DNA of 64,000 nt from Candidatus Deferrimicrobiaceae bacterium (GTDB lineage: Bacteria; Desulfobacterota; Deferrimicrobia; Deferrimicrobiales; Deferrimicrobiaceae), in NCBI GenBank assembly GCA_036504035.1, contig DASXVV010000009.1, positions 496,001 to 560,000 of the forward strand. The letters are read 5' to 3'. Each line of letters opens with the position of its first letter. Position 1 is the first letter of the stretch. Below are positions 1 to 64,000 of the stretch, one piece after another. The notes under the pieces were generated by a model that did not search any database, had not been told where the DNA came from, and saw only the letters and a program-made list of their open reading frames with translations. Position numbers and translations under genes: made by a program.

Positions 1-1
1 C

Positions 2-1723
2 CTCCAGGGGCTTCACGTCGACCTCGCCCGGATGACGGCATCCGCCGAAGGATTGCCGGAGGGCGAATCCGCCCGCTGGCTCGGCGGGCGCGGGCTCGGC
101 GTGCGCTTCCTCCTCCCGCATTCGACCCGGGCGTGGGACGACCCGGCGCTGCCGCTCGTCTTCGCGGTCGGCCCGTTGACCGCGGCCGGCCTGGCCGCCT
201 GCGGCCGAACCTACGTTACCTCCCGGTCGCCGCTGACCGGCACCCTCTTCACCGAGGATGCCGGCGGCGATTTCGGTGCGCAGCTTCGCCGCTGCGGTCT
301 ACTTTACCTGCGCATCACCGGCAGGTCGGCGACGCCGTGCCGCCTGACGATCGACGAGGGACGCGCCACGCTCGAGCCCGACGCGTGGCGCCCCGGGTCC
401 GGCGACCCCGCCGAAGGGTGGGACGGCCGGGTGGCGTCGGTCGGCGCTGCCGCGATGTCCGGCGTCCGCTTTGCCTCGATCGTCTTCGATGCGCCCTGGG
501 CCGCCGACCGAGGGGGGCTCGGCCTCGTCATGGCTTCGCGAAACCTGCTGCGCATCCGCGTGCGCGGAAGCGTTCCGCCAACGGTCGCCGATCCCGGGGG
601 CCTGGCGCAGGCGCGCGAGCAGGCGCTGCGGCTGATCCACGCGGCCCCGGCGCTCTGCGGCCCCTGCGGCATCTCGCGGTACGGCACGGCCACCCTGTTC
701 GACCTCGCCGCATCCCGCCGGATGCTCCCGACGCGCAACTTCCGGGCGACGGCGTTCGAGGGGGCCGGGGCGCTCTCCGCCACGGCGTTCGCGCACGGGA
801 CCGGCGCCGCGTGCGACGGCTGCCCGGTCGCCTGCGGCAGGGTCGACCCCGCCGGGACGCCTTTCCCCTCCTTCTCCGCCCTGACCCACCTCGGCCCGCT
901 CGTCGGGAACGGCGATCCCTCGACGGCTGTCGCGGCCAACGCCTTCTGTCGCGAGGCCGGGCTCGACCCGGTCACCGCCGGCGCCACGATCGCCGCTTTT
1001 TGCGAGATTCGCCGCGGCGATCTTGTCGAAGGGGAGCTTCAGGCGCTTCTACGATCGATCGTCGCGCGTGACGGCGCAAGCGACACGCTGGCGGAAGGAT
1101 CGCGCCGGGCGTCGGAGCGGCTCGGGATGCCGTCCGCATCGATGGCGGTCAAGGGGCTCGAGCTGCCCGGCTTCGACCCGCGCGGCGCGCTCGGCACGGC
1201 GCTGTCCTACGCCGTCTCGACGCGGGGCGGAGACGAGGCGCACGCCATGGCCTACGTCCACGAGGTGCTGCGCAAGCCGGTGGCGACCGACCGCTTCTCG
1301 CTCGACGGGAAAGCGCGCATCGTCAAGACTTCGGAAGACCTCTACGCGGCGGCCGATGCGCTCGGCATCTGCCGCTTCGCCTTCTTCGGCGCGTCGCTCG
1401 AGGAATATTCGGGGGCGTTCCGGTCGATCACCGGCCTCGCATCCGGCCAGTCGGCGCTGCTGGAAGCCGGCGAGCGGATCGCGGCCGCCGAGCGGCTTTT
1501 CAACGAGCAATCGGGATTCGCGTTCTCCGACGACGTGCTGCCCGCCCGCTTCCACGATGCGCCCGGCACTCCCGGCGACGGGATCTTTACCCCCCCGATC
1601 GACCGTGCGGCATTTTCGGAGGCGCTCGGGCACTATGCCGCCCTGCGCGGGATCGGCGTCGACGGACGTTTGCTTCCCGAGACGATCGCGCGACTCGGCC
1701 TGACGGAGGAGGCGCGACCATGA
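2..1723 (+). CDS. Tungsten-dependent aldehyde ferredoxin oxidoreductase, 5' end outside window
   Basis: Members of this family oxidise aldehydes to carboxylic acids, passing electrons to ferredoxin through a tungstopterin and a [4Fe-4S] cluster. The frame is already open at base 2 and reads LQGLHVDLAR before the first in-frame ATG at 32. The family's first beta strand looks like this, so the true start lies upstream and ATG 32 would be too short. The pterin-domain motif WLGGRGLG follows. Counted from ATG 32, the cluster cysteines are C261, C264 and C268 (CDGCPVAC), with the distal C447 in the LGIC motif, so the cofactor set looks complete. The stop overlaps the ATG of the class II aldolase, so the two are co-translated. 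Substrate cannot be read from the sequence. Confidence 0.9.
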   Translation, partial: LQGLHVDLARMTASAEGLPEGESARWLGGRGLGVRFLLPHSTRAWDDPALPLVFAVGPLTAAGLAACGRTYVTSRSPLTGTLFTEDAGGDFGAQLRRCGLLYLRITGRSATPCRLTIDEGRATLEPDAWRPGSGDPAEGWDGRVASVGAAAMSGVRFASIVFDAPWAADRGGLGLVMASRNLLRIRVRGSVPPTVADPGGLAQAREQALRLIHAAPALCGPCGISRYGTATLFDLAASRRMLPTRNFRATAFEGAGALSATAFAHGTGAACDGCPVACGRVDPAGTPFPSFSALTHLGPLVGNGDPSTAVAANAFCREAGLDPVTAGATIAAFCEIRRGDLVEGELQALLRSIVARDGASDTLAEGSRRASERLGMPSASMAVKGLELPGFDPRGALGTALSYAVSTRGGDEAHAMAYVHEVLRKPVATDRFSLDGKARIVKTSEDLYAAADALGICRFAFFGASLEEYSGAFRSITGLASGQSALLEAGERIAAAERLFNEQSGFAFSDDVLPARFHDAPGTPGDGIFTPPIDRAAFSEALGHYAALRGIGVDGRLLPETIARLGLTEEARP

Positions 1724-2877
1724 ACGGGACCGGGCAGATCGACGTTGTCCTCGACCGGCTGCTTCGCCACGGCCTGATCGCCAAAGCCGACGACGCCTCG
1801 CTCTACGTGGCCGACGAGGTCGTCCGCGGCTCCCAGGGGACGGCCAACCCTTGGGTCGTCTCTTTCCTCGGCAGCACGGGGCTCTCCGCGCTCGCGTTCG
1901 CACGCCCGGCGTCGCCCTTTCAGGACATCCTGCGGGAGCTGACGCGAAGCCGGCCTCCCGTCATCACCCCCGAGGACGGGGAGACCGTCCTCTTTCTGCA
2001 CGATATCCCCGTGGTGCGCGCCGGCGACGCCGCGGGACTCGAACGCGCCCTCGTCTCCCGGAAAGGCTGCCTGATCCGCGGCACCGGTCCCGACAGCGAC
2101 GACGTGTCGATCGCGGCCGGCGGTGCCCTGACGCTCGAGCAGGCGTTTGTGTCGATCAGCTCGATCTGCTTCTCGACTTCCGTGAAATACCTGCGCGATG
2201 CTCTGGCCGGGCCCACGGGGAACTTCCGCGCCATCCTCGACCGGATGGCGCCGCTGGACGCGCCCGAATCGCTGCCGCCGTTGGGCACCGGATCTCCAGC
2301 GGAGGTCCGCGCCGCCCTCGCCGCCTGCGGGCGCACCACCGTCGAGGCGAGGCTGGTCGATTCGTATTTCGGGAATTTGTCTTTCAGCGACGGGAAGACG
2401 CTCTACATCTCGCAGACCGGCAGCTCGCTCGACGCGCTCGAGGGCTGCATCGACCCCGTGCCCCTCGACGGAGGGTCGACCGCGGGGCTCACCGCCTCGT
2501 CCGAGACGGGCGCCCACATAGCGATCGTCCGCGATGCCGGCGCACGGGCCGTGCTCCACGGGCATCCACGCTTCTCGGTCGTCCTCTCGATGTTCTGCGC
2601 CGAAAAGGCGGGGTGCCCCCCCGGCACGCGCTGCGCCCGCGACTGCCCGGTCACCCGCTTCGCCGTCGAAGGCGTGCCGATCGTCCCGGGGGAAGTCGGT
2701 ATGGGGCCCTTCGGGCTCGTCCGCACCGTCCCTCCCGCCATTGCGAGGCACGGCGCGGCGATCGTCCATGGACACGGCACCTTCGTCGGCGCCTCGACGC
2801 TGTCGGACGCCTTCGAACGCCTGCGCCGGATCGAGATCGACTGCTACCGGCATTACCGCGAACTGGCCGGCGCCTGA
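1720..2877 (+). CDS. Class II aldolase/adducin-fold protein
   Basis: A 385-residue protein whose C-terminal half is a class II aldolase domain. The GNLSF loop near residue 215 resembles the family's phosphate loop. H280 and H282 (LHGHP) and H350 and H352 (VHGHG) fit zinc ligands. The first 190 residues are less typical and I do not assign them a fold. The cysteine-rich stretch CPPGTRCARDC near residue 310 is unusual for the family. The ATG lies inside the stop of the aldehyde oxidoreductase gene (ATGA), so the pair is translationally coupled. An aldolase producing or using an aldehyde that the neighbour oxidises is a reasonable inference, not a demonstrated activity. Confidence 0.8.
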   Translation: MNGTGQIDVVLDRLLRHGLIAKADDASLYVADEVVRGSQGTANPWVVSFLGSTGLSALAFARPASPFQDILRELTRSRPPVITPEDGETVLFLHDIPVVRAGDAAGLERALVSRKGCLIRGTGPDSDDVSIAAGGALTLEQAFVSISSICFSTSVKYLRDALAGPTGNFRAILDRMAPLDAPESLPPLGTGSPAEVRAALAACGRTTVEARLVDSYFGNLSFSDGKTLYISQTGSSLDALEGCIDPVPLDGGSTAGLTASSETGAHIAIVRDAGARAVLHGHPRFSVVLSMFCAEKAGCPPGTRCARDCPVTRFAVEGVPIVPGEVGMGPFGLVRTVPPAIARHGAAIVHGHGTFVGASTLSDAFERLRRIEIDCYRHYRELAGA

Positions 2878-2899
2878 CGCCGACGTCCGGCGCGCCCGA

Positions 2900-4549
2900 T
2901 CAGATCGACTCGAACGCCCTCCCGACCAGCGCCTGCGCCTCTTCCTGGATCCGGCGCAGGTGCGCCTCCCCCAGGAAGCTCTCGGCGTAGATCTTGTAGA
3001 CCGGTTCCGTTCCCGAGGGGCGCGCGGCAAACCAGCCGTTCTTCGTGACCACCTTCAACCCGCCGATGGCCCCGCCGTTCCCCGGTGCGTGCGAAAGGAC
3101 CGCCTCGATCCGCTCCCCCGCCAGTTCCTTCGCCGCAACTTTCCCGGGCGACAGCATCTTGAGCGCTTTCTTCTGCCCGACCGTCGCAGGGGCATCGATC
3201 CGCGCGTAGAAGGGAGTGCCGAACTCGGCAGTGAGCAGTTGATATGCCTCGCCCGGGTCGCGCCCGGTCCGGGCCGTCATCTCGGCGGCCAGCAGGCAGA
3301 GCAGGATGCCGTCCTTGTCCGTGGACCACGCCGTCCCGTCGAACCGCAGGAACGACGCGCCCGCCGACTCCTCCCCCCCGAAGCCGAACGACCCGTCGAT
3401 CAGCCCCTGCACGAACCACTTGAAACCGACCGGGACCTCGCAAAGGGGACGCGGCAACGACGCGGCCACCCTGTCGATCATCGCGCTGCTGACCACCGTC
3501 TTGCCGATGGCCGCATCCGCGCGCCAGAGCGGACGATTCGGGAAGAGGTAGGCGATCGCCGCCGACAGGTAATGGTTAGGGTTGAGAAGGCCGGCGCTGC
3601 GGGTGACGATCCCGTGCCGGTCGGCGTCCGGGTCGTTGGCGAATGCGATGTCGAACCGATCCCGAAGCGCGACGAGGCCTGCCATGGCGTGCGGGGAGGA
3701 GCAGTCCATCCGGATCTTCCCGTCCCAGTCGGGCGGCATGAAACGGAACGTGGGATCGACGGCGCGGTTGACCACCTCGATGTCGAGCCCATAGCGGTCG
3801 GCGATCGGGTCCCAGCAGCCCACGCCCGCCCCGCCCAACGGGTCGACGCCGATCTTGAGCTTTGCCGACCGGATCGCGTCGACATCGATCACGCTGGGAA
3901 GATCGGCCACGTAATCGCCGATATAGTCGTGCGGGCGGGTCGACCCGGCGCGCAGCGCCGCTGCGTGCGTCATGCGCCGGACCTCCCGCAATCCGTCCGT
4001 GAGGATCGCGTTGGCCCGCGTCTCGATCGCGCCGGTTACCGCCGTGTCGGCCGGGCCGCCGTCCGGCGGGTTGTACTTGAACCCGCCGTCCTCCGGCGGA
4101 TTGTGGGAGGGGGTCACGATGATCCCGTCGGCGAAGCCGCGCTCCCGCAGCCGGTTCCAGCAAAGGATCGCGTGGGAGACGAGCGGCGTCGGCGTGTAGC
4201 CGCCGCCGGCGTCGATCCGGACCTCGATGCCGTTGGCCGCCAGTACCTCGAGCGCGGTGACCGTCGCGGGCTCAGAAAGAGCGTGAGTATCCCGGCCGAG
4301 GAAAAGCGGCCCGTCGATCCCCGCTCCCGCGCGGTATTCGCAGATCGCCTGCGTCATGGCCAGGACGTGCGCTTCGTTAAAGGAGTCGCGCAGGGACGAC
4401 CCGCGGTGGCCTGAGGTCCCGAAGGAGACGCGCTGGGCCGGCACGGCCGGGTCGGGGCGCCCCGTGAAGAATCGCGTGACGAGCTTCGGGATGTCGGCCG
4501 GCTTCGGCTCGCCAGCGGGCGTTCCGGCGTTCGGGTGTTTTCCGTCCAT
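2900..4549 (-). CDS. pgm: Phosphoglucomutase (alpha-D-glucose phosphate specific)
   Basis: Interconverts glucose 1-phosphate and glucose 6-phosphate, linking glycolysis to glycogen and cell-envelope sugar nucleotides. At 549 residues it matches the bacterial Pgm length. The phosphorylated serine is S148 in TPSHNPP, the metal loop is DPDADRHG, and the sugar-binding loop is GEESAGASF. The start is set at MDGKHPN because GGAGGG lies about 7 bases upstream. Longer upstream extensions lack any homologous sequence. It converges on the aldolase gene with only 22 bases between the stops, and stands alone on its strand. Confidence 0.95.
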
Positions 4550-4675
4550 GATCTGCCCTCCGGTTTCCTCCGCACAGTATACCTGCGCCGGGCGACGGAT
4601 CGAGGCCCGATTCCATGCACCCGCCGGACTTCGGGAGGCATCGAAAAAGGATGGGAAGCAGGAGGGGGGCTTGAA

Positions 4676-5245
4676 ATGAAGCGGCGCAAATTTCTGGCAG
4701 GGCTCGCGGCCATCGCGGGCGCAGCGATCGTTTCCCGCCTCGGCTCGTCCGGCATTGGGAGGCTTTTCGAGGCGGGTTCTGCTCCGGCGCACGCCGGGGT
4801 GGGCGGACCGGTCCGGGTCTGGTCGACCGACCGGAAGGGGTACGTCATGACCGAAAGGATCGTCAAGAGCGAGGCGGATTGGCGGAAGCAGCTCACGCCG
4901 GAGCAATTCGAAGTGACACGGAAGAAGGGGACGGAACGGGCGTACACGGGCGCGACCTGGAACAACCACGCCAAGGGCGTCTACCGGTGCGTCTGCTGCG
5001 GGAACGACCTCTACGGCTCCGATGCGAAATACGAATCGGGAACGGGCTGGCCCAGTTTCCGGAAGCCGATCGCTCCGGAAAACATCCGGACCGAGAGCGA
5101 TTTCAGCTTTTTCTCGCGGCGGACCGAGGTGCTCTGCGCCCGCTGCGACGCCCACCTCGGGCATGTGTTCGAGGACGGCCCGCCCCCCACGGGGCTCCGC
5201 TACTGCATGAACTCGTCGGCGATGACGTTCGTCCCGGAGAAGTGA
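4676..5245 (+). CDS. msrB: Peptide-methionine (R)-S-oxide reductase MsrB, Tat-exported
   Basis: Reduces the R epimer of methionine sulfoxide in oxidised proteins. The 189-residue protein opens with a twin-arginine-type signal ([13 protein letters not shown]), so it probably acts in the periplasm as a folded protein. The MsrB domain runs from about residue 60 to the end. It keeps both zinc CxxC pairs (CVCC and CARC) and the catalytic C177 in RYCMNSS. The ATG is preceded by a long GGAGGGGGG ribosome site. It lies divergently from pgm with about 125 bases between starts, so the two promoters probably share that gap. Confidence 0.93.
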
Positions 5246-5258
5246 CCGGGGAGCGGTT

Positions 5259-6170
5259 TCAGACCTTGAACTCGGTCAGCGACCGGAAGGCGTTGAGGCG
5301 GCCCGAGATGTCTTCTTGGGTCAGCGACTGCAGCCGCTCGGTGCTGAACGCCTCGACTGTGAACGAGGCGATCGCGCTGCCGTACATGGTGGCGAGCCGA
5401 TAGTCCATCTCGCCGAGTTCCCGCCCCTGGCAGGACGCCAGGTAGCCCATGAAGCCACCGGCGAAACTGTCGCCGGCGCCGGTCGGATCGAAGATCGTCT
5501 CGAGCGGATAGGCCGGCGCCGCGAACATCCGGTTGTCGGAGATGTGAAGGACGCCGTACTCGCCGCGCTTGATGACGACGCGGCCGGGTCCCCACTGCAT
5601 GATCTTCCGGGCGGCCTTGATCAGGTTGTATTCGCCGGTCAGCTCGCGGATCTCCCCCTCGTTGATGACGATGATGTCGACCTTCGCGATGACCTGCTTC
5701 AGCTCGGGCAACGCGCTTTCGATCCAGTAGTTCATCGTATCGAGCGCGATCAGCTTCGGGGCGCGGACCTGCGCGAGGATGTCGAGCTGGATGGACGGGG
5801 CGATGTTTCCCAGGAAGATGTAGGGCGTGTCCCGGTAACTTTCCGGCAGCACCGGGGCGAAATCGCTGAACACGTTGAGGTCGGTCCTGACCGTGTGCGC
5901 GGTGTTCAGGTCGAAGTCGTAGTACCCCTGCCAGTGGAACGTCTCGCCCGGCGCGATCTTCACGCCCGACGTGTCGATCCGTCGGGACGCCAGCAGGTCG
6001 AGCGTGGCTTTCGGAAAATCGCTGCCGACCACCGAGACCATCCGGACCGGCGCCAAGTAGCTTGCGGCCAGCGAGAAATAGGTTGCGGATCCGCCGACCA
6101 CCCGCTCGACCTCCCCGAACGGCGACTTGATGCTGTCGAACGCCATCGACCCCACGACCAGAAGGCTCAT
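5259..6170 (-). CDS. PfkB-family carbohydrate or nucleoside kinase
   Basis: A 303-residue ribokinase-fold enzyme that should phosphorylate a sugar or nucleoside with ATP. The N-terminal VVGSMAFDS and [10 protein letters not shown] segments form the substrate side. The C-terminal [12 protein letters not shown] motif is the anion hole with the catalytic aspartate. Family members of this shape include ribokinase-like and adenosine-kinase-like proteins, and I cannot tell the substrate apart here. The start has AAGGGG upstream. It converges on msrB (13 bases between stops) and lies just downstream of a small membrane protein gene on the same strand, perhaps co-transcribed. Confidence 0.88.
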
Positions 6171-6206
6171 CCCGTTTATCCCCTTATCGACGAATTGTTT
6201 GTTGGG

Positions 6207-6563
6207 TCAAAAACCTTGCCGGTCGCCCGGCACGAACCACGATAGCACCCATCCCACGAGGCTGAGCATCACGGAGCCGACGATCGCGCCGAGCGCGCCG
6301 TGGACGTGGAACCCGGTCACGACCACGGAGACGAGCCAGAGCATGAAGCCGTTGACCACGAGCATGAACAGCCCCAGCGTGATCAGCGTGACCGGCAGCG
6401 TAAGCAGCACGATCAGCGGCTTGACGAGCGCGTTCGCCAGCCCCAGGACGAACGCCGCGGCCACCGCGGCCATCACGCTGTCGGCCGAGATCAGCCCCGG
6501 GGCGAGATAGGCCACCAGCAGGATCGCGACCGCGTTGATTCCCATCCTGACGATGAAAGGCAT
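6207..6563 (-). CDS. Small four-helix membrane protein (YvlD / 'phage holin family IV' type)
   Basis: A 118-residue protein made almost entirely of four hydrophobic helices (near residues 5-25, 30-50, 55-80 and 88-112), with the family signature ANALVKPLIVLLTLPVTL. Database families call it phage holin 4TMS or YvlD-like, but such genes are ordinary chromosomal genes in many bacteria and their function is not established. No lysin or other phage gene is near. It sits 24 bases from the ChaN-like gene and 36 bases from the PfkB kinase on the same strand. Confidence 0.82.
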   Translation of the reverse strand: MPFIVRMGINAVAILLVAYLAPGLISADSVMAAVAAAFVLGLANALVKPLIVLLTLPVTLITLGLFMLVVNGFMLWLVSVVVTGFHVHGALGAIVGSVMLSLVGWVLSWFVPGDRQGF

Positions 6564-6587
6564 GGCGTTCCCCTTTCCCCTGGCTTC

Positions 6588-7850
6588 CTACTTTTTCATC
6601 GGGTGATGCGGTTCCATCTTGAAAAGCACGATCGGAAGCGTCCGCTCCTGGCCGTCGTTGCGCACGACCAGCGTCACCGTATCCCCCGCTTTTTTCAAAG
6701 TGATCGGGTAGACGACGTCGAACATCTCCTTGACCGGCTTCCCGTCGATCGAGAATATCCGGTCGCCCTTGCGCACGCCCGCCTTCTCGGCCGGGGAGCC
6801 CGGCACGACCCCGTCGACGACAACCTCGCCTTCCTTCGTCTCCGAGAGCCGCGCCCCGATGCGCATCCGGCGCCCTTCATAGCTTTCGTAGGCGACGAAC
6901 CACACGAAATCCGAAGGGAGCAGCGGGATCTGCGGCAGGTCGACGTCCATCGTCTGGCCTGCGCTCTTGTCCTCGGGCGGCCCGATCTCCTCGGGCAGGA
7001 TGATCGCGTAGGACATCGGCATCCGGCGGATGACTTTCTTGGGAAGGCCGAACCCGTATTTGACGTGCCATCCCCCCGTGATCGTCACGATCCGCTTGCC
7101 TTCGCCGCGCGAACTGCGCAGGTAGCCGACGACCCGCTCGGCCATCGTCTCCTCCCAGAGCATCTGCGTGCGGAGGAAAGCGTCGAGATGACCGGCGGAA
7201 GAATCCCCGTGCCCCCCGAACAGGCTCTCGAGCACGCTCTTCTGGATCGGATCGGGCTCCGACAGCGCCGGCAACAGCGTCTTGAGCGCAGGCGCCAGGT
7301 TATCGAGGCCGGACTTGCTGACCTCGGTCTCGAGCGCGCGCGACGGGTTCAGTGCGATGAGGTCGATCCTGTTCTCCCGGGCGAAGTTCAGGATCTCGCG
7401 GTAATAGGCGAAGTCGTAGCTCCATCCCTCGTTGCCGAACCACTTGACCGCCCGGAGGAACGCGGTCTCGTCGGCATATTCGCCGCGCACCCATTTGTCG
7501 AGCGCCGCCTGCTGCGGCCCCCGGAACATCTCCATGCCGATGGCGATCTTGCCCGGATACCGGTTGAACAGGTCGCGGATGACGAGCAGCTCGACGCGCT
7601 GGGCGTTGTAGTTGTCGTGCGTCTCGCCGACGCAGATCAGCCGGGCTGACGAGGCCATGGTCATCGCCGCTTCCATCGTCAGCTTGGTGCCGGTCGGGAT
7701 GTGGTATATGTCTTCGGATTTCGGCGGCTCGGCCAGCGCGTAAGGCAGGTCGGAGCCGGGGCTGAACGCGGCCGACTTTTTCGTCGCGGAGCAACCCGCG
7801 GCCAGCAACGTCGCGGAAAGGAGGCAGAACGCCATTCGCATCTTCATCAT
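6588..7850 (-). CDS. ChaN-like lipoprotein with C-terminal PDZ domain
   Basis: A 420-residue envelope protein. The N-terminus is a lipoprotein signal with lipobox LLAAGCS. The central part (about 60-270) matches the ChaN/DUF399 haem-associated fold: ICVGETHDN, EMFRGPQQ and a distal GGWHVKYG histidine motif. The last 90 residues form a PDZ domain (GVVPGSPAEKAGVRKGDRI). ChaN binds haem at the outer membrane in Campylobacter and is linked to iron uptake. The PDZ module suggests this protein also contacts a partner protein or peptide. The start is placed at the first of two adjacent ATGs after GAGGGCA. The upstream TTG-type extension has no signal-peptide features. Confidence 0.85.
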   Translation of the reverse strand: MMKMRMAFCLLSATLLAAGCSATKKSAAFSPGSDLPYALAEPPKSEDIYHIPTGTKLTMEAAMTMASSARLICVGETHDNYNAQRVELLVIRDLFNRYPGKIAIGMEMFRGPQQAALDKWVRGEYADETAFLRAVKWFGNEGWSYDFAYYREILNFARENRIDLIALNPSRALETEVSKSGLDNLAPALKTLLPALSEPDPIQKSVLESLFGGHGDSSAGHLDAFLRTQMLWEETMAERVVGYLRSSRGEGKRIVTITGGWHVKYGFGLPKKVIRRMPMSYAIILPEEIGPPEDKSAGQTMDVDLPQIPLLPSDFVWFVAYESYEGRRMRIGARLSETKEGEVVVDGVVPGSPAEKAGVRKGDRIFSIDGKPVKEMFDVVYPITLKKAGDTVTLVVRNDGQERTLPIVLFKMEPHHPMKK

Positions 7851-7961
7851 TGCCCTCGAATCACCTCTTCCGGAATTATCCGCCCGATTATATCGCGCGC
7901 CGGGCACCATTCTTGCGGATTATCCGACCAGGGGCCATTTTATCCAGGAGGGATTACATTC

Positions 7962-8243
7962 ATGAAAAATTGGGCGGAACAGATTCCGAAAGCGAAATCG
8001 CTCGACATGCTCCACGACCTGCTCGTCGAAGCCGCCACCACCGGCGCGCGGCTCGATCCGGTTTCCGACGTGGCCGAATGCCGGGTCGACCTGGGGACCC
8101 TTCCCAGCTTCGGAGGCTTCCGGCCCGAAGGCGGTATCATTCCTGCGCTCAGCTGGGACATGCGTTGTGTCCTTGCCGGCGATTCGCTCGCCAACCTGCG
8201 CATCGTCTCGCGCAAGATGTGGGGCGAGCGGCGCACGGCCTGA
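7962..8243 (+). CDS. Small cytosolic protein of unknown function
   Basis: A 93-residue protein that I do not recognise. It has no signal peptide or membrane helix. It is acidic at the N-terminus (LHDLLVEAATTG) and contains a few aromatic and tryptophan residues (SWDMRC, KMWGERR). Coding status is supported by an excellent AGGAGG site 11 bases before the ATG, by its isolation between two divergent or convergent genes, and by a strong intrinsic terminator starting 28 bases after the stop. No catalytic motif is visible. Confidence 0.7.
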   Translation: MKNWAEQIPKAKSLDMLHDLLVEAATTGARLDPVSDVAECRVDLGTLPSFGGFRPEGGIIPALSWDMRCVLAGDSLANLRIVSRKMWGERRTA

Positions 8244-8271
8244 CCTTGGCAGAACGACTTTGATGAAGAAA

Positions 8272-8300
8272 AAGGCCCCCGGCGCGATGCCGGGGGCCTT
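8272..8300. terminator. Strong bidirectional Rho-independent terminator
   Basis: A perfect 12-bp stem (AAGGCCCCCGGC with its complement) closes a 5-base loop. On the plus strand it is followed by TTTGCTTTT, and on the minus strand by TTTTTCTTC. It therefore ends both the small gene at 7962-8243 and the convergent outer-membrane protein gene. Confidence 0.93.
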
Positions 8301-8326
8301 TTGCTTTTGTACGGGATCCGATGCGC

Positions 8327-8929
8327 CTAGAACCGGCACCCGATCCCGACGGTCGTGGTAAACCCGTCCAGCTTGGCATCGGCGGTTCCGCCCGGAAGGT
8401 TGAAGGACGCCTTGTCCCACAGATATCGGAATTCGAGCCCCATGAAAACGGTCTGGGACAGGTCCGCTGTGCCGCCCGCCACCAGGTGGAATCCGAACGA
8501 GGTGTCCGAAGCCGAGCCGGAAGCGCTCCCGACGCCGGCAATCGCGGCATTGTATTTCAACTCGTTGAAATACGCCCCCATCCCGGCCCCACCGTAGAGC
8601 TCGACGGAATCGAGCGGCAGCACGGCCTTGACCGTGACCGTAACGGGAATGGCGGAAATCTTGACGTTGCCGGAAGCGAACGGATCGGATCCGTTGAAAT
8701 CGGTCTTGAAATAGCCGACGCCGACTTCGCCGATCAGGTTCCGGTTGAAATAATGTCCGATTGCCGCCTCTCCGTCGAATCCGGTCTTGAAACCGTCCAG
8801 GTCGTGGGACTGCGGAGAATAGAACCCACCCCGGATCGCGGCGTAATTCGGTATTTCGGCAGATACCGGCCCGACCAGAACCGAGAGGCAGGCGACGGAC
8901 AGAATCACGATCAATCTGCTCTTGTTCAT
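8327..8929 (-). CDS. Outer-membrane beta-barrel protein
   Basis: A 200-residue protein with a cleavable signal peptide (MNKSRLIVILSVACL, cut after VSA). It continues as alternating-residue amphipathic strands (AAIGHYFNRNLIGEVGVGYF, VELYGGAGMGAYF, FMGLEFRYLW) and ends in GIGCRF. The terminal phenylalanine is the BAM recognition signature of eight-stranded OmpA/OmpW-like barrels. No periplasmic peptidoglycan-binding domain is attached. It starts 28 bases downstream of the LpoB-like gene and may be the last member of that envelope operon. Its own good ribosome site (GGAGGACAC) precedes the ATG. Confidence 0.88.
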   Translation of the reverse strand: MNKSRLIVILSVACLSVLVGPVSAEIPNYAAIRGGFYSPQSHDLDGFKTGFDGEAAIGHYFNRNLIGEVGVGYFKTDFNGSDPFASGNVKISAIPVTVTVKAVLPLDSVELYGGAGMGAYFNELKYNAAIAGVGSASGSASDTSFGFHLVAGGTADLSQTVFMGLEFRYLWDKASFNLPGGTADAKLDGFTTTVGIGCRF

Positions 8930-8957
8930 GTGTCCTCCATGGGGTTCGGAATGCGGT

Positions 8958-9572
8958 TCATCCGCCGATGAGGGGGCGGGTCTTGATCTTGCGGATCTCC
9001 TTCTCGTCGGACCACTCGAGGATGCCCGTCTTCAGGTTCTTGAGGTTCATCGTGAACTTGTAGTAAACGTCGGTCACGCGCCCGCCCTGCTGCCGGATCT
9101 CGGACAGGTTGGAGGTCAGCAGATATTCGGCGCCGGCTTGCATCCCGCCGGGGACCGCTTTTTTCGGGTCGACGAGCCCGCTTTCCTGCTGCGCGGCGAA
9201 TTCTTCCATCGCCTCCTGGTCGGTCGTGCGGTCGATGAACCGGAACTTGCCCGACTTGATGAGCTTCGCGCGGATCGAGTCGGTGATCGACTCGGTGTCG
9301 ATGTGCTGCAGCGTCTTGTTCTTGACCCGCGTGACCGAAAGAACCGGGCGGCGCCCGCTCGTGATCTCGACCACCGGCGGGAAGGTGAGGAGCGAATCGA
9401 CCATCCCCTCGGCCACTTGCTGCAGGTCGGACGCGCCGAAGTCGGTCGAGAGGTTCTGGTGCGCGTTGGGGTCGCCGTAGCGGATGTCCGGGGACGCGGC
9501 GCACCCCGCAAGCAGTACGGCGGCGAAGAGGGCCGCCACCCCCGGAATCAAGATGCGGAATATCCTGGTCAT
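8958..9572 (-). CDS. lpoB: LpoB-type penicillin-binding-protein activator lipoprotein
   Basis: A 204-residue outer-membrane lipoprotein (lipobox LLAGCA, mature end CAASPDIRYG). It carries the LpoB/YcfM fold, seen in PVVEITSGRRPVLSVTRVKNKT and EYLLTSNLSEIRQQ. In E. coli LpoB reaches through peptidoglycan to stimulate PBP1B. The ATG follows AAGGAG at good spacing. It lies 14 bases after a YcfL-like gene, the same pair as in enterobacteria (ycfL-lpoB), which supports the assignment. The bacterial partner PBP is not in this window. Confidence 0.88.
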   Translation of the reverse strand: MTRIFRILIPGVAALFAAVLLAGCAASPDIRYGDPNAHQNLSTDFGASDLQQVAEGMVDSLLTFPPVVEITSGRRPVLSVTRVKNKTLQHIDTESITDSIRAKLIKSGKFRFIDRTTDQEAMEEFAAQQESGLVDPKKAVPGGMQAGAEYLLTSNLSEIRQQGGRVTDVYYKFTMNLKNLKTGILEWSDEKEIRKIKTRPLIGG

Positions 9573-9586
9573 CGTCGGCTCCTTCT

Positions 9587-10039
9587 CTATTGGTCGCGGC
9601 GGATCTTGAGCATGAACTCGATCGCGGCAGGGTTGGGCGCCACCCCCTGGATCTGGCGCGTTTCCTTCCCGTAGAGCGTCAGCGGCTTCCACGTCCCGGA
9701 ATCGGGATTGATCTCGAAGCCCTTGGCATCGATCCAGACGAACTTGTACTGGAGCGGAAGCGTCGACCCGGTCTGCGAGACGATCGTGACGCCCGCCTGG
9801 AGAATGTCGCCCGCCTGGGCCACCCGCGTGTCGGTCACGACGATGTCGCGCCCGAGCGAAGTATTGTTGACGACGACCCGCTTGTAGATCGGGATCTCGG
9901 CCTCCTGCTCCTGCTTCAGCGCCCCCTGCCCCACGACCCCGGATGACTGGCATCCGGGAGCAGCCGCGAGGAGCAGCCCCATCGACAGGATCGGCAAGCC
10001 TCGCATAATCCATTTCGCTCCGCGTCGATCGTTTCCCAT
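9587..10039 (-). CDS. YcfL-like (DUF1425) lipoprotein
   Basis: A 150-residue lipoprotein (lipobox AAAPGCQ) with the DUF1425 beta-sandwich: YKRVVVNNTSLGRDIVV and QYKFVWIDAKGFE. The function is unknown, but it is a regular neighbour of lpoB. The start used here (MGNDRRGAK) has a near-perfect AGGAGG 6 bases upstream. An internal methionine at residue 12 would give a more typical short signal n-region but lacks a ribosome site. It lies between the COG3014-type lipoprotein and lpoB genes in a tight minus-strand operon. Confidence 0.85.
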   Translation of the reverse strand: MGNDRRGAKWIMRGLPILSMGLLLAAAPGCQSSGVVGQGALKQEQEAEIPIYKRVVVNNTSLGRDIVVTDTRVAQAGDILQAGVTIVSQTGSTLPLQYKFVWIDAKGFEINPDSGTWKPLTLYGKETRQIQGVAPNPAAIEFMLKIRRDQ

Positions 10040-10080
10040 CGTTTCCTCCTGGGGGGATTAGTCCCCTTGTCGATATCGTA

Positions 10081-11550
10081 TTACCGGACCGGTTCCACGG
10101 CAACCGGCGCTGACGCGTTTCCGCCCAAAACCGCGGTTTTCACGTGCTTCACGCTCCCGGTGCCCGCCACGTGGAGCAGGGTGATCCCGCCGCGACGGAT
10201 CTCGACCTCAACCTTTTCGGACGCCTCGTCGCCGCGACGGAGCGCGAGGACGTGACGGCCCGCAGGCAGCTGAATGCGCAGCACCTGGGCATCCCGGGGA
10301 AGGCTGACCCAGCTTCGGAGGTCGGCGTTCTCGCTCAGGATGTTCCAGAGATCGACTGCCAGCTCCGCGACCGCGGCCGCATCCCGGCCGGACCGCCCCG
10401 CCGCCTTCGCGGCCAGTGCCTTCCCTCCGGTCCGGATCAGGTGGCGGATGACGATCCCGGGGATCTTCTCCTTCAGGGCGCTCACCGCCATCGCGTCGAT
10501 GTAGGCGATCGGCTCCGTACTCCAGGTGACGACGTTGGGGCGGGCGACGAAGAGCGGAGCGGGCGGCGCCCAGTCGTAGCGGTAGATCGGGAAGGCGATG
10601 GCGCCGATCCCGCCGCCCGGCAAAGGAACGGGGAACTTGACCTCCTCCTTCGGCGGCACGAACCCGTCCTCGTAGAAAACGACCAGGTCGCCGGAGTCGG
10701 GATCGCCGCTCCGGAATGTCGCCCCTTCGGGGATCCGGAACCGGAACCGCATCTCGTCGGAATCGTCCTGCATCCCGAGCGATTCGGCGAGCCGAAGCGC
10801 ATCGAGCTGGAGGGTGCGGTTGGTGGGAAAGATCTCGAGCGCTTTTCTGTAGTCGATATACGCGTCGTTGGGTTGCCCCATCGCCTCGTAGACGACGCCC
10901 GAAAGGTAAAAGGTGTAGGCGTTCTGGAAAGAGTTCCGGACCCGGGCGGCGGCATCGTCCATCCCGGAGAAGCCCGACTCGAGCCCGCGGATCCGCCCGG
11001 TGCCGACCCGATTTTCGTTCGCGGCCCGCTCGGCCGTGTCGATGTCGGCCGCGTGGCGACGAGCGGCCTCTTCCTGCTCGGCGTTGGCGAGCCGCACCTC
11101 GACGCCCGCCCCTTCGAGATCCCCCGCGAAAAGGTAATCGAGCGCCTGGAAATGGTGGAGCAGCACGCGCTCGTACCCGTCGGGCTCGTAGCGCCGGGCG
11201 TTGTCGTTGAGCAGCCACGACGCCACCTCGCTTCCGGCGGTCCCGGCGCTCAGGACCGCGCGGTCGTCGCCGGCGCGGATCGAGTCGATCGCTTTCTCGA
11301 AGTCGCTCCGGCTGGCGGCGATATCGCCCTGGATCATCGACAGGCGCCCCCGTTCCATCCGATAGAGCGTCCCGTTGCCGCCCTTGACTTCGGAACGAAG
11401 CGCCTTTCCCGTGTCGACCGGGTTCCCCGCGGAAACCGCGGCGAGATAGGGCGCGATCCGGCGGGGATAGGCGGTGAACATCGTGGAGCCGGCGCAGCCG
11501 GACAAAAGAAGCAGCGGCGCCAGCACCCAGGATAAGAAGGCCCGGTTCAT
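10081..11550 (-). CDS. COG3014-type lipoprotein with TPR-like helical region
   Basis: A 489-residue exported lipoprotein (lipobox LLLSGCA). Residues about 60-260 are helical and TPR-like (AYTFYLSGVVYEAMGQPNDA, IDYRKALEIFPTNRTLQLD). The C-terminal part ends in a beta-rich segment resembling a PEGA-like repeat (GRHVLALRRGDEASEKVEVE). Homologous lipoproteins occur upstream of ycfL-lpoB in several delta- and gammaproteobacteria, suggesting a joint role in cell-wall synthesis control, which is unproven. The chosen ATG has only a distant GGGGGA. It follows the EF-hand protein gene by 23 bases. Confidence 0.8.
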   Translation of the reverse strand: MNRAFLSWVLAPLLLLSGCAGSTMFTAYPRRIAPYLAAVSAGNPVDTGKALRSEVKGGNGTLYRMERGRLSMIQGDIAASRSDFEKAIDSIRAGDDRAVLSAGTAGSEVASWLLNDNARRYEPDGYERVLLHHFQALDYLFAGDLEGAGVEVRLANAEQEEAARRHAADIDTAERAANENRVGTGRIRGLESGFSGMDDAAARVRNSFQNAYTFYLSGVVYEAMGQPNDAYIDYRKALEIFPTNRTLQLDALRLAESLGMQDDSDEMRFRFRIPEGATFRSGDPDSGDLVVFYEDGFVPPKEEVKFPVPLPGGGIGAIAFPIYRYDWAPPAPLFVARPNVVTWSTEPIAYIDAMAVSALKEKIPGIVIRHLIRTGGKALAAKAAGRSGRDAAAVAELAVDLWNILSENADLRSWVSLPRDAQVLRIQLPAGRHVLALRRGDEASEKVEVEIRRGGITLLHVAGTGSVKHVKTAVLGGNASAPVAVEPVR

Positions 11551-11573
11551 CGACTCGGCAATCCCCCGCGTTC

Positions 11574-13766
11574 CTATTTTCCGATCCATGCCGAGAGCCA
11601 GCCCTGCTTCCAGGCCAGGAGGACGGCGGCCGCGAGGAGCGCGAGAACGATCATGAGATAGGGCCAGCGGCGCTTCTTCTCGGCGAACGGATCGATCAGC
11701 GACCGCTCCGAATTTTCGGGAAGCCTCGCGACGGCGGTCAGCGAGGCGCCGAAGGGGATGTTGATCCGGGCGCGCGCGTTGACGGCCCAGCCGTTGGCAT
11801 CGAGGATGGGGCCGAGGTTGCGTTGCCGCAGCTTGAGCCAGGCCATGAACATCGAAGGACCGGAGATCAGCAGCGCCACGCCCGCGATCACCAGCGGGAG
11901 CTGCCACCAGGCGAGTTTGAACAATCCGCCCACGACGGATGCGAGCATGGTCCCGATCGCCCCGATCGCCAGGCCGATCGCAGCGAAGATGCCGGCGAAC
12001 TTGCCCACGTCGAACGGCACGGGAGAAGCGGCCGGGGACGCACCGGCCGGGGGAGCCGCAAGCGCCTTCGCGCCGTGGTCCATGACCCCCTTGGCCGCCT
12101 GCTCCTCGCCGGCCTTCTGGCGCGCCGCCGCGACCTTGTTGAGCTGCTCGCTCACCATCCGCGCGATCCGCTTGTAGGGTGCGAGGAACGCCTGTCGGAT
12201 GCTGATCGGGTGCTCGACGATCCGGACGATCGTCGCGTCCCAGTCCTGTCCCGCCCGGTCGTAGAAGACGCCGTTGCGGCCGACCAGCAGCTGGTCGGAA
12301 TCTCCGGCCGTGAACGCCGCGGCGATCGTCATCTTCTCGACGGCGCCGCGTCGCCTGCAGTCGCAGTAGACGAGGCAGACACTGCTGAGCGTGGCAATGG
12401 CGGCGTGCTTCCCGACGTCGGCGACCGGCACGCACAGTTCGCAGCTGCGCCCGTCGAGATAGAGCGTCCCCGCCTGGAACGACGCTTTCCCCTTGCGGGT
12501 GTAGAACTCCGTGAACGAGGTGAAGTTGTTGACGAGTGCGTGCAGGTCCCGCGTGTAGCGGAGCATCCGTTCGACCAGGGCGATGGCGTCGACCTCGGGC
12601 TGGACCGCCTTGTCCCGCTCGACCAGATCGCCCAGCGCCTGCCGGCAGTCCATCGCCAGGATCTCCTGAAGCCGGGCCGGCTCGATCCTTTCGACGGCCG
12701 TCTCCGGCCACGCGGCGAGCCACGCCTCGTATTTCGAGAAGGCGACGCACAGGACGCCCCACCCGGCGTCGGTCAGTACCGCGGAGGTCCCCAACACGGG
12801 CGCCGCGACCGCTTCGGCGAAACGGGCGAGATGAGCGGACCAGGCCGGGTTCAGCGCCCCGTCCAGGGGCAGCGGCTTGCCGGGCCCGGGAACCGCCAGC
12901 GGCAGCCTTGCGAGCGATTCGCTGTCCCCGTGCAGGTCCTGGAGCGCCAGCTTGAGGTATTCGTCGTCGGATGGCGACAAGAGCACGGCGGCGCGCGCGT
13001 CGTAGGACGCAAGGCGGCAACGGTGGAAGTAATCCTCGATCTTGCCCTTCACCCCTTTGAACATCTCATGGCGCGCGGCGGTGTCGTCCCCGAACGCCAG
13101 GATACCGGGATCGGCGGCCGCGGCCGAACGCCAGCCGGCAAGCGCCTGCGCCTCGTCGAAGAAACGCGCGATCGTCTCGGCGGTCATGCCCGGCTCGCCC
13201 CCCCGGTCAAGCTCCGGCGGATAGCACGCGATGATCTCGTCGGCCACGGCGCGGAGCGCCGGATCGGACACCGTCCCGGCGGGCACCACGCCGTCGCCGT
13301 TGAACGATCCCTGGGCGAAGATGCGCGCGGTGTCGCACACGTCGTCGAGCGTGATCTCCGTCGCCTCGGGCTTGCCCAGGTTCGAGAGCACGAGCCTTGC
13401 GCCCGCGAGCACCGCCTTGCCCTCGTCCGTGGCGTCGTCGATGGCGGACAGCGGGATCCGGTCCTGTCGCTTGAGCAGGATTTCCGGGTCCCGCAGCACG
13501 CTTCCCGCGAACCGGACCGCCTCGAGCACCTCGGGAACCCGGATATGGCCGTCGCCGTCGTTGTCGACGAAGGCCAGCGTTGCCTTGTCGAACTCGATTC
13601 CCGCGACCGGGCACGAGAGCGCCACCCACAGCTTCTGGTCGAGCGTGCCCAGCGCCATCATGTCTGCCCCGGTGTCCAGCATGACCTGGTCGAAACCGCC
13701 GGCGCGGAAGAAACGCCACCGATGGGACGGGTTACGGGAGGTCGGGAGGTTGATGATCGGGCACAT
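11574..13766 (-). CDS. Large EF-hand-containing membrane protein of unknown function
   Basis: A 730-residue protein with a canonical EF-hand loop at D68-E79 (DNDGDGHIRVPE: D at 1, 3 and 5, E at 12) and a weaker second loop (GSFNGDGVV). The middle is soluble and carries the metal-site-like SVCLVYCDCRRRGAVEKM. Two pairs of hydrophobic helices lie near the C-terminus (about residues 570-625 and 700-720), so the bulk is probably anchored by its C-terminal end. There is no signal peptide, which leaves the N-terminal domain cytoplasmic or its topology unresolved. AGGAG precedes the ATG. It is the first gene of the run leading through COG3014, YcfL and LpoB, so calcium sensing linked to envelope upkeep is a guess from context. 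Confidence 0.75.
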   Translation of the reverse strand: MCPIINLPTSRNPSHRWRFFRAGGFDQVMLDTGADMMALGTLDQKLWVALSCPVAGIEFDKATLAFVDNDGDGHIRVPEVLEAVRFAGSVLRDPEILLKRQDRIPLSAIDDATDEGKAVLAGARLVLSNLGKPEATEITLDDVCDTARIFAQGSFNGDGVVPAGTVSDPALRAVADEIIACYPPELDRGGEPGMTAETIARFFDEAQALAGWRSAAAADPGILAFGDDTAARHEMFKGVKGKIEDYFHRCRLASYDARAAVLLSPSDDEYLKLALQDLHGDSESLARLPLAVPGPGKPLPLDGALNPAWSAHLARFAEAVAAPVLGTSAVLTDAGWGVLCVAFSKYEAWLAAWPETAVERIEPARLQEILAMDCRQALGDLVERDKAVQPEVDAIALVERMLRYTRDLHALVNNFTSFTEFYTRKGKASFQAGTLYLDGRSCELCVPVADVGKHAAIATLSSVCLVYCDCRRRGAVEKMTIAAAFTAGDSDQLLVGRNGVFYDRAGQDWDATIVRIVEHPISIRQAFLAPYKRIARMVSEQLNKVAAARQKAGEEQAAKGVMDHGAKALAAPPAGASPAASPVPFDVGKFAGIFAAIGLAIGAIGTMLASVVGGLFKLAWWQLPLVIAGVALLISGPSMFMAWLKLRQRNLGPILDANGWAVNARARINIPFGASLTAVARLPENSERSLIDPFAEKKRRWPYLMIVLALLAAAVLLAWKQGWLSAWIGK

Positions 13767-13922
13767 CGGGATGAGCTCCTGAGGGAATTGCGCTGCGATT
13801 GCGCGGTTGTTTATTCCCCGCATTACACCACAAATCGCAGCCCGGGGCGCACCCGGTCCGTTTCGGATTGAAATCGTCTCCTGCGGGGCGGATATTGGAG
13901 TTGACGCGAGAAAGGCAGCCCT

Positions 13923-15437
13923 TTGACGAGCAATGAGACCGATCAGGCTCCGCTGGCCGAAATAGAAACCGACGGTTTCGTCCTCCGGCTGCGCCTGGCA
14001 GAAGACGGGATGGCCTGCCGCGCCTGGCTCGCACCCGGTCCGGTGCCGGGTCCCGGCCCCACGCCGGACGAGCTTCTCGCGCTGCTGGCCGAATCGGGGG
14101 TTGCCGAGGGCATCGACCACGATGCCCTTGTTGCCGTGAGCGCTTGCGATCCGGCGGCATTCCCCCCCGAAGGCATCGAGATTGCCCGCGGAACCCCGCC
14201 CTCTCCCCCGCACGACAGCTACGTCGACCTTTCCGTCCGCCCCGATACCGGCATCGCCCACTACATTGAAAGCGCCGACGGCACCATCGATTTCCGCGAC
14301 CGCTCCGACTACGATCTCGTCGAGGCCGGCCAGGAGATCGGCGTCTTCCACCCACCCCGGGTCGGGCATCCCGGCCTGACCGTCACCGGCCGCACCATTC
14401 CCGTGGAGAGTCCCTCGTCCACGAGCATCGCCTTCGGCGCGGGCGTGAAGCTCGACCGCGAGAGCAACCGGATCGCGGCAACGACCGCAGGCCGCGTGCT
14501 GTTCGTCGCCAATGCCCTTTCCGTCGAGGAGGAGTACGTCGTCCGTGGCGACGTCGATTTCTCGGTGGGCAACATCCGGAATCCAGGCTTCGTCGTCGTA
14601 TCCGGCGACGTATGGGACAATTTTTCGGTCACCGGCGGAAAGGGGATCAAGATCGGCGGCATCGTCGGCGCCGCCACGCTCAGGTCGAACGGAGACATCA
14701 CCGTGACGGGCGTCACGGGAAAGGGGAAGGGTCGGATCGTCTGCGGCGGGAACCTCCACGCCCGCTTCCTGAGCGAAGTCGAGGTCGAATGCCGGGGCGA
14801 CGTGATCGTCGAGACCGAGATCCGGGCCGCAACCGTGCACGCGGGCGGCATGATCCTCATGCCGAACGGCGTCATCGCTTCGGGGGAGTGCATCGCCGGG
14901 CGCGGCATCGAGGTCAAGACCGCCGGCTCCATCATGGGGGTGACGACCATCCTTTCGGCAGGAATCGATTATCGGGTCCATCGGAAGGTCGATGCCCTCA
15001 AGGAAAAGATCCGCCGGCTCGAGCGGGAGATCGCCGCACTCGAGGCCTCCGTGGGCGTGGACCCGCCTGAGGAAACCGCCCTCATTGCGATGCCGCCGTC
15101 GCAACGGGAATCGCTCGAGAAGCAGTTCGGCAAGCTCGCGACGCTTTCGGCCGAGGCCGCCCAGGCACGCGACGAGATCTCCCGGTCCAATACCGAGAGC
15201 GACCCGTCTTCCAACGCCATGGTCAATATCCGCGGCAATATTTACGAGGGCACGGTCGTCCACCTGTGGCACGCCGATATCCGGATCGCCGAGGAACAAC
15301 GGGGCCCGGTCTCAATCATCGAAAACACGCTTGACGGCACGCTCCGGTTCCTGCCGCTCCACCCGCTCAAGAAGAACGCGCGCGAGATCGAGGCGGCTCT
15401 CCTTGAGGTACCGGCCGCCGATGCAACGCCTTCGTAG
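13923..15437 (+). CDS. FapA (DUF342) family protein
   Basis: A 504-residue member of the FapA/DUF342 family. It has a right-handed beta-helix of short repeats (VRGDVDFSVGNIRNPGFVVV, SGDVWDNFSVTGGKGIKIGG, GVIASGECIAGRGIEVKTAG) followed by a coiled coil (about 355-385) and a final beta domain. Members are linked to cell polarity and flagellar assembly in Vibrio, and the general function is poorly known. The start is TTG at 13923; no in-frame ATG lies near it and GAGAAAGG sits about 9 bases upstream. The gene diverges from the EF-hand operon, with 156 bases between the two starts. Confidence 0.85.
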   Translation: MTSNETDQAPLAEIETDGFVLRLRLAEDGMACRAWLAPGPVPGPGPTPDELLALLAESGVAEGIDHDALVAVSACDPAAFPPEGIEIARGTPPSPPHDSYVDLSVRPDTGIAHYIESADGTIDFRDRSDYDLVEAGQEIGVFHPPRVGHPGLTVTGRTIPVESPSSTSIAFGAGVKLDRESNRIAATTAGRVLFVANALSVEEEYVVRGDVDFSVGNIRNPGFVVVSGDVWDNFSVTGGKGIKIGGIVGAATLRSNGDITVTGVTGKGKGRIVCGGNLHARFLSEVEVECRGDVIVETEIRAATVHAGGMILMPNGVIASGECIAGRGIEVKTAGSIMGVTTILSAGIDYRVHRKVDALKEKIRRLEREIAALEASVGVDPPEETALIAMPPSQRESLEKQFGKLATLSAEAAQARDEISRSNTESDPSSNAMVNIRGNIYEGTVVHLWHADIRIAEEQRGPVSIIENTLDGTLRFLPLHPLKKNAREIEAALLEVPAADATPS

Positions 15438-15457
15438 CGGGCGACCGTCCCGCTTCG

Positions 15458-16363
15458 TCAGGCCCCGTCGTGCCAAGTCGCCTCGACGATCTTCTCGAGG
15501 CGGATCACTTCGGTCGCAAGCTGCTCCGACCGCTTCCCGGTCGCGCACGAAAGGTTCCAGAGCGCGAGCAGTTCCTTGTCCCGGCCCGACGGCCGTTCGA
15601 TGCGGGACAGCGCGTTGTTCCAGAAGCGCCCCTCGTTCGCCATCGCCAGCCACGAATTCGCGCTGATCGAATCGACTCCCTCGGCAAACAGCGCGCCGAC
15701 GACCGACGGGGTGCCGAGACTGAACACGTGGACCGGCTTGCCCTCCCCCTCTTCCAGCACCGCCTCGACGATCGACAGCACGTTCGCGACGTCGTCGGCC
15801 CGCGTCGAGAGCCCGCCGATCGCCAGCCCCGCGAAATCGCGTCCCCGGTAAGCCCGGGCGCACTGCCGGTAACTTTGCCGGTCCCAGCCCTGGACGCAGG
15901 CATAGAGCGGCAGGTCCTGCCGCTTCTTCGCCCTGGCCGCCCAGAGGGCGCAGGCGATGGTCAGGTCCTGGCGGCGGGACGCCTCGATCGGATCGAGTCC
16001 GAAGGAAATCGGGAAGTCGAAGCTGAACGCAACGTCCGCGTACCGTTCCTGGGTCGCCAGGACCTGTTCCGGCGTCAGCGATTTCTTGGTGGAGGGGAAA
16101 TGGATCTCGCCGATGTCGCCCCGCCGTGACGCCATCGCGCCGTAGGAAAGCAGCACGGAGCTGCCCGAGGTGACCATGACGGGCAGCGCGGGCATCACAG
16201 CCCTGGGGTGTTCGCACGCCGCGTGACCGACGATCACCGCGCTCGCCACGGAATCGATGGCCTTCTGCAGCCGGGCATCGAGGCCGCCCCGCGTGCCCAG
16301 CCTGGACACGGGGACGAATGCGGGAAATGCGATCTTGCCCTTGCGCGTCTCGAGTGTTTTCAC
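15458..16363 (-). CDS. tRNA-guanine transglycosylase-fold protein lacking catalytic aspartates
   Basis: A 301-residue protein clearly on the TGT TIM-barrel: FPAFVPVSRLGTRGG, then SFDFPISFGLDP, then ACVQGWDRQSYR, then LAIGGL. The base-pocket residues of TGT (Asp in FDE, Gln in QG, GGL) are kept. The general-base Asp in TDSGG is Thr here (VTSGS), and the nucleophile Asp in FDC/FDS is Ser (DSISANS). The C-terminal zinc-binding CxCxxC segment is missing. It therefore looks like a base-binding pseudoenzyme or a divergent relative, comparable in principle to the non-catalytic eukaryotic QTRT2 subunit. The GTG start is preceded by GGAGG. No queuosine genes lie near. Confidence 0.8.
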   Translation of the reverse strand: MKTLETRKGKIAFPAFVPVSRLGTRGGLDARLQKAIDSVASAVIVGHAACEHPRAVMPALPVMVTSGSSVLLSYGAMASRRGDIGEIHFPSTKKSLTPEQVLATQERYADVAFSFDFPISFGLDPIEASRRQDLTIACALWAARAKKRQDLPLYACVQGWDRQSYRQCARAYRGRDFAGLAIGGLSTRADDVANVLSIVEAVLEEGEGKPVHVFSLGTPSVVGALFAEGVDSISANSWLAMANEGRFWNNALSRIERPSGRDKELLALWNLSCATGKRSEQLATEVIRLEKIVEATWHDGA

Positions 16364-16456
16364 CTTCGCCTCCGCGTCAATATTCTACTTGATGCAGGTC
16401 AATGGCGGGCGATCCGGATTCGTGCCATTCTTCAGACTAGAAAGGGAGGGACAAGG

Positions 16457-17317
16457 ATGCGCGCGCCCCGTGGCCTGATACCGATCGTGCTTATGCTCCT
16501 CACGCTCGCCGCCGCCCCGCTCCTCGGGGACGACGACCCCCGCATCGAACCTTTCGGCGGTATCCGGTGGAACGACCGGATACAGGATGTGCTGGCCAGG
16601 ATGGAAGGGTTTTCCGACGGGCGTAAGGCGGAGGTCTCCCTCGTATTCCACGACCGCGTCTCGCCGGTTCCCTTCGGGTCCCGGGCGCTCCCCCCCGGCC
16701 GCGGGCCGGCGCTGGAGGAGGCGATCTCCGCCATCACGCGTGACTATCTCGACCGGATCGAGACGACCCGAAAGGGAGGAGACGACCGGCTCTACCGGGC
16801 CTTCAACCTCCACGTGCTCGGCATGCTCTTCGACAAATCCGGGGTGCGGAAGGGTTTCCTCGACGCGGAGATCCGGCTGACCGTGCGGCAGGTGATGCTT
16901 TCGGGCGTCCCCTTCGAGATGACGGCGGTGTTCCAGGCCAACCCCGGCGCGGGCCTGACCGAACGGTACGTGATCCCTGCGTCCGGCACGAAGTACGTCC
17001 TGCCGGTGGTCCTCACGCAGGTGACGCTGACGGCGAAGTCGGCCGCGGCGCGCCGGAAGTACCCGGAGATCGAGGCGTCGCTCGCCCGACGGTATGAACG
17101 CTTCCGGTCATGCACGGTCGACGGCGGCACGCCGGGACGATGCGACGCGCGCCCGGTCTCGATCGCATGGACGATCGACGGGGATGACGCGGTCTCGATC
17201 CGATACAACGCCGAGAAGTACTGGGAAGCCGGGCTGGAAGCGGTCTACAAGGAGCATCTGGCGACCGTCGAGGGGCGCAGCAAGCGGTGCCATGGCCGAC
17301 GCGCGGTCGACGCGTGA
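16457..17317 (+). CDS. Secreted protein of unknown function
   Basis: A 286-residue protein with a signal peptide (MRAPRGLIPIVLMLLTLAAA, cut near LLGDD). It contains the phrase PFGGIRWNDRIQDVLARM, which resembles the start of small periplasmic domains in which a substrate-dependent fold begins with G-[IV]-x-W. I cannot name a family. The tail is basic (EGRSKRCHGRRAVDA). Two cysteines (CTVDGGTPGRC) could form a disulfide. A GGGAGGGAC site precedes the ATG. The gene diverges from the TGT-like gene, with about 90 bases between them. Confidence 0.65.
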   Translation: MRAPRGLIPIVLMLLTLAAAPLLGDDDPRIEPFGGIRWNDRIQDVLARMEGFSDGRKAEVSLVFHDRVSPVPFGSRALPPGRGPALEEAISAITRDYLDRIETTRKGGDDRLYRAFNLHVLGMLFDKSGVRKGFLDAEIRLTVRQVMLSGVPFEMTAVFQANPGAGLTERYVIPASGTKYVLPVVLTQVTLTAKSAAARRKYPEIEASLARRYERFRSCTVDGGTPGRCDARPVSIAWTIDGDDAVSIRYNAEKYWEAGLEAVYKEHLATVEGRSKRCHGRRAVDA

Positions 17318-17330
17318 AGGATCGGCCCGG

Positions 17331-17705
17331 CTACAATTGCCTGGCGGCTACGATACCGGCGAACGTGAAGAGAAGGCAGGCCCCCGTACTTGCCAGGATG
17401 TTCCCCAGCGCCTGGAGGAGCTGCGCCTCCTCGATCAGCCGGAAGGTCTCGTAGCTGAAGGTCGAGAAGGTCGTCAGCCCGCCCAGGAAGCCGATGGTCA
17501 GCCCGACGCGGAGCTCCTGCGAGATCAGCGGGCTTCGCAGCCCGTATTCCATCAGGAAGCCGATCAGGAACGCACCGGCGACGTTGACGACGAAGGTGCC
17601 GTACGGGAGCCCGGGCCCGACAAGATCGCAGACCCAGCCCGACAGGAAATAACGGGCGAGACATCCCAGCGCCCCGAACAGGGCGATGAAGAGGACGATC
17701 GTCAT
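17331..17705 (-). CDS. crcB: Fluoride ion channel FluC/CrcB
   Basis: A 124-residue, four-helix protein that exports fluoride as a dual-topology dimer. The signatures are clear: GALGCLARYFLSG at the N-terminus, the pore asparagine in FVVNVAGAFLIGF, and the central GFLGGLTTFSTFSYE motif that holds the sodium and the phenylalanine box. It follows the Cys-tail protein by 13 bases. No fluoride-riboswitch-like leader is evident upstream of the pair. Confidence 0.95.
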   Translation of the reverse strand: MTIVLFIALFGALGCLARYFLSGWVCDLVGPGLPYGTFVVNVAGAFLIGFLMEYGLRSPLISQELRVGLTIGFLGGLTTFSTFSYETFRLIEEAQLLQALGNILASTGACLLFTFAGIVAARQL

Positions 17706-17718
17706 CGGGGCGGTCTGG

Positions 17719-18186
17719 CTATTCTCCCTCGTGATGGCCGCCGCAGCAGCCGCCCTCGTTCTCTTCGTCGTCCTCGCACCCGCAGCCGCAGCCGTCGTCT
17801 TCCAGCGGAATCGACGAGAAATGGCCCCCGACGATCCGGGGAGCGCCCGTAAGCGTCACCCAAATCGTGGCGCGGATGGTCAGCGTGCCGTACCCTTCCT
17901 CTTCTTCCTCGCCGGGACGCGCCTTGAGCTGCTGGTACCCGTGGATGACGGCGCAATCGCCGAACGTGTCGCACCGGAGCATGTCGAACGACATCTCGCC
18001 GGTGGAATCGGTGACGGACTCGAGCATCGCGTTATAGGTCTCGCCGTTCAGGAGGTCGCCCGAAAAATCCTCGAAGATCGCGAACCGGGGGTCGTCGGTC
18101 GCCAGGAACCTGCGCATCGCCTCGGGGCTGCGTTCGTTGTAGGCACGGGAATAGCCGTTCAGGAACTCGGTCGGATCAAACGCCAT
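17719..18186 (-). CDS. NTF2/SnoaL-like domain protein with Cys/His-rich C-terminal tail
   Basis: A 155-residue cytosolic protein. Residues 5-125 look like an NTF2/SnoaL alpha+beta barrel (FLNGYSRAYNERSPEAM ... GTLTIRATIWVTLTG ... GGHFSSIPL). The last 25 residues are acidic and metal-binding in character (DDGCGCGCEDDEEN then GGCCGGHHEGE: five cysteines, two histidines). Such tails often bind zinc, copper or nickel. The gene is probably co-transcribed with crcB, 13 bases downstream, but a role with fluoride is only inferred from position. AAGGAG precedes the ATG. Confidence 0.6.
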   Translation of the reverse strand: MAFDPTEFLNGYSRAYNERSPEAMRRFLATDDPRFAIFEDFSGDLLNGETYNAMLESVTDSTGEMSFDMLRCDTFGDCAVIHGYQQLKARPGEEEEEGYGTLTIRATIWVTLTGAPRIVGGHFSSIPLEDDGCGCGCEDDEENEGGCCGGHHEGE

Positions 18187-18237
18187 CGGTTCATTTCTCC
18201 TTTTTGTTGCGCATCGTGTGCGGAATTAATCCTCTCA

Positions 18238-18804
18238 TTATACAGGACCGGGGAGCCAGGCGGCCAGCGAACCGGCATGGGCTGCGATCAGCCGAAGCAG
18301 GTAGAGCCCCGCGGCGGCCATCACGGCCGCGGCGAGATCGTCGAGCAGGATCCCCCACGGACCCTTCATCCCGCGGTCGATCCAGCCGACGGGCGGCGGC
18401 TTGACGGCGTCGAACACGCGGAACAGGAGAAACCCCCACGCGGCAGCCGGAAGCAGCCCCGCCGGGGGGACAAACAGGAGGATCGTGAGCAGGTAACCGG
18501 CGACCTCGTCGAGCACGAAATGCCGCGGGTCGTCTGAACGCCAATAGGCGATCGCCCACGGTGCGAGGCGGAGCGAGGCGATGCAAGCCAGGAGGAAGCA
18601 GGCGAGGAGAAGAGGCCGGACCAGCGTCGGAGGCGCGAGAAAGGCGATCGACAGGTGGATCAGCACCCCGGGCAGCGTGCCGAAGGTGCCGGGCGCCCGC
18701 GGGGAGAGCCCCGTCCAGAGGCCGGTCGAGAGGGCCAGCCGGAAGCGATCGCCGGCCGCCGGTGCCGCTCCATGCCGTTCGTTCGCTTGCAGGCGGGAAG
18801 ACAT
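18238..18804 (-). CDS. pgpA: Phosphatidylglycerophosphatase A
   Basis: Dephosphorylates phosphatidylglycerophosphate to phosphatidylglycerol in the inner membrane. The protein keeps the PgpA signature set: GLSPRAPGTFGTLPG at the N-terminus, DEVAGYLLT, FDAVKPPPVGWIDR and GILLDDLAAAV, the last two carrying the catalytic acidic residues. Four membrane helices are visible. The ATG at 18804 (MSSRLQAN) is preferred over an in-frame TTG five codons upstream, because neither has a clear ribosome site and ATG gives the usual family length of about 188 residues. Confidence 0.9.
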   Translation of the reverse strand: MSSRLQANERHGAAPAAGDRFRLALSTGLWTGLSPRAPGTFGTLPGVLIHLSIAFLAPPTLVRPLLLACFLLACIASLRLAPWAIAYWRSDDPRHFVLDEVAGYLLTILLFVPPAGLLPAAAWGFLLFRVFDAVKPPPVGWIDRGMKGPWGILLDDLAAAVMAAAGLYLLRLIAAHAGSLAAWLPGPV

Positions 18805-18831
18805 CCGATATTTATACAACAGCGACCGCGA

Positions 18832-19323
18832 TCAGTGGGTGAACGATAGCCCCACGAGGAACGGCTCGTTCTCCGAGACCTGGCCGCTTTCGGAGAGGAT
18901 CGTGGGCCGCTTGCCGAAGACCGAGTCGCGAAGCGTGCGGACCACCCGGGCCACACCCTCGGCCTGCGGCTGCTCGCGGTCTTTTCGGGAGAAGGCGTGG
19001 CGCAATTCCCCGACCACCCCCAGCAGCCCGACGAGCGAAAATCCCTCCTTGTCGGTCACCTGCGCTGCGGGCACGCGCCTGTCGAGCGAGACGGCGGGAC
19101 CCGCGGACGATGTGCGGGCGACGGTCGGGCGCATCGCGAGGAGGTCGGCCGCCTCGGGCATCGGCCGGATCGCCGCTTCGGCCTGCGCCGGCAGTCGATA
19201 TTCCGGATTGATTCGGACCGGACCGCGTTCCTGCCCTTCCCCCGCCAGGCAGGAAGAAGCCGCCGGCACGCCAGTGATCAGCACCAGGACCAGGATCGTC
19301 GCCCATCGCCCGAAATCGTTCAT
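18832..19323 (-). CDS. Small secreted protein of unknown function
   Basis: A 163-residue protein with a signal peptide (ATILVLVLITGVPAASS, cut near CLAG). The rest is low in hydrophobic segments and has no family motif that I recognise. The signal region ends in a cysteine (SSCLAG), but the preceding residues do not make a good lipobox. A reasonable ribosome site (AAAGGAACGGGCG) precedes the ATG. The gene sits 27 bases upstream of pgpA on the same strand and is possibly co-transcribed with it. Confidence 0.6.
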   Translation of the reverse strand: MNDFGRWATILVLVLITGVPAASSCLAGEGQERGPVRINPEYRLPAQAEAAIRPMPEAADLLAMRPTVARTSSAGPAVSLDRRVPAAQVTDKEGFSLVGLLGVVGELRHAFSRKDREQPQAEGVARVVRTLRDSVFGKRPTILSESGQVSENEPFLVGLSFTH

Positions 19324-19506
19324 CGCCCGTTCCTTTCCCCGCGTCTCCCGGCGTGGACCGGTTTTTCACGCGAAGACTGATACAATCGGCATGCCATAAC
19401 GATATCCGCCTGATATCACTGGCATACGTTCGAATATACTCCCGGCGGAACGCGGTGGGAAATCACCATTTCTTCCGCATCGGGCATCTCCGTTACATTC
19501 CTTGGA

Positions 19507-20538
19507 TCAAGCCCACCGGAACAGCTTCAGCGCCAGGAGGAAGGAGCCGAGGCTCCAGGCGCCGAGCACCAGCAATTGCGGCGAGAGCGTCGCAAGCGTC
19601 GCCCCATCCGTCATGACGGCCCGGAGGGCGTCGACCAGCGCCGTCAGCGGCATGGCGCGCAGCAGCGGCTGGACGGAATCCGGAAAGCGGGACGTGGAGA
19701 AAAAGACGCCCGAGAGGACGAACGACGGCATCGTGACGAGGTTGATGAGCCCCATGACCACGCTGTTGGTTTGCGCCCGGGAGGCGATCAGGGTGCCGAT
19801 GCCCGCGAAAGCGAGGGCGCCCGAGAAGGAGACCGCCGCCAGGGCGGCCACCGATCCGGCCGTCGATACGCCGAACATCCAACCGGCCAGCAGGAGCAGC
19901 GGGACCGTTTCCACCGGGACGAAGGCCAGGCGGGAAAGGATCTGGGCAAGCAGGAAGTCGCTTTTCCGCATCGGCGTCGTCAACTGCAGCTTGAGCAGCT
20001 TGCGGATGCGCATCTCGACGATGACCCAGCCGATGCCCCATACGCCCCCGCCCATCAGGTTCATGCCCAGGAGCCCCGGAATGAGGAAATCGATGTAGCG
20101 CGAGCCGCGCTCGGTCATCGGCCGGTCCGATGCCGCCACAGGATCGCGGCGGCCCGCCGCGCGCTGAAGCGCGCCGTCGACGACGCTGCGCGCCAGGGCG
20201 CTTTCGGGCCGCGTCGGGTCGAACCGGTAAACGACCGGGTTCCCCGGGAGGACGGCGACCGCCGCGCTTCCCGATCGAAGCCGCCGCCCGGCCTCGCCCT
20301 CCGGAAGCAGCGTCGCCCGCACGCCCCGGTCGGCGGAAAGCGCCGAAAGGATGCGTTCCGCGCCTGCACCTTGAACGATGGCAACCCGGACCGGTTCGGC
20401 GCCGTTGCTCCCCCGGAAGGCAACCCCGAGCGCGACCGCGAGCAGCGCCGGGAACACGAATGTCCAGAAGATGCCTTCGGGCTGGCGGAGGCTCTCGCGC
20501 CAGCGGGCCAGCACCATGTTGCCCAGTGCGCTACGCAT
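19507..20538 (-). CDS. ABC-2 type transporter permease
   Basis: A 343-residue inner-membrane permease: one helix near the N-terminus (FWTFVFPALLAVALGVAF), a periplasmic loop of about 130 residues, then five helices from residue 150 onward. The ABC-2 signature region is IDFLIPGLLGMNLMGGGVWGIGWVIVEMR and RKLLKLQLTTPMRKSDFLLAQIL. This is the NodJ/drug-exporter type that works with a single ATPase. It overlaps the ATPase gene by 8 bases, so the two form an export system of unknown substrate. Confidence 0.9.
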   Translation of the reverse strand: MRSALGNMVLARWRESLRQPEGIFWTFVFPALLAVALGVAFRGSNGAEPVRVAIVQGAGAERILSALSADRGVRATLLPEGEAGRRLRSGSAAVAVLPGNPVVYRFDPTRPESALARSVVDGALQRAAGRRDPVAASDRPMTERGSRYIDFLIPGLLGMNLMGGGVWGIGWVIVEMRIRKLLKLQLTTPMRKSDFLLAQILSRLAFVPVETVPLLLLAGWMFGVSTAGSVAALAAVSFSGALAFAGIGTLIASRAQTNSVVMGLINLVTMPSFVLSGVFFSTSRFPDSVQPLLRAMPLTALVDALRAVMTDGATLATLSPQLLVLGAWSLGSFLLALKLFRWA

Positions 20539-21463
20539 CCCGGAGCTCCCGACCGGTCAGCGACATGTAGACATCCTCGAGCGTCGCGCGACGGATCGTC
20601 AGATGCTCGACGGAAAAGCCGTCCGCCCGGGCAGCCTCGAACAGCCCGCCGGCCGTGGCGGACCCCGCCGACGAGGCGATTCGGATCAGCGCCCCGTTGC
20701 GCCGGACCGCGCGAACCGCGGGCAGCGACGCCAGGACGGCATCGTCCGGAGAGGCGCCCGACAGCTCGAACTCGACGACCTGCTCCCCACCAAGCGAAGC
20801 GATCAGCGCCGCGGGCGTCCCGAGGGCGATCACCTTCCCGTGGTCGACCACGGCTACCCGGTCGCAGAGCCGCTCGGCTTCCTCCATATAATGCGTGGAG
20901 ACCAGGATCGCCCGCCCCCGGTCGCGGTGGGCAAGCACCAGGTCGCCGATCATCAGACGCGCCTGCGGGTCGAGTCCCGTGGTCGGCTCGTCGAGCACCA
21001 GAAGCTCCGGGTCGCCGGCGAGCGCACAGGCGAGCGCCAGCCGCTGCCGCTGCCCGCCGGAAAGACGGCTGGTCCAGGCCCCCGATTTTTCGGTGAGACC
21101 GACGCGTTCGATGAGCACCGCCGGATCGGGCCCTTTCGGGTAGAAGCTGCGGAACTGCACGACCACCTCCCGGACGGTCAGCCGCTCCGGGAAACGCGCC
21201 TCCTGGAGGGCGACGCCCATCTTTTCCCGGATGTCGCGGCCGTTCCGGCTCCACGACTTTCCGAAGACGCGCACCTCGCCGGTAGTCGGCGTGATCAGCC
21301 CGGCGATCGTCTCGATCGTGGTGGTCTTCCCGGCGCCGTTGGGCCCCAGCATCCCGAAGCATTCTCCCGCCGCAACCGACAGATCGAGACCGTCGACCGC
21401 CACGACGCGGCCGTACCGCTTGACGAGCCCGCGAACCTCGACGACCGAATCCATATCCCCCAC
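20531..21463 (-). CDS. ABC-2 exporter ATP-binding protein
   Basis: A 310-residue ATPase driving the adjacent permease. Walker A is GPNGAGKTTT, the signature is LSGGQRQRLALA, and Walker B is LLVLDEPTTGLD, with H-loop VSTHYMEEAERL. The last 90 residues are the extra C-terminal domain usual in CcmA/DrrA-type exporter ATPases. The start is taken as GTG at 21463 with AAGGG at correct spacing. An ATG three codons later lies too close to its only purine stretch. A hairpin with a T-run lies 25-60 bases upstream in the leader. Confidence 0.92.
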   Translation of the reverse strand: MGDMDSVVEVRGLVKRYGRVVAVDGLDLSVAAGECFGMLGPNGAGKTTTIETIAGLITPTTGEVRVFGKSWSRNGRDIREKMGVALQEARFPERLTVREVVVQFRSFYPKGPDPAVLIERVGLTEKSGAWTSRLSGGQRQRLALACALAGDPELLVLDEPTTGLDPQARLMIGDLVLAHRDRGRAILVSTHYMEEAERLCDRVAVVDHGKVIALGTPAALIASLGGEQVVEFELSGASPDDAVLASLPAVRAVRRNGALIRIASSAGSATAGGLFEAARADGFSVEHLTIRRATLEDVYMSLTGRELRDA

Positions 21464-21487
21464 CGCGATCCCTTCACCTCCCGCGAC

Positions 21488-21523
21488 AAAAACGAGGGAC
21501 GGCTCGCGAAAGCCCGTCCCTCG
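21488..21523 (-). terminator. Terminator-like hairpin in the leader of the ABC exporter operon
   Basis: Read on the minus strand, a 10-bp stem CGAGGGACGG / CCGTCCCTCG is followed at once by TTTTTG, and the exporter's start codon lies 25 bases further on. No minus-strand gene lies between this hairpin and the divergent kinase gene, so it is not ending an upstream gene. It therefore looks like an attenuator within the 5' leader. On the plus strand the T-run is weak (GCATTTT). Confidence 0.55.
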
Positions 21524-21681
21524 TGCATTTTACTCCGACTTGGCCGCGGTTGGGTCAGAAGGCGTCCATCGATCCGTCTTCGAAGGGAAGGGCCGGTTTT
21601 CCAGCATATTAAAGTATTGGCCTCCGGAATCCGATTAGAGACAAGGGTTTTTGGATCGCACCCAAAAGACGCATATAACAC

Positions 21682-23496
21682 ATGACGCACAAACGATATT
21701 CCGTAGATCTTCGAGCCAGGCTGCTCGCCTGGCCGATCCGCATCCAGTTTCTCCTCCTGTTCTCGTTGCTGGGGCTCCCGACGGTCGGCATCATCATCTA
21801 TTCGGGCCTGGTCCAGCGACACGAAGCCATCCATTCTGCGGCCGACGGGTGCGGGAACCTGGCCGCGAACATCGCCTTCCAGCAGGAAAGCCTCGTTCTC
21901 GGCGCCCAGCAGCTGGCCAGCACCATGGCGCAGGACGATGACGTCCTGTCCAGGAAATCGAGCGAATCGCGACGGCTCCTCGCGGCGCTTCTCCTCCAGA
22001 ACCCCCAGCTATCCGACATCGTGGTGACGGATCCGACCGGGGAAGCGTGGGCGACGGCGCCCGACTTCCATGGAACGATCTCTTACTCGGACCGGTCATT
22101 CTTCCGGAAAGCGATCCGGACCGGACTGTTTTCCTCGGGGGAATACGGCATCGGGAAAGCCTCGAACAATCCCATGATCAATTTCGGCTACCCGCTCCAC
22201 GACCGATACGGGAAACTGGCCGGCGTGATCGGGATCGGGATCGACCTGGGATTCGCCGGCCGGATGTTCAACGCGGCGGACCTCCCGGGCGACGCCACCT
22301 ATTGTGTCCAGGACCATCGGGGGGTCATCCTCGGCCGGGGACCCGCAGGAGAACTGTCCCGATCCCTGATCGGAAGGCATGATTATTCTCCGGACCTGTT
22401 CGACAAGATGAAAGCCGGCCGGGAAAAGGGAGACTTCGTCGGCCGCGGGAACGACGGGAAGATCCGGCAATACGCCTACCGGAAACTCAGCCTGCCGGGG
22501 GAGGCGGAGCCGTTCCTCTACATCCGTGTCGGCGTGCCGGTCTCCACGGTGACGGCCCAGGCAAACACCGCGATCCTCCGGAACCTCCTGTTGCTGCTGC
22601 CATTTCTCGTCATCGGAACTGCATCGGCGAGATGGATCGCCAATCGCGGGATCGCAGACCGCATCGTCGCGCTGGAACGCGTCGCGAAGGCGCTGGCCAA
22701 GGGGGATGGGCCGCCTCAGGGCGACGTGCCCGCCGGCGGCGGCGAGATCGGAAGCCTGGCCCGCTCGATCGACGACATGGCGGCGGCGCTCGATTCGCGG
22801 GAGCGTTCGCTCCGGGAATCCGGCGAGCAGCTCCGGGATCTGCTGTCCCATCGCAGCAAGATCGTCGAGGATGAGCGCCGGCGGATCGCCCGCTGCATCC
22901 ACGACGACCTGGGGCAGCGGATGACCGTCCTGAGCCTTTCCCTTTACGAAATGAAGATGTCCCTTCCTCAGGATGCGGCGTCGATTTCGACGCGGCTGCA
23001 GGAGATGGCAGACATCGTCAAGGGCACGCATGGATCCCTCCAGCGGATCATCCGGGAATTGCGACCGCAGGTGCTCGACGACATGGGACTCATGCCGGCC
23101 ATCGAATGGCTCGCCGGGAACTGCAGCAAAACATCCGGCATTTCCATCTCGGTCGACTTGCCCGATAACGTGGAAATCGACAACGACGTGGCGACGACCC
23201 TTTTCCGGATTTGCCAGGAGGGGTTGGCCAACGTGCTTCGCCATTCGGGAGCCACGCGCGCATGGATTCGCGTCCGGCGATCCCGGAACCGCCTGCTGCT
23301 GCGGGTGGCCGACAACGGCCGGGGGGTCTCCCCCGACTCGCCCGGCGGGCGCCAGGGATTCGGCCTGATGGGCATCAGGGAACGGGCTCTTCGTCTGGGC
23401 GGCCGTGCCGGGGTCCGGCCGAGACGCAGGGGGGGAACGGAACTGTTCGCATGGGTCCAGCTGAAAATACAGGGGTCCGGGGAGGAGAATCGATGA
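21682..23496 (+). CDS. Cache-domain sensor histidine kinase, NarL/DegS type
   Basis: A 604-residue membrane kinase. Helix 1 covers about residues 18-38, a periplasmic double-Cache domain 40-285 (SDRSFFRKAIRTGLFSSGEYG), and helix 2 about 295-312. Then come HAMP (315-370), a coiled coil and a HisKA_3 dimerisation domain with phospho-acceptor H407 (IARCIHDDLGQRM). The HATPase domain has N box CQEGLANVLRHSG and G boxes DNGRGVS and GFGLMGIRERA. The final ATGA overlaps the response-regulator start, so the two form a matched pair. The sensed ligand is unknown. The ATG has no strong ribosome site, so the start could be slightly different. Confidence 0.92.
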   Translation: MTHKRYSVDLRARLLAWPIRIQFLLLFSLLGLPTVGIIIYSGLVQRHEAIHSAADGCGNLAANIAFQQESLVLGAQQLASTMAQDDDVLSRKSSESRRLLAALLLQNPQLSDIVVTDPTGEAWATAPDFHGTISYSDRSFFRKAIRTGLFSSGEYGIGKASNNPMINFGYPLHDRYGKLAGVIGIGIDLGFAGRMFNAADLPGDATYCVQDHRGVILGRGPAGELSRSLIGRHDYSPDLFDKMKAGREKGDFVGRGNDGKIRQYAYRKLSLPGEAEPFLYIRVGVPVSTVTAQANTAILRNLLLLLPFLVIGTASARWIANRGIADRIVALERVAKALAKGDGPPQGDVPAGGGEIGSLARSIDDMAAALDSRERSLRESGEQLRDLLSHRSKIVEDERRRIARCIHDDLGQRMTVLSLSLYEMKMSLPQDAASISTRLQEMADIVKGTHGSLQRIIRELRPQVLDDMGLMPAIEWLAGNCSKTSGISISVDLPDNVEIDNDVATTLFRICQEGLANVLRHSGATRAWIRVRRSRNRLLLRVADNGRGVSPDSPGGRQGFGLMGIRERALRLGGRAGVRPRRRGGTELFAWVQLKIQGSGEENR

Positions 23497-24128
23497 TCCG
23501 GGTCGTACTGGTCGACGATCATCCCATTGTCCGCCATGGGTTGCAGGTGCTGCTGGCGGGAACCGGTGATATCACGGTGGTGGGCGAGGCGGGAGATGCC
23601 TCCGGGCTTCACCGCCTCGTGGAAGAGACTGCCTGCGACCTGCTGGTCCTCGACATCGGGCTGCCGGGAAAAAGCGGCATGGAAGTGATCGGAGACCTCA
23701 GGCGCGCCTTCCCGAAGGTCGGGGTGGTGGTCCTCTCCATGCACAGCGACGTCTATTATGCCGTCCGTGCATTGAAGGCCGGCGCCGGGGGCTACCTGAC
23801 CAAGGTAACCCCGCCCGCGGAAGTGATCGAGGCGATCCGGAAAGTGGCCGCCGGCAGGCGCCACATGTGCGCGGACCTCGCCGGGCAGATCGCCGACCTG
23901 CTGGCGGGCGATCTCGAGACGCCCCCGCACGAGCGGCTGTCGGACCGGGAGTTCGAGATTCTCCAGATGATCGCGGCCGGACGGAAGCCGCAGGAGATAT
24001 CCGATGCGCTCCGGGTCGGCGTCGGAACCGTCGGCACCTACCGGACGAGAATCCTCCACAAGATGAACATGACCTCCAACTCGGAACTGACTCGTTACGT
24101 CACGGAAAAAGGGCTTTTCGTCGATTAG
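23493..24128 (+). CDS. NarL/LuxR-family response regulator
   Basis: A 211-residue transcriptional regulator. The receiver domain (1-120) has the acidic pair DD at 8-9, phospho-acceptor D54 (LVLDIGLPG) and the conserved lysine in YLTKVTPP. The C-terminal LuxR-type helix-turn-helix (about 145-205) reads LSDREFEILQMIAAGRKPQE and VGTYRTRILHKMNM. It is the partner of the overlapping kinase. GGAGGAGAAT sits 2-8 bases before the ATG. Targets are unknown; the chemoreceptor gene 195 bases downstream is a candidate. Confidence 0.94.
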   Translation: MIRVVLVDDHPIVRHGLQVLLAGTGDITVVGEAGDASGLHRLVEETACDLLVLDIGLPGKSGMEVIGDLRRAFPKVGVVVLSMHSDVYYAVRALKAGAGGYLTKVTPPAEVIEAIRKVAAGRRHMCADLAGQIADLLAGDLETPPHERLSDREFEILQMIAAGRKPQEISDALRVGVGTVGTYRTRILHKMNMTSNSELTRYVTEKGLFVD

Positions 24129-24323
24129 GGGACCGGCTGGCCGCCCACCGATCCGTATCTGTTTCCAATACGGTCTCGTACCCGATTATCGTCATCCCCC
24201 GCATAATCCGGCACCCGAATATCTCTGTTTCCGATCTGCTTTCAGGATTTCCCGATACCGAAAGGTACCTGAGGAGCCTACAGGCACTCGGCTCCAATAC
24301 CCATTGTTCGGGGAGGATAGACC

Positions 24324-25937
24324 ATGCTGGAACGGATGTCGCTGGGCAAGAAGCTGACAGGGGGATTCCTGATCGTCGCGCTGATCTGCGGCATCGTGGG
24401 TTTCGTCGGATACGTCAACATCAACAAGATCATGGCCGCCGACGACCGCCTGTACACCAAGTTTACCGAGCCGCTGGAGCAGATCGGGAGCATATCCACC
24501 AACTTCCACCGGATGCGGTCGAACGTCTACGAGCTGCTGGCGGCGAAGGATTCCGCCAAGCAGGAGAAGCTGGTCGGTATGATCCGGGACCGCCAGAAGG
24601 AAATCCAGCAGGACATCGATCCGTTCGAAGGCTCGCTCATGACCGACGGCGGCCGGGAATCGTTCCGGAAATTCCGGACCAGCTACGGGACCTACCTAAC
24701 CGTGCTCGACAAGTTCATCGACCTCGTGAAGGCCGGAAAGCCGGGCGAGGCCGAGGCGCTGATCGTCAGCGACCTGGGGAGGCTTCGCCAGGAGACGCAG
24801 ACGCAGATCGAGGAACTCGTCCGGCTGAAGGTCGAAAACGCGAAGAAGATCGCAGATGAAAATCACAACACCGGCACGGCCGCGGGGCGCTTCATGCTCG
24901 GCCTGGTGCTCGGCTGCATCGGCCTGTCGCTGGGGCTCGGCCTTTTCCTCTCCCGTACGATTTCCAGGTCGCTGAACGATTCGGTCAACGCGCTTTCCGA
25001 AGGCGCCTCCCAGGTGACTTCCGCCGCGGGGATGCTCTCCTCCTCCTCCCAGGCACTTGCCGAAGGGTCATCCGAACAAGCCGCCTCGCTCGAGGAAACG
25101 GCTTCCGCAATGGAAGAGATGTCGGCGATGACGACCCGGAATAGCGAAAGCGCCGGGGAGGCCAAATCGCTTTCCGACAGCGCCGGGGTTTCCGTGCGGA
25201 AGGCGAACGACTCGATGGGAAAGCTGGTCGGGCAGATGGCCGAGATCTCCTCCACGAGCGAGGAGATCGGCAAGATCATCAAGACGATCGACGAGATCGC
25301 CTTCCAGACGAACCTCCTGGCGCTGAACGCCGCCGTCGAGGCGGCACGGGCGGGAGAGGCCGGAGCCGGCTTCGCCGTCGTGGCCGACGAGGTGCGCAAC
25401 CTGGCCCAGCGCGCGGCGGGCGCGGCCAAGAACACCTCCGAGCTGATCGAGGGCGCGATCCGTCGGATCAAGGACGGCACCGATCTCGTGCAGAAAACCA
25501 ATGCCGACTTCCTCGAAGTGACGGTCACGGTCACGAAGGTGACCGACCTCGTGGCGGAAGTCTCGGCAGCATCGCTGGAACAGTCCCGCGGGATCTCGGA
25601 AGTCAGCACGGCCGTTTCGCAGATGGACAAGGTGACGCAGCAGAACGCGGGAAGCGCGGAGGAAATCGCCAGCGCCGCCGAAGAGATGAACTCCCAGTCC
25701 ATGTCGCTCCAGGGGATCGTCGAATCGCTCCGGGCCTTGTCGGAGGGTGAAGGGAACGGGATTGCAAGGCGGCCGGCGACAGCCTGGTCGACCCGTCCCG
25801 CAGGCAAGATGGCGGGTCGGAAGTCCCCCACGGCGCTGTCGTCCGGTTCGGGCGCCGTCCGCGGGTCGACCGGCAGGAGCATCCGTAATCCGGAGGAAGT
25901 GATCCCGCTGGACGCCGCCGAGATGGGGCAGTTCTGA
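24324..25937 (+). CDS. Methyl-accepting chemotaxis protein with four-helix-bundle sensor
   Basis: A 537-residue chemoreceptor. Helix 1 is residues 11-32, the periplasmic four-helix-bundle sensor about 33-188, and helix 2 about 190-212. The cytoplasmic signalling hairpin tip is [21 protein letters not shown], which contacts CheA and CheW. After helix 2 only a short HAMP-like first helix ([17 protein letters not shown]) is seen before the methylation helices, an architecture common in Geobacter-like receptors. There is no CheR-binding pentapeptide at the C-terminus. It overlaps cheW by one base (TGATG). Confidence 0.93.
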
Positions 25938-26401
25938 TGGAAACGGCCGCATCCCGGCAAATCGGGCCCGGGCAACATAAATACTTAACGTTTCAGCTTG
26001 CCGGGGAGATCTTCGGGATCGACATCCGGATGATCCGGGAGATCATCGGGATCATGGAGATCACGCCCGTTCCCGATTCGGATGCCTCGATCCGGGGCGT
26101 GATCAACCTGCGCGGCAAGATCATCCCGGTCGTGGATCTCCGGCTGAAATTCGGCGTCGAGGCGGCGCCGTTCACAGAGCGCACCTGCATCGTCGTCGTC
26201 GACCTGCCCGATCAGACCGGTTTGCGGCAGGTCGGCACGATCGTGGACGCCGTGTCGGAAGTGAGCCAGATTCCCTCGTCCGACATCGAACCGCCGCCGG
26301 AAATCGGTTCAGGGTCCGTATCGGAACAGATCGTCGGCATGGCAAAACTGAAGGAGAAGGTGGTCATCCTGCTCGATATCGGGAACATCCTCGGAGGGTA
26401 G
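25937..26401 (+). CDS. cheW: Chemotaxis coupling protein CheW
   Basis: A 154-residue SH3-like adaptor that ties chemoreceptors to CheA. It has the CheW hallmarks YLTFQLAGEIFGIDI, IREIIGIMEITPVPDS and IRGVINLRGKIIPVVDLRLKFG. It is co-translated with the receptor at 24324-25937, whose stop shares one base with this ATG. No cheA, cheR or cheB gene lies in the window, so the rest of the pathway must be encoded elsewhere. Confidence 0.95.
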   Translation: METAASRQIGPGQHKYLTFQLAGEIFGIDIRMIREIIGIMEITPVPDSDASIRGVINLRGKIIPVVDLRLKFGVEAAPFTERTCIVVVDLPDQTGLRQVGTIVDAVSEVSQIPSSDIEPPPEIGSGSVSEQIVGMAKLKEKVVILLDIGNILGG

Positions 26402-26407
26402 CTGCGG

Positions 26408-29092
<2,685 letters not shown>

Positions 29093-29117
29093 TGCCGGTC
29101 CTCCCCGGATAGCGTGA

Positions 29118-29897
29118 CTACCCGTGGACCGCGCGCCCGAAGTCGCGCATGAACGCCATCTCGTCCGGGTCGAGTGGCCCCCCGTCGACGGCCGCGAGAT
29201 TTTCCCGCAGCTCGGCCACGGTGCGCGGGGCGGTCAGGACAAGGTCGACGTGCGGGTTCGTCAGGCAAAAACGGTAGCAGTCGCCGGCCGTCGGCACCCT
29301 TCCGGTGCGCCCTTTGGGCAGCGTCAGCAACTTCCGCCAGGCGGTCGCCGTGTAGGCGACGATCGCGGGACGATGTTGTGCGAGGTGCGGGAAGATGTCC
29401 TGCTCGGCGCCCGGGTGCGCGGCGTTGTAGCGGATCATCAGGAGGTCGAGCATCGAATGCTCCGCCAGTCGCCCGGCACGCGGCCGGTCGTGGATGGAGA
29501 CGCCCAGCGCGCACACCTTCCCCTCCTCGCGCAACCGGAGCATCTCTTCCTGCACCGGCCCGGTGAAGGCGGACATCTTCCCGAGCCAGTAGAGCTGCAG
29601 GACGTCGAGGTGGTCGGTGCCGAGCGTCCGGAGCGCCTTTTCGACGCCGCGCCGCACGGCGCCCGGGAAATAGCCGAAGAGCGGGCCGGCCGACACGACG
29701 TAACGCTCGCGGTCGCGCGCCAGCGCATCGCGCAGCGCCGGGGTCAGGCTTTTCATCCGCGGCGTCCAGAACACATACTGGACCCGCTCTAGCGCCTCGC
29801 GGCAACCGTCCTCGTCGAGGTTGAAGGTGCCGGACAATCCCAGCCGGAACAATTTCCGGCCAAGCCTCGGAACTTCCCGAACCGCGAATTCTTCCAT
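29118..29897 (-). CDS. Aldo/keto reductase-fold protein without the catalytic tetrad
   Basis: A 259-residue protein on the AKR TIM barrel: GRKLFRLGLSGTFN, then GVEKALRTLGTDHLDVLQLYW, then GKVCALGVSIHDRP. Aligned by eye with active AKRs, the catalytic Asp-Tyr-Lys-His positions all differ. FFDTAxxYG is replaced by YVFWTPRM, the lysine strand (IATK) reads VVSAG, and the histidine in QIHW is tyrosine (QLYW). It may bind a cofactor or ligand without classic carbonyl reduction. GGAGGGACG precedes the ATG. It converges on the hybrid kinase gene, with 25 bases between stops. Confidence 0.78.
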   Translation of the reverse strand: MEEFAVREVPRLGRKLFRLGLSGTFNLDEDGCREALERVQYVFWTPRMKSLTPALRDALARDRERYVVSAGPLFGYFPGAVRRGVEKALRTLGTDHLDVLQLYWLGKMSAFTGPVQEEMLRLREEGKVCALGVSIHDRPRAGRLAEHSMLDLLMIRYNAAHPGAEQDIFPHLAQHRPAIVAYTATAWRKLLTLPKGRTGRVPTAGDCYRFCLTNPHVDLVLTAPRTVAELRENLAAVDGGPLDPDEMAFMRDFGRAVHG

Positions 29898-30006
29898 GGC
29901 GTCCCTCCCCCGCGACCGCGATCTGCGGATCGCCCGTCTCCGGGTTCATCGTATTATGGAATTACATGTAGCGGTCGAAGAGGATCGCTGCCGAAGGAGG
30001 ATTTCG

Positions 30007-30738
30007 ATGACGAAAAAAGGGATCCCGGCTCCGCCGACCTGCTCGAAGTGCGGCGTCGTGTGGCAGAAGTCGGGAGCGTCGAACTGCTGGAGTGCGACCC
30101 CCGAAAGCGCGCCCCCGCAACCGGGCAACTGCCCGTCGAAGCGCGACGCCGACCTCATCGATTCGTCGTTCGAGCAGTACCGGGGGACGACGACGGATGC
30201 GAAAATCGCGCAGGTCGCGGCGCGGGTCGAGGGGTTGTGCTATCAGCCCGTCCCGGGCAGCGAAGCGGTCAACGCCCGCTGGACCCGGGTCGAGGACACG
30301 ATCGCCTTCGCGAAGCTGATGGGGTACCGGAAGATCGGCATCGCCACCTGCATCGGGCTGCTCGACGAGAGCGACCGGCTGGCCGCGATCCTCACGGCGC
30401 AGGGGCTCGAACCGATGAGCATCTGCTGCAAGGCGGGCAGCATCGACAAGCTCGAGCTGGGGATCCCGGAATCCGCCAAGGTGAGGCCGGGCACGTTCGA
30501 GCCGGCGTGCAACCCGATCGCGCAGGCGAAGATCCTCAACCGGGCGAAGACGGACATGAACATCATCGTCGGGCTGTGCATCGGGCACGATATGCTGTTC
30601 GCGAAATATTCGAAGGCGCCCGTGACCACGCTCGTGGTCAAGGACCGGGTGACGAACCACAACCCGGCCGCGGTGCTCTACGGCCAGAACTTCTACTACA
30701 AGCGGCTGCAGAAGCTGCCGGTGATCGTGCCGGAATAA
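30007..30738 (+). CDS. DUF1847 cysteine-rich metal-binding protein
   Basis: A 243-residue cytosolic protein. The N-terminal cysteine cluster (CSKCGVVWQ, NCWS, NCPS) and further cysteines at YRKIGIATCIG, SICCKAG, EPACNP and GLCIGHD match the DUF1847 family of predicted metal-binding proteins. No enzyme activity is established for the family. GAAGGAGG sits correctly before the ATG. A tautomerase gene follows after 11 bases, so the two probably form an operon. Confidence 0.82.
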   Translation: MTKKGIPAPPTCSKCGVVWQKSGASNCWSATPESAPPQPGNCPSKRDADLIDSSFEQYRGTTTDAKIAQVAARVEGLCYQPVPGSEAVNARWTRVEDTIAFAKLMGYRKIGIATCIGLLDESDRLAAILTAQGLEPMSICCKAGSIDKLELGIPESAKVRPGTFEPACNPIAQAKILNRAKTDMNIIVGLCIGHDMLFAKYSKAPVTTLVVKDRVTNHNPAAVLYGQNFYYKRLQKLPVIVPE

Positions 30739-30749
30739 GGAGGCGCGCC

Positions 30750-30953
30750 ATGCCTTACGTCAATATCAGGATCACGCGCGAGGGCGCGACCTCCGAGCAG
30801 AAGGCCGCGCTCATCAAGGGCGCGACGCAGCTGCTGGTCGACGTGCTGGGGAAGAATCCCGCCACGACCGTGGTCGTCATCGACGAGGTCGACACCGACA
30901 ACTGGGGCATCGGCGGCGAAAGCGTCACCGTGCGACGGAAATCGGGGAAATAA
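30750..30953 (+). CDS. 4-oxalocrotonate tautomerase-family protein
   Basis: A 67-residue protein of the smallest tautomerase fold. After removal of Met1 the N-terminal proline (MPYVNIRITREG) would be the catalytic base, and the conserved arginine and VVIDEVDTDNWGIGG segment follow. Family members tautomerise dienol or 2-oxoacid compounds or act as dehalogenases. The substrate here is not evident and no aromatic degradation genes are near. AAGGAGG lies at ideal spacing, and the gene directly follows the DUF1847 gene. Confidence 0.9.
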   Translation: MPYVNIRITREGATSEQKAALIKGATQLLVDVLGKNPATTVVVIDEVDTDNWGIGGESVTVRRKSGK

Positions 30954-30963
30954 TCCCCCGATT
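30940..30963. terminator. Putative shared hairpin between convergent genes
   Basis: An 8-bp stem AATCGGGG / CCCCGATT with an 8-base loop spans the stop of the tautomerase gene and lies against the stop of the convergent lipoprotein gene. There is no proper T-run on either side, so it may be a weak or Rho-assisted terminator. Confidence 0.4.
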
Positions 30964-32238
30964 CTAAAGGAGCAGCAGGTATTCCAGCACCCGCTCTTGC
31001 GGTGTGAAGCCGAGGTGCGGCATGCCGGCCGTGTGATAGGACGTGTAGATCACGGTTCCCTGCCCGAACGGGAACGACACGGTCAGTGGGCGAATCCCGG
31101 CATCGACCTCCACGTAACTGCCGCTGCCTTGCGGATCGAGCACCTGGATCGTCACCTGTCCCTCGACCCAAACCTTGACTTTGCCTCCCTCCGTCGTCGG
31201 TTCAGGCGCTCCAATGACCGCCCATCCCCCCAGAAAGTCCTCGACGTGCAGCGCCCCGTTGTCGTTGAGCGCTCCGAGTCCCCCCAGCCAGGCCGCCAGT
31301 GAGGCGTCGCGCACGGCGGCGTCGGTCGTGATCCCGCCCAGCCCGACCCAGGCCGCGTCGAGCGGTTCCGGGACGGAGGGGACGGTGTCGCCGCCCTCCT
31401 GGAAGCGGATGAATTCGGGGAACGCCTGCTCGACGAAGTTGTTTCCGCGGTCGGTCACGTAGAGGCGTCCGCCGAGCCGGACATATTCCCTGAGGTTCGA
31501 TTTGACCCCGGGTTCGCCAGGCGCCGAGAGCCATTCCTGGTTCGCGCCGCAGTTGATCACGATGACGTCATACCGCCGCAAGGATGCGAGATTCGCGTAG
31601 AGAACGTTGTCGGTCGGGTAGCCTTCGGGGTAGGGGTCCCAGGAAAAGTCCTGCCATTCCTCGTTCCAGACGGGGCGACTGGAGTTCCCAAGGTACAGGT
31701 CGAACTTCTCGGTGCCGAGGAGGAGGGTCCCTTGTGCGTCGACCTGCCCCATGCCGAACTTGGCCAGCACGTTGGCCATTTCGTCCCATTCGCCTGTCAC
31801 GACCGCGACCCGCGGAGCGACATCGGTCTCCCCGGCACTGGTACCGGGCAGCGTCGTCTGGCCGGGGGGAATTTCCGTCAATGTATTTTCGCCCACCGTC
31901 AGAATGGAAGATTTCCCGAACTGTCCCTGGGTGACGACCAGGCTGTAGCTTCCCGGCTTGAGCCCCGTGATCGAGAAGCTTCCGTCGGGGCCGGTCGTAG
32001 TTTCGGCGGAAACCGGGGCCGTGTTCAGGATCGCGAAGGGCGCGGGAGCGCCGGATGCGCCGGCCGGAACGACCCGGACCTGGGCTCCCGGCATCGGGTC
32101 GATGCCGTTGGGGGCGTAGACGATGCCGCTCACCGATGCGCCGGAAGCGCCGGGCGACGACCCGCCGCAGGCGTACAGGAACAAGGAACAGCCGGCGGCG
32201 ATCAGAAGGACAAGGATGCGGCGGGAAACGGACATCAT
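30964..32238 (-). CDS. Secreted lipoprotein with carboxypeptidase-regulatory-like and amidotransferase-like domains
   Basis: A 424-residue exported lipoprotein (lipobox FLYACG). Residues about 35-120 form a carboxypeptidase-regulatory-like beta sandwich (VSGIVYAPNGIDPMPGAQVR ... GPDGSFSITGLKPGSYSLVV). The larger C-terminal part resembles ThuA/class I amidotransferase-like folds (VAVVTGEWDEM, YDVIVINCGANQEWL, LREYVRLGGRLYVTDRG, GTVIYTSYHTAGMPHLGFT). No intact Cys-His-Glu triad is evident. It is probably a cell-surface or periplasmic adhesin- or sugar-related protein. The start at the first of two ATGs has GAGGTGTCC upstream. Upstream methionines lack signal-peptide sense. Confidence 0.75.
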   Translation of the reverse strand: MMSVSRRILVLLIAAGCSLFLYACGGSSPGASGASVSGIVYAPNGIDPMPGAQVRVVPAGASGAPAPFAILNTAPVSAETTTGPDGSFSITGLKPGSYSLVVTQGQFGKSSILTVGENTLTEIPPGQTTLPGTSAGETDVAPRVAVVTGEWDEMANVLAKFGMGQVDAQGTLLLGTEKFDLYLGNSSRPVWNEEWQDFSWDPYPEGYPTDNVLYANLASLRRYDVIVINCGANQEWLSAPGEPGVKSNLREYVRLGGRLYVTDRGNNFVEQAFPEFIRFQEGGDTVPSVPEPLDAAWVGLGGITTDAAVRDASLAAWLGGLGALNDNGALHVEDFLGGWAVIGAPEPTTEGGKVKVWVEGQVTIQVLDPQGSGSYVEVDAGIRPLTVSFPFGQGTVIYTSYHTAGMPHLGFTPQERVLEYLLLL

Positions 32239-32328
32239 GGACACCTCGCGTGCGGAGATGTGCGACGATTGCTTCCGAATCATACCGCGACGGGCGTCAA
32301 CCTGTTGCAAATTATTGGATAATACGCC

Positions 32329-32360
32329 AAAGGGGAAGCCGAATGATCGGCTTCCCCTTT
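32329..32360. terminator. Intrinsic terminator following the tRNA-Lys-linked element
   Basis: A 14-bp stem AAAGGGGAAGCCGA pairs with TCGGCTTCCCCTTT around a 4-base loop. It lies 10 bases past the end of the tRNA-3'-end copy of the element on the minus strand. It closely resembles the hairpin just after the intact tRNA-Lys, with matched changes in the stem. Confidence 0.85.
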
Positions 32361-32369
32361 GGGAAAGAT

Positions 32370-32511
32370 TGGTGGGCCATGTAGGAGTCGGCCACTACGC
32401 CTCCGACATCCTGTCTCCGGCTGCGTAGCCTCCCCTCGACCGCCTGACGCCCGCATCCATGCGGGCTCATCCTCGCTATCCGCTCGGCGGCGGACTCGCT
32501 TCGACTCCTGC
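32370..32511 (-). repeat. 142-bp tRNA-3'-end-linked structured element, copy 1 (tRNA-Lys)
   Basis: A 142-bp sequence about 87% identical, without gaps, to 35489-35630. On the minus strand it lies downstream of tRNA-Lys. Its last 21 bases (32390 down to 32370) are an exact copy of tRNA-Lys nucleotides C56-A76, including CCA. Predicted pairings: positions 3-10 with 122-129 (element ends); 46-51 with 58-63 around an invariant ATGGAT loop; GGCT-ACGC-AGCC at 82-93; and GACA-GGA-TGTC at 97-107. Positions 66-114 are identical in both copies. No transposase or integrase is encoded. It could be a minimal non-autonomous mobile element or a structured RNA with a tRNA-like 3' end. I do not recognise it as a named family. 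Confidence 0.85.
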
Positions 32512-32530
32512 ATTGGGCCCATGTAACGAC

Positions 32531-32561
32531 AAACGGGAAGCCGAAAATCGGCTTCCCGTTT
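32531..32561. terminator. Intrinsic terminator after tRNA-Lys
   Basis: A 14-bp stem AAACGGGAAGCCGA / TCGGCTTCCCGTTT with a 3-base loop starts 10 bases after the CCA end of tRNA-Lys on the minus strand. The following T-run is short (TTTGT). Its sequence is a near duplicate of the hairpin at 32329-32360. Confidence 0.85.
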
Positions 32562-32570
32562 GGGAAAATT

Positions 32571-32646
32571 TGGTGGGCCATGTAGGAGTCGAACCTACAA
32601 CCTCCGGATTAAGAGTCCGCTGCTCTGCCAGTTGAGCTAATGGCCC
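32571..32646 (-). tRNA. tRNA-Lys (anticodon CTT)
   Basis: A complete 76-nt cloverleaf with encoded CCA. The acceptor stem is GGGCCAT / ATGGCCC, the D arm GCTC...GAGC, the anticodon loop CTCTTAA gives CTT (lysine AAG), and the T arm is GTAGG-TTCGACT-CCTAC. The outermost anticodon-stem pair (27-43) is a G-G mismatch. It is the last of three tRNAs in a minus-strand cluster. Its final 21 bases are duplicated 201 bp downstream inside the repeat element. Confidence 0.96.
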
Positions 32647-32670
32647 ACGTTATGTAAAGAACAAAAAAAT

Positions 32671-32746
32671 TGGTGCGCCTGGGAGGACTCGAACCTCCGC
32701 ACCCGGCTTCGGAGGCCGGTACTCTATCCACCTGAGCTACAGGCGC
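32671..32746 (-). tRNA. tRNA-Arg (anticodon CCG)
   Basis: A complete tRNA with encoded CCA. The acceptor stem is GCGCCTG / CAGGCGC, the anticodon loop CTCCGAA gives CCG (arginine CGG), and the T arm is GGAGG-TTCGAGT-CCTCC. It is the middle gene of the His-Arg-Lys cluster and has no element copy behind it. Confidence 0.96.
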
Positions 32747-32814
32747 CCTCGCGAAACAAAACCCGCGGTTATCCGGATTCTCCGGAAGGTGCCGGGCTTG
32801 CCGGTGTCAAAGAA

Positions 32815-32891
32815 TGGGGAGAGTGATGGGGCTTGAACCCACGGCCACCAGGGCCACAACCTGGTGCTCTGCCAACTGAGCTACACTCTCC
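32815..32891 (-). tRNA. tRNA-His (anticodon GTG)
   Basis: A complete 77-nt tRNA with the extra G(-1) opposite C73 that marks tRNA-His, and encoded CCA. The anticodon loop TTGTGGC gives GTG, and the anticodon stem is CCAGG / CCTGG. It is the first gene of the minus-strand tRNA cluster, 16 bases after the -10 box of a strong promoter. Confidence 0.96.
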
Positions 32892-32907
32892 GCAAAAGCG
32901 AAGGGAG

Positions 32908-32937
32908 AGTATACAAGCATCTTCGCGCGGACGTCAA
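32908..32937 (-). promoter_or_regulatory. Sigma-70 promoter of the His-Arg-Lys tRNA cluster
   Basis: On the minus strand TTGACG (32937-32932) and TATACT (32913-32908) are separated by 18 bases and lie directly upstream of tRNA-His. This is the best sigma-70-like match I saw in the window. Confidence 0.8.
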
Positions 32938-32982
32938 CCCGGAAATCTTTGAGGCCCCCGAAATAATCTTCCGGAAGCCGGA

Positions 32983-35283
32983 TCACGGCTTGAATCGGCG
33001 CAGCCGCAACGCGTTCGTGACGACCGTCACCGACGAGAGCCCCATCGCGGCGGCGGCCATGATCGGGTTGAGCCGGATGCCGAAGAAAGGGAACAGGGCG
33101 CCGGCCGCGACCGGGATGAGCAGGACGTTGTAGGCGAACGCCCAGAACAGGTTCTGCGCGATGTTGCGGATCGTGGCGCGGCTCAGTTTCATGGCGGCCG
33201 CGACGCCGGCCAGGTCGCCCCCCATCAGCACGATGTCGCCCGACTCGATCGCGATGTCGGTGCCGGTGCCGATCGCCATGCCGACATCGGCCTGCGCCAG
33301 CGCCGGCGCGTCGTTGATGCCGTCGCCCACCATCGCGACGACGTGCCCGTCCGCCTGGAACGCGCGCACCGCCTCGGCCTTCCCGTCGGGAAGAAGCCCC
33401 GCCCGCACCGTACCGATGCCCGCCTGTTTCGCGATCGACAGCGCGGTCCGGCGGTTGTCGCCGGTAAGCAGGACGACGTCGAGCCCCATCTTCTTGAGCG
33501 TCGCGATCGCCGCCGGGGCGCCGGGCTTGATCGGGTCGGCGATCGCCATCACCCCGGCCGCACGACTGTCGACGGCCACGAGCACGGCGGTGGCGCCCGT
33601 CTCCGCCAATTCCGCCGCATCGGCTAGCAGGCCGGAGGGATCGACGCCCCCCTGCTCGAGCCAGTCCGCCGTCCCGGCCAGCACAACCTGCCCCTCGACC
33701 GTCGCCCGGATGCCGCGCCCCGCCACGGATTCGAAATCCCCGGGCGTCGCGATCGCGATGCCGCGCGCCGCGGCGCCGCGGACGATAGCCGCAGCCAGCG
33801 GATGTTCCGAGCCGCTTTCGGCGGAGGCCGCAAGGCGGAGCAACTGCGCCTCCCCTGCCTCGCCCCGGAAAGTGCCCGCCGGGGGGCAACTGATCGTCGT
33901 GAGCGCGGGCTTACCCGAAGTCACCGTGCCCGTCTTGTCGAGCAGCACCGTATCGACCCGGTGCGCCGTCTCGAGCGCCGCGCCGTCCCGCACCAGGATC
34001 CCCAACTCGGCCCCCTTCCCCGTGGCCACCATGATCGACGTCGGTGTTGCGAGCCCCAGGGCGCAGGGACAGGCGATGATCAGCACCGCGATCATGTCGA
34101 GCAGCGCCCACATCAGGCGGGGCTCGGGGCCCAGGAGATACCAGGCGAGAAAGGTCGCGCCCGCGATGGCCAGCACGACGGGAACGAACCAGGATGCGAT
34201 CCGGTCGGCCAGCCGGCCGATGGGCGGCTTGCTCCCCTGTGCGGCCTGGACCATCGCGACGATGCGGGCGAGCACCGTGTCGCGCCCGACGCGGGTGGCC
34301 CGGATCACCAGGCGTCCGTTGAGGTTGATCGTCCCGCCGGTCACCGCGCCGCCTACCCGCTTGTCGACGGGAAGCGGCTCTCCCGTGAGCATCGACTCGT
34401 CCACCGCGCCCGATCCGTCGGTCACGTCGCCGTCAACCGGCACTTTTTCGCCGGGACGGACGACCAGCGTCTCCCCCGCGCGGACGCTCTCGAGCGGCAC
34501 GTCGTGCTCGACGCCGTCGCGCACGACGCGGGCGCTCTTCGGCACCAGGCCGACCAGCTTCCGCACCGCCTCGGACGTCCGTCCCTTGGCGCGTGCCTCG
34601 AACCAGCGCCCCAGCAGGATGAGCACGACGATCGTGGCCGAAGTATCGAAATAGACATGCCCCTCGGTCCCGGCCGGCACGACCGCCGCCGGGAAGAAGG
34701 TGACCACGGCGCTGTAGAGCCAGGCGACGCTCGTCCCCAGCGCCACCAGGGTGTTCATGTCGGTCGTGGCGTGGCGCGCGGCGGCCCACGCCCCCCGGTA
34801 GAAGCGGGCGCCGACCCAGAACTGGACCGGCGTCGCCAGCGCCAGCTGGAGCAGGTTGGCCGCGAAGGGGGACAACCGCATCGCCGCGTGCCCCGCGAAC
34901 ATTTCGAGATGGGAGAAAAGAAGCAGCGGGACGGCGAGCGCAGCGCCGGCCTTCAGCCGGAGAAGCAGCGCGCCTTCCTCCTCGGCCTGCATCCGCTCGA
35001 GCCGCACGACCGGGTCCTCGTCGGGAACCGGGAGGGGCACGGTGTAGCCCGCCTCCTCGACGGCCGCGCGGAACGCGGCGGGATCGGCGGTCCCCGGCGC
35101 GTAGTCGACCGAGGCCGATTTCGTCGCCAGGTTGACAGACGCCGAGACGACGCCCGGCACCTTGACGAGCGCCCGCTCGACCCGTGCGACGCACGAAGCA
35201 CACGACATCCCCTCAACGGCGAAGGTGTCCCGCGTCAAATCCTTCCTCGCCCTGGCGGGCATGCCCGGGACCGGGTCGACCAT
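32983..35283 (-). CDS. copA: Copper-translocating P1B-type ATPase
   Basis: A 766-residue copper exporter. One N-terminal heavy-metal-associated domain carries GMSCASC. Eight membrane helices include the P1B-1 motif [11 protein letters not shown] in helix 6 and conserved asparagine-tyrosine/methionine-serine motifs in helices 7-8 ([23 protein letters not shown]). The cytoplasmic domains hold TGEPLPV (actuator), DKTGTVTSG (phosphorylation site), the HP pair in SEHPL, and [10 protein letters not shown]. The motifs predict Cu(I) export from the cytoplasm. The ATG at 35283 is chosen because GAGGA lies 7 bases upstream. A TTG and an ATG further up lack ribosome sites. No copper regulator lies adjacent. 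Confidence 0.93.
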
Positions 35284-35349
35284 GCGACGGTTCCTCATGA
35301 ATATGCGATCCGACAATCCTTTTATGATGGCACAACGGGGCTAACACGG

Positions 35350-35378
35350 TTCGAATCGTCCGGTTAGTTTGCTATACT
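35350..35378 (+). promoter_or_regulatory. Probable promoter of tRNA-Arg(TCT)
   Basis: TATACT at 35373-35378 lies 11 bases before the tRNA. A weak -35 match (TTCGAA at 35350-35355) lies 17 bases upstream of it. The -10 box matches that of the tRNA-His promoter exactly. Confidence 0.55.
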
Positions 35379-35389
35379 TCCCCCGGCGT

Positions 35390-35466
35390 GCGCCTGTAGC
35401 TCAGGTGGATAGAGCATCTGCCTTCTAAGCAGATGGCCGCAGGTTCGAATCCTGCCAGGCGCACCA
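35390..35466 (+). tRNA. tRNA-Arg (anticodon TCT)
   Basis: A complete 77-nt tRNA with encoded CCA. The acceptor stem is GCGCCTG / CAGGCGC, the anticodon loop CTTCTAA gives TCT (arginine AGA), and the T arm is GCAGG-TTCGAAT-CCTGC. Its last 21 bases (C56-A76, 35446-35466) recur exactly at 35610-35630 as the tail of the second element copy. Confidence 0.97.
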
Positions 35467-35488
35467 TGACTCCCTTCACCAAGCCCAC

Positions 35489-35630
35489 TCAGGATTCGAA
35501 GCGAGACCGCCGCCGAGCGAATAGCGAGGACAAGCCGCCATGGATGGCGGCAGCAGGCGGTCGAGGGGAGGCTACGCAGCCGGAGACAGGATGTCGGAGG
35601 CGAAGTAGCCGAATCCTGCCAGGCGCACCA
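35489..35630 (+). repeat. 142-bp tRNA-3'-end-linked structured element, copy 2 (tRNA-Arg TCT)
   Basis: The second copy of the element at 32370-32511, of identical length with 19 differences. It starts 23 bases after tRNA-Arg(TCT) on the same strand and ends in that tRNA's C56-A76. Against copy 1, the pairs 49-60 and 50-59 of the ATGGAT-loop stem are flipped (C-G/G-C versus G-C/C-G). The end-pairing 7-125 changes from G-C to T-A. These are compensatory changes, which argues for selected base pairing. Unlike copy 1, no hairpin terminator separates it from the tRNA. Confidence 0.85.
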
Positions 35631-35649
35631 TGCCTTCTCACTCCCCGGC

Positions 35650-36906
35650 TTACGTCATCGGCCGGAAGTTCTCGACCAGCCCTGCGAGGATCAGGTCGAC
35701 CACCTCGGCGTGCGGGATCTGCAGGTGCTTCTCGGCGATCTTGAAGAGCATGTCGAGCTCGCGCTGGTCTAGCCGCTTGTCGCGGGTCAGCAGAGGAATC
35801 AGCGCCTGCAGCATCGTGCGAGTCGACTGGGGGTATTCCTTGACGATGCGCGCCGCGCTCTTCGCCATCGTCTTCTGGAGCTTCTTCGGGTCCTTCTCCT
35901 CGAAATAGCCCTCCAGGTAGGCCGCGGGCCAGAAGTAATAGTACGAAAGCAGGTTGAGAAGGTAGGTGTATTCGTCCTCGTTCGCATCCTCGTCGCACGT
36001 CATGAGGATATAGCCGGCCGACGCGAGAAACAGAAGCTCCGACTTTTCCCGCTCGACGCGCGGCGTCTTGCGCAGGACCGCGATTGCGTCCTCGAGTTTC
36101 GCCTCGAGCGCCTTGTCGCGCCTAGGCTTTCGCCCCCCGGTCCAGTCGGCCCAGGTGCGCGAATGGAAAAAGAGTTCGAGCGCCTTCACGCGGACCGGGT
36201 TGGCGGGATGCGATTCGAAGACGCGCTCGCCCGTCTTCTCCATGTCGGCCATCAGGTCGTCGATCATCTCGAGATAAGCCTTCGGGTCCATCTTGAAGTA
36301 GCCCATCGAAAGCCCCGAGGACATCTTGAACATCGCCGACAGCGCCGGCTCGAGGGCGCGGACGGCCAGCAGCCCCAGCCGGTCGGCCGAGATCTCTCCC
36401 AGCTTCCTCCAGAGGTCATGTATCCCTTGAAGGAATGGCGGCAAGTCCTCGAAATTGGGATAGATAAGTTCCATCACCCGGTACAGGACCGAGTGCCGGT
36501 AAACCAGATGCCCCAGTTCGTGTCCGATGACGAAGCGCAACTCGTCCGGCTCGAGCTTGTCGATCAGCCCGGAATGCAGGACAACGTAGTGCGGTTCGCC
36601 CTCGTTATGGTTGAACAGGGCATATGCGTTTGTTTCCGGGCTGTTGCATACATAATACTCAACGTTCAGGTCATCAAGTGCGAGCTGCTTCGCCACCTCC
36701 CGGCAGATGGTGTGAAGTTCCCCTCCGAACTTTTCGGACAGCGGGAAATGGTATCCCTTCATCACGCTGGCGAGCAGGTTGTCCTTGTCGATCTTGTCCT
36801 TGAACGCCAGCAGCGAGCTGACGGCCGGCGCGTTGAAGACCTCTTCGAGGTGAGACAGGAGCGTCGCCTCTTCCAGGACGCGGATCGGTTCGTAATCGGT
36901 TTTCAT
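35650..36906 (-). CDS. M48-family zinc metalloprotease domain protein
   Basis: A 418-residue soluble protein with a gluzincin active site: HELGH in FVIGHELGHLVYRH (zinc histidines and catalytic Glu), with a third ligand probably in GEISADRLGLL (E-x3-D). This resembles M48 Ste24/HtpX-like peptidases but without membrane helices or a signal peptide, so it should act in the cytoplasm. The C-terminal half (about 270-418) is helical and resembles a TerB/DnaJ-like helical module (LIPLLTRDKRLDQRELDMLFKI). GGGGGAGAAG lies before the ATG. The gene faces the second tRNA element, 19 bases away. Confidence 0.85.
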   Translation of the reverse strand: MKTDYEPIRVLEEATLLSHLEEVFNAPAVSSLLAFKDKIDKDNLLASVMKGYHFPLSEKFGGELHTICREVAKQLALDDLNVEYYVCNSPETNAYALFNHNEGEPHYVVLHSGLIDKLEPDELRFVIGHELGHLVYRHSVLYRVMELIYPNFEDLPPFLQGIHDLWRKLGEISADRLGLLAVRALEPALSAMFKMSSGLSMGYFKMDPKAYLEMIDDLMADMEKTGERVFESHPANPVRVKALELFFHSRTWADWTGGRKPRRDKALEAKLEDAIAVLRKTPRVEREKSELLFLASAGYILMTCDEDANEDEYTYLLNLLSYYYFWPAAYLEGYFEEKDPKKLQKTMAKSAARIVKEYPQSTRTMLQALIPLLTRDKRLDQRELDMLFKIAEKHLQIPHAEVVDLILAGLVENFRPMT

Positions 36907-36994
36907 CTTCTCCCCCTTCTTTCCTGATGGTGATTGTCCTTCAGCCGAATTAGGATGTAAACTCCAAGTCGGAAAGACGAAGGAGACCGCCCGG

Positions 36995-38746
36995 TTGCCC
37001 CTTTTTCGCGAACTCCCCAGGTCGCTGTCCGGGGTCTCCCCGGGCGACCACATTTGCTGCATCTTCGAGTCGGCCCGCGATCGCCTGGCGGCGCTCGTCC
37101 CCTTCATCGGGCAGGGGCTCGACCGTAACGAGCGCGTCCTCTGTTTCTTCGAGGCCGGCGGGGAATCCGACGTGTTCGAGGGTCTCCGAAGCATCGGCAT
37201 CGACCCGGCCCCCTTTTTGGATCGGGGCCAGCTTTCGATCGTCGCCCCCGGTAAGTCTCCCCCGCCGATTCCGCCGGAAATAGCCCTGGCCGAAAGGGGC
37301 GGCTGGGCCGGCCTGCGCACCGCCGCCGACACCGGTTGGATCCTCGCGTCCGAGTCGCCCGCCCGCTGCATGGGCACCTTCGAGAACGACCTGGGGCAGG
37401 CCGGCCGATCGATGCAGCCGCCGACCTCCCTATGCCTCTACGACAGCCGCCGCTTCACCCCGACGCTGCTGCTGAAGGCGCTGTCGGCCCACCCGAAGGC
37501 ATTGCTGGGCGCGCACGCGGCCGAGAACATCTACCATCTGCCCCCCGAGGAGCTCCGCGACGAGGACACCGCCGGGCAGACCTTGCGATGCTGGCTCAAG
37601 AACCTTCGGGAGCACCGGCTCACCCACGATGCGCTGCAGAACAGCGAGCGCAACTACGCGCTTCTTTTCAACAAGATGCTCAACGGTTTCGCGTTGATGG
37701 AAGCGGTCTGCGACGAGTCGGGCGTTCCCGTCGACCTGCGCTACCTCGAGGTCAACCCGGCGTTCGAGCGGCAGTCCGGGCTGCTGGCGCACGAGGTGAT
37801 CGGGCGCACGCTCGGGGAACTCGGCGCCTTCGATGCGGCACCCGAAGACACGACGGCCTGGGTCCGGCTGATCGGCGGCGTCGCCATCGACGGCAAGCCG
37901 GTGCGGTACGAAAAAAGCGGCGAGTTCCACGACCGGTGGATCGAGGGATTCGCCTTCTCCCCCCGCTTCGGCCAGGTCGCCATCATGTTCCAGGATGTCT
38001 CCGACCGCAAAAAAGTCGAGCGGGAGCTCGAACGGTACCGCGAGCTGCTCGAGGAGATGGTCGCCGAAAGGACGTCCGATCTCGAGGCATCTCTGCGGGA
38101 GAAAGAGCTGCTGCTCCGCGAGATCCACCACCGGGTCAAGAACAACCTGCAGGTGATCGCCAGCCTCCTCTCGCTCCAGGAGGGCGTGGTCGCCGATCCC
38201 GCCGCCGCCACCGCGCTGGCCGAGAGCCGAACCCGGATCGCCACCATCGGCCTGGTCCACGAGCGGTTCTACAATTCGAGCGACCTCTCCCGGATCGACC
38301 TGGCCGACTATGCCCGCAAGCTGTTCCTGTCGCTGGTCCAGACCTACGGCATCGACAGCAACCGGGTCCGGCTGCAGGTCTGGATCGAAGCCTGCTCGAT
38401 GGACATCTCGGTCGCGATCCCCTGGGCGCTCATCCTCAACGAGCTGCTCGTCAACGCCCTCAAGCACGCGTGGGCCGCCGGGGGGAGCGGTCAGATCACG
38501 GTCTCGATGAAGCGGGACGACGACCGGTGGAAGCTGAGCGTCGCCGACGACGGGCGGGGACTTCCCGAGGGATTCGACATTCACGCCGTTACGAGCCTGG
38601 GGCTCCGGATCGTCCGACTGCTGGCCGAGCAGATCGGAGGATCGGTCCGGGCCAGGAGCGGGGGGGGCACCGAGATCCTCGTCGATTTCCCGGAATCGGG
38701 CATCGTGCCGGCCACGGCCGGCGGCGCGGAAGGGGCGGCGGAGTGA
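36995..38746 (+). CDS. MEDS/PAS sensor histidine kinase (HisKA_2 type)
   Basis: A 583-residue soluble kinase. The N-terminal MEDS (DcmR-like) domain spans about 1-190, with VSPGDHICCIFES at its start and GAHAAENIYH near the end. A PAS domain covers about 215-330 and a coiled coil 335-365. The HisKA_2 dimerisation domain carries the phospho-acceptor in LREIHHRVKNNLQVIASLL. The HATPase domain has NELLVNALKHAW and DDGRGLP. MEDS domains occur in sensors linked to hydrocarbon or redox stimuli, and the ligand is unknown. TTG is the start, with AGGAG upstream. The stop overlaps the next gene (GTGA), giving a two-gene relay. Confidence 0.88.
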   Translation: MPLFRELPRSLSGVSPGDHICCIFESARDRLAALVPFIGQGLDRNERVLCFFEAGGESDVFEGLRSIGIDPAPFLDRGQLSIVAPGKSPPPIPPEIALAERGGWAGLRTAADTGWILASESPARCMGTFENDLGQAGRSMQPPTSLCLYDSRRFTPTLLLKALSAHPKALLGAHAAENIYHLPPEELRDEDTAGQTLRCWLKNLREHRLTHDALQNSERNYALLFNKMLNGFALMEAVCDESGVPVDLRYLEVNPAFERQSGLLAHEVIGRTLGELGAFDAAPEDTTAWVRLIGGVAIDGKPVRYEKSGEFHDRWIEGFAFSPRFGQVAIMFQDVSDRKKVERELERYRELLEEMVAERTSDLEASLREKELLLREIHHRVKNNLQVIASLLSLQEGVVADPAAATALAESRTRIATIGLVHERFYNSSDLSRIDLADYARKLFLSLVQTYGIDSNRVRLQVWIEACSMDISVAIPWALILNELLVNALKHAWAAGGSGQITVSMKRDDDRWKLSVADDGRGLPEGFDIHAVTSLGLRIVRLLAEQIGGSVRARSGGGTEILVDFPESGIVPATAGGAEGAAE

Positions 38747-39846
38747 CCACGCGCATCCTGATCGTCGAGGACGAATCGCTCATCGCCGAGGACCTCCGAA
38801 ACCGCCTCGAGCGGTTCGGGTACGACGTCGCCGGCACCGCGGCGACGGGCGAGGAGGGACTCCGCCTGGCCGCGTCGACCCGGCCCGACCTGGTCCTCCT
38901 CGACATCGTCCTCAAGGGGACCATGGACGGCGTCGAGACCGCCGGGCAGCTTCGTAAACGTTTCGACACCCCGATCCTTTTCCTGTCCGCCTGGGCCGAC
39001 GCCGACATCCTCGCCCGGGCGAAGAAGGCGATGCCCTACGGGTATCTCGTCAAGCCGGTCGAGGACCGGGAGCTGAAGGCCGCCGTCGAGATCGCGATCT
39101 ACAAGGCCGGGGTCGAAAAAAGATTGGCGCTGACCGAGCGCTACGAAGCGGTCGGCCGTCTGGCGGCCGGCGTCGCGCACAACATCAACAACCTGATGAC
39201 CGTCGTGACCGGCTACGCCACGATGGTGGGCGAATCCCTCCCGCCCGACGACCCCCGCCGGGAAAAGCTGAACATCGTCGTCGAGGCGGGAGACCGTGCG
39301 GCGCAACTGTCCGACCACCTGCTGTCCTACGGCCGCCGGCAGATGCTCTTCCCGCAGGATCTCGAGCTCGGCGCGCTGATCGGCGGCTTGCAGGAACGGC
39401 TTTCCGGGATCGCGGGCGACCGGGTTCGGTTGCTCATTCCCGAAAACGGGGCCGAGATCCACGTCTCGACCGACCCACGCCACCTGGCGAACGCCCTCGA
39501 GCACCTCGTCGCCAATGCCTCCGAGGCGATGCCCGACGGCGGGACCATCGTCATCCGGCGAGGCACGAAAACGTTCGGCAAGGGCGATGATCCGAAAGGA
39601 ATCCCGGTGCAGCCCGGGGAGTACGCCTTCATCGACGTGGCCGACACCGGGTGCGGCATTCCGGCCGAAACGGCCGGGCACGTGTTCGAGCCGTTCGTCT
39701 CGACCCGGCTGTTCGGCCGGGGGCTCGGCCTCCCTTCCGTCTACGGGTTCGTCCGCCAATGCAACGGCTACATCGAGATCGGCTCCGTGCCCGGCGAGGG
39801 AACGACCGTGTCCCTTTACCTGCCCGTCGCGCCGCCCGGGGAATAA
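38743..39846 (+). CDS. Receiver-histidine kinase protein
   Basis: A 367-residue soluble protein with a receiver domain first (1-118; acidic pair ED in LIVEDESLI, phospho-acceptor in LVLLDIVLKG, lysine in LVKPVED). A HisKA/HATPase kinase follows: VGRLAAGVAHNINNLM with its phospho-acceptor histidine, N box NALEHLVANASEAM, and G box DTGCGIP. The second G box is degenerate (RGLGLPSVYG). The overlap with the MEDS kinase implies that phosphate passes from that kinase to this receiver. It starts with GTG inside the preceding stop. The final output protein is not in the window. Confidence 0.88.
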   Translation: MTTRILIVEDESLIAEDLRNRLERFGYDVAGTAATGEEGLRLAASTRPDLVLLDIVLKGTMDGVETAGQLRKRFDTPILFLSAWADADILARAKKAMPYGYLVKPVEDRELKAAVEIAIYKAGVEKRLALTERYEAVGRLAAGVAHNINNLMTVVTGYATMVGESLPPDDPRREKLNIVVEAGDRAAQLSDHLLSYGRRQMLFPQDLELGALIGGLQERLSGIAGDRVRLLIPENGAEIHVSTDPRHLANALEHLVANASEAMPDGGTIVIRRGTKTFGKGDDPKGIPVQPGEYAFIDVADTGCGIPAETAGHVFEPFVSTRLFGRGLGLPSVYGFVRQCNGYIEIGSVPGEGTTVSLYLPVAPPGE

Positions 39847-41426
39847 TCCCCCCCGGATCCAGGCGCAAACAGGAAGGCGTGGTTCGAGGTGAACAGCGGC
39901 GGCGTCCGGTTGACGATGGCCCGGATCGCCGGCGTCCCGAGCATCCGCTTCGACAGGAATCGACGCGCCTCCGCCCGGCTCCAGCCGTTCGCCGACGCGA
40001 ACGATCGATACAGGCCCAGCGGCTCGTCCTCCGAATAAAGTCTCGCATCGCGGATTCCGTGCTCCTCGGGCGCATCGAGGAAGGCGGAATCGCGCGGCAG
40101 GTTCATCAGGGCGACGTTGAGGAATCCGATCGCGCCCGCATGGGCTTCGAGGAACGCCCGCGTCGCCTCGGCGTCGGCCTCCGTCTCTCCCGGCATCCCG
40201 AGCATGACGTAGACGTATGTGGCGATGCCCGCCCGGGAAAGGTTGGCGAGGATCGCCGACGCGTCCTCGAGGTGGGTCCCCTTCTTCAGTCTGTCGAGCA
40301 CCCGCTGCGAGCCGCTTTCCAGACCGAGCTGCAGCATGCGGCAGCCGCTTCTCGCCAAGGCGGCCGCCAGCGCCGGATCGGCCAGCGCGCGCTCGAAGCG
40401 GACGAAGCCGTGCCAGCGCAGGCGGGACAGGTCGTCGGCCCGGCCGGCGATGGCCCGCAGGACGTTCACGGGAATCGCGTTGTCGGTCAGGTGGAAATGG
40501 CGCACGCCATACCGCTCCGATAGCGAAAGGAGCAGCGCGGGAAAGCGCGCGGCCTCGATGCAGGCGTAGCCGTGCGTCGGCGTCGCCGCTTCCGGGCAGA
40601 AGGCACAGCGCCGCCAATAGCAGCCCCGGGAGGCGGTCACCGGCAGGACCGGGACGGGCGACAGGTATTCCCCGAGCCGGGCGAAGCCGAAGTCGGGCGC
40701 GAACCGGACGGCGTCGCCGCCCTCCATGACGGGGCCCTCGTCCCAGCCGTCGCCCGCGGTCAGCCGGGCAAGCGTTGCCTCCCCCGCCCCGGTCACGATC
40801 GCATCGAAAGCCGGCAGGCGAAGAGAAGATTCACGGAGCGTCCGCCCCCAGGATGAGAACATCCCGCCTCCGCCGACGATCCGGACGCCCGGCAGGGCGC
40901 GTTTCAACATCCCCGCCAGTTCGAAGGCAGGCAGCACCTGGTGCCGGAAATTGACCGACAGGCCGATCGTCCGGGGAGACAGTTCGACGACGCGGGGAAG
41001 CAGGGAGTCCCGGTAATAGCCGGAGAACAGCGTCGGGACGGCGCCGGCCGAAACCGCTTCGAGCGCCGCGGGAGAAAACGGGGAATAGCCGCCGTGGACG
41101 TAATCGCCGAGCGTGACCCGTTCTTCGCCTGTGGCGCCCCGAAGGACCGACAGCGCCCGGTCCAGCCGGCGGACCGCGGTCACGTAACGGGGAAAGGATT
41201 CGGCGGCGCCCGGCGACCGAAGGTAGGCAAGCGCCCGGAAACCATTGCGGCGGGGCACCTCCGTGGAGCCATCCTCCGCCAGCAGGTGGAGACAGGCCTC
41301 CAGGTTGGCGTCGATGGCGGACGCCTCGATCCCCCGCGCCGCAAGCTCGCCCAGGAGGCACGCCAGCCCGAGCGGAGGTTCGCACGGCTTGACGGCGGGC
41401 GGGTAGATGAGCAGCAGGCGGGACAT
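39816..41426 (-). CDS. B12-binding-domain radical SAM protein
   Basis: A 536-residue protein. The N-terminal Rossmann-like cobalamin-binding region (about 1-190: MSRLLLIYPPAV ... PPLGLACLLGELAARG ... ALPGVRIVGGGG) lacks a clear DxHxxG. The radical SAM barrel (about 260-460) has its cluster cysteines in SRGCYWRRCAFCPE, spaced C-x4-C-x2-C, not the usual x3. GLESGS and MLGMPGET follow, typical of the B12-dependent subgroup. Substrate is unknown; such proteins often methylate or build natural-product or lipid scaffolds. Its 3' end overlaps the convergent receiver-kinase gene by 31 bases. Confidence 0.85.
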   Translation of the reverse strand: MSRLLLIYPPAVKPCEPPLGLACLLGELAARGIEASAIDANLEACLHLLAEDGSTEVPRRNGFRALAYLRSPGAAESFPRYVTAVRRLDRALSVLRGATGEERVTLGDYVHGGYSPFSPAALEAVSAGAVPTLFSGYYRDSLLPRVVELSPRTIGLSVNFRHQVLPAFELAGMLKRALPGVRIVGGGGMFSSWGRTLRESSLRLPAFDAIVTGAGEATLARLTAGDGWDEGPVMEGGDAVRFAPDFGFARLGEYLSPVPVLPVTASRGCYWRRCAFCPEAATPTHGYACIEAARFPALLLSLSERYGVRHFHLTDNAIPVNVLRAIAGRADDLSRLRWHGFVRFERALADPALAAALARSGCRMLQLGLESGSQRVLDRLKKGTHLEDASAILANLSRAGIATYVYVMLGMPGETEADAEATRAFLEAHAGAIGFLNVALMNLPRDSAFLDAPEEHGIRDARLYSEDEPLGLYRSFASANGWSRAEARRFLSKRMLGTPAIRAIVNRTPPLFTSNHAFLFAPGSGGDYSPGGATGR

Positions 41427-41519
41427 CTTTCCATTGTATGCCGGCGCGGCGGCTTTCCACAGCGTGCGCCGTGCGGTACCTTAAGGGTTTCAGGCAAATA
41501 CACGCATCGAGGGATTGCA

Positions 41520-44507
41520 ATGACGCATGCAAGTCACCAGGGGCTGACCGCATCCGGGGTCGAGGAAAGTCGCCGCCTTCACGGCCCGAACCTCCTCACC
41601 CCGCCGAAACGCGACCCCTGGTGGAAGCTCTACTTCGAAAAATTCGATGACCCCGTGATGCGGATCCTCATCATCGCGGCGGCCGTCTCCGTATTCGTGG
41701 CTGCCGTCGAAGCGCTCGCCGAAGCGCCCTCCGGCACGTCGCCCGCCGGAAGCCTGCTCGACGCGCTCCTGCGAGGGCGCTTCACCGAGAGCGCCGGCAT
41801 CCTTATCGCGATCCTCCTCGCCACAACCCTCGCCTTCCTGAACGAATACCAGGCGGCGCGCGACTTCGACCTGTTAAACAAGGCCAGCGACGACATCCCC
41901 ATCAAGGTGGTCCGGGAAGGCAACGTCACGGTGATCCCGCGGCAGGAACTGGTACGGGGCGACCTCCTGCTGCTGGAAGCCGGCGAGGAAGTGCCAGGCG
42001 ACGGAACGCTGCTCGAATCCGTCTCGATGATGTCCGACGAATCGCGGCTGACCGGCGAGTCGATGCCGGTCTGCAAGTCCGTGACGCTCGAGGGGATCCC
42101 TACCGACGAGGCGCATTCCGCCTACCCTTACAACGCGCTGCTTCGCGGCACGATCGTGGTCGACGGGCACGGGCTGCTCGAGGTGACCGCGGTCGGCGAC
42201 GCTTCCGAGATCGGCCGGACGGCGCGGGCCGCCTCCGAGAAGACGCAGGAGATCACTCCGCTCACCCGCCAGACGACCCGCCTTTCGCGCGTCATCGGCG
42301 TCTTCGGCTTCGGCGCGTCCGGCCTCATCTTCGCGCTGCTCGTCGCCCGAGGCGCCGCAACCGGCGACGTCGCCCTGACGACCGGGCAGTGGCGCTTTTT
42401 CGGTATTCTGGCGCTCGGCGTCCTGGTGGCGCTGTCGCGCGTCTGGATGCCGATCTTCAACGACGCGGTCCGGCTGCTCGGCGTCCGGAAGGAACCGCCC
42501 CGGTGGACCGAAAACGGAAGCGTTCCCGGCTGGGCGGCGTCCGTGCTCGGCGGGGGGCTGCTGTTCGGAGTCGCGCTCCTCGCGGCGCAGTGGTGCGGCT
42601 GGATCCCCCCGGGCGAGGCCGCGTGGCTCCCGCACGACCCGGCGCGGGAGATCCTGAACTACTTCATGATCTCGGTGACCATCATCGTCGCGGCGGTGCC
42701 GGAAGGGCTTCCGATGAGCGTCACGCTGAGCCTCGCCTACAGCATGAAAAAGATGACCGCCACCAACAACCTCGTCCGCCGGATGCATGCGTGCGAGACG
42801 ATCGGCGCGGCCACGGTCATCTGCTCCGACAAGACGGGCACCCTGACCCGCAACGAGATGCGCGTATGCGACGACGGCTTCCCGGGGATTCCGGAAGGGT
42901 CGTTCTCGCCGGCGTTTCCCGCCGCCCGCCGCATCGCCGAATCGGTCGCCGCGAACAGTACGGCCCACCTCGACTTCGGCGATTCGGAAGCGCCGCTCCC
43001 CGTAGGCAACCCGACCGAGGGGGCGCTGCTGCTCTGGCTGCACGAGGCGGGCTTCGACTACAAGGCGCTGCGCGACGGGTTTCGCACCGGCTACCAGTGG
43101 ACCTTTTCGACCGAGCGCAAATTCATGGGCACGGCCGGCGTCTCCGGCATCGACGGCGAAGACGTCCTTTTCGCGAAAGGCGCCCCCGAGATCATCGTCG
43201 AGCGATGCGCCACGTTCCTTTCCGGGGATGGGGAGGTGCCGATCGAAGGAAGGATCGGCGCGATCGAGGAATCGATCCGCACCTACCAGCGGCGGGGCAT
43301 GCGCACCATCGGCTTCGCCCTCCGGACCCGTCCGCCGCGCGATCCCGACCTCGACCTCGAGGACGTGGCCGTCGGAATGACGTGGCTTGGCTTCGTCGCC
43401 ATCGCCGATCCCGTCCGCGACGACGTGCCGGGCGCCGTCAAGGCGTGCCGGGAGGCGGGCGTCGGCGTCAAGATCGTCACCGGCGACAACCCCGAGACGG
43501 CTCAGGAGATCGCGCGTCAGATCGGCTTGTGGACCGACGCCGACACGCCTGAGCATCACGTCACGGGCCCCGCGTTCGAGGCGCTGACCGATGCGCAGGT
43601 CGCCCTTGTCGTGCACGACCTCAAGATCCTGTCCCGCGCGCGACCGGCCGACAAGCTCCGCCTCGTCAAGGCGCTGCAGGCCGAAGGGCAGGTGGTCGCC
43701 GTCACGGGCGACGGGACCAACGACGGCCCCGCCCTCAACCACGCCGACGTCGGGCTTGCTATGGGGAAGACAGGCACCGCCGTGGCGAAGGAGGCGAGCG
43801 ATATCATCCTGCTCGATGATTCCTTCAACAGCATCGTGAACGCCATCCGCTGGGGGCGCGCCGTCTACCTGAACATCCAGCGCTTCATCCTGTTCCAGCT
43901 CACCATCAGCGTCGCGGCGCTCGGCACCTCGTTCATCGGCCCCTTCCTGGGCGTGAAGATCCCGTTCACCGTCACGCAGATCCTCTGGATCAACCTCATC
44001 ATGGACACCTTCGCCGCCCTCGCGCTGGCGACCGAGCCGCCGCACGCCGGGATCATGCGGAAGAAGCCGAGGCGCCCCGAGGAATTCATCGTCTCGAAGC
44101 CCATGGCCCGCGAGCTCTTCGTCACGGCCGGCTGCTTCCTGGCGCTCTTCGTCGGCGGGTTGCTCCTCATGAATTCGGACGGCGTCGTCACCCCCCGGGA
44201 GCATTCGATCTTTTTCACCGGCTTCGTCCTGCTCCAGTTCTGGAACCTGTTCAACGCGCGCTGCTTCGGGCTGCGGCACTCGGCCTTCACGGGGCTTGGA
44301 AAGAACGGCGCCTTCCTGCTGATCGCGGCCACCATCCTGATCGGCCAGTCGCTCGTCACGCAGGTCGGCGGCGCCGTGTTCCGCACCGTGCCGCTCGCGT
44401 TTGCGGACTGGGCAATCCTCCTGGCCGCGACCTCGGTCGTGCTCTGGGCGGGCGAGCTGCGCCGGTGGCTGTCGCGCCGGGGATCGACGCACCGGAAGGC
44501 CGCATGA
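41520..44507 (+). CDS. P2-type cation-transporting ATPase (Ca2+-ATPase-like)
   Basis: A 995-residue P2-type pump. Ten helices are visible, with VPEGLPMSVTLSLA in helix 4 and the DKTGTLTRNEM phosphorylation motif. KGAPEIIVERC lies in the nucleotide domain, and the hinge is TGDGTNDGPALNHADVG. The two C-terminal helix groups carry LWINLIMDTFAALALATEPP, as in plasma-membrane-type calcium ATPases. Export of Ca2+ or a similar cation is likely, but ion choice within P2 pumps is hard to read. GAGGGATTGCA lies before the ATG. The stop overlaps the TVP38-like gene (ATGA). Confidence 0.9.
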   Translation: MTHASHQGLTASGVEESRRLHGPNLLTPPKRDPWWKLYFEKFDDPVMRILIIAAAVSVFVAAVEALAEAPSGTSPAGSLLDALLRGRFTESAGILIAILLATTLAFLNEYQAARDFDLLNKASDDIPIKVVREGNVTVIPRQELVRGDLLLLEAGEEVPGDGTLLESVSMMSDESRLTGESMPVCKSVTLEGIPTDEAHSAYPYNALLRGTIVVDGHGLLEVTAVGDASEIGRTARAASEKTQEITPLTRQTTRLSRVIGVFGFGASGLIFALLVARGAATGDVALTTGQWRFFGILALGVLVALSRVWMPIFNDAVRLLGVRKEPPRWTENGSVPGWAASVLGGGLLFGVALLAAQWCGWIPPGEAAWLPHDPAREILNYFMISVTIIVAAVPEGLPMSVTLSLAYSMKKMTATNNLVRRMHACETIGAATVICSDKTGTLTRNEMRVCDDGFPGIPEGSFSPAFPAARRIAESVAANSTAHLDFGDSEAPLPVGNPTEGALLLWLHEAGFDYKALRDGFRTGYQWTFSTERKFMGTAGVSGIDGEDVLFAKGAPEIIVERCATFLSGDGEVPIEGRIGAIEESIRTYQRRGMRTIGFALRTRPPRDPDLDLEDVAVGMTWLGFVAIADPVRDDVPGAVKACREAGVGVKIVTGDNPETAQEIARQIGLWTDADTPEHHVTGPAFEALTDAQVALVVHDLKILSRARPADKLRLVKALQAEGQVVAVTGDGTNDGPALNHADVGLAMGKTGTAVAKEASDIILLDDSFNSIVNAIRWGRAVYLNIQRFILFQLTISVAALGTSFIGPFLGVKIPFTVTQILWINLIMDTFAALALATEPPHAGIMRKKPRRPEEFIVSKPMARELFVTAGCFLALFVGGLLLMNSDGVVTPREHSIFFTGFVLLQFWNLFNARCFGLRHSAFTGLGKNGAFLLIAATILIGQSLVTQVGGAVFRTVPLAFADWAILLAATSVVLWAGELRRWLSRRGSTHRKAA

Positions 44508-45214
44508 CGGATCCCGCTCCCTTCCCCCCCCGGGCCACCCGCGTCTGGCTTCGACTGGCTCTGCTGGGGCTGTGCTTCGCCGGTCTCGGGGCGGTCCTCT
44601 ACGCGACCGGCGCTTACCGTTATCTCCTCGACCGGGCCGCGGCGAAGCGGTTCCTCGATTCGCTGGGCCCCTGGAGCTTCGCCGGCTTCATCCTGCTTCA
44701 GGTGCTGCAGGTCGTCGCCGCCCCGATCCCGGGGGAGATGGTCGGTTTCCTGGGCGGTTTCCTCTACGGCCCGCTGGTCGGAATCACGCTGTCCTCGATC
44801 GGCCTGACGCTGGGCTCCTGGATCAATTTCTCGATCGCGCGGGCGTTCGGGCGGCCGGTGGTCGAGAAGTTCGTCCAGCGCGCCACGCTCGAGCGCTTCG
44901 ATTTCCTGCTGCACCAGAAGGGGCTCTTCCTGGCCTTCATGCTCTTCCTGCTGCCGGGATTCCCGAAGGACTACCTCTGCTACATCCTCGGGCTCGGGCA
45001 CATGCTTCCGATGGAATTCATCCTGGTGGCGGGCGCGGGGCGGTTGTTGGGGACGGTGATGCTGACGTTGGGCGGGAGTTTCCTCAGGCGCGGGCATTAT
45101 GCCGAACTTGGCGTGCTGACAGCCGGGGCGCTGGCGATCGTGCTGCTGCTGTTTTTCTATCGAAAGGAGATCGACCGCCGCTTTCATGCATGGCAGAAGC
45201 ACCGGCATCCCTAG
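44504..45214 (+). CDS. TVP38/TMEM64 (VTT domain) membrane protein
   Basis: A 236-residue inner-membrane protein with five or six helices. The VTT/DedA-like core motifs are APIPGEMVGFLGGFLYGPLVG, GSWINFSIARAFGRP and LFLLPGFPKDYLCYILGL. Eukaryotic relatives are lipid scramblases, and bacterial members have roles in membrane lipid handling. It is translationally coupled to the cation ATPase. It ends just before an AT-rich stretch (45215-45309), where the promoter of the respiratory operon probably lies, though no clean -35/-10 pair is visible. Confidence 0.88.
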   Translation: MTDPAPFPPRATRVWLRLALLGLCFAGLGAVLYATGAYRYLLDRAAAKRFLDSLGPWSFAGFILLQVLQVVAAPIPGEMVGFLGGFLYGPLVGITLSSIGLTLGSWINFSIARAFGRPVVEKFVQRATLERFDFLLHQKGLFLAFMLFLLPGFPKDYLCYILGLGHMLPMEFILVAGAGRLLGTVMLTLGGSFLRRGHYAELGVLTAGALAIVLLLFFYRKEIDRRFHAWQKHRHP

Positions 45215-45309
45215 TCTATTGCTTCATATTTTTTTATCATTTCTTTTTGCGCTGCACTAGACTGGAACCTGCCGCAGGAAAGCCGAGATCACGGTACGGT
45301 AGGAGTACG

Positions 45310-45801
45310 ATGCGCAACGCAGTCGCACTTTCCGCCCTCGCATCGGTCATCGTTTTCCTGTCCCTCGCGGACGGCCGGGGGTTCGCCCAGTCCGCCCAGC
45401 CCGTCCTATTCCCGCACGTCGTCCACGTCACCGGCTACCGCATCGACTGCCGCTTCTGCCACATCTACGCGACCCGCGCCAATTCGGCCGGCATTCCGTC
45501 CGCCGAGAAATGCAAGGTCTGCCACCGGGTCATCGCGACAGGCAACCCCGAAGTGCAGAAGGTTATTCGGGCCTCGAAGGAAAGGAAGGCGATCGCCTGG
45601 AACCGCGTGGCGAAGCTGCCCGACCACGTCTACTTCCCCCACCACAAGATGGTCAACGCCGGCGTCCCGTGCCTCTTCTGTCATCCCGGGATCGACCGGG
45701 CGACCACCGCAGTGCAGAAGCGGGCGTTCACGATGGGGTGGTGCATGGCGTGCCACCGGCAGCGCGGCGTCTCCATCGACTGCTTGACCTGCCACAAGTG
45801 A
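45310..45801 (+). CDS. Pentaheme periplasmic cytochrome c (ActA-like)
   Basis: A 163-residue secreted cytochrome with a signal peptide (to about residue 26) and five heme motifs: CRFCH 47-51, CKVCH 68-72, CLFCH 121-125, CMACH 145-149 and CLTCH 158-162. The five hemes, small size and position before a molybdopterin-fold subunit match ActA of alternative complex III, which takes electrons from the iron-sulfur subunit on the periplasmic face. Single histidines between motifs (FPHVVH, YFPHHKM) can provide distal ligands. AGGAG precedes the ATG. It is the first gene of an eight-gene plus-strand operon. Confidence 0.88.
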   Translation: MRNAVALSALASVIVFLSLADGRGFAQSAQPVLFPHVVHVTGYRIDCRFCHIYATRANSAGIPSAEKCKVCHRVIATGNPEVQKVIRASKERKAIAWNRVAKLPDHVYFPHHKMVNAGVPCLFCHPGIDRATTAVQKRAFTMGWCMACHRQRGVSIDCLTCHK

Positions 45802-45814
45802 CCAAGGAGCGGGC

Positions 45815-48010
45815 ATGATCGACCGTCGCGACTTTTTCAGGATCACGGGACTCACGGCGTTCGCCGCCCTCTTCGGCGGATGCCGGGACATCTCGCGCAC
45901 GATCGTCCCGTTCGTCATCCCACCCGAGAGCTACGCCCTCGGAGAATCGCTCTGGTACGCGACGGCCTGCCGCCAGTGCCCCGCCGGATGCGGCATCGTC
46001 GTCCGGATCTCCGAGGGGCGCGCCAAGAAGATCGAGGGAAACCCGAACCACCCCGTCAACCGCGGCAAATTGTGCGCCCGCGGCCAGGCGGCGCTGCAGG
46101 CGCTCTACCATCCCGAGCGGCTCCGGCAGCCCATGCGGCGAACCGGCGCGCGCGGCTCCGGCGCCTTCACCCCCGTGTCCTGGAAAGAGGCGCTCGGCAT
46201 CCTGATGGGCGAGTTGAAGACGGTGCACGCCGAGGCGCCCGAATCGCTACTGATGCTCTCGGGGCCGATGCGGGGGCACCGCAACGTCGTCGCAGCCCGC
46301 TTCATGAAGGCGTTCGGCTCCCCGCACCGCGTCGCATGGGATCCGTTCGGACAGGATGCCCTGCTGGCCGCATCGGAATCGGTCTTCGGCATCCGCGACC
46401 TCCCCGAATTCGACCTGTCCGGCGCGCGCTACGCCCTTTCATTTGGCGGCGACTTCCTCGAAACGGGGCTTTCCCCGGTCCACTTCGGACGCGCCTACGG
46501 CGAGATGCGGCAGGGGCGCGAGACGGTCCGCGGCAAGCTGGTCCATTTCGGCTCCCGCTTCTCGATGACTGCCGCGAACGCCGACGCCTGCTTCCCGGTC
46601 GCCCCCGGCACTGAAAGCGAGGCCGCGCTGGCCATCGCCCACGTCCTGGTGCGCGACAAGCTCGTCCCCGCCGCCGCGTCTGCCGCGCTTTGGCGGGAAG
46701 GGCTCGATCGCCACACCCCCGAGAGCGCCGCGAAGAAGACCGGCCTTGCCCCTTCCATCTTCGTGGCGACGGCGCACGAGTTCGCAGGGAACCGCCCCGG
46801 CCTCGCCATCGCAGGCACGGGGCCGGCCACCATGACGAACGGCGCCTTCAACCTGTCGTGCGTCGCGCTCCTCAACGCGCTCTCCGGGAGCGTGGGCGGC
46901 CCCGGGGGCGTCGCTTTCCCGGACCGACGTGCCGCCCTGGCCCGCTTCGGCGCGGACGCCGCCTTGATGGCGCCGCCGCCCGAGTCGGGTCATGCGGCGA
47001 TGCGCGGGGCGATCGACCGGATGAAGAAGGGCGCTTTCCGTGCCGCGCTGCTGTGCGAGCCGGCCAACCCCGCATTTGCGCTTCCTTCGTCTCTCGGGTT
47101 CGAGGCCGCGCTAGAACGGGTCCCCTTCGTGGCGGCCATGGCGCCGTTCCTCGACGAGACCACCGCGCATGCCGACCTCGTCCTTCCCACTTCCCACTTC
47201 CTCGAGGAATGGGGTGACGACTTCGCGCCCATGGGACACGCAGGCAACGCGATCACCCTCATGCAGCCGGTCATTTCCGTCTACCACGACACCCGCTCGA
47301 TGCCCGACATCCTCCTCGCCGCGGCGCGGGAGCTGGGTGGCCCGGTCGCCGCGGCGCTGCCGGCGACCAGCTTCCGGGAGCTTTTGGGGAAGGCGTATGC
47401 GGGCATGGATGTTCTCTTCGAACGCGCACTCCAGGCGGGCGGCTACTTCGACGCAGAACCGTCGCCGCCGCGGCCCACGCCACGGGCAGCGAAGCCGTCG
47501 CTTCCCCGCGCGGCCATGTCCGCCTTCGCGGGCGATCCCGCGCGCTTCCCCTTCGTGCTGCGCGTCTACCCGTCCAACGCGCTGCTCGACGGACGGTTGG
47601 CCAACCTGCCGTGGCTTCAGGAACTGCCCGACCCGGTCACCACGGCGGTCTGGCGGAACTGGGTCGAGATCAACCCCGCGACGGCCGCAAAGCTGGGGAT
47701 CGCCGAGGGGGACGGCGTCGCCGTCTCCTCGCCGTCCGGTACGGTCCATGCCCACGCGGTGCTCCACCCGGGGCTGGCGCCCGACGTCGTCGCGATGCCG
47801 CTCGGCCAGGGTCACCGGCGGTTCGGGAAGTTTGCCAACGGCCGGGGCGAGAACCCGTTCGCGCTTTTGCCCGACGCAACCGATACGGCCACGGGCGGGC
47901 CCGCCTTCCAGTCGACGCGCGTCGCCCTTTCGAAGGCCGCCGTCAAGGGACGGCTGGTCCGTTTCGGCTTCCCCGAGGGGCAGTGGAAGCCCGACCAATT
48001 CATCGCATGA
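45815..48010 (+). CDS. Molybdopterin-fold subunit of the ACIII-like complex (ActB1-like)
   Basis: A 731-residue exported subunit with a twin-arginine signal (DRRDFFRITGLTAF). The DMSO-reductase fold is complete, including the N-terminal four-cysteine site CRQCPAGC...KLCARG for a [4Fe-4S] cluster. The loop where Mo/W enzymes place a Cys, Sec, Ser or Asp ligand to the metal (after AFGSPHRVAWDP) shows no convincing equivalent, so it may be structural, as reported for ACIII ActB. In known ACIII this domain is fused to the ferredoxin part. Here it is a separate gene, as in Psr/Qrc-type complexes. AAGGAG precedes the start. Confidence 0.86.
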   Translation: MIDRRDFFRITGLTAFAALFGGCRDISRTIVPFVIPPESYALGESLWYATACRQCPAGCGIVVRISEGRAKKIEGNPNHPVNRGKLCARGQAALQALYHPERLRQPMRRTGARGSGAFTPVSWKEALGILMGELKTVHAEAPESLLMLSGPMRGHRNVVAARFMKAFGSPHRVAWDPFGQDALLAASESVFGIRDLPEFDLSGARYALSFGGDFLETGLSPVHFGRAYGEMRQGRETVRGKLVHFGSRFSMTAANADACFPVAPGTESEAALAIAHVLVRDKLVPAAASAALWREGLDRHTPESAAKKTGLAPSIFVATAHEFAGNRPGLAIAGTGPATMTNGAFNLSCVALLNALSGSVGGPGGVAFPDRRAALARFGADAALMAPPPESGHAAMRGAIDRMKKGAFRAALLCEPANPAFALPSSLGFEAALERVPFVAAMAPFLDETTAHADLVLPTSHFLEEWGDDFAPMGHAGNAITLMQPVISVYHDTRSMPDILLAAARELGGPVAAALPATSFRELLGKAYAGMDVLFERALQAGGYFDAEPSPPRPTPRAAKPSLPRAAMSAFAGDPARFPFVLRVYPSNALLDGRLANLPWLQELPDPVTTAVWRNWVEINPATAAKLGIAEGDGVAVSSPSGTVHAHAVLHPGLAPDVVAMPLGQGHRRFGKFANGRGENPFALLPDATDTATGGPAFQSTRVALSKAAVKGRLVRFGFPEGQWKPDQFIA

Positions 48011-48023
48011 CGGGGGCCAGGGA

Positions 48024-48734
48024 ATGAGTCACGGCGGCGGACACAAGTGGGGCATGGTGATCGACCTCGACCGGTGCACCGGCTGCAATGCCTGCATGGT
48101 CGCCTGCAGCGCCGAGAACAATGTCCCGATTACCTCCGAGGATCAGGCCGGCAAGGGACGCCTGATGCACTGGATCCGCGTCAATCGCTACTGGCAGAGC
48201 GGCTGGCCCGAGCCCGAATCGGTCCACATTCCCGTCACCTGCATGCATTGCCAGAAGGCGCCGTGCGAGCCGGTCTGCCCGGTCTACGCGACCTACCACA
48301 ACGAAGAGAACCTCAACGCGATGGTCTACAACCGCTGCGTCGGTACCCGATACTGCGCCAACAACTGCCCCTACTCCGTCCGCGTCTTCAACTGGTTCGA
48401 CCACAAGTGGGAGGGCCCGTTCGACGAGCAGCTCAACCCCGACCTCTCCGTCCGGACGCGCGGCGTGATGGAAAAATGCACCTTCTGCATCCAGCGGATC
48501 CGGCGCGCCAGGGAGCAGGCCTCTGGCGAAGGTCGCCCGCTCCGCGACGGAGAAGCCGTCCCCGCCTGCGTCCAGACCTGCCCGCCGGGGGCGCTTGTCT
48601 TCGGCGATCTCAACGACCCCGACAGCGCGGTGTCCCGCCAGATCAAGGACCTGCGGCGTTTCCGGCTGATGGAGCACCTGGGAACCGAGCCGAGCGTGAC
48701 CTACCTCAAACGGGTCAAGGGAGGAGGCGCGTGA
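48024..48734 (+). CDS. Four-cluster ferredoxin-like subunit (ActB2/PsrB-like)
   Basis: A 236-residue iron-sulfur protein without its own signal peptide, so it is presumably exported with the Tat-bearing subunit encoded before it. Cysteine clusters are CTGCNACMVAC, CMHCQKAPCEPVC, CVGTRYCANNC and CTFC...CVQTC, enough for four cubane-type clusters. It should carry electrons from the quinol subunit to the pentaheme cytochrome. The start follows CCAGGGA. The stop overlaps the GTG of the NrfD-type subunit (GTGA), so the genes are coupled. Confidence 0.92.
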   Translation: MSHGGGHKWGMVIDLDRCTGCNACMVACSAENNVPITSEDQAGKGRLMHWIRVNRYWQSGWPEPESVHIPVTCMHCQKAPCEPVCPVYATYHNEENLNAMVYNRCVGTRYCANNCPYSVRVFNWFDHKWEGPFDEQLNPDLSVRTRGVMEKCTFCIQRIRRAREQASGEGRPLRDGEAVPACVQTCPPGALVFGDLNDPDSAVSRQIKDLRRFRLMEHLGTEPSVTYLKRVKGGGA

Positions 48735-50659
48735 ACACGCGCGACGCACTCGAGAAGTCCGACCGGTCGCGCCTGTACGAGGAGCTCTCGCGCAACAGCG
48801 AGGTCACGACCTGGAAGTGGTTTGCCGCCGTCCTGGGCTTCGGGGGCGTCTTCCTGTTCGCGCTCGGCGTCGCCGTCTACATGATGCTGACCGGCGTCGG
48901 CGTCACGGGCCTTTGCCGCCCGGTCTTCTGGGGCGTGATGATCATCCTGTTCGTCTTCTGGATCGGGGTGTCGCACTCGGGCACGCTCATCTCGGCCATC
49001 CTTCGGGTCGTCGGCGCCAGCTGGCGGGCGCCCGTCCTGCGCGGCGCCGAGGCGATGACCGTCTTCGCCCTCATGGTCGGCGGTCTCTTTCCCCTCCTCC
49101 ACCTGGGCCGCAACTGGCGTTTCTACTATCTGATCCCCTACCCCAGCGAGCGGGGGCTCTGGCCCAATTTCCGGTCGCCGCTTCTCTGGGACGCCGTGGC
49201 GATCAACACCTACCTGATCGGGAGCATCGCGTTCCTCTACGTCGGGATGATCCCCGACCTGGCGCTCGCCCGCGACCGCACCACCGGCTGGCGGAAGAAG
49301 CTCTTCACCGTGCTTGCCGCAGGCTTCCGGGGCGAGCACGAGGAATGGCGGCGCTACCACGTCGTCTCGACGCTGTTCGCGCTGCTCATCATCCCGGTCG
49401 CCATTTCGGTCCACTCGATCGTCAGCTGGGACTTCGCGATGGCCAAGGTGCCCGGCTGGCACAGCACCATCTTCGCCCCTTATTTCGTCGTGGGCGCCAT
49501 CTACTCCGGCATTGCCGGCGTCATTACGGTCATGGCCGTCCTCCGGCGCGTCTTCCGGCTTGATCGGGTACTGACCGTGCAGCACTTCGACAACCTGGGA
49601 CGCCTCCTGCTGATGATGACGATGCTGTGGGGCTACTTCTACTTCTCCGAGTTCCTCACGATCTGGTACGGCCGCGGTCCCGAGGAATGGTCGGTCCTCT
49701 CCTCCTACGGGAAGCATTTCCTTCCGCTGTTTATGACTATGCTCGCCTGCAACTTCCTCATCCCCTTCCCCCTGCTCTGCATCGGAAAGGTGCGCCGCAG
49801 CGTTCCCGCCCTCGTCTCGATCGCCCTCATCGTCAACGTGGGGATGTGGGCCGAGCGGGCGCTGATCATCGTCCCGTCGCTCGCCCGGCGGAACGACCCG
49901 TTCATCTGGCACAACTACTTCCCGACCTGGGTCGAGTTCTCCTACATCGCCGGGTCGCTCTCCCTCTTCTGCCTGCTCTACGTCCTCTTCTCGAAGCTGT
50001 TTCCGATTGTCGCGATCAGCGACATCAAGGAGCAGCTGTTCCGCACCAGCGCGCGGTCGATCGGAAGCGCCGAGGTTTCGTCGATCGTCCACGCCGAAGA
50101 CGAGGCGGAAACGCTTGCGGCGCGCACGAGCGACCAGGGGATCGTCGTCCTGGGCCTGTTCCCCGACGTCGCGGCAGCGGCGCGGGGCAGCGCAGGGCTC
50201 CAGGCCATGCCGCTGGCTCGAGAGCGCATCACGACGCTTTCCTGTGTCCCGCTTCCGCCCGGGGCCGTCGTCGATAACCGTGGTTCGATCCGCTTCCCGT
50301 GGGTCGTCCTCGCCGGGTGGCTGGCCGGGGCTATCGGGGGGCTCGCGCTGTCCGTGCTCACGTATCTCGACTACCCGCTGATCACCGGCGGCAAGGCGAT
50401 CATCTCCGTCCCGCCGACCATCATCGTCACCTACGAGGTCGCGATGCTCGGCGCGCTTGTGACCACCCTGGTCGCCGGCTTCTTCTCGATGCGACTCCGG
50501 CCGTTCCGTCGGTCGAAGCGGATCTCCGACCCGGCGATCCACGACGGCATGATTGCCGTCTGCGGTTTGGTCGAGCCGGGTCCCCAGGAGACGATGGCGA
50601 CCGAAGCACTGCGCAGCGCCGGCGCGACCGGGATCCGAAGCGAGGGGGGAATGTTGTGA
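48731..50659 (+). CDS. NrfD-type quinol subunit fused to an ActD (DUF3341) domain
   Basis: A 642-residue protein. The first 450 residues are an NrfD/ActC-type membrane protein with about ten helices (GVSHSGTLISAILRV, HYVVSTLFALLIIPVAISVHS, SEFLTIWYG), the quinol-oxidising unit of alternative complex III. From about residue 460 a soluble linker leads to an ActD/DUF3341 domain. This domain has two further helices (IRFPWVVLAGWLAGAIGGLA and YEVAMLGALVTTLVAGFF) and a final FRRSKRI ... ETMATEALRSAGA segment. In known actABCDE operons, actC and actD are separate genes. GTG start with GGAGGAGG; the stop overlaps the next gene. Confidence 0.88.
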   Translation: MNTRDALEKSDRSRLYEELSRNSEVTTWKWFAAVLGFGGVFLFALGVAVYMMLTGVGVTGLCRPVFWGVMIILFVFWIGVSHSGTLISAILRVVGASWRAPVLRGAEAMTVFALMVGGLFPLLHLGRNWRFYYLIPYPSERGLWPNFRSPLLWDAVAINTYLIGSIAFLYVGMIPDLALARDRTTGWRKKLFTVLAAGFRGEHEEWRRYHVVSTLFALLIIPVAISVHSIVSWDFAMAKVPGWHSTIFAPYFVVGAIYSGIAGVITVMAVLRRVFRLDRVLTVQHFDNLGRLLLMMTMLWGYFYFSEFLTIWYGRGPEEWSVLSSYGKHFLPLFMTMLACNFLIPFPLLCIGKVRRSVPALVSIALIVNVGMWAERALIIVPSLARRNDPFIWHNYFPTWVEFSYIAGSLSLFCLLYVLFSKLFPIVAISDIKEQLFRTSARSIGSAEVSSIVHAEDEAETLAARTSDQGIVVLGLFPDVAAAARGSAGLQAMPLARERITTLSCVPLPPGAVVDNRGSIRFPWVVLAGWLAGAIGGLALSVLTYLDYPLITGGKAIISVPPTIIVTYEVAMLGALVTTLVAGFFSMRLRPFRRSKRISDPAIHDGMIAVCGLVEPGPQETMATEALRSAGATGIRSEGGML

Positions 50660-51150
50660 GCGCAGACCGCCCGCCCCTCATCCTCGCGCTGGCACTGGCG
50701 CTCGCGCTCTTGCTTCCGGCCTGCGAGAAGATCGACCGCAACATGTGGGAAAGCCCGGCCTTCGGCCCCCAGTCGCCCCCGGTCCGCACCCCGCCGGAGG
50801 GCTCCGTCCCGACCAAGGGGCTGGTCCGCGAGCCGGATATGGCGGAGGCCTCCGCGATGAAAAGCCCAGTCGCGGGTAGCGAGGCCGAGGTCGCGAAGGG
50901 GAAGGAGCTTTACGGGATCTTCTGCGTCCCGTGCCACGGCGAATCGGGCCGGGGCGATGGCCTCGTCGGAAAGAAATACCGGCCGGCGCCCGAAAACATC
51001 GGGCCGGGCGGCGTCGCGGGCGGGATGCCCGACGGCACGATCTACGCGGTCATCACCCGCGGCACCGACGCGATGCCGGCGTTCGGCGTCGACATCCCCC
51101 CGAAAGATCGCTGGCTGGTCGTCACTTATGTCCGTAGACTCGGGAAGTAG
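50656..51150 (+). CDS. Monoheme cytochrome c lipoprotein (ActE-like)
   Basis: A 164-residue lipoprotein (lipobox LLLPAC) with one heme motif (CVPCH, about residue 95) and the axial methionine in DAMPAFG. It matches ActE, the monoheme cytochrome of alternative complex III that hands electrons to oxidase. GTG start inside the stop of the NrfD-ActD gene, with GGGGGGA upstream. It could reduce the caa3 subunit II cytochrome domain encoded on the opposite strand. Confidence 0.88.
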   Translation: MSADRPPLILALALALALLLPACEKIDRNMWESPAFGPQSPPVRTPPEGSVPTKGLVREPDMAEASAMKSPVAGSEAEVAKGKELYGIFCVPCHGESGRGDGLVGKKYRPAPENIGPGGVAGGMPDGTIYAVITRGTDAMPAFGVDIPPKDRWLVVTYVRRLGK

Positions 51151-51170
51151 CACCCCGACAGGAAGAGGCG

Positions 51171-51590
51171 ATGGATAACGAAGGACGGCGAAGATTTCTC
51201 GGGATCTGCCTCGGCGCCCTGGCAACGGCAGGCGCCGCGGCGGCCGCCTGGCCGGTCCTGCGCTTCCTGTCGCCCCGGGCCGGGGCTGGATCCGCCGCCA
51301 AGGTGACGATCCCGGAGAAGGAGCTGCCCGAAGGGGAGGCGAAGTTCTTCGAGTTCGCCGGCGCCTCCGCGGTGCTGATCCGGAAACGGGACGGGGAGGT
51401 CGCAGCCTACTCCGCGGTCTGTACCCACCTCGGATGCATCGTCCAGTGGCAGAAGGACCGGCAAGAGTTCCTCTGCCCGTGCCACGCCGGCCGCTTCTCC
51501 TCGGCCGGGGAAGTGCTCGGGGGACCGCCGCCGAAGCCGCTCGTGCGGCTTCCCTTCACGGTTGCCGGCGGCAACATCACGGTCGGGTAA
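51171..51590 (+). CDS. Rieske iron-sulfur protein
   Basis: A 139-residue [2Fe-2S] protein with a Tat-type membrane anchor (RRRFLGICLGALATAG). Ligand motifs are CTHLGC (Cys, His) and CPCHAG (Cys, His), and the two remaining cysteines form the disulfide. The PPPKPLVRLPF proline loop follows. It belongs with the cytochrome b encoded 15 bases downstream as the quinol-oxidising side of a bc-type complex. Having a Rieske/b pair in one operon with an ACIII-like module is unusual. Confidence 0.95.
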   Translation: MDNEGRRRFLGICLGALATAGAAAAAWPVLRFLSPRAGAGSAAKVTIPEKELPEGEAKFFEFAGASAVLIRKRDGEVAAYSAVCTHLGCIVQWQKDRQEFLCPCHAGRFSSAGEVLGGPPPKPLVRLPFTVAGGNITVG

Positions 51591-51605
51591 GGCGAGAGGA
51601 GGGCC

Positions 51606-52709
51606 ATGTCCATGCTCGACCGGGTGATCGACTGGCTCGACGTCCGCATCGGCGTCCGCGAACTCGCGAAGGAATGGGGATCCGGCTATCTCCTCCCGCG
51701 CAACATCAACTTCTGGTACTCGATGGGCAGCATCCTGCTGTTCATCTTCCTCCTGCAGGTCGTGACGGGTATCCTCCTGCTGATCCACTATGTGCCCGAT
51801 TCCGAAAAGGCGTTCGCCAGCGTGGCCGTCATCATGAACGACGTGCCCTACGGCTGGCTGATCCGGATGATCCACGCCGTCGGATCGAACATGATGGTGG
51901 CGATCGCCCTCCTCCACATGTTCTCGGTGTTGTTCATGGGCAGCTACAAGGCGCCGCGCGAGATCAACTGGCTCTCCGGCTTCCTCCTGCTGAACCTGAT
52001 CCTGGCGCTCTGCCTCACCGGCTACCTGTTGCCCTGGAGCCAGCTCTCCTTCTGGGCCACGACGGTCGCCACCAACAGCGCCGGCGCCATCCCGTACGTC
52101 GGGCCGACGCTGGTCGAATTCCTGCGCGGCGGCAAGCTGGTCGGCCCCCCGACGCTGGGACGCTTCTTCGCCCTCCACGTGGCGCTGCTGCCCGCCCTGG
52201 TCGTCGTGCTTGTCGGCATCCACTTCTTCTTCCTCGAGCGGATCGGCATCTCGACGCCCCCGTTCGGGCACCAGGGCAAGAAGACCCCCTGGCGGGGCGA
52301 CGCTTTCCGCTACGACGCGCATCCGGGCGGCATTCCGTTCATCCCGAATTACCTTCTGCAGGATCTCACCTCGATCGCGATCTACCTGGCGGTCTTCCTG
52401 TCCGTCGTCTTCTTCGATCCCTACCTCTTCTTCCCGAAGGAAGCGTTCGTCCCGGCCAATCCCTACCTGACGCCGGCGCACATCAAGCCCGAGTGGTACT
52501 TCCTGCCCAACTACCAGATGCTCAAGATCTTCTCGAACGAGTTCGTCGGCATCGCGGCTCAAGGGATTGCGATGACGCTGCTCGCGCTCCTCCCCTTCCT
52601 CGACCGCGGCAAGGAGCGGCACCCGCTGAAACGGCCGCTTTTTTTGGCCTGCTCCATCGGCGGGATCCTCCTGTGGCTCGGGCTGATGATCTGGGGGCAC
52701 TTCTCATGA
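51606..52709 (+). CDS. Cytochrome b of a bc-type complex (full length)
   Basis: A 367-residue, eight-helix membrane protein, as in cytochrome b with the b6 and subunit IV halves fused. Heme ligands are the His pairs in IHAVGSNMMVAIALLH and HVALLPALVVVLVGIH. The quinol-oxidation PEWY motif is present (KPEWYFLPNY). The cysteine that binds heme ci in b6f is serine here (FWYSMG), so it looks bc1-like in that respect. GAGGAGGGCC precedes the first of two methionines. The stop overlaps the next cytochrome gene (ATGA). Confidence 0.94.
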   Translation: MSMLDRVIDWLDVRIGVRELAKEWGSGYLLPRNINFWYSMGSILLFIFLLQVVTGILLLIHYVPDSEKAFASVAVIMNDVPYGWLIRMIHAVGSNMMVAIALLHMFSVLFMGSYKAPREINWLSGFLLLNLILALCLTGYLLPWSQLSFWATTVATNSAGAIPYVGPTLVEFLRGGKLVGPPTLGRFFALHVALLPALVVVLVGIHFFFLERIGISTPPFGHQGKKTPWRGDAFRYDAHPGGIPFIPNYLLQDLTSIAIYLAVFLSVVFFDPYLFFPKEAFVPANPYLTPAHIKPEWYFLPNYQMLKIFSNEFVGIAAQGIAMTLLALLPFLDRGKERHPLKRPLFLACSIGGILLWLGLMIWGHFS

Positions 52710-53536
52710 GGACCAGCCCGGTGGGAAGGCTGCGGCTGCGCATCCCGATCGGTGCGCTTCTTTTCGCTGCGTTGGCGGCGTGCCTACCGCGCGTCACGGC
52801 GGCTCAGGAACCGCCCGAGATCGTCTGCATCCAATGCCATTCCCGGCAGGCAGGGAAAATCGGCGAGCCGGTTGGCTTGTGGCGGCAGAGCGTGCACGCC
52901 GAGAACGGCATCGCGTGCAACGGGTGCCACGGCGGCGACCCGAAGGGCGCCGATGCCGAAAGCGCGATGAGCCCGGCGCGCGGCTTCCTGGGCGCCCCGA
53001 AAGAGACCGACATCCCGGCGTTCTGCGGCAAGTGCCACGTCGGCGTGCTGAAGGACTACCTCGCCAGCGCGCACGGCCAGGCGCTGGGCAGCGGCGGGCC
53101 AACCTGCGTCACCTGCCATGGCAACCACAAGGTGCTGCGGGCCTCGCTCGATCTGATCAACGAAAAGGACTGCAGCCGCTGCCACGGATTCGACCGCGCC
53201 CGGATCATCCGCGACGCGATGGTCAAGACCGAGAGCCGGATCGTCGCACTGGACAAACGGATTCAGACCTACAAGGATCAGGGCGCCGATGTCGACCGGA
53301 TCGAGAAAGGGCTCTTCGCCATCCGTAATCGCTTCCACACGCTGTTCCACGACCAGGATGTCGACAAGGTGTGGGAGGAATCGGTCCGCATCGACGCCGA
53401 GTTGGGAAAACTCGACGGAGCGCTGAAGGCCATGGACGAGACGCAGCACAGGCGGAAAACCGCCGGCGCGGTCGCGATCGCCGGCGCGCTCCTCGCGGCG
53501 GCGCTGCTCTACCTGATCCGGAAGAGCTACGATTGA
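52706..53536 (+). CDS. Membrane-anchored pentaheme cytochrome c
   Basis: A 276-residue exported cytochrome with a signal peptide, five heme motifs (CIQCH, CNGCH, CGKCH, CVTCH, CSRCH) in its first 165 residues, a helical linker and a C-terminal membrane helix (VAIAGALLAAALLYLI). It is co-translated with cytochrome b, so it probably replaces cytochrome c1 as the electron acceptor of the Rieske protein. The heme arrangement resembles NrfH/c7-like multiheme folds, though I cannot tell which. Confidence 0.87.
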   Translation: MRTSPVGRLRLRIPIGALLFAALAACLPRVTAAQEPPEIVCIQCHSRQAGKIGEPVGLWRQSVHAENGIACNGCHGGDPKGADAESAMSPARGFLGAPKETDIPAFCGKCHVGVLKDYLASAHGQALGSGGPTCVTCHGNHKVLRASLDLINEKDCSRCHGFDRARIIRDAMVKTESRIVALDKRIQTYKDQGADVDRIEKGLFAIRNRFHTLFHDQDVDKVWEESVRIDAELGKLDGALKAMDETQHRRKTAGAVAIAGALLAAALLYLIRKSYD

Positions 53537-53537
53537 T

Positions 53538-53586
53538 GCGGGCGTCCGGGGGAAGCCCCCCGACTTCCGCCCCCGGAATCGCCCGC
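53538..53586. terminator. Long GC-rich hairpin ending the respiratory operon
   Basis: GCGGGCGTCCGGGGG pairs with CCCCCGGA-at-CGCCCGC two bases after the stop of the pentaheme gene, between two convergent genes. There is no T-run on either strand, so termination would need Rho, or the hairpin may protect the transcript end. Confidence 0.5.
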
Positions 53587-53603
53587 AATCATGCCTCGCC
53601 GGC

Positions 53604-53897
53604 TTACCTGGCAGTGAACGTCGTGCAGTCGGCGTGGCCCATGTGCATTCCTACGTTGATCGATGACGCTGCGCATTCGAATCCCTTGTTGTGCAGGCAT
53701 GCTTCGACCTTGCATGCCCCCACCCCCCCGGTCATGTCGGGCACCCCGCCCTTTTTCGCCGCCTGGAAATAGGTGTCGCACGCAGCGCACTTCTCGGGAC
53801 CGCCGACCGTAATGGCGAGTGCGTGGCATTGATTCCTCTGGTTGAACGAGCATTCGGAGACGGCACAACCCGCAATACCAGGCATCTTCATGGTCAT
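53604..53897 (-). CDS. DUF1540 cysteine-rich protein (two repeats)
   Basis: A 97-residue cytosolic protein with two DUF1540 units. Unit 1 has CAVSECSFNQRNQCHA...CAACDTY, and unit 2 has CKVEACLHNKGFECAA...DCTTF. The cysteine spacing suggests a small zinc-binding domain. The family is common in Gram-positives and deltaproteobacteria and has no assigned function. AAAGGAG precedes the ATG, which rules out the longer upstream frame. It converges with the respiratory operon and is transcribed alone. The 270 bases upstream of it (53898-54167) hold no gene that I can see. Confidence 0.85.
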   Translation of the reverse strand: MTMKMPGIAGCAVSECSFNQRNQCHALAITVGGPEKCAACDTYFQAAKKGGVPDMTGGVGACKVEACLHNKGFECAASSINVGMHMGHADCTTFTAR

Positions 53898-54167
53898 GGA
53901 AAGCTCCTTTCCGTTGTTGCCGGCCCGGTTGCCGGCTCGGTTATCGGCACGACGTTCGCGCCCGGCGATATCCCGTGAGCCACGGGATTCAGCAAGGCGT
54001 CTCGGGGATCGATCCTGAGTGGCACGATCAAGGCAATATCGTTGGAAACGATTCAAGAAGTATTCCCGGAGTCCAAGTCCAGCCGAAAGCCGAACGGCCC
54101 TCTACTTTCGGAGCGGCGCATTCGCTCGTGCGAAATGCATTCTCCTCGACGGACAATTTATTGCCTA

Positions 54168-54380
54168 TTATTCCCGCCCGGACGGTTCTTCGTAGGCGAT
54201 CGTCCGGACGATTCCGATCGACTGTCCGTTGTCGCCGGTCACGAGGGCGTCGCTGACCCCCGACAGCTTCCGTGCCCCGGCGGACGCCAGGAACTCGTTC
54301 ACCTGGCGGTCGAGCTCGGACAACTCCTCGATGGTGTGGAAAATCCGGATCTGCGACGTGAACGTCTTCACCTTCAACAT
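54168..54380 (-). CDS. Small protein of unknown function
   Basis: A 70-residue, soluble, alpha/beta protein (VKTFTSQIRIFHTIEELSELDRQVNEF) that I do not recognise as a named family. Its length and pattern resemble small sporulation- or metabolism-associated proteins, but that is only an impression. Coding status rests on a good GGGGAGGG ribosome site and on its isolation in an otherwise empty gap. It lies 89 bases downstream of the ctaB stop on the same strand, so it may be the last gene of the oxidase operon. Confidence 0.65.
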   Translation of the reverse strand: MLKVKTFTSQIRIFHTIEELSELDRQVNEFLASAGARKLSGVSDALVTGDNGQSIGIVRTIAYEEPSGRE

Positions 54381-54469
54381 TGTTTCGCCCTCCCCTTTTC
54401 CTTCGACCTCAGCCTGGCTCCGACACCCGGTTAGATGCCATTCCATCCGGAAAACGATTCCGGCCTTTC

Positions 54470-55417
54470 TCAGGCGATGCAGAGGTCGGCAATGAGGGCG
54501 ATCAGCAGGAAAGCCAGATAGAAGATGGAGGCCAGGAACGCGGCGGCGTGGCGCGACGAGCGGACGGAATAGACGTAGCAGGCGGCCAGGAACATCAGGC
54601 CGTCGATCACGGCGAAGACGGCAAACGCCCCGGAGGCGGCCCCGAGCAGCCACAACCCGAGCGAGGCGGGGATCAGCGCCGTCGCGTACAGGAAGATCAG
54701 CGCCCGGGTGTAGCGCCCCCCGAAAACCACGGGCAGCACCGGGATACCGGCAGCGCGGTAGTCGTCCCGGCACTTGAGGGCGAGCGTCCAGAAATGGGGC
54801 GGCTGCCACAGCAGCATCACGGCGAAGAGCACCAGCGCGTCGGCCCGAAGCGTCCCGGCGACCGCGGCGTATCCGATCAGCACCGGCAGGGCGCCGGGGA
54901 TGCCTCCGGGAATTGCGCCGAACGGCGAACGGCGCTTGAGCCAGAGCGTGTAGACCACCGTGTAGGAAAGCACCCCGGCCGCGATCAGCGACGCCGTCAG
55001 CGCGTCGAGGCGGAACAGAGCCAACGCGAGCGCGGCCGCGACGATAAGGCACGCCGTGGCAAACACCCCCCGCTCTCCGAAATGCGCCAAGGCGGCCGAC
55101 CGTCGCGCGAGCCGCCCCATCCGGCGGTCGGGTGCGGCGTCGAGCACGCCGTTGATCGCGGCGGCGCCGACCGCGGCCATCACCAGCGCACCCAGGCCCG
55201 CGACCGCCGTTCCAGCCGGAGGCGCCCCTCGGGCGGCCAGCGCCATCCCCGCGTAGCCGGCCAGCGCCGAGGCGGCGACGATCCCGGGCTTGGCGAGCAG
55301 CAGCGCCGATTTCAGGCCGCCCGCTTCAGCAATCCGGGCTCCCGCCTTCGCGCAGTCCCCGAGCGTTTCGGGCGATTCGCCGCAGGGGCGTCCGGCCGTC
55401 GTGTCGCCTGCCGTCAT
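54470..55417 (-). CDS. ctaB: Protoheme IX farnesyltransferase (heme O synthase)
   Basis: Attaches a farnesyl chain to heme b to form heme O, the precursor of the oxidase heme A. The 315-residue protein has about nine helices and two Asp-rich prenyltransferase motifs (NGVLDAAPDRRMGR and the later KCRDDYRAAGIPVLP). The N-terminal 40 residues are an extra cytoplasmic stretch (GRPCGESPETLGDCAKAG). The ATG overlaps the ctaA stop by 4 bases. It is the last oxidase-biogenesis gene of the minus-strand operon. Confidence 0.93.
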   Translation of the reverse strand: MTAGDTTAGRPCGESPETLGDCAKAGARIAEAGGLKSALLLAKPGIVAASALAGYAGMALAARGAPPAGTAVAGLGALVMAAVGAAAINGVLDAAPDRRMGRLARRSAALAHFGERGVFATACLIVAAALALALFRLDALTASLIAAGVLSYTVVYTLWLKRRSPFGAIPGGIPGALPVLIGYAAVAGTLRADALVLFAVMLLWQPPHFWTLALKCRDDYRAAGIPVLPVVFGGRYTRALIFLYATALIPASLGLWLLGAASGAFAVFAVIDGLMFLAACYVYSVRSSRHAAAFLASIFYLAFLLIALIADLCIA

Positions 55418-56271
55418 GGAGCGCCCTCCGCCGCGGCGGCCCTGGCCCACATCTTCCCGACGAGGACGATCATTCCCAGAGCCACGGCGAGATGGACAGC
55501 GGCAATCGCGGGAACCAGGTGCGAGAGCACCACCGCCACGCCGATGGCGATCTGGAGCAGGCAAACCGCCAGCAGCGCGAGGGCGTCCTCCCGGTACGGG
55601 TCGAGCCGGTCGTCGACGCGCGTCATGATGCACAGGACGGCCGTCGTCAGGAACACCAGGTAGCCGGCCAGCCGGTGGACGAACTGGATGAACGGCTTCC
55701 CGCTGGAAATGGCCGGCAGCCAGCTTCCGGCGCAGGTGGGAAAATCGGTGCATGCGAGCCCCGAGTCGGAGTGGCGCACGAACGCCCCGAGCACGAGCTG
55801 GATAAACAGGAGCGCGCCGATGCCGAAGAACAGGCCCGCAAGGCCGCGGACCGACAGGCGCGGCACCCGTGCGACCCCGTCGAAGGCGGCCATGTAGCAG
55901 ACGAGCAGGAAGACCGACAGCCCGATCGCGAAATGGATCGTGGTGAAATCGGCCGGCAGCTCGAGCAACACCACGACGCCGCCGAGCACGATTTCGACGG
56001 CGATAAGCGCGAGCGCGCCCACGGGCACGGCACGCGCCCTCCCGGCATAGCTCCGGAAACGGATCCTCGCGAGCAGCACCAGCGAGAGCGTCGCGGCGAT
56101 GGCGATCAGGCGGTGCCCGAACTCCATCCAGGTATCGAGGTGCCCCGGGGGAATCACCCGGCCGTGGCAGAGCGGCCAGTCGGGACAGCCGAGCCCCGCC
56201 TCCATCCCCGCCACGAGATTGCCCCAGATCAGGAGCAGAAAAAACAATCCGACCGCAACGCGTCCGATCAT
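55414..56271 (-). CDS. ctaA: Heme A synthase (CtaA/COX15)
   Basis: Hydroxylates heme O to heme A for the caa3 oxidase. A 285-residue, eight-helix protein with the internal repeat of CtaA. Cysteine-histidine motifs are GLGCPDWPLCHG and GLACTDFPTCAG, the latter pair keeping the disulfide loop. Four conserved histidines serve as heme ligands (EFGHRLIAI, TTIHFAIGL, FVHRLAGYL, AAVHLAVAL). It is coupled to ctaB and follows the subunit IV gene by 21 bases. Confidence 0.94.
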   Translation of the reverse strand: MIGRVAVGLFFLLLIWGNLVAGMEAGLGCPDWPLCHGRVIPPGHLDTWMEFGHRLIAIAATLSLVLLARIRFRSYAGRARAVPVGALALIAVEIVLGGVVVLLELPADFTTIHFAIGLSVFLLVCYMAAFDGVARVPRLSVRGLAGLFFGIGALLFIQLVLGAFVRHSDSGLACTDFPTCAGSWLPAISSGKPFIQFVHRLAGYLVFLTTAVLCIMTRVDDRLDPYREDALALLAVCLLQIAIGVAVVLSHLVPAIAAVHLAVALGMIVLVGKMWARAAAAEGAP

Positions 56272-56292
56272 GCAGGAACCTCCCGGGTCCGT

Positions 56293-56559
56293 CTACTTTC
56301 TGAACAGCGTGTCCGACAGCGTGCCGAAGATGATGAGCGCGAGAAACAGGAGCGGCGCCAGCGCGAACGCACGGACCAGCGCGCTTTCCCGCCGGAGATG
56401 CATAAAGTAAAGCCCGACGAGCGCCGCCTTGGCGGATGCGATCGCGAGCGCCACGATCGCGTTGCCCACCCCGAGCCGCAGGTAGGAGACGCCCATCGTC
56501 AGGCCGGTCAGGACGACCAGGGAGGCCCAGACGATCAGGTATGTCCGGTATTCCTTCAT
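56293..56559 (-). CDS. Cytochrome c oxidase subunit IV (small, bacterial)
   Basis: An 88-residue, three-helix protein of the prokaryotic COX4 family (YRTYLIVWASLVVLTGLTMG, AKAALVGLYFMHLRRES). It stabilises the oxidase core and has no redox centre. It lies 11 bases after the subunit III gene and precedes ctaA. Its length is typical. Confidence 0.88.
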   Translation of the reverse strand: MKEYRTYLIVWASLVVLTGLTMGVSYLRLGVGNAIVALAIASAKAALVGLYFMHLRRESALVRAFALAPLLFLALIIFGTLSDTLFRK

Positions 56560-56570
56560 CCGCTATCGCC

Positions 56571-57156
56571 TCACCCGATCAGGTACAGGAGCGGGAACAG
56601 GTAGATCCAGACCACGTCGACGAAATGCCAGTAGAGCCCCGCGACCTCGACCGGGGTGTGATACCCCGCGTCGAATTTTCCCTTGGCCGCCAGCCAGAGC
56701 AGCCCCGAGAATACCGCGAGGCCTGCCGCAATGTGAAAAGCGTGCAGGGCGGTCATCACGAAGTAGAGGGAGAAAAACAGGTCGGTTCCGGGGAACTCGC
56801 GGCGGGCGAAGTGCTCCGAGTACTCGATCGCCTTGATGCCCAGGAACCCCGCCCCCAACAGCAGCGTCAGCCCCAGGAAGACCTTGAGCATCCGGATCTT
56901 CCCTTCTCGGATCGCCGCCAGGCCGAGCGCCACGGTGAGGCTGCTGCAGATGAGGACGACGGTATTGGCCGCGCCGAGCATCCGGTTCAGCTTCAACGAA
57001 CCGGCATGGAACAGCGCGGGATCCTGCATCCGGAAGACGGTGTAGGCGGTGAACAACCCGCCGAAGAGCAGCACCTCGGTGGCGAGGAAAAGCCAGATGC
57101 CCAGCCGGGCGGTCTCGGGGCCGCCCGCCGTGTGCGCCGCTTCAGCCCCCCCAAGT

Positions 57157-57164
<8 letters not shown>
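56571..57164 (-). CDS. ctaE: Cytochrome c oxidase subunit III
   Basis: A 197-residue, five-helix subunit, the short bacterial type lacking helices 1-2 of mitochondrial COX3. Motifs are [33 protein letters not shown] and [20 protein letters not shown], with conserved glutamate and histidine. It overlaps subunit I by 8 bases on the minus strand. It protects the proton-uptake entrance of subunit I. Confidence 0.95.
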
Positions 57165-58773
<1,609 letters not shown>

Positions 58774-58840
58774 GGGTCTCCTCCTCACCCTCCATTGGAC
58801 TTCATCACGGGCTCGAACGATTCGGGCAACCTCTTCCGGC

Positions 58841-59779
58841 CTACTTGACCGTCTTCAGCCAGGCGATGATCTCGGCGATCTCGTCTTCCTTCAGCGTTCC
58901 CTTGTAGGTCGGCATCACGGGGTCGAATCCCTTGACGACCTTCGCGGTCGGGTCGAGGATCGATTCGCGGAAGTAGCTCTCGTCGGCGATCAGGGCCGAG
59001 CCGTCGGACATCTCGACCTTTCGGCCGTAGAGTCCCTTGAAGGTAGGGCCGATCCGGTCGACGCCGTCGACGCCGTGGCAGCCGAGGCAGCCGTACCGCT
59101 CGACGAGCCCCTTGCCCTTCATCCAGGGCGGCGCGAGATCCGGCTTGCGCTCCCCGGCCACCCACCGCCGGTAATCCGCCGCGTCCATCACGATCATCTT
59201 TGCACGCATCGTGGAGTGGCCGGTGCCGCAATATTGCGTGCAGTAGATGTCGAAGCTGCCGGCCTTCTCGGGCTGGACCCACAGGTCGGTGTAGCGGCCC
59301 GGCACGATGTCCTGCTTGATGCGAAAAGCGGGAAGGTAGAAACCGTGCAGGACGTCCGAGGAGGTCAGGACGAACCGGACCGGCTTGCCCAGCGGCACCC
59401 GCACCTCGTTGATCGACGAGCGACCGTCGGAATACCGGAACTCGTATAGCCACTGGCGCGCGACGACGTTGATGTCGGCGGCCCCCGCCGGTGCGGTCCG
59501 GATGTCGCGGAAGACGATCCACCCGTAGGCGAAGATCGCCAGCACCAGGGCGGACGGAATCACCACCCAGAGCGTCTCGAGCAGACGGTTGCCGGTGATG
59601 TACGGCGTCGACTCCCCTTCGTTCCCCTTCCGGCGCCGGTACCGCCAGGCGAACCAGATCAGCGTCCCTTGCGTCAGGAAGAAGAAAATAAGCGCGATGA
59701 CGACGATGAACAGGAAGACGGAATCGATCCGCCCCGCAACCCGGGACACGCCGACCGCGTCGCTGGGATACGGCGTCAC
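58841..59779 (-). CDS. ctaC: Cytochrome c oxidase subunit II with fused cytochrome c (caa3 type)
   Basis: A 312-residue subunit. Two membrane helices (about 20-45 and 65-85) are followed by the CuA cupredoxin domain, with ligands in DVLHGFYLP and [15 protein letters not shown]-terminal cytochrome c domain follows, with CLGCH and axial Met in PVMPTYKG. This fusion defines caa3 oxidases and lets a soluble or bound cytochrome donate directly. It uses a GTG start overlapping the stop of the sco gene by 4 bases, with AAGGGG upstream. Confidence 0.95.
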
Positions 59780-60609
59780 GGCGTACGCCCCTTCTTCCGG
59801 TCGGCCCGCCACAGCGCCGAGAGCAGGGCGGCGAAAAGCAGCAGCACCAGCGCGCCCCCGATCTTCATGACGTTGACGGCGATCAGGGCGTACTTTCGAC
59901 CGACGGGATCGTAATGGTAGCAGTAGAGCAGGACGCGGTTGAGCACCGGACTGCCGATCTTTCCGTCCGCCGCTTCGATCAGCGCCAGCTTGAGGTCCTG
60001 CGGCCGGATCTCGAGGTCGTAGAGGTAGCGCGATACCTTGCCGTCGGGCGTCAGGACGACGGCCACCGTCGGATGAGCGAAATTGTTCTTCCCGAGCCGG
60101 GTATATCGCACGCCGACCGCGTGTGCCAGGCGATCGATCGCAGGCGCTTTTCCGGAAAGGAACGGCCAGCGCAGCGGCAGCCCGTCGATTCCCGGGAGCA
60201 TCCCGTACGTCTCGCGGGACTTGGCACGGGCCATTTCGATGGTCTCTTCCGGGTCGATGCTGACGGTCACGATGCGGTAATCGCGCCCGAGCGACAGACC
60301 GCCAAGCCGCTTGACCGTTCCGGTGAGGTTGCGGAACGTGAGCGGGCACAGCATCGGGCAGGCGTAGTAGTTCAGCGTGAGCAGCACCGGGGTGGCGCCG
60401 GGGAAGAAGTCGGCCAGGCGGACCGGCTTCCCGTCGGCATCCGCGAAGGGCAGGTCGAGCGGCACCTTCCCGCCCGGGCGCTCGTCGACGCCTACTTCGG
60501 GCAGGCCGGTGTCGGCCTCGGTATGGGCCAGCGCCGGCAACTGGGCCCCGACCAGCGCAGCCAGAAGCAGCGCCGCCAGAAACAGCGACCTGGCGCGGCG
60601 CCCGGTCAC
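59776..60609 (-). CDS. SCO1/SenC copper chaperone
   Basis: Delivers copper to the CuA site of oxidase subunit II. A 277-residue membrane-anchored thioredoxin-fold protein. The N-terminal signal/anchor region is about 5-25 (SLFLAALLLAALVGA), and the copper motif is CPMLC (YYACPMLCPLT) with distal histidine in NFAHPTVAVV. The C-terminal helix is LVLLLFAALLSAL. The GTG start lies in the stop of the octaheme cytochrome gene (GTGA). The ribosome site is weak, so translation is probably coupled. Confidence 0.9.
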   Translation of the reverse strand: MTGRRARSLFLAALLLAALVGAQLPALAHTEADTGLPEVGVDERPGGKVPLDLPFADADGKPVRLADFFPGATPVLLTLNYYACPMLCPLTFRNLTGTVKRLGGLSLGRDYRIVTVSIDPEETIEMARAKSRETYGMLPGIDGLPLRWPFLSGKAPAIDRLAHAVGVRYTRLGKNNFAHPTVAVVLTPDGKVSRYLYDLEIRPQDLKLALIEAADGKIGSPVLNRVLLYCYHYDPVGRKYALIAVNVMKIGGALVLLLFAALLSALWRADRKKGRTP

Positions 60610-62126
60610 TTCAGGGGCGGGGCCGGACGCTCGCCGCTGCGCGCGGACAGGTCGAGCAGTTCGAGCATCTCGCGAAGGTTCTTCGACAGGTACCAGCGCC
60701 CGTTTCCGAATACTCCGTAATCGGCCCCGGCCATGGCCGAGGCGAAGCGGGTTGAGTTCGCGTAGAAAAGCCACTGCTCGACCCAGCGCTTCTCGATCGG
60801 CTCGTCGAACGGGCTCCCCTTCCGGCCGGGCCCCTTTGCGACGCCCTTGTCCCAGGCCGACAGCAGCACCTGCGTGGCGGCCAGCGTCATCTCGTTGGTG
60901 CCCCGAACCGTCTCCTCGAACCGGGCATACTGCCCGTTCACCCAGTCGGCCGCGTGGCACGCACGGCAGATCTTCTGCATGACGGCGCTACGCTTCGCCT
61001 GCTCCCCGGCGTCGATCAGTGAGGCCGACACCGGCTCTCCGGTCAGCTCGGTCGGGAGCGGGAGCCCGCCCTTGTTGCGGATCGTGCTCGTGTCGGGCGA
61101 GACGGGGTGCGGGTGAGCGTAGGGAAGGCCGAAGATGCGCCAGCCGAGCCGGTCGTTCATCCGGTGGCTCCGCTCGGCGACGACGCTCCCCTCGCCGGAG
61201 ACGACGAGGCTCACGTGACAGGCGGCGCAGGTGGGGGCGGAAAAGTCTTTGCCCACTTGCCACGGGACATCCTTGAAGTTCCACTCCTTGCCCAGCGAAA
61301 GGTAGATGTTGCCGTGCTTGCTCGCCTCGTAGACGGGGTAGGCAGGGACGTCGGGGCCCTTGTGACACTCGGCGCACGTGTACGGCTTGCGCGCCATCTC
61401 GATCGAGAAGCGGTGGCGGGTATGGCACGAGGCGCAGGAGCCCAGGCTGCCGTCGGGGTTGACCCGCCCGACGCCCACGTTCGGCCATCCGGAGAGCGTC
61501 GGGAACACCATCTCGCCCATCGACGTCACCCGGGTTTGGCGCCCCACGACCTTGATCTCGGTCCCGTGGCAGTAGTAACAAGACTCGGCGCCGACGTTGT
61601 CGGTCGGGGCGTGCGGGGAAAGCTTCCCTTCCGAGAAGGTCTGCACGCCGTTGACGGAACCGACGAGGTCCTGGTAGAGGGCGTTGTTGTGCAGGTTCCC
61701 GAAGGCGTGGGACATGAGGTTCTCGCGATATTGGGCGCGCTCGACCGGGTGGCAGCGGGCGCAGTCCTCGGGGGAAACGACGACGTGGACCCGGTGGCCG
61801 TTGTGCTCGAAGGTGTCGGCGTGCTTCGCCGAATCGGCCGTGTGGCACTCGGCGCAGCCGACCACGACCCGCGCGAGATCCCCCGGAATTTCGGTCGCGG
61901 AAACCCGGCGGGAAAGCCGCTCGGCCTTGAGCCCATCGGCCGGCGTGACGACGGAATGCCGGCTGCGGCGCCAGTCCTCGACGATCCCCGGAGTCACGGA
62001 CTCGTGGCACCCGATGCATTCGGCGGTCGCCTCGCTGACGGGCGGATCGGCGGCGAACAGGGGGAGACGGCTCGGCGGAAGGACCAGCAGCGCAAGGACG
62101 GGTACGACCAGGCGGACACGTCTCAT
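60606..62126 (-). CDS. Octaheme c-type cytochrome (HAO/OTR-like)
   Basis: A 506-residue secreted cytochrome (signal peptide to about residue 26) with eight heme motifs: CIGCH 37, CAECH 91, CARCH 122, CYYCH 183, CASCH 231, CAECH 251, CAACH 300 and CRACH 387. The opening (CIGCHESVTPGIVEDWRRSRHS) resembles hydroxylamine-oxidoreductase-like octahemes, which act on nitrogen or sulfur oxyanions. No lysine-coordinated CxxCK motif is seen, so it is not of NrfA type. The region after residue 400 is helical, with many tryptophans and tyrosines. It is the first gene of the caa3 operon (GGAGGAG before the ATG) and is coupled to sco. The donor or substrate is not evident. Confidence 0.85.
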   Translation of the reverse strand: MRRVRLVVPVLALLVLPPSRLPLFAADPPVSEATAECIGCHESVTPGIVEDWRRSRHSVVTPADGLKAERLSRRVSATEIPGDLARVVVGCAECHTADSAKHADTFEHNGHRVHVVVSPEDCARCHPVERAQYRENLMSHAFGNLHNNALYQDLVGSVNGVQTFSEGKLSPHAPTDNVGAESCYYCHGTEIKVVGRQTRVTSMGEMVFPTLSGWPNVGVGRVNPDGSLGSCASCHTRHRFSIEMARKPYTCAECHKGPDVPAYPVYEASKHGNIYLSLGKEWNFKDVPWQVGKDFSAPTCAACHVSLVVSGEGSVVAERSHRMNDRLGWRIFGLPYAHPHPVSPDTSTIRNKGGLPLPTELTGEPVSASLIDAGEQAKRSAVMQKICRACHAADWVNGQYARFEETVRGTNEMTLAATQVLLSAWDKGVAKGPGRKGSPFDEPIEKRWVEQWLFYANSTRFASAMAGADYGVFGNGRWYLSKNLREMLELLDLSARSGERPAPPLK

Positions 62127-62187
62127 GGGACTCCTCCGTCGGCGGATCTTGGCAACGCACCCATGGTACGCCACGCGGAGGGGCGAC

Positions 62188-63861
62188 TCAACCCATGGAC
62201 TCCCACGCCGTAATGGCGGCCAGCACCTCCTCGCCGGAGCGTGCTGCGATCAGTTTCCGCATCAACTCCCGGTTGCGGACGGCGCGGCTGATCAACCCGA
62301 GGATCCTCACCTGGATCGCAGGGTCGGACAGGGGCGTCAAGATCAGGAATACGACCTCGACCGGCGCATCGGTCGAGACGTCGGAGATCCCGCCATGGGT
62401 CAGCCCGACTGCGACCACGGGGCGCGTAAGCTTTTCCAGCCGCGCATGCGGAAAGGCGACGCCCTCGTTGATGAACGTCGTTCCGAGCGCTTCCCGTTCC
62501 AGGACGGTATCGAGAATCGCCGCCGGATCGCCCGCGGCGCCGCCTTCTGCCGCAACGTCGACCAGCATCCGGAGGACGAGCGCCTTTTGAACCGGCTGGT
62601 TCCAGATCACGACACGCCGGGGGGTCAGGAGGTCGCCCACCTGGGGCTCTTCGGCCCGGGCCTCGGGGACCGGGACCGCCCCGGCGGGGATTGCCGGGGA
62701 CGCCCGGGGAACGGGCGGAGGCGACTTCGCCACGGGGGCCCGGGTGTCCAGGACGACGATGGTCAAGCCCGAGGCCGCGTGGAGCAGCCGCTCGACCGCG
62801 CTTTTTTCCCCCCGGATCCGTTTCCACCAGGGCCGGATCCTCGGGCTGCCGACCACGAGCGTCCCCGCGCGATACTCCTTCGCGAAGCGGAGAAGCGTGT
62901 CGACGATATCCTCCCCCTTGTAGGTGAACACCATCGCGCCCAGCTGTTTCGCCAGCGTCAGCGTCCCGGAGAGCATCCGCTGCGTTTGGGAGTCGATGAC
63001 GGTCGGCGCCTCCGACGGCGTCTGTACGTAGACCGCGTACCAGTTCCGGTTGAGTCGGCCGGCCAGCCGGGAGGCATACCGGAGCAGCATCTCGCTGTTG
63101 GGTCCGCGCGAGGAGAGCGCCACCATCACCTGGTCCGGGGAGGCTCCGGCTTCGGACTCGGTCGTCTCCCGACGCTTCAGGTCGATGTGCGAGGCGAGCT
63201 CGCGCAGCGTGAGCTCGCGAAGGTTCTCGAGGTTGGCCCCCGTGAAGAAATTTCCGAGCGCCGTCTGGACGCGGTCGGCCGGGTAGATCTTCCCTTCCTC
63301 GAGCCGCTTCCGGAGATCCTCGGTGGAGAGGTCGACGTTGACGATCTGGTCGGCTTCCGCCACGACGGTATCGGGGATCCGCTCGCGGATCCGGACGTGG
63401 ATCTCCCGCTCGACCGTGTCGTAGAGGCTTTCGAGGTGCTGGATGTTCAGCGTCGTGATGACGTGGATGCCGGCATCGAGGATGTCCTGGACGTCCTGGT
63501 AGCGCTTGGGATTCAGGCTCCCGGGCACGTTCGTGTGCGCCAGCTCGTCGATGAGGGCGACCTGCGGCTTTCGCGCGAGCACCGCGTCGCGATCCATCTC
63601 CTCGAGGACCACTCCCCGGTACTCCTGCTTCCGGCGGGAAACGACCTCCAGCCCGTCCACCAGCGCCGACGTCTCCCGGCGCCCGTGCGCCTCGACGAAT
63701 CCGACGACGACATCGATGCCTTCGTCCCGGAGACGATGTCCCTCCAGCAGCATCTGGTACGTCTTGCCGACGCCCGCCCCGTAGCCGAGATAGATCTTCA
63801 GCCGCCCGCGCCCGGAGCGGCGGATCATCCTCAGAAAAGTGCCGGTGCGGTCATCGGCCAT
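62188..63861 (-). CDS. Kinase-less KdpD sensor domain fused to USP and PTS EIIA domains
   Basis: A 557-residue protein. Residues about 20-230 are the KdpD N-terminal domain, with Walker A GYGAGVGKT and ALIDELAHTNVPGS. Residues 245-375 are the universal-stress-like domain. The membrane helices and histidine kinase core of E. coli KdpD are absent. After a proline/alanine linker, residues about 410-555 are a PTS EIIA (type 2/Ntr) domain with its phosphorylatable His in EGVAFPHARL. It lies 10 bases after kdpC, so it belongs to the kdp operon. It probably links potassium uptake to phosphotransferase state. GGAGGTCCC precedes the ATG. Confidence 0.87.
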   Translation of the reverse strand: MADDRTGTFLRMIRRSGRGRLKIYLGYGAGVGKTYQMLLEGHRLRDEGIDVVVGFVEAHGRRETSALVDGLEVVSRRKQEYRGVVLEEMDRDAVLARKPQVALIDELAHTNVPGSLNPKRYQDVQDILDAGIHVITTLNIQHLESLYDTVEREIHVRIRERIPDTVVAEADQIVNVDLSTEDLRKRLEEGKIYPADRVQTALGNFFTGANLENLRELTLRELASHIDLKRRETTESEAGASPDQVMVALSSRGPNSEMLLRYASRLAGRLNRNWYAVYVQTPSEAPTVIDSQTQRMLSGTLTLAKQLGAMVFTYKGEDIVDTLLRFAKEYRAGTLVVGSPRIRPWWKRIRGEKSAVERLLHAASGLTIVVLDTRAPVAKSPPPVPRASPAIPAGAVPVPEARAEEPQVGDLLTPRRVVIWNQPVQKALVLRMLVDVAAEGGAAGDPAAILDTVLEREALGTTFINEGVAFPHARLEKLTRPVVAVGLTHGGISDVSTDAPVEVVFLILTPLSDPAIQVRILGLISRAVRNRELMRKLIAARSGEEVLAAITAWESMG

Positions 63862-63871
63862 GGGACCTCCG

Positions 63872-64000
63872 TTATTCCCGTTTCACGTCGAGCGAAAGAT
63901 TCAGCAGCAGCACGTTGACGCGCGGCTGCCCGAAAAGGCCGAGCTGCCGCCCTTCCGTATTCGCATCGATCTTCGCCTGCACCGCCTCGCGGGTCAAGCC
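63872..64000 (-). CDS. kdpC: Potassium-transporting ATPase subunit C, C-terminal end only
   Basis: The last 42 codons of a minus-strand gene that continues past the window edge. The peptide ends in [20 protein letters not shown] then NLSLDVKRE, matching the KdpC C-terminus (NTEGR, PRVNVLxLN). KdpC is the periplasm-facing helper of the KdpFABC high-affinity potassium pump. kdpA and kdpB should follow upstream outside the window. The KdpD-EIIA gene begins 10 bases after its stop. Confidence 0.9.

Follow-up and report, generated by a model that had tools for sequence, protein, structure and literature searches.

Two tRNA-linked copies of a structured element

The window, i.e., the whole 64,000-nucleotide stretch of DNA that was analysed, carries a tRNA-Lys(CTT) gene on the minus strand and a tRNA-Arg(TCT) gene on the plus strand, and each is directly followed, on its own strand, by one copy of a structured element (Table 1). 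In agreement with the original prediction, which had also linked both copies to tRNA genes, the minus copy (32370-32511) and the plus copy (35489-35630) were found to share 123 of 142 positions in a gap-free alignment. The runner-up placement of the plus copy inside the window reached 63 of 142, and a window scan with the covariance model R2 yielded these two copies in total. The recomputed alignment also reproduced the predicted differences: pairs 49-60 (CG/GC) and 50-59 (GC/CG) are inverted between the copies, pair 7-125 is GC in one and TA in the other, and positions 66-114 (49 nt) are invariant. Overlooked at that stage was that both ends of each copy repeat the 3′ end of the adjacent tRNA, in inverted form at the start and exactly at the close. 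The final 21 nt of both copies equal C56 to A76 of the respective tRNA, CCA included, and pair 7-125 differs because the two tRNAs differ. The statement that the element belongs to no named family stood in so far as the Rfam covariance models (RtT included) gave zero matches to the window copies even at E≤5; it did not stand with respect to the tRNA-linked repeats (TLRs) of Escherichia coli, a named but little-studied kind which the element matches.

Table 1. Coordinates of the two window copies, their parts and their host genes.
Feature	Position	Strand	Basis
tRNA-Arg(TCT), host gene of plus copy	35390..35466	+	ARAGORN; Rfam tRNA
23-nt linker, tRNA-Arg to element; no terminator-like hairpin seen	35467..35489	+	sequence
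Inverted arm CAGGATTCGAA, reverse complement of tRNA-Arg T-arm/3′ strand	35490..35500	+	arm comparison; family-wide permutation test
Four-hairpin core, plus copy	35501..35609	+	covariance models R1/R2, 106.7 bits; RNA fold z = -3.5
Hairpin P2 CCGAGCGAATAGCGAGG; tandem G-A mismatches, loop begins with G and finishes with A	35513..35529	+	
Hairpin P3, loop ATGGAT (GGA)	35534..35551	+	
Hairpin P5 GACAGGATGTC, loop CAGGATG = CsrB repeat sequence	35585..35595	+	motif comparison
Direct 21-nt copy of tRNA-Arg 3′ end, with CCA	35610..35630	+	sequence
tRNA-Lys(CTT), host gene of minus copy	32571..32646	-	ARAGORN; Rfam tRNA
Terminator-like hairpin, tRNA-Lys to element	32531..32561	-	by eye; scan did not flag
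Inverted arm, reverse complement of tRNA-Lys 3′ end with mismatches	32500..32520	-	
Core, minus copy	32391..32499	-	R2, 106.3 bits; RNA fold z = -3.8
Hairpin P3, loop ATGGAT; stem flipped versus plus copy	32449..32466	-	alignment
Hairpin P5 GACAGGATGTC	32405..32415	-	alignment, R2
Direct 21-nt copy of tRNA-Lys 3′ end	32370..32390	-	
Second terminator-like hairpin, 3′ of copied tRNA-Lys end, resembling the first	32330..32360	-	sequence

Covariation and folding of the core

The proposed structured element under pairing constraint was well supported by further copies, for which its own genome and related genomes were searched with a covariance model. Among 130 distinct copies (from Deltaproteobacteria and Spirochaetes, plus a few from elsewhere) each of the 29 pairs was changed on both sides, i.e., compensatory changes were observed throughout. 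In the alignment of these copies pairing holds for 89% of cells, with a covariation score of 0.583, versus 0.143 after shuffling and 0.04-0.07 (maximum 0.067) for slid partners; as the alignment was fitted to the covariance model, these values lean toward the model. An independent RNAalifold analysis of 11 copies agreed with the structure, as did the shuffling and sliding controls. Single-sequence RNA folds of both window copies were significant (z values in Table 1). In these predicted folds the two tRNA-derived arms base-pair together, and the 3′ end of the Lys copy resembles an acceptor stem with an ACCA tail. When the full tRNA-Arg plus element transcript was folded, the arms were predicted to compete with the T-arm of the tRNA itself. 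In two genomes hairpin P2 was found replaced genome-wide, by CTGAC-TTAAT-GTCAG or CCGCC-GGT-GGCGG, in L115-L121 (G193) and L122-L125 (G149); this genome-specific replacement in every copy of one genome is homogenisation within the genome.

The constraint may act on RNA, or the pairing of the arms may result from their templated copying. Pairing might also be selected in DNA, with single-stranded hairpins serving a recombinase or transposase in a REP- or attC-like manner and not as RNA. We regard this as very improbable. It would fit the scarcity of G-U pairs (66 of 3,168 standard pairs), the location of some copies at island edges, and the tandem G-A mismatches and G...A loops, which are stable in DNA too. 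However, tRNA acceptor stems of the same contigs, used as a control, were equally poor in G-U (18 one-sided (G-U) versus 451 double-sided changes), so that this rarity does not discriminate and was rejected as proof of DNA-level selection. Moreover, the RNA fold of the plus copy is more significant than its DNA fold (z -3.5 versus -1.9), and the orientation of the elements nearly always follows the tRNA (65 on the same strand versus 1 on the opposite strand among the matches listed).

Arms derived from the host tRNA

At the 5′ side of each element an inverted copy of the tRNA 3′ end was found, which measures 9-21 nt. For 100 elements the direct and inverted arms were scored against their own and all other tRNAs. 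The direct arm reached a median score of 19 of 22 against its own tRNA, compared to a mean of 5.9 against tRNAs for other amino acids; for the inverted arm the means were 12.0 and 6.5, respectively. Summed scores of 1,649 (direct) and 1,199 (inverted) were not attained in any of 2,000 permutations (maxima 745 and 746). In nearly all cases listed for these 100 elements a tRNA gene lacking CCA went along with a copy lacking CCA.

The duplicated stretch can exceed the tRNA, as in the Lys copy, where the direct repeat runs 28 nt beyond the tRNA end. An extension of at least 12 nt was seen in about 19-20 of 76 copies, a count in which tandem-only cases are not separated. L139 is flanked by a near-perfect direct repeat of ~39 nt (21 nt of tRNA and 18 nt of trailer), and the arrays L105, L117, L121 and L144 close with a partial unit that comprises tRNA end, trailer, inverted arm and the first 11-40 nt of the core.

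The stretch between tRNA and element was surveyed in 54 copies, with 31 short linkers (30 without a T-run) and 23 long ones (17 with a T-run). The T-runs of the long linkers would suit an RNA-processing or termination device, in which a spare tRNA 3′ end and a terminator insulate against read-through from strong tRNA promoters. So would the second terminator-like hairpin that often follows the copied end (window Lys copy, L109, L127), as well as the position of E. coli RrB between two terminators (PMC8144298). Against such a device stand the short linkers, nearly all of them without a T-run, and it leaves the covarying core and the conserved GGA loops unexplained; we consider it quite improbable.

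Distribution and spread

With the covariance model R1, 20 copies were detected in the own genome. Their hosts are tRNA-Arg, Lys, Ser (3-4 tandem units), Leu and Glu (4-5 tandem units) as well as tmRNA; a few copies lie behind tRNA fragments or remote from tRNA genes. In other genomes the hosts also include tRNAs for Asn, Pro, Gln, Ala, Sec, Gly, Met, Val, Thr and Tyr. Elements linked to tmRNA (ssrA) were observed at L015, L190, L210 and L256, with arms fitting the tmRNA 3′ end. Within the same family 17 of 20 genomes carried the element; across the phylum 14 of 198 did (7 of these outside the own family), and among Spirochaetes genomes 6 of 100, while 199 Pseudomonadota genomes gave no match (covariance model, E≤0.001). 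Four unrelated genomes gave zero matches, and all 11 genomes chosen for holding elements matched. Many tRNAs of element-bearing genomes carry no element. A pattern scan of named species genomes returned at least 120 stretches, mostly from Spirochaetes and Deltaproteobacteria. Among the matches listed, 65 of 133 have a same-strand tRNA or tmRNA within 400 bp upstream and 1 has one on the opposite strand; many of those without an upstream tRNA look like chance pattern matches in genes. The 133 matches include 8 viral contigs. A viral origin was rejected, with just one of these 8 (L294) resembling a genuine element. L294, an IMG/VR contig, carries a tRNA-Leu-type element and is possibly a prophage or island edge.

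Comparison of orthologous sites revealed filled and empty states. At the Arg(ccg)-Lys(ctt) spacer the own genome (G000) has no element, and G010 and G021 have one; at the Lys(ctt) site G000 and G021 carry an element and G010 does not. In G193, near-identical cores adjoin tRNAs for Arg, Gln, Pro, Glu and Ser, and the arms of each fit the neighbouring tRNA; likewise one core occurs by different tRNAs with fitted arms in G149 (Leu, Ala) and in the own genome (Arg, Lys). Vertical inheritance at one tRNA was also observed (Ser, Leu and Glu within the genus). Purely vertical descent and purely tRNA-specific lineages were both rejected, as the core tree mixes these patterns, on few columns and with many unresolved forks.

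A selfish, non-autonomous mobile element without host function, which uses tRNA 3′ ends as landing sites and copies its arms from the target upon insertion, is a possible though not the favoured explanation of this distribution. Its patchiness would be expected of a mobile element more than of an essential regulator. The filled and empty spacers, the repeat flanking L139, the five differently fitted tRNAs of G193 and the solo copies remote from tRNAs point in the same direction. On the other hand, neither an encoded enzyme nor a trans-acting partner was identified, a bare structural element would not need sequence-conserved GGA loops, and the inheritance at one tRNA within the genus speaks for vertical transmission too. 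Genes for transposase, integrase or reverse transcriptase were not found adjacent to the window copies, and a DNA similarity search of phages and plasmids with the window element gave zero matches. An extended version, in which TLRs form a cross-phylum class of mobile elements that have no terminal inverted repeats of their own and copy them from the target tRNA at every insertion, appears unlikely at present. Its speculative route would begin with snap-back copying of the tRNA 3′ end, change over to the core at the T-loop and later come back to this loop, perhaps by way of a tRNA-primed cDNA.

Several individual loci were recorded in addition. In G211:C1, tRNA-Pro with its element (L109, ~1912 kb) lies ~49 kb from a second, near-identical element that accompanies a tRNA-Pro 3′ fragment (L110, ~1864 kb), and an integrase gene (1864702-1865214) is located near the fragment. 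The pair is a probable island with an attachment region including the repeat, and it suggests that islands using tRNA ends as attachment sites can carry elements along. In L003 (1140-1640; G000:C9, 246 kb) two tandem elements follow a tRNA-Leu 3′ fragment in place of a complete tRNA gene, and a phage-type integrase remnant lies ~200 bp past the tRNA-Leu(cag) element of L005 (G000:C14:113898-114134). Solo cores without a tRNA (L014, L016, L018, L140, L149, L150, L151, L153, L154, L155, L161, L284) are preceded by a hairpin of GGAGCGAGAACCC, ~20 nt and GGGTTCGAGCTCC, which mimics the tRNA arm and is tandemly repeated in L284. They look like a second, tRNA-independent class.

GGA loops and CsrA

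The stems of P3 and P5 vary freely, and the GGA of their loops is conserved. It was present in 74 of 91 P3 loops and 61 of 83 P5 loops, counted only in matches of the covariance model because the GGA-containing search pattern would bias the frequency. P5 loops are mostly CAGGATG, CAGGAAG or CAGGACG, i.e., CAGGA(U/A/C)G; in some genomes GGA is missing from P5 (e.g., GTGAT in G193). CAGGA(U/A/C)G is the repeated CsrA site of CsrB (PMC7652899, PMC5027483), and CsrA SELEX yielded RUACARGGAUGU within short hairpins. Judged by sequence, the P3 and P5 loops look like putative CsrA docking sites. A csrA gene was found in the own genome (C9:429879-430034) and in 9 of 10 element-bearing genomes tested; as csrA is widespread in these phyla, its presence proves little. 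In E. coli, the rrn-operon TLRs RrA, RrB and RrF undergo processing and are bound by Hfq and, via GGA motifs, by CsrA, and RrB binds CsrA in vitro (Stenum et al., PMC8144298). The 19 TLRs of E. coli tRNA operons have a predicted CsrA-binder score <0.01, and deletion of RrA/B/F had modest effects only (PMC8144298).

The best overall explanation, with a probability of roughly 0.5, is that the elements are TLRs, made as read-through RNAs with predicted CsrA binding and spread duplicatively. Transcription starting at the tRNA promoter would read through into the element, whose RNA would fold with the tRNA-derived arms paired, giving a 3′ end that resembles a tRNA acceptor end and might be trimmed by tRNA-processing enzymes. 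The GGA hairpins P3 and P5 could then bind and titrate CsrA, as RrA/B/F may in E. coli, which would tie CsrA activity to the rate of tRNA/rRNA synthesis. That CsrA titration is their main role is put forward tentatively. New copies would arise by a duplicative event in which the tRNA 3′ end, either alone or together with its trailer, is copied to both sides of the core, and tandem amplification would follow. CsrA binding and a selfish mode of spread can hold simultaneously.

Comparison with known systems

The first description of TLRs dates from 1978; no function had been assigned to them, and their conservation was traced within Enterobacteriales only (PMC8144298). In E. coli, 10 loci hold 22 copies in total (Egan and Landy 1978, Rudd 1999, as cited in PMC8144298). 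These lie directly 3′ of tRNA or rRNA genes, singly or in tandem, and their 3′-terminal 18-19 bp match the 3′ terminus of the preceding gene exactly. Both window copies lie immediately 3′ of a same-strand tRNA and end with an exact copy of 21 nt; therefore, we filed them, with high confidence, as TLR-kind elements. In contrast to the E. coli TLRs, the elements described here occur in Deltaproteobacteria and Spirochaetes, have tmRNA hosts and solo copies without tRNA, and possess an explicit inverted copy, a 29-pair core and conserved GGA loops. R2 weakly matched the E. coli rrnB TLR (E 0.0028) and three tyrT repeats (E 0.0033-0.077), all in the right places, in a search of 2.6 kb; scaled to the whole genome these matches would be non-significant. 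Common descent with the E. coli TLRs appears likely.

RrA/RrB/RrF share with the elements the copied 3′ end, GGA-loop hairpins (CAGGACG) and a T-loop-like GGATTTGAAC segment. Unlike the elements, they are linked to 5S rRNA, shorter and devoid of P2 and P3, and binding of CsrA and Hfq was demonstrated for them, whereas CsrA binding is a prediction for our elements. The E. coli tyrT repeats/RttR have a similar inverted arm (GGGGAAGGAT), direct copy (AATCCTTCCCCCACCACCA), GAGCG..AGCGAG hairpin and three tandem units; they differ by loops of GCA or GAA instead of GGA, and their model score is weak (9-15 bits). The CsrB/CsrC/RsmZ family has the same CAGGA(U/A/C)G hairpin loops, but offers many sites where the elements offer two per unit (more in tandem arrays). 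Unlike that family, the elements have tRNA-derived ends and no own promoter was seen.

A family of >100 covarying copies in Deltaproteobacteria and Spirochaetes provides a usable structure model and demonstrates that arms track the host tRNA. It suggests CsrA as a partner that can be tested, and its recent insertions offer material for working out the copying mechanism. The TLR kind was already known from E. coli and the Enterobacteriales, and a strongly covarying family of it was found here in distant phyla.

Follow-up and report, generated by a model that had tools for sequence, protein, structure and literature searches.

A repeat behind the tyrT and tyrV genes of Escherichia coli is, to our knowledge, known from one enterobacterial locus. 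Like the element described here, this repeat (rtT RNA, rttR; Rfam RF00391) lies downstream of a tRNA gene in tandem units. Its parts also follow one another as in the element: tRNA-Tyr, a spacer, an inverted arm GGGGAAGGAT, a hairpin with CGAGCGAAAGCGAG, and a tail that directly repeats the tRNA 3′ end. A length change of 122 bp at rtT RNA is given in one table line of an earlier paper (PMC2658671). In addition, the E. coli annotation lists rttR as a small RNA at the equivalent position behind the tRNA. However, R1, our covariance model of the element core, gave no significant match to the E. coli repeat (best E 0.09). The RtT covariance model scored over its cut-off in none of 12 carrier genomes and gave no match at eight source-genome loci. 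The E. coli repeat is thus built like the element family, but its membership in the family is not supported by sequence.

Integron cassettes carry attC sites, whose R′′ and R′ boxes follow the consensus RYYYAAC...GTTRRRY. They resemble the element in the order of the direct and inverted repeats that flank a folded site, in the absence of a recombinase of their own, and in the arrangement in arrays. However, the element lies behind tRNA genes, its ends match each target, and the arms and tails that we read do not fit this consensus. REPINs and REP elements with RAYT are short dispersed hairpin DNA. The element is also of this kind, but its ends copy the target, and no Y1 transposase was found in the source genome (G000) or in G001 and G002 of the same genus. 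Meanwhile, islands and phages that integrate at tRNA genes also duplicate the tRNA 3′ end; the element differs from them in having no genes, in its inverted arm, and in the use of one core family for many tRNAs. A literature search (PMC) found no account of this element family.

Two copies in the window

The window is the whole stretch of 64,000 nucleotides that was analyzed. It holds an element of about 150 nt, non-coding, behind each of two tRNA genes. Copy 2 follows an intact tRNA-Arg(TCT) (35390..35466, plus strand), whose 3′ end, CGAATCCTGCCAGGCGCACCA, recurs as the tail of the copy, an identical run of 21 bases at 35610–35630 (plus strand). Upstream of the tail on the same strand are the inverted arm CAGGATTCGAA (35490..35500), which is the reverse complement of the tRNA T loop/T stem and pairs with the tail, and the conserved hairpin core (35500..35609; R1, 93.5 bits). 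Copy 1 lies on the minus strand behind an intact tRNA-Lys(CTT) (32571..32646). A terminator-like hairpin (32532..32560) occupies the interval between this tRNA and the copy, and the inverted arm GGGCCCAATGCAGGAGTCGAA (32500..32520) is an imperfect reverse complement of the T arm and acceptor of tRNA-Lys. The core (32391..32500; R1, 95.8 bits) and the tail (32370..32390) follow, and the tail directly repeats the last 21 bases of the gene, CGACTCCTACATGGCCCACCA. Next to it there is a diverged second copy of the tRNA-Lys terminator region (32326..32369, minus strand). Thus, the direct repeat at Lys extends beyond CCA, and it continues about 24 nt into the terminator with mismatches.

The preliminary description of this DNA held that each tail equals the 3′ end of its own upstream tRNA and that the two tails differ at 5 positions, and both statements were confirmed, the match being 21 of 21 bases at either locus. 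The two cores, at Arg(TCT) and at Lys(CTT), share 89% identity, yet the ends differ. Since shuffled flanks of the source-genome tRNAs reached at best 13–16 of 21, the 21/21 matches cannot be ascribed to chance; by arithmetic, the probability of such a match within about 700 bases is about 1e-10. Above threshold, an Rfam search of the window returned tRNAs alone. At a low threshold, the source-genome loci gave tRNA, tmRNA, SRP RNA, and weak matches judged to be chance. In phages and plasmids, there was no match to the window copy.

Structure of the element

At tRNA genes, the order of parts is the tRNA, whose 3′ end is the first direct repeat (DR1), a spacer often containing a terminator, the inverted arm, the core, and the tail (DR2). 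The tRNA-linked copies have a single orientation, on the strand of their tRNA. The whole unit was also found in tandem arrays. The core is conserved over about 108 nt and is a covarying, multi-hairpin structure. In an alignment of 105 cores (102 distinct) that had been fitted to the structure, 96.2% of the 2009 pair cells in the core helices were standard pairs, and partners slid out of register were paired in at most 51.5%. Both-side changes occurred in 16 of 20 core pairs (468 cells vs 138 in shuffles). Reading the alignment by eye, we found that the core loops retain GGA and that several helices have tandem G.A mismatches of the form CGAG/CGAG.

Distribution of the element

Copies in the source genome were found using BLAST and R1. 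There were 19 strong copies, including one each at Arg(TCT), Lys(CTT), Leu(CAG), Leu(CAA), and tmRNA, three at Ser(CGA), four at Glu(TTC) in an array closed by a fifth copy of the intergenic kind, two behind a displaced 3′ fragment of tRNA-Leu, and four intergenic copies. Most of the 49 tRNAs of this genome have no element. The tails are not all intact: those at Glu are partial, and the Leu(CAA) and tmRNA tails are lost.

R1 matches were found in 16 of 30 genomes. All 16 belong to the source family, which contributed 19 of the 30; the 11 genomes from other families gave no match. An even sample of the phylum Desulfobacterota gave matches in 11 of 247 genomes, 5 of the 11 belonging to other families. 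Furthermore, a pattern scan of named genomes yielded 10 places (7 in Treponema and other spirochaetes, 3 in deltaproteobacterial MAGs), and 37 of 296 genomes in a sample of the spirochaete phylum carry the element, several of them single-contig. The copy number was 15–20 in each of G000, G001, and G002 (20 in G002) and 9 in G480. Among the viral contigs searched, one IMG/VR contig called viral had copies, three at its end (L168 15-525), and these could be the host flank of a provirus. In another case, a copy lies behind a tRNA called SeC, and its tail matches the 3′ end of that tRNA over 25 nt (L083 817-924).

For comparison among loci, we used a set of 150 copies, made up of 18 of the 19 strong source-genome copies and of 76 of 76 and 56 of 57 hits of further sets, 3 of the 56 coming from the viral contig. 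The copy at C9:611851, which was read later, and one incomplete copy were omitted. The 60 relative regions were picked from listed hits in ten relatives and are not every hit, and most of the spirochaete loci represent the top hit of their genome.

Match of the ends to the local tRNA gene

A tRNA or tmRNA was present at most 420 nt upstream on the same strand in 92 of the 150 core copies. These tRNA-linked copies span 24 anticodons and tmRNA, and the element thus recurs at many tRNAs. Within 150 nt of the core, a same-strand tRNA was upstream in 72 of the 150, only downstream in 3, and absent in 75; an opposite-strand tRNA was found in none of the 150.

When each tail was compared with its upstream tRNA, a check proposed in the preliminary description, the own tRNA was the best match for 64 of the 92 tails in a pool of 54 ends, and the rest were mostly decayed. 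The tail score was at least 12 in 65 of the 92. These strong tails begin 13 to 26 nt ahead of the gene end, and by inspection the breaks spread over roughly tRNA positions 48–57, which does not agree with a break fixed at C56. The copy had also been said to end at CCA; however, the repeat continues for at least 12 nt beyond the gene end in 19 of the 65 strong tails. Furthermore, where spirochaete tRNA genes lack CCA, the strong tails lack it as well (34 of 34). Thus, it is DNA that was copied and not mature tRNA, and the suggested RNA process ending at the mature CCA has to be given up. The more general idea of capture or templating of the tRNA end survives in outline, though not with the fixed C56 break or the mature CCA.

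The arm score was at least 8 in 83 of the 92 tRNA-linked copies. The earlier claim that the left end changes in step with its tail holds in this sense, but in the window copies (score 11 each) close tracking was confined to the T-loop/T-stem part. In a test anchored on the T loop only, in which 56 of the 92 copies could be anchored, the arm agreed with the tRNA in 54 of 56 at position 62, in 35 of 56 at position 65, and in 15–26 of 56 across the acceptor stem, where most arms match the tRNA no better than chance. When the tRNA and the tail disagreed, a fixed-window test over T stem positions 62–65 showed the arm siding with the tRNA in 11 cases and with the tail in 1. Over positions 62–72 the same test gave 46 vs 10, the 46 coming from only 10 copies. 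Thus, the arm answers more to the tRNA than to the tail. The arms that we read mostly lack TGG where the complement to the CCA end would fall, and a primer-binding site of a tRNA-primed retroelement was rejected on this ground.

At tRNA-Leu(GAG) of the source genome (C9:199846-246140; L234, L009), a gene for a 373-aa tyrosine recombinase-like protein adjoins the tRNA, and a displaced 3′ fragment of tRNA-Leu, about 46 kb off, carries two elements. Both elements match the fragment (CAAATCC) and not the present tRNA-Leu(GAG) (CGAGTCC), so they seem to be older than the 46-kb island. This locus bears on the possibility that the elements are att remnants of classical integrases, i.e., tiny leftovers of islands in tRNA genes. 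The 3′ ends of tRNAs commonly serve as att sites, and an insertion of this kind did displace a 3′ fragment here. Nevertheless, the conserved core and the tRNA-matched inverted arm would be left unexplained, and the two matching copies at the fragment seem to precede the island. We therefore disfavor this account as extremely improbable. The tyrosine-recombinase att core of the preliminary description is not supported either, as a classical att site would not yield an inverted arm matched to each tRNA.

Spread between loci

Nearest neighbors of the cores were compared for 147 of the 150 copies. For 22 of 83 tRNA-linked cores, the nearest neighbor was at the same anticodon in another genome, as is expected from inheritance; for the remaining cores it was at another tRNA or was a copy that the script left unlinked to a tRNA. 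Besides the Arg(TCT)/Lys(CTT) pair, cross-isoacceptor neighbors fell at a core identity of 0.85–0.90; such pairs in other genomes include Arg(TCG)/Leu(GAG) at 0.90 and Arg(CCG)/Leu(GAG) at 0.86. One could suppose that tRNA 3′ regions were duplicated in tandem long ago and have since been passed on vertically, slippage and gene conversion alone keeping the copies alike and no transposition taking place. The tandem arrays and the positions common within genus g1, namely Ser(CGA), Glu(TTC), and Leu(CAG), are in line with this. However, the presence of homologous cores at 24 anticodons and at intergenic places requires that they spread from locus to locus at some stage, and two cores at the same tRNA can be less alike than cores at different ones. 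We regard this supposition as very improbable.

Empty sites were also compared, as had been suggested earlier. In G002, the orthologous tRNA-Arg(TCT) site was found without the element. At tRNA-Asn, both G001 and G002 have a copy that G000 lacks at this tRNA. To the right of the empty sites, the flanks aligned too poorly to fix the insertion boundary, and absence at an orthologous tRNA could be explained by loss through recombination between the repeats as well as by gain. In G000, an apparent terminator and arm remnant without a core lies about 840 bp behind tRNA-Asn (C6; L042 1010-1085).

In the intergenic copies of the source genome and G012, a hairpin GGAGCGAGAACCC...GGGTTCGAGCTCC usually stands in for the tRNA end. 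Several of these copies have the hairpin duplicated after the core, and the order of repeats is then as at tRNAs. Thus, a tRNA is not needed. G012 has about 40 copies (L108-L124); all those that were read lie away from tRNAs, and most have an upstream hairpin of their own. The preliminary description had counted copies away from tRNAs, varying breakpoints, and tails of unrelated tRNAs against its view. Copies of the first kind do occur and breakpoints vary within the T arm, while tails of unrelated tRNAs form no pattern.

DNA hairpin or structured RNA

Another explanation is a functional structured RNA, comparable to the rtT RNA of E. coli or acting as a decoy for CsrA, that is made as part of the tRNA transcript and kept by selection; its ends would match through pairing with the tRNA and concerted evolution. 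This is consistent with the covarying helices and the conserved loops across phyla, the low energy at which the two window copies fold (z -4.1 and -3.2), and the small-RNA annotation of rttR in the same position. Moreover, terminator-free spacers of about 31–45 nt at some tRNAs would permit cotranscription. The GGA loops, including CsrA-like loops CA(N)GGAUG and ACAGGAUGU noted by eye in the core alignment, resemble the CsrA-binding motif. However, CsrA is present in only 6 of 16 carriers of the source family and missing in 10, and a CsrA decoy was rejected as a general role. In addition, a strict terminator separates the tRNA from the element in 22 of 70 first copies, and more terminators were seen by eye, some of the other copies having an imperfect one and some none. 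The intergenic copies are also difficult to reconcile with an RNA of this kind.

The G-U pairs speak against an RNA as well. In the spirochaete cores, they make up 10 of 946 standard pairs, compared with 19 of 240 in the acceptor stems of the neighboring tRNAs (Fisher 1e-7). Such scarcity is expected if the hairpin matters as DNA, through selection or repair. It is not decisive, because stable RNA hairpins can avoid G-U too. Furthermore, the acceptor stems of source-family tRNAs have 0 G-U of 182, so the argument has no force in that family. Taken with these points, we consider a selected RNA rather unlikely.

Candidate enzymes

The integrase search proposed in the preliminary description did not bear fruit in the window, since no integrase linked to the window copies was found. 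Of 18 genomes tested, only 3 of them non-carriers of the family, 10 had a match to the integron integrase model TIGR02249 above the cut-off; the source genome is among these 10, and both phyla are represented. Long partial matches occurred in G012, G474, G550, and the non-carrier G007. The carriers G002 (20 copies) and G480 (9 copies) had neither full nor partial matches. The co-occurrence of integron integrase and element is a lead only.

In the source genome, an integron integrase (TIGR02249, 472 bits) is followed by three attC-type repeats of about 102 nt (C8:246273-250023; L223 8274-12024). It is conceivable that the elements are cassettes and that they are moved by an integron integrase or another recombinase whose substrates are folded single-stranded sites. 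The order R′-cargo-R′′-hairpin-R′ corresponds to DR-spacer-inverted arm-core-DR, and the integrase counts given above point the same way. On the other hand, two carriers have no integrase match, the element ends depart from the attC consensus, and the repeats of the source genome that are presumed to be attC sites (GCCTAAC...GTTRGGC) are unlike the element. Model R2 detected no significant element in 10 integron regions, and scanning the same regions with a strict attC pattern yielded nothing of use. For these reasons, movement of this type seems clearly improbable to us. A RAYT/Y1 transposase was also rejected as a requirement, as it is missing from three carriers of one genus (G000, G001, and G002) and from three others (G008, G014, and G015).

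Proposed mechanism and significance

In our best reading, whose chances of being right and wrong we judge to be about equal, these are non-coding DNA hairpin elements that are targeted to tRNA T arms and whose ends are rewritten to match the local tRNA. The mechanism could be as follows. A copy of the core, in the form of a hairpin with T-loop-like ends (TTCGAA), would anneal to a tRNA gene at its T arm. Both arms would then be extended on local DNA, one giving the inverted copy and the other the direct copy of the tRNA end. The product would join behind the tRNA, which would stay intact with its 3′ end duplicated. Afterwards, fold-back (palindrome) repair and recombination between the repeats might keep the ends and the tRNA alike, and the same processes may build tandem arrays and delete copies. 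The work could be done by host replication and repair or by a recombinase acting in trans.

More tentatively, and with a little less than even confidence, we propose that the elements represent a new class of non-coding mobile DNA. With every insertion, the two ends would be written anew from the target tRNA gene, one as an inverted and the other as a direct copy of its T arm and 3′ end. One core could thereby serve many tRNAs in distant bacteria and leave them unbroken, and the rtT repeats of E. coli would be a cousin.

If this is true, the odd tyrT repeats of E. coli would be one case of a far wider kind, and bacteria would be able to add DNA behind almost any tRNA harmlessly. As the ends would record the target, comparison of strains in culturable spirochaetes could test the process. 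If the element is an RNA instead, a widespread tRNA-linked RNA would have been overlooked.
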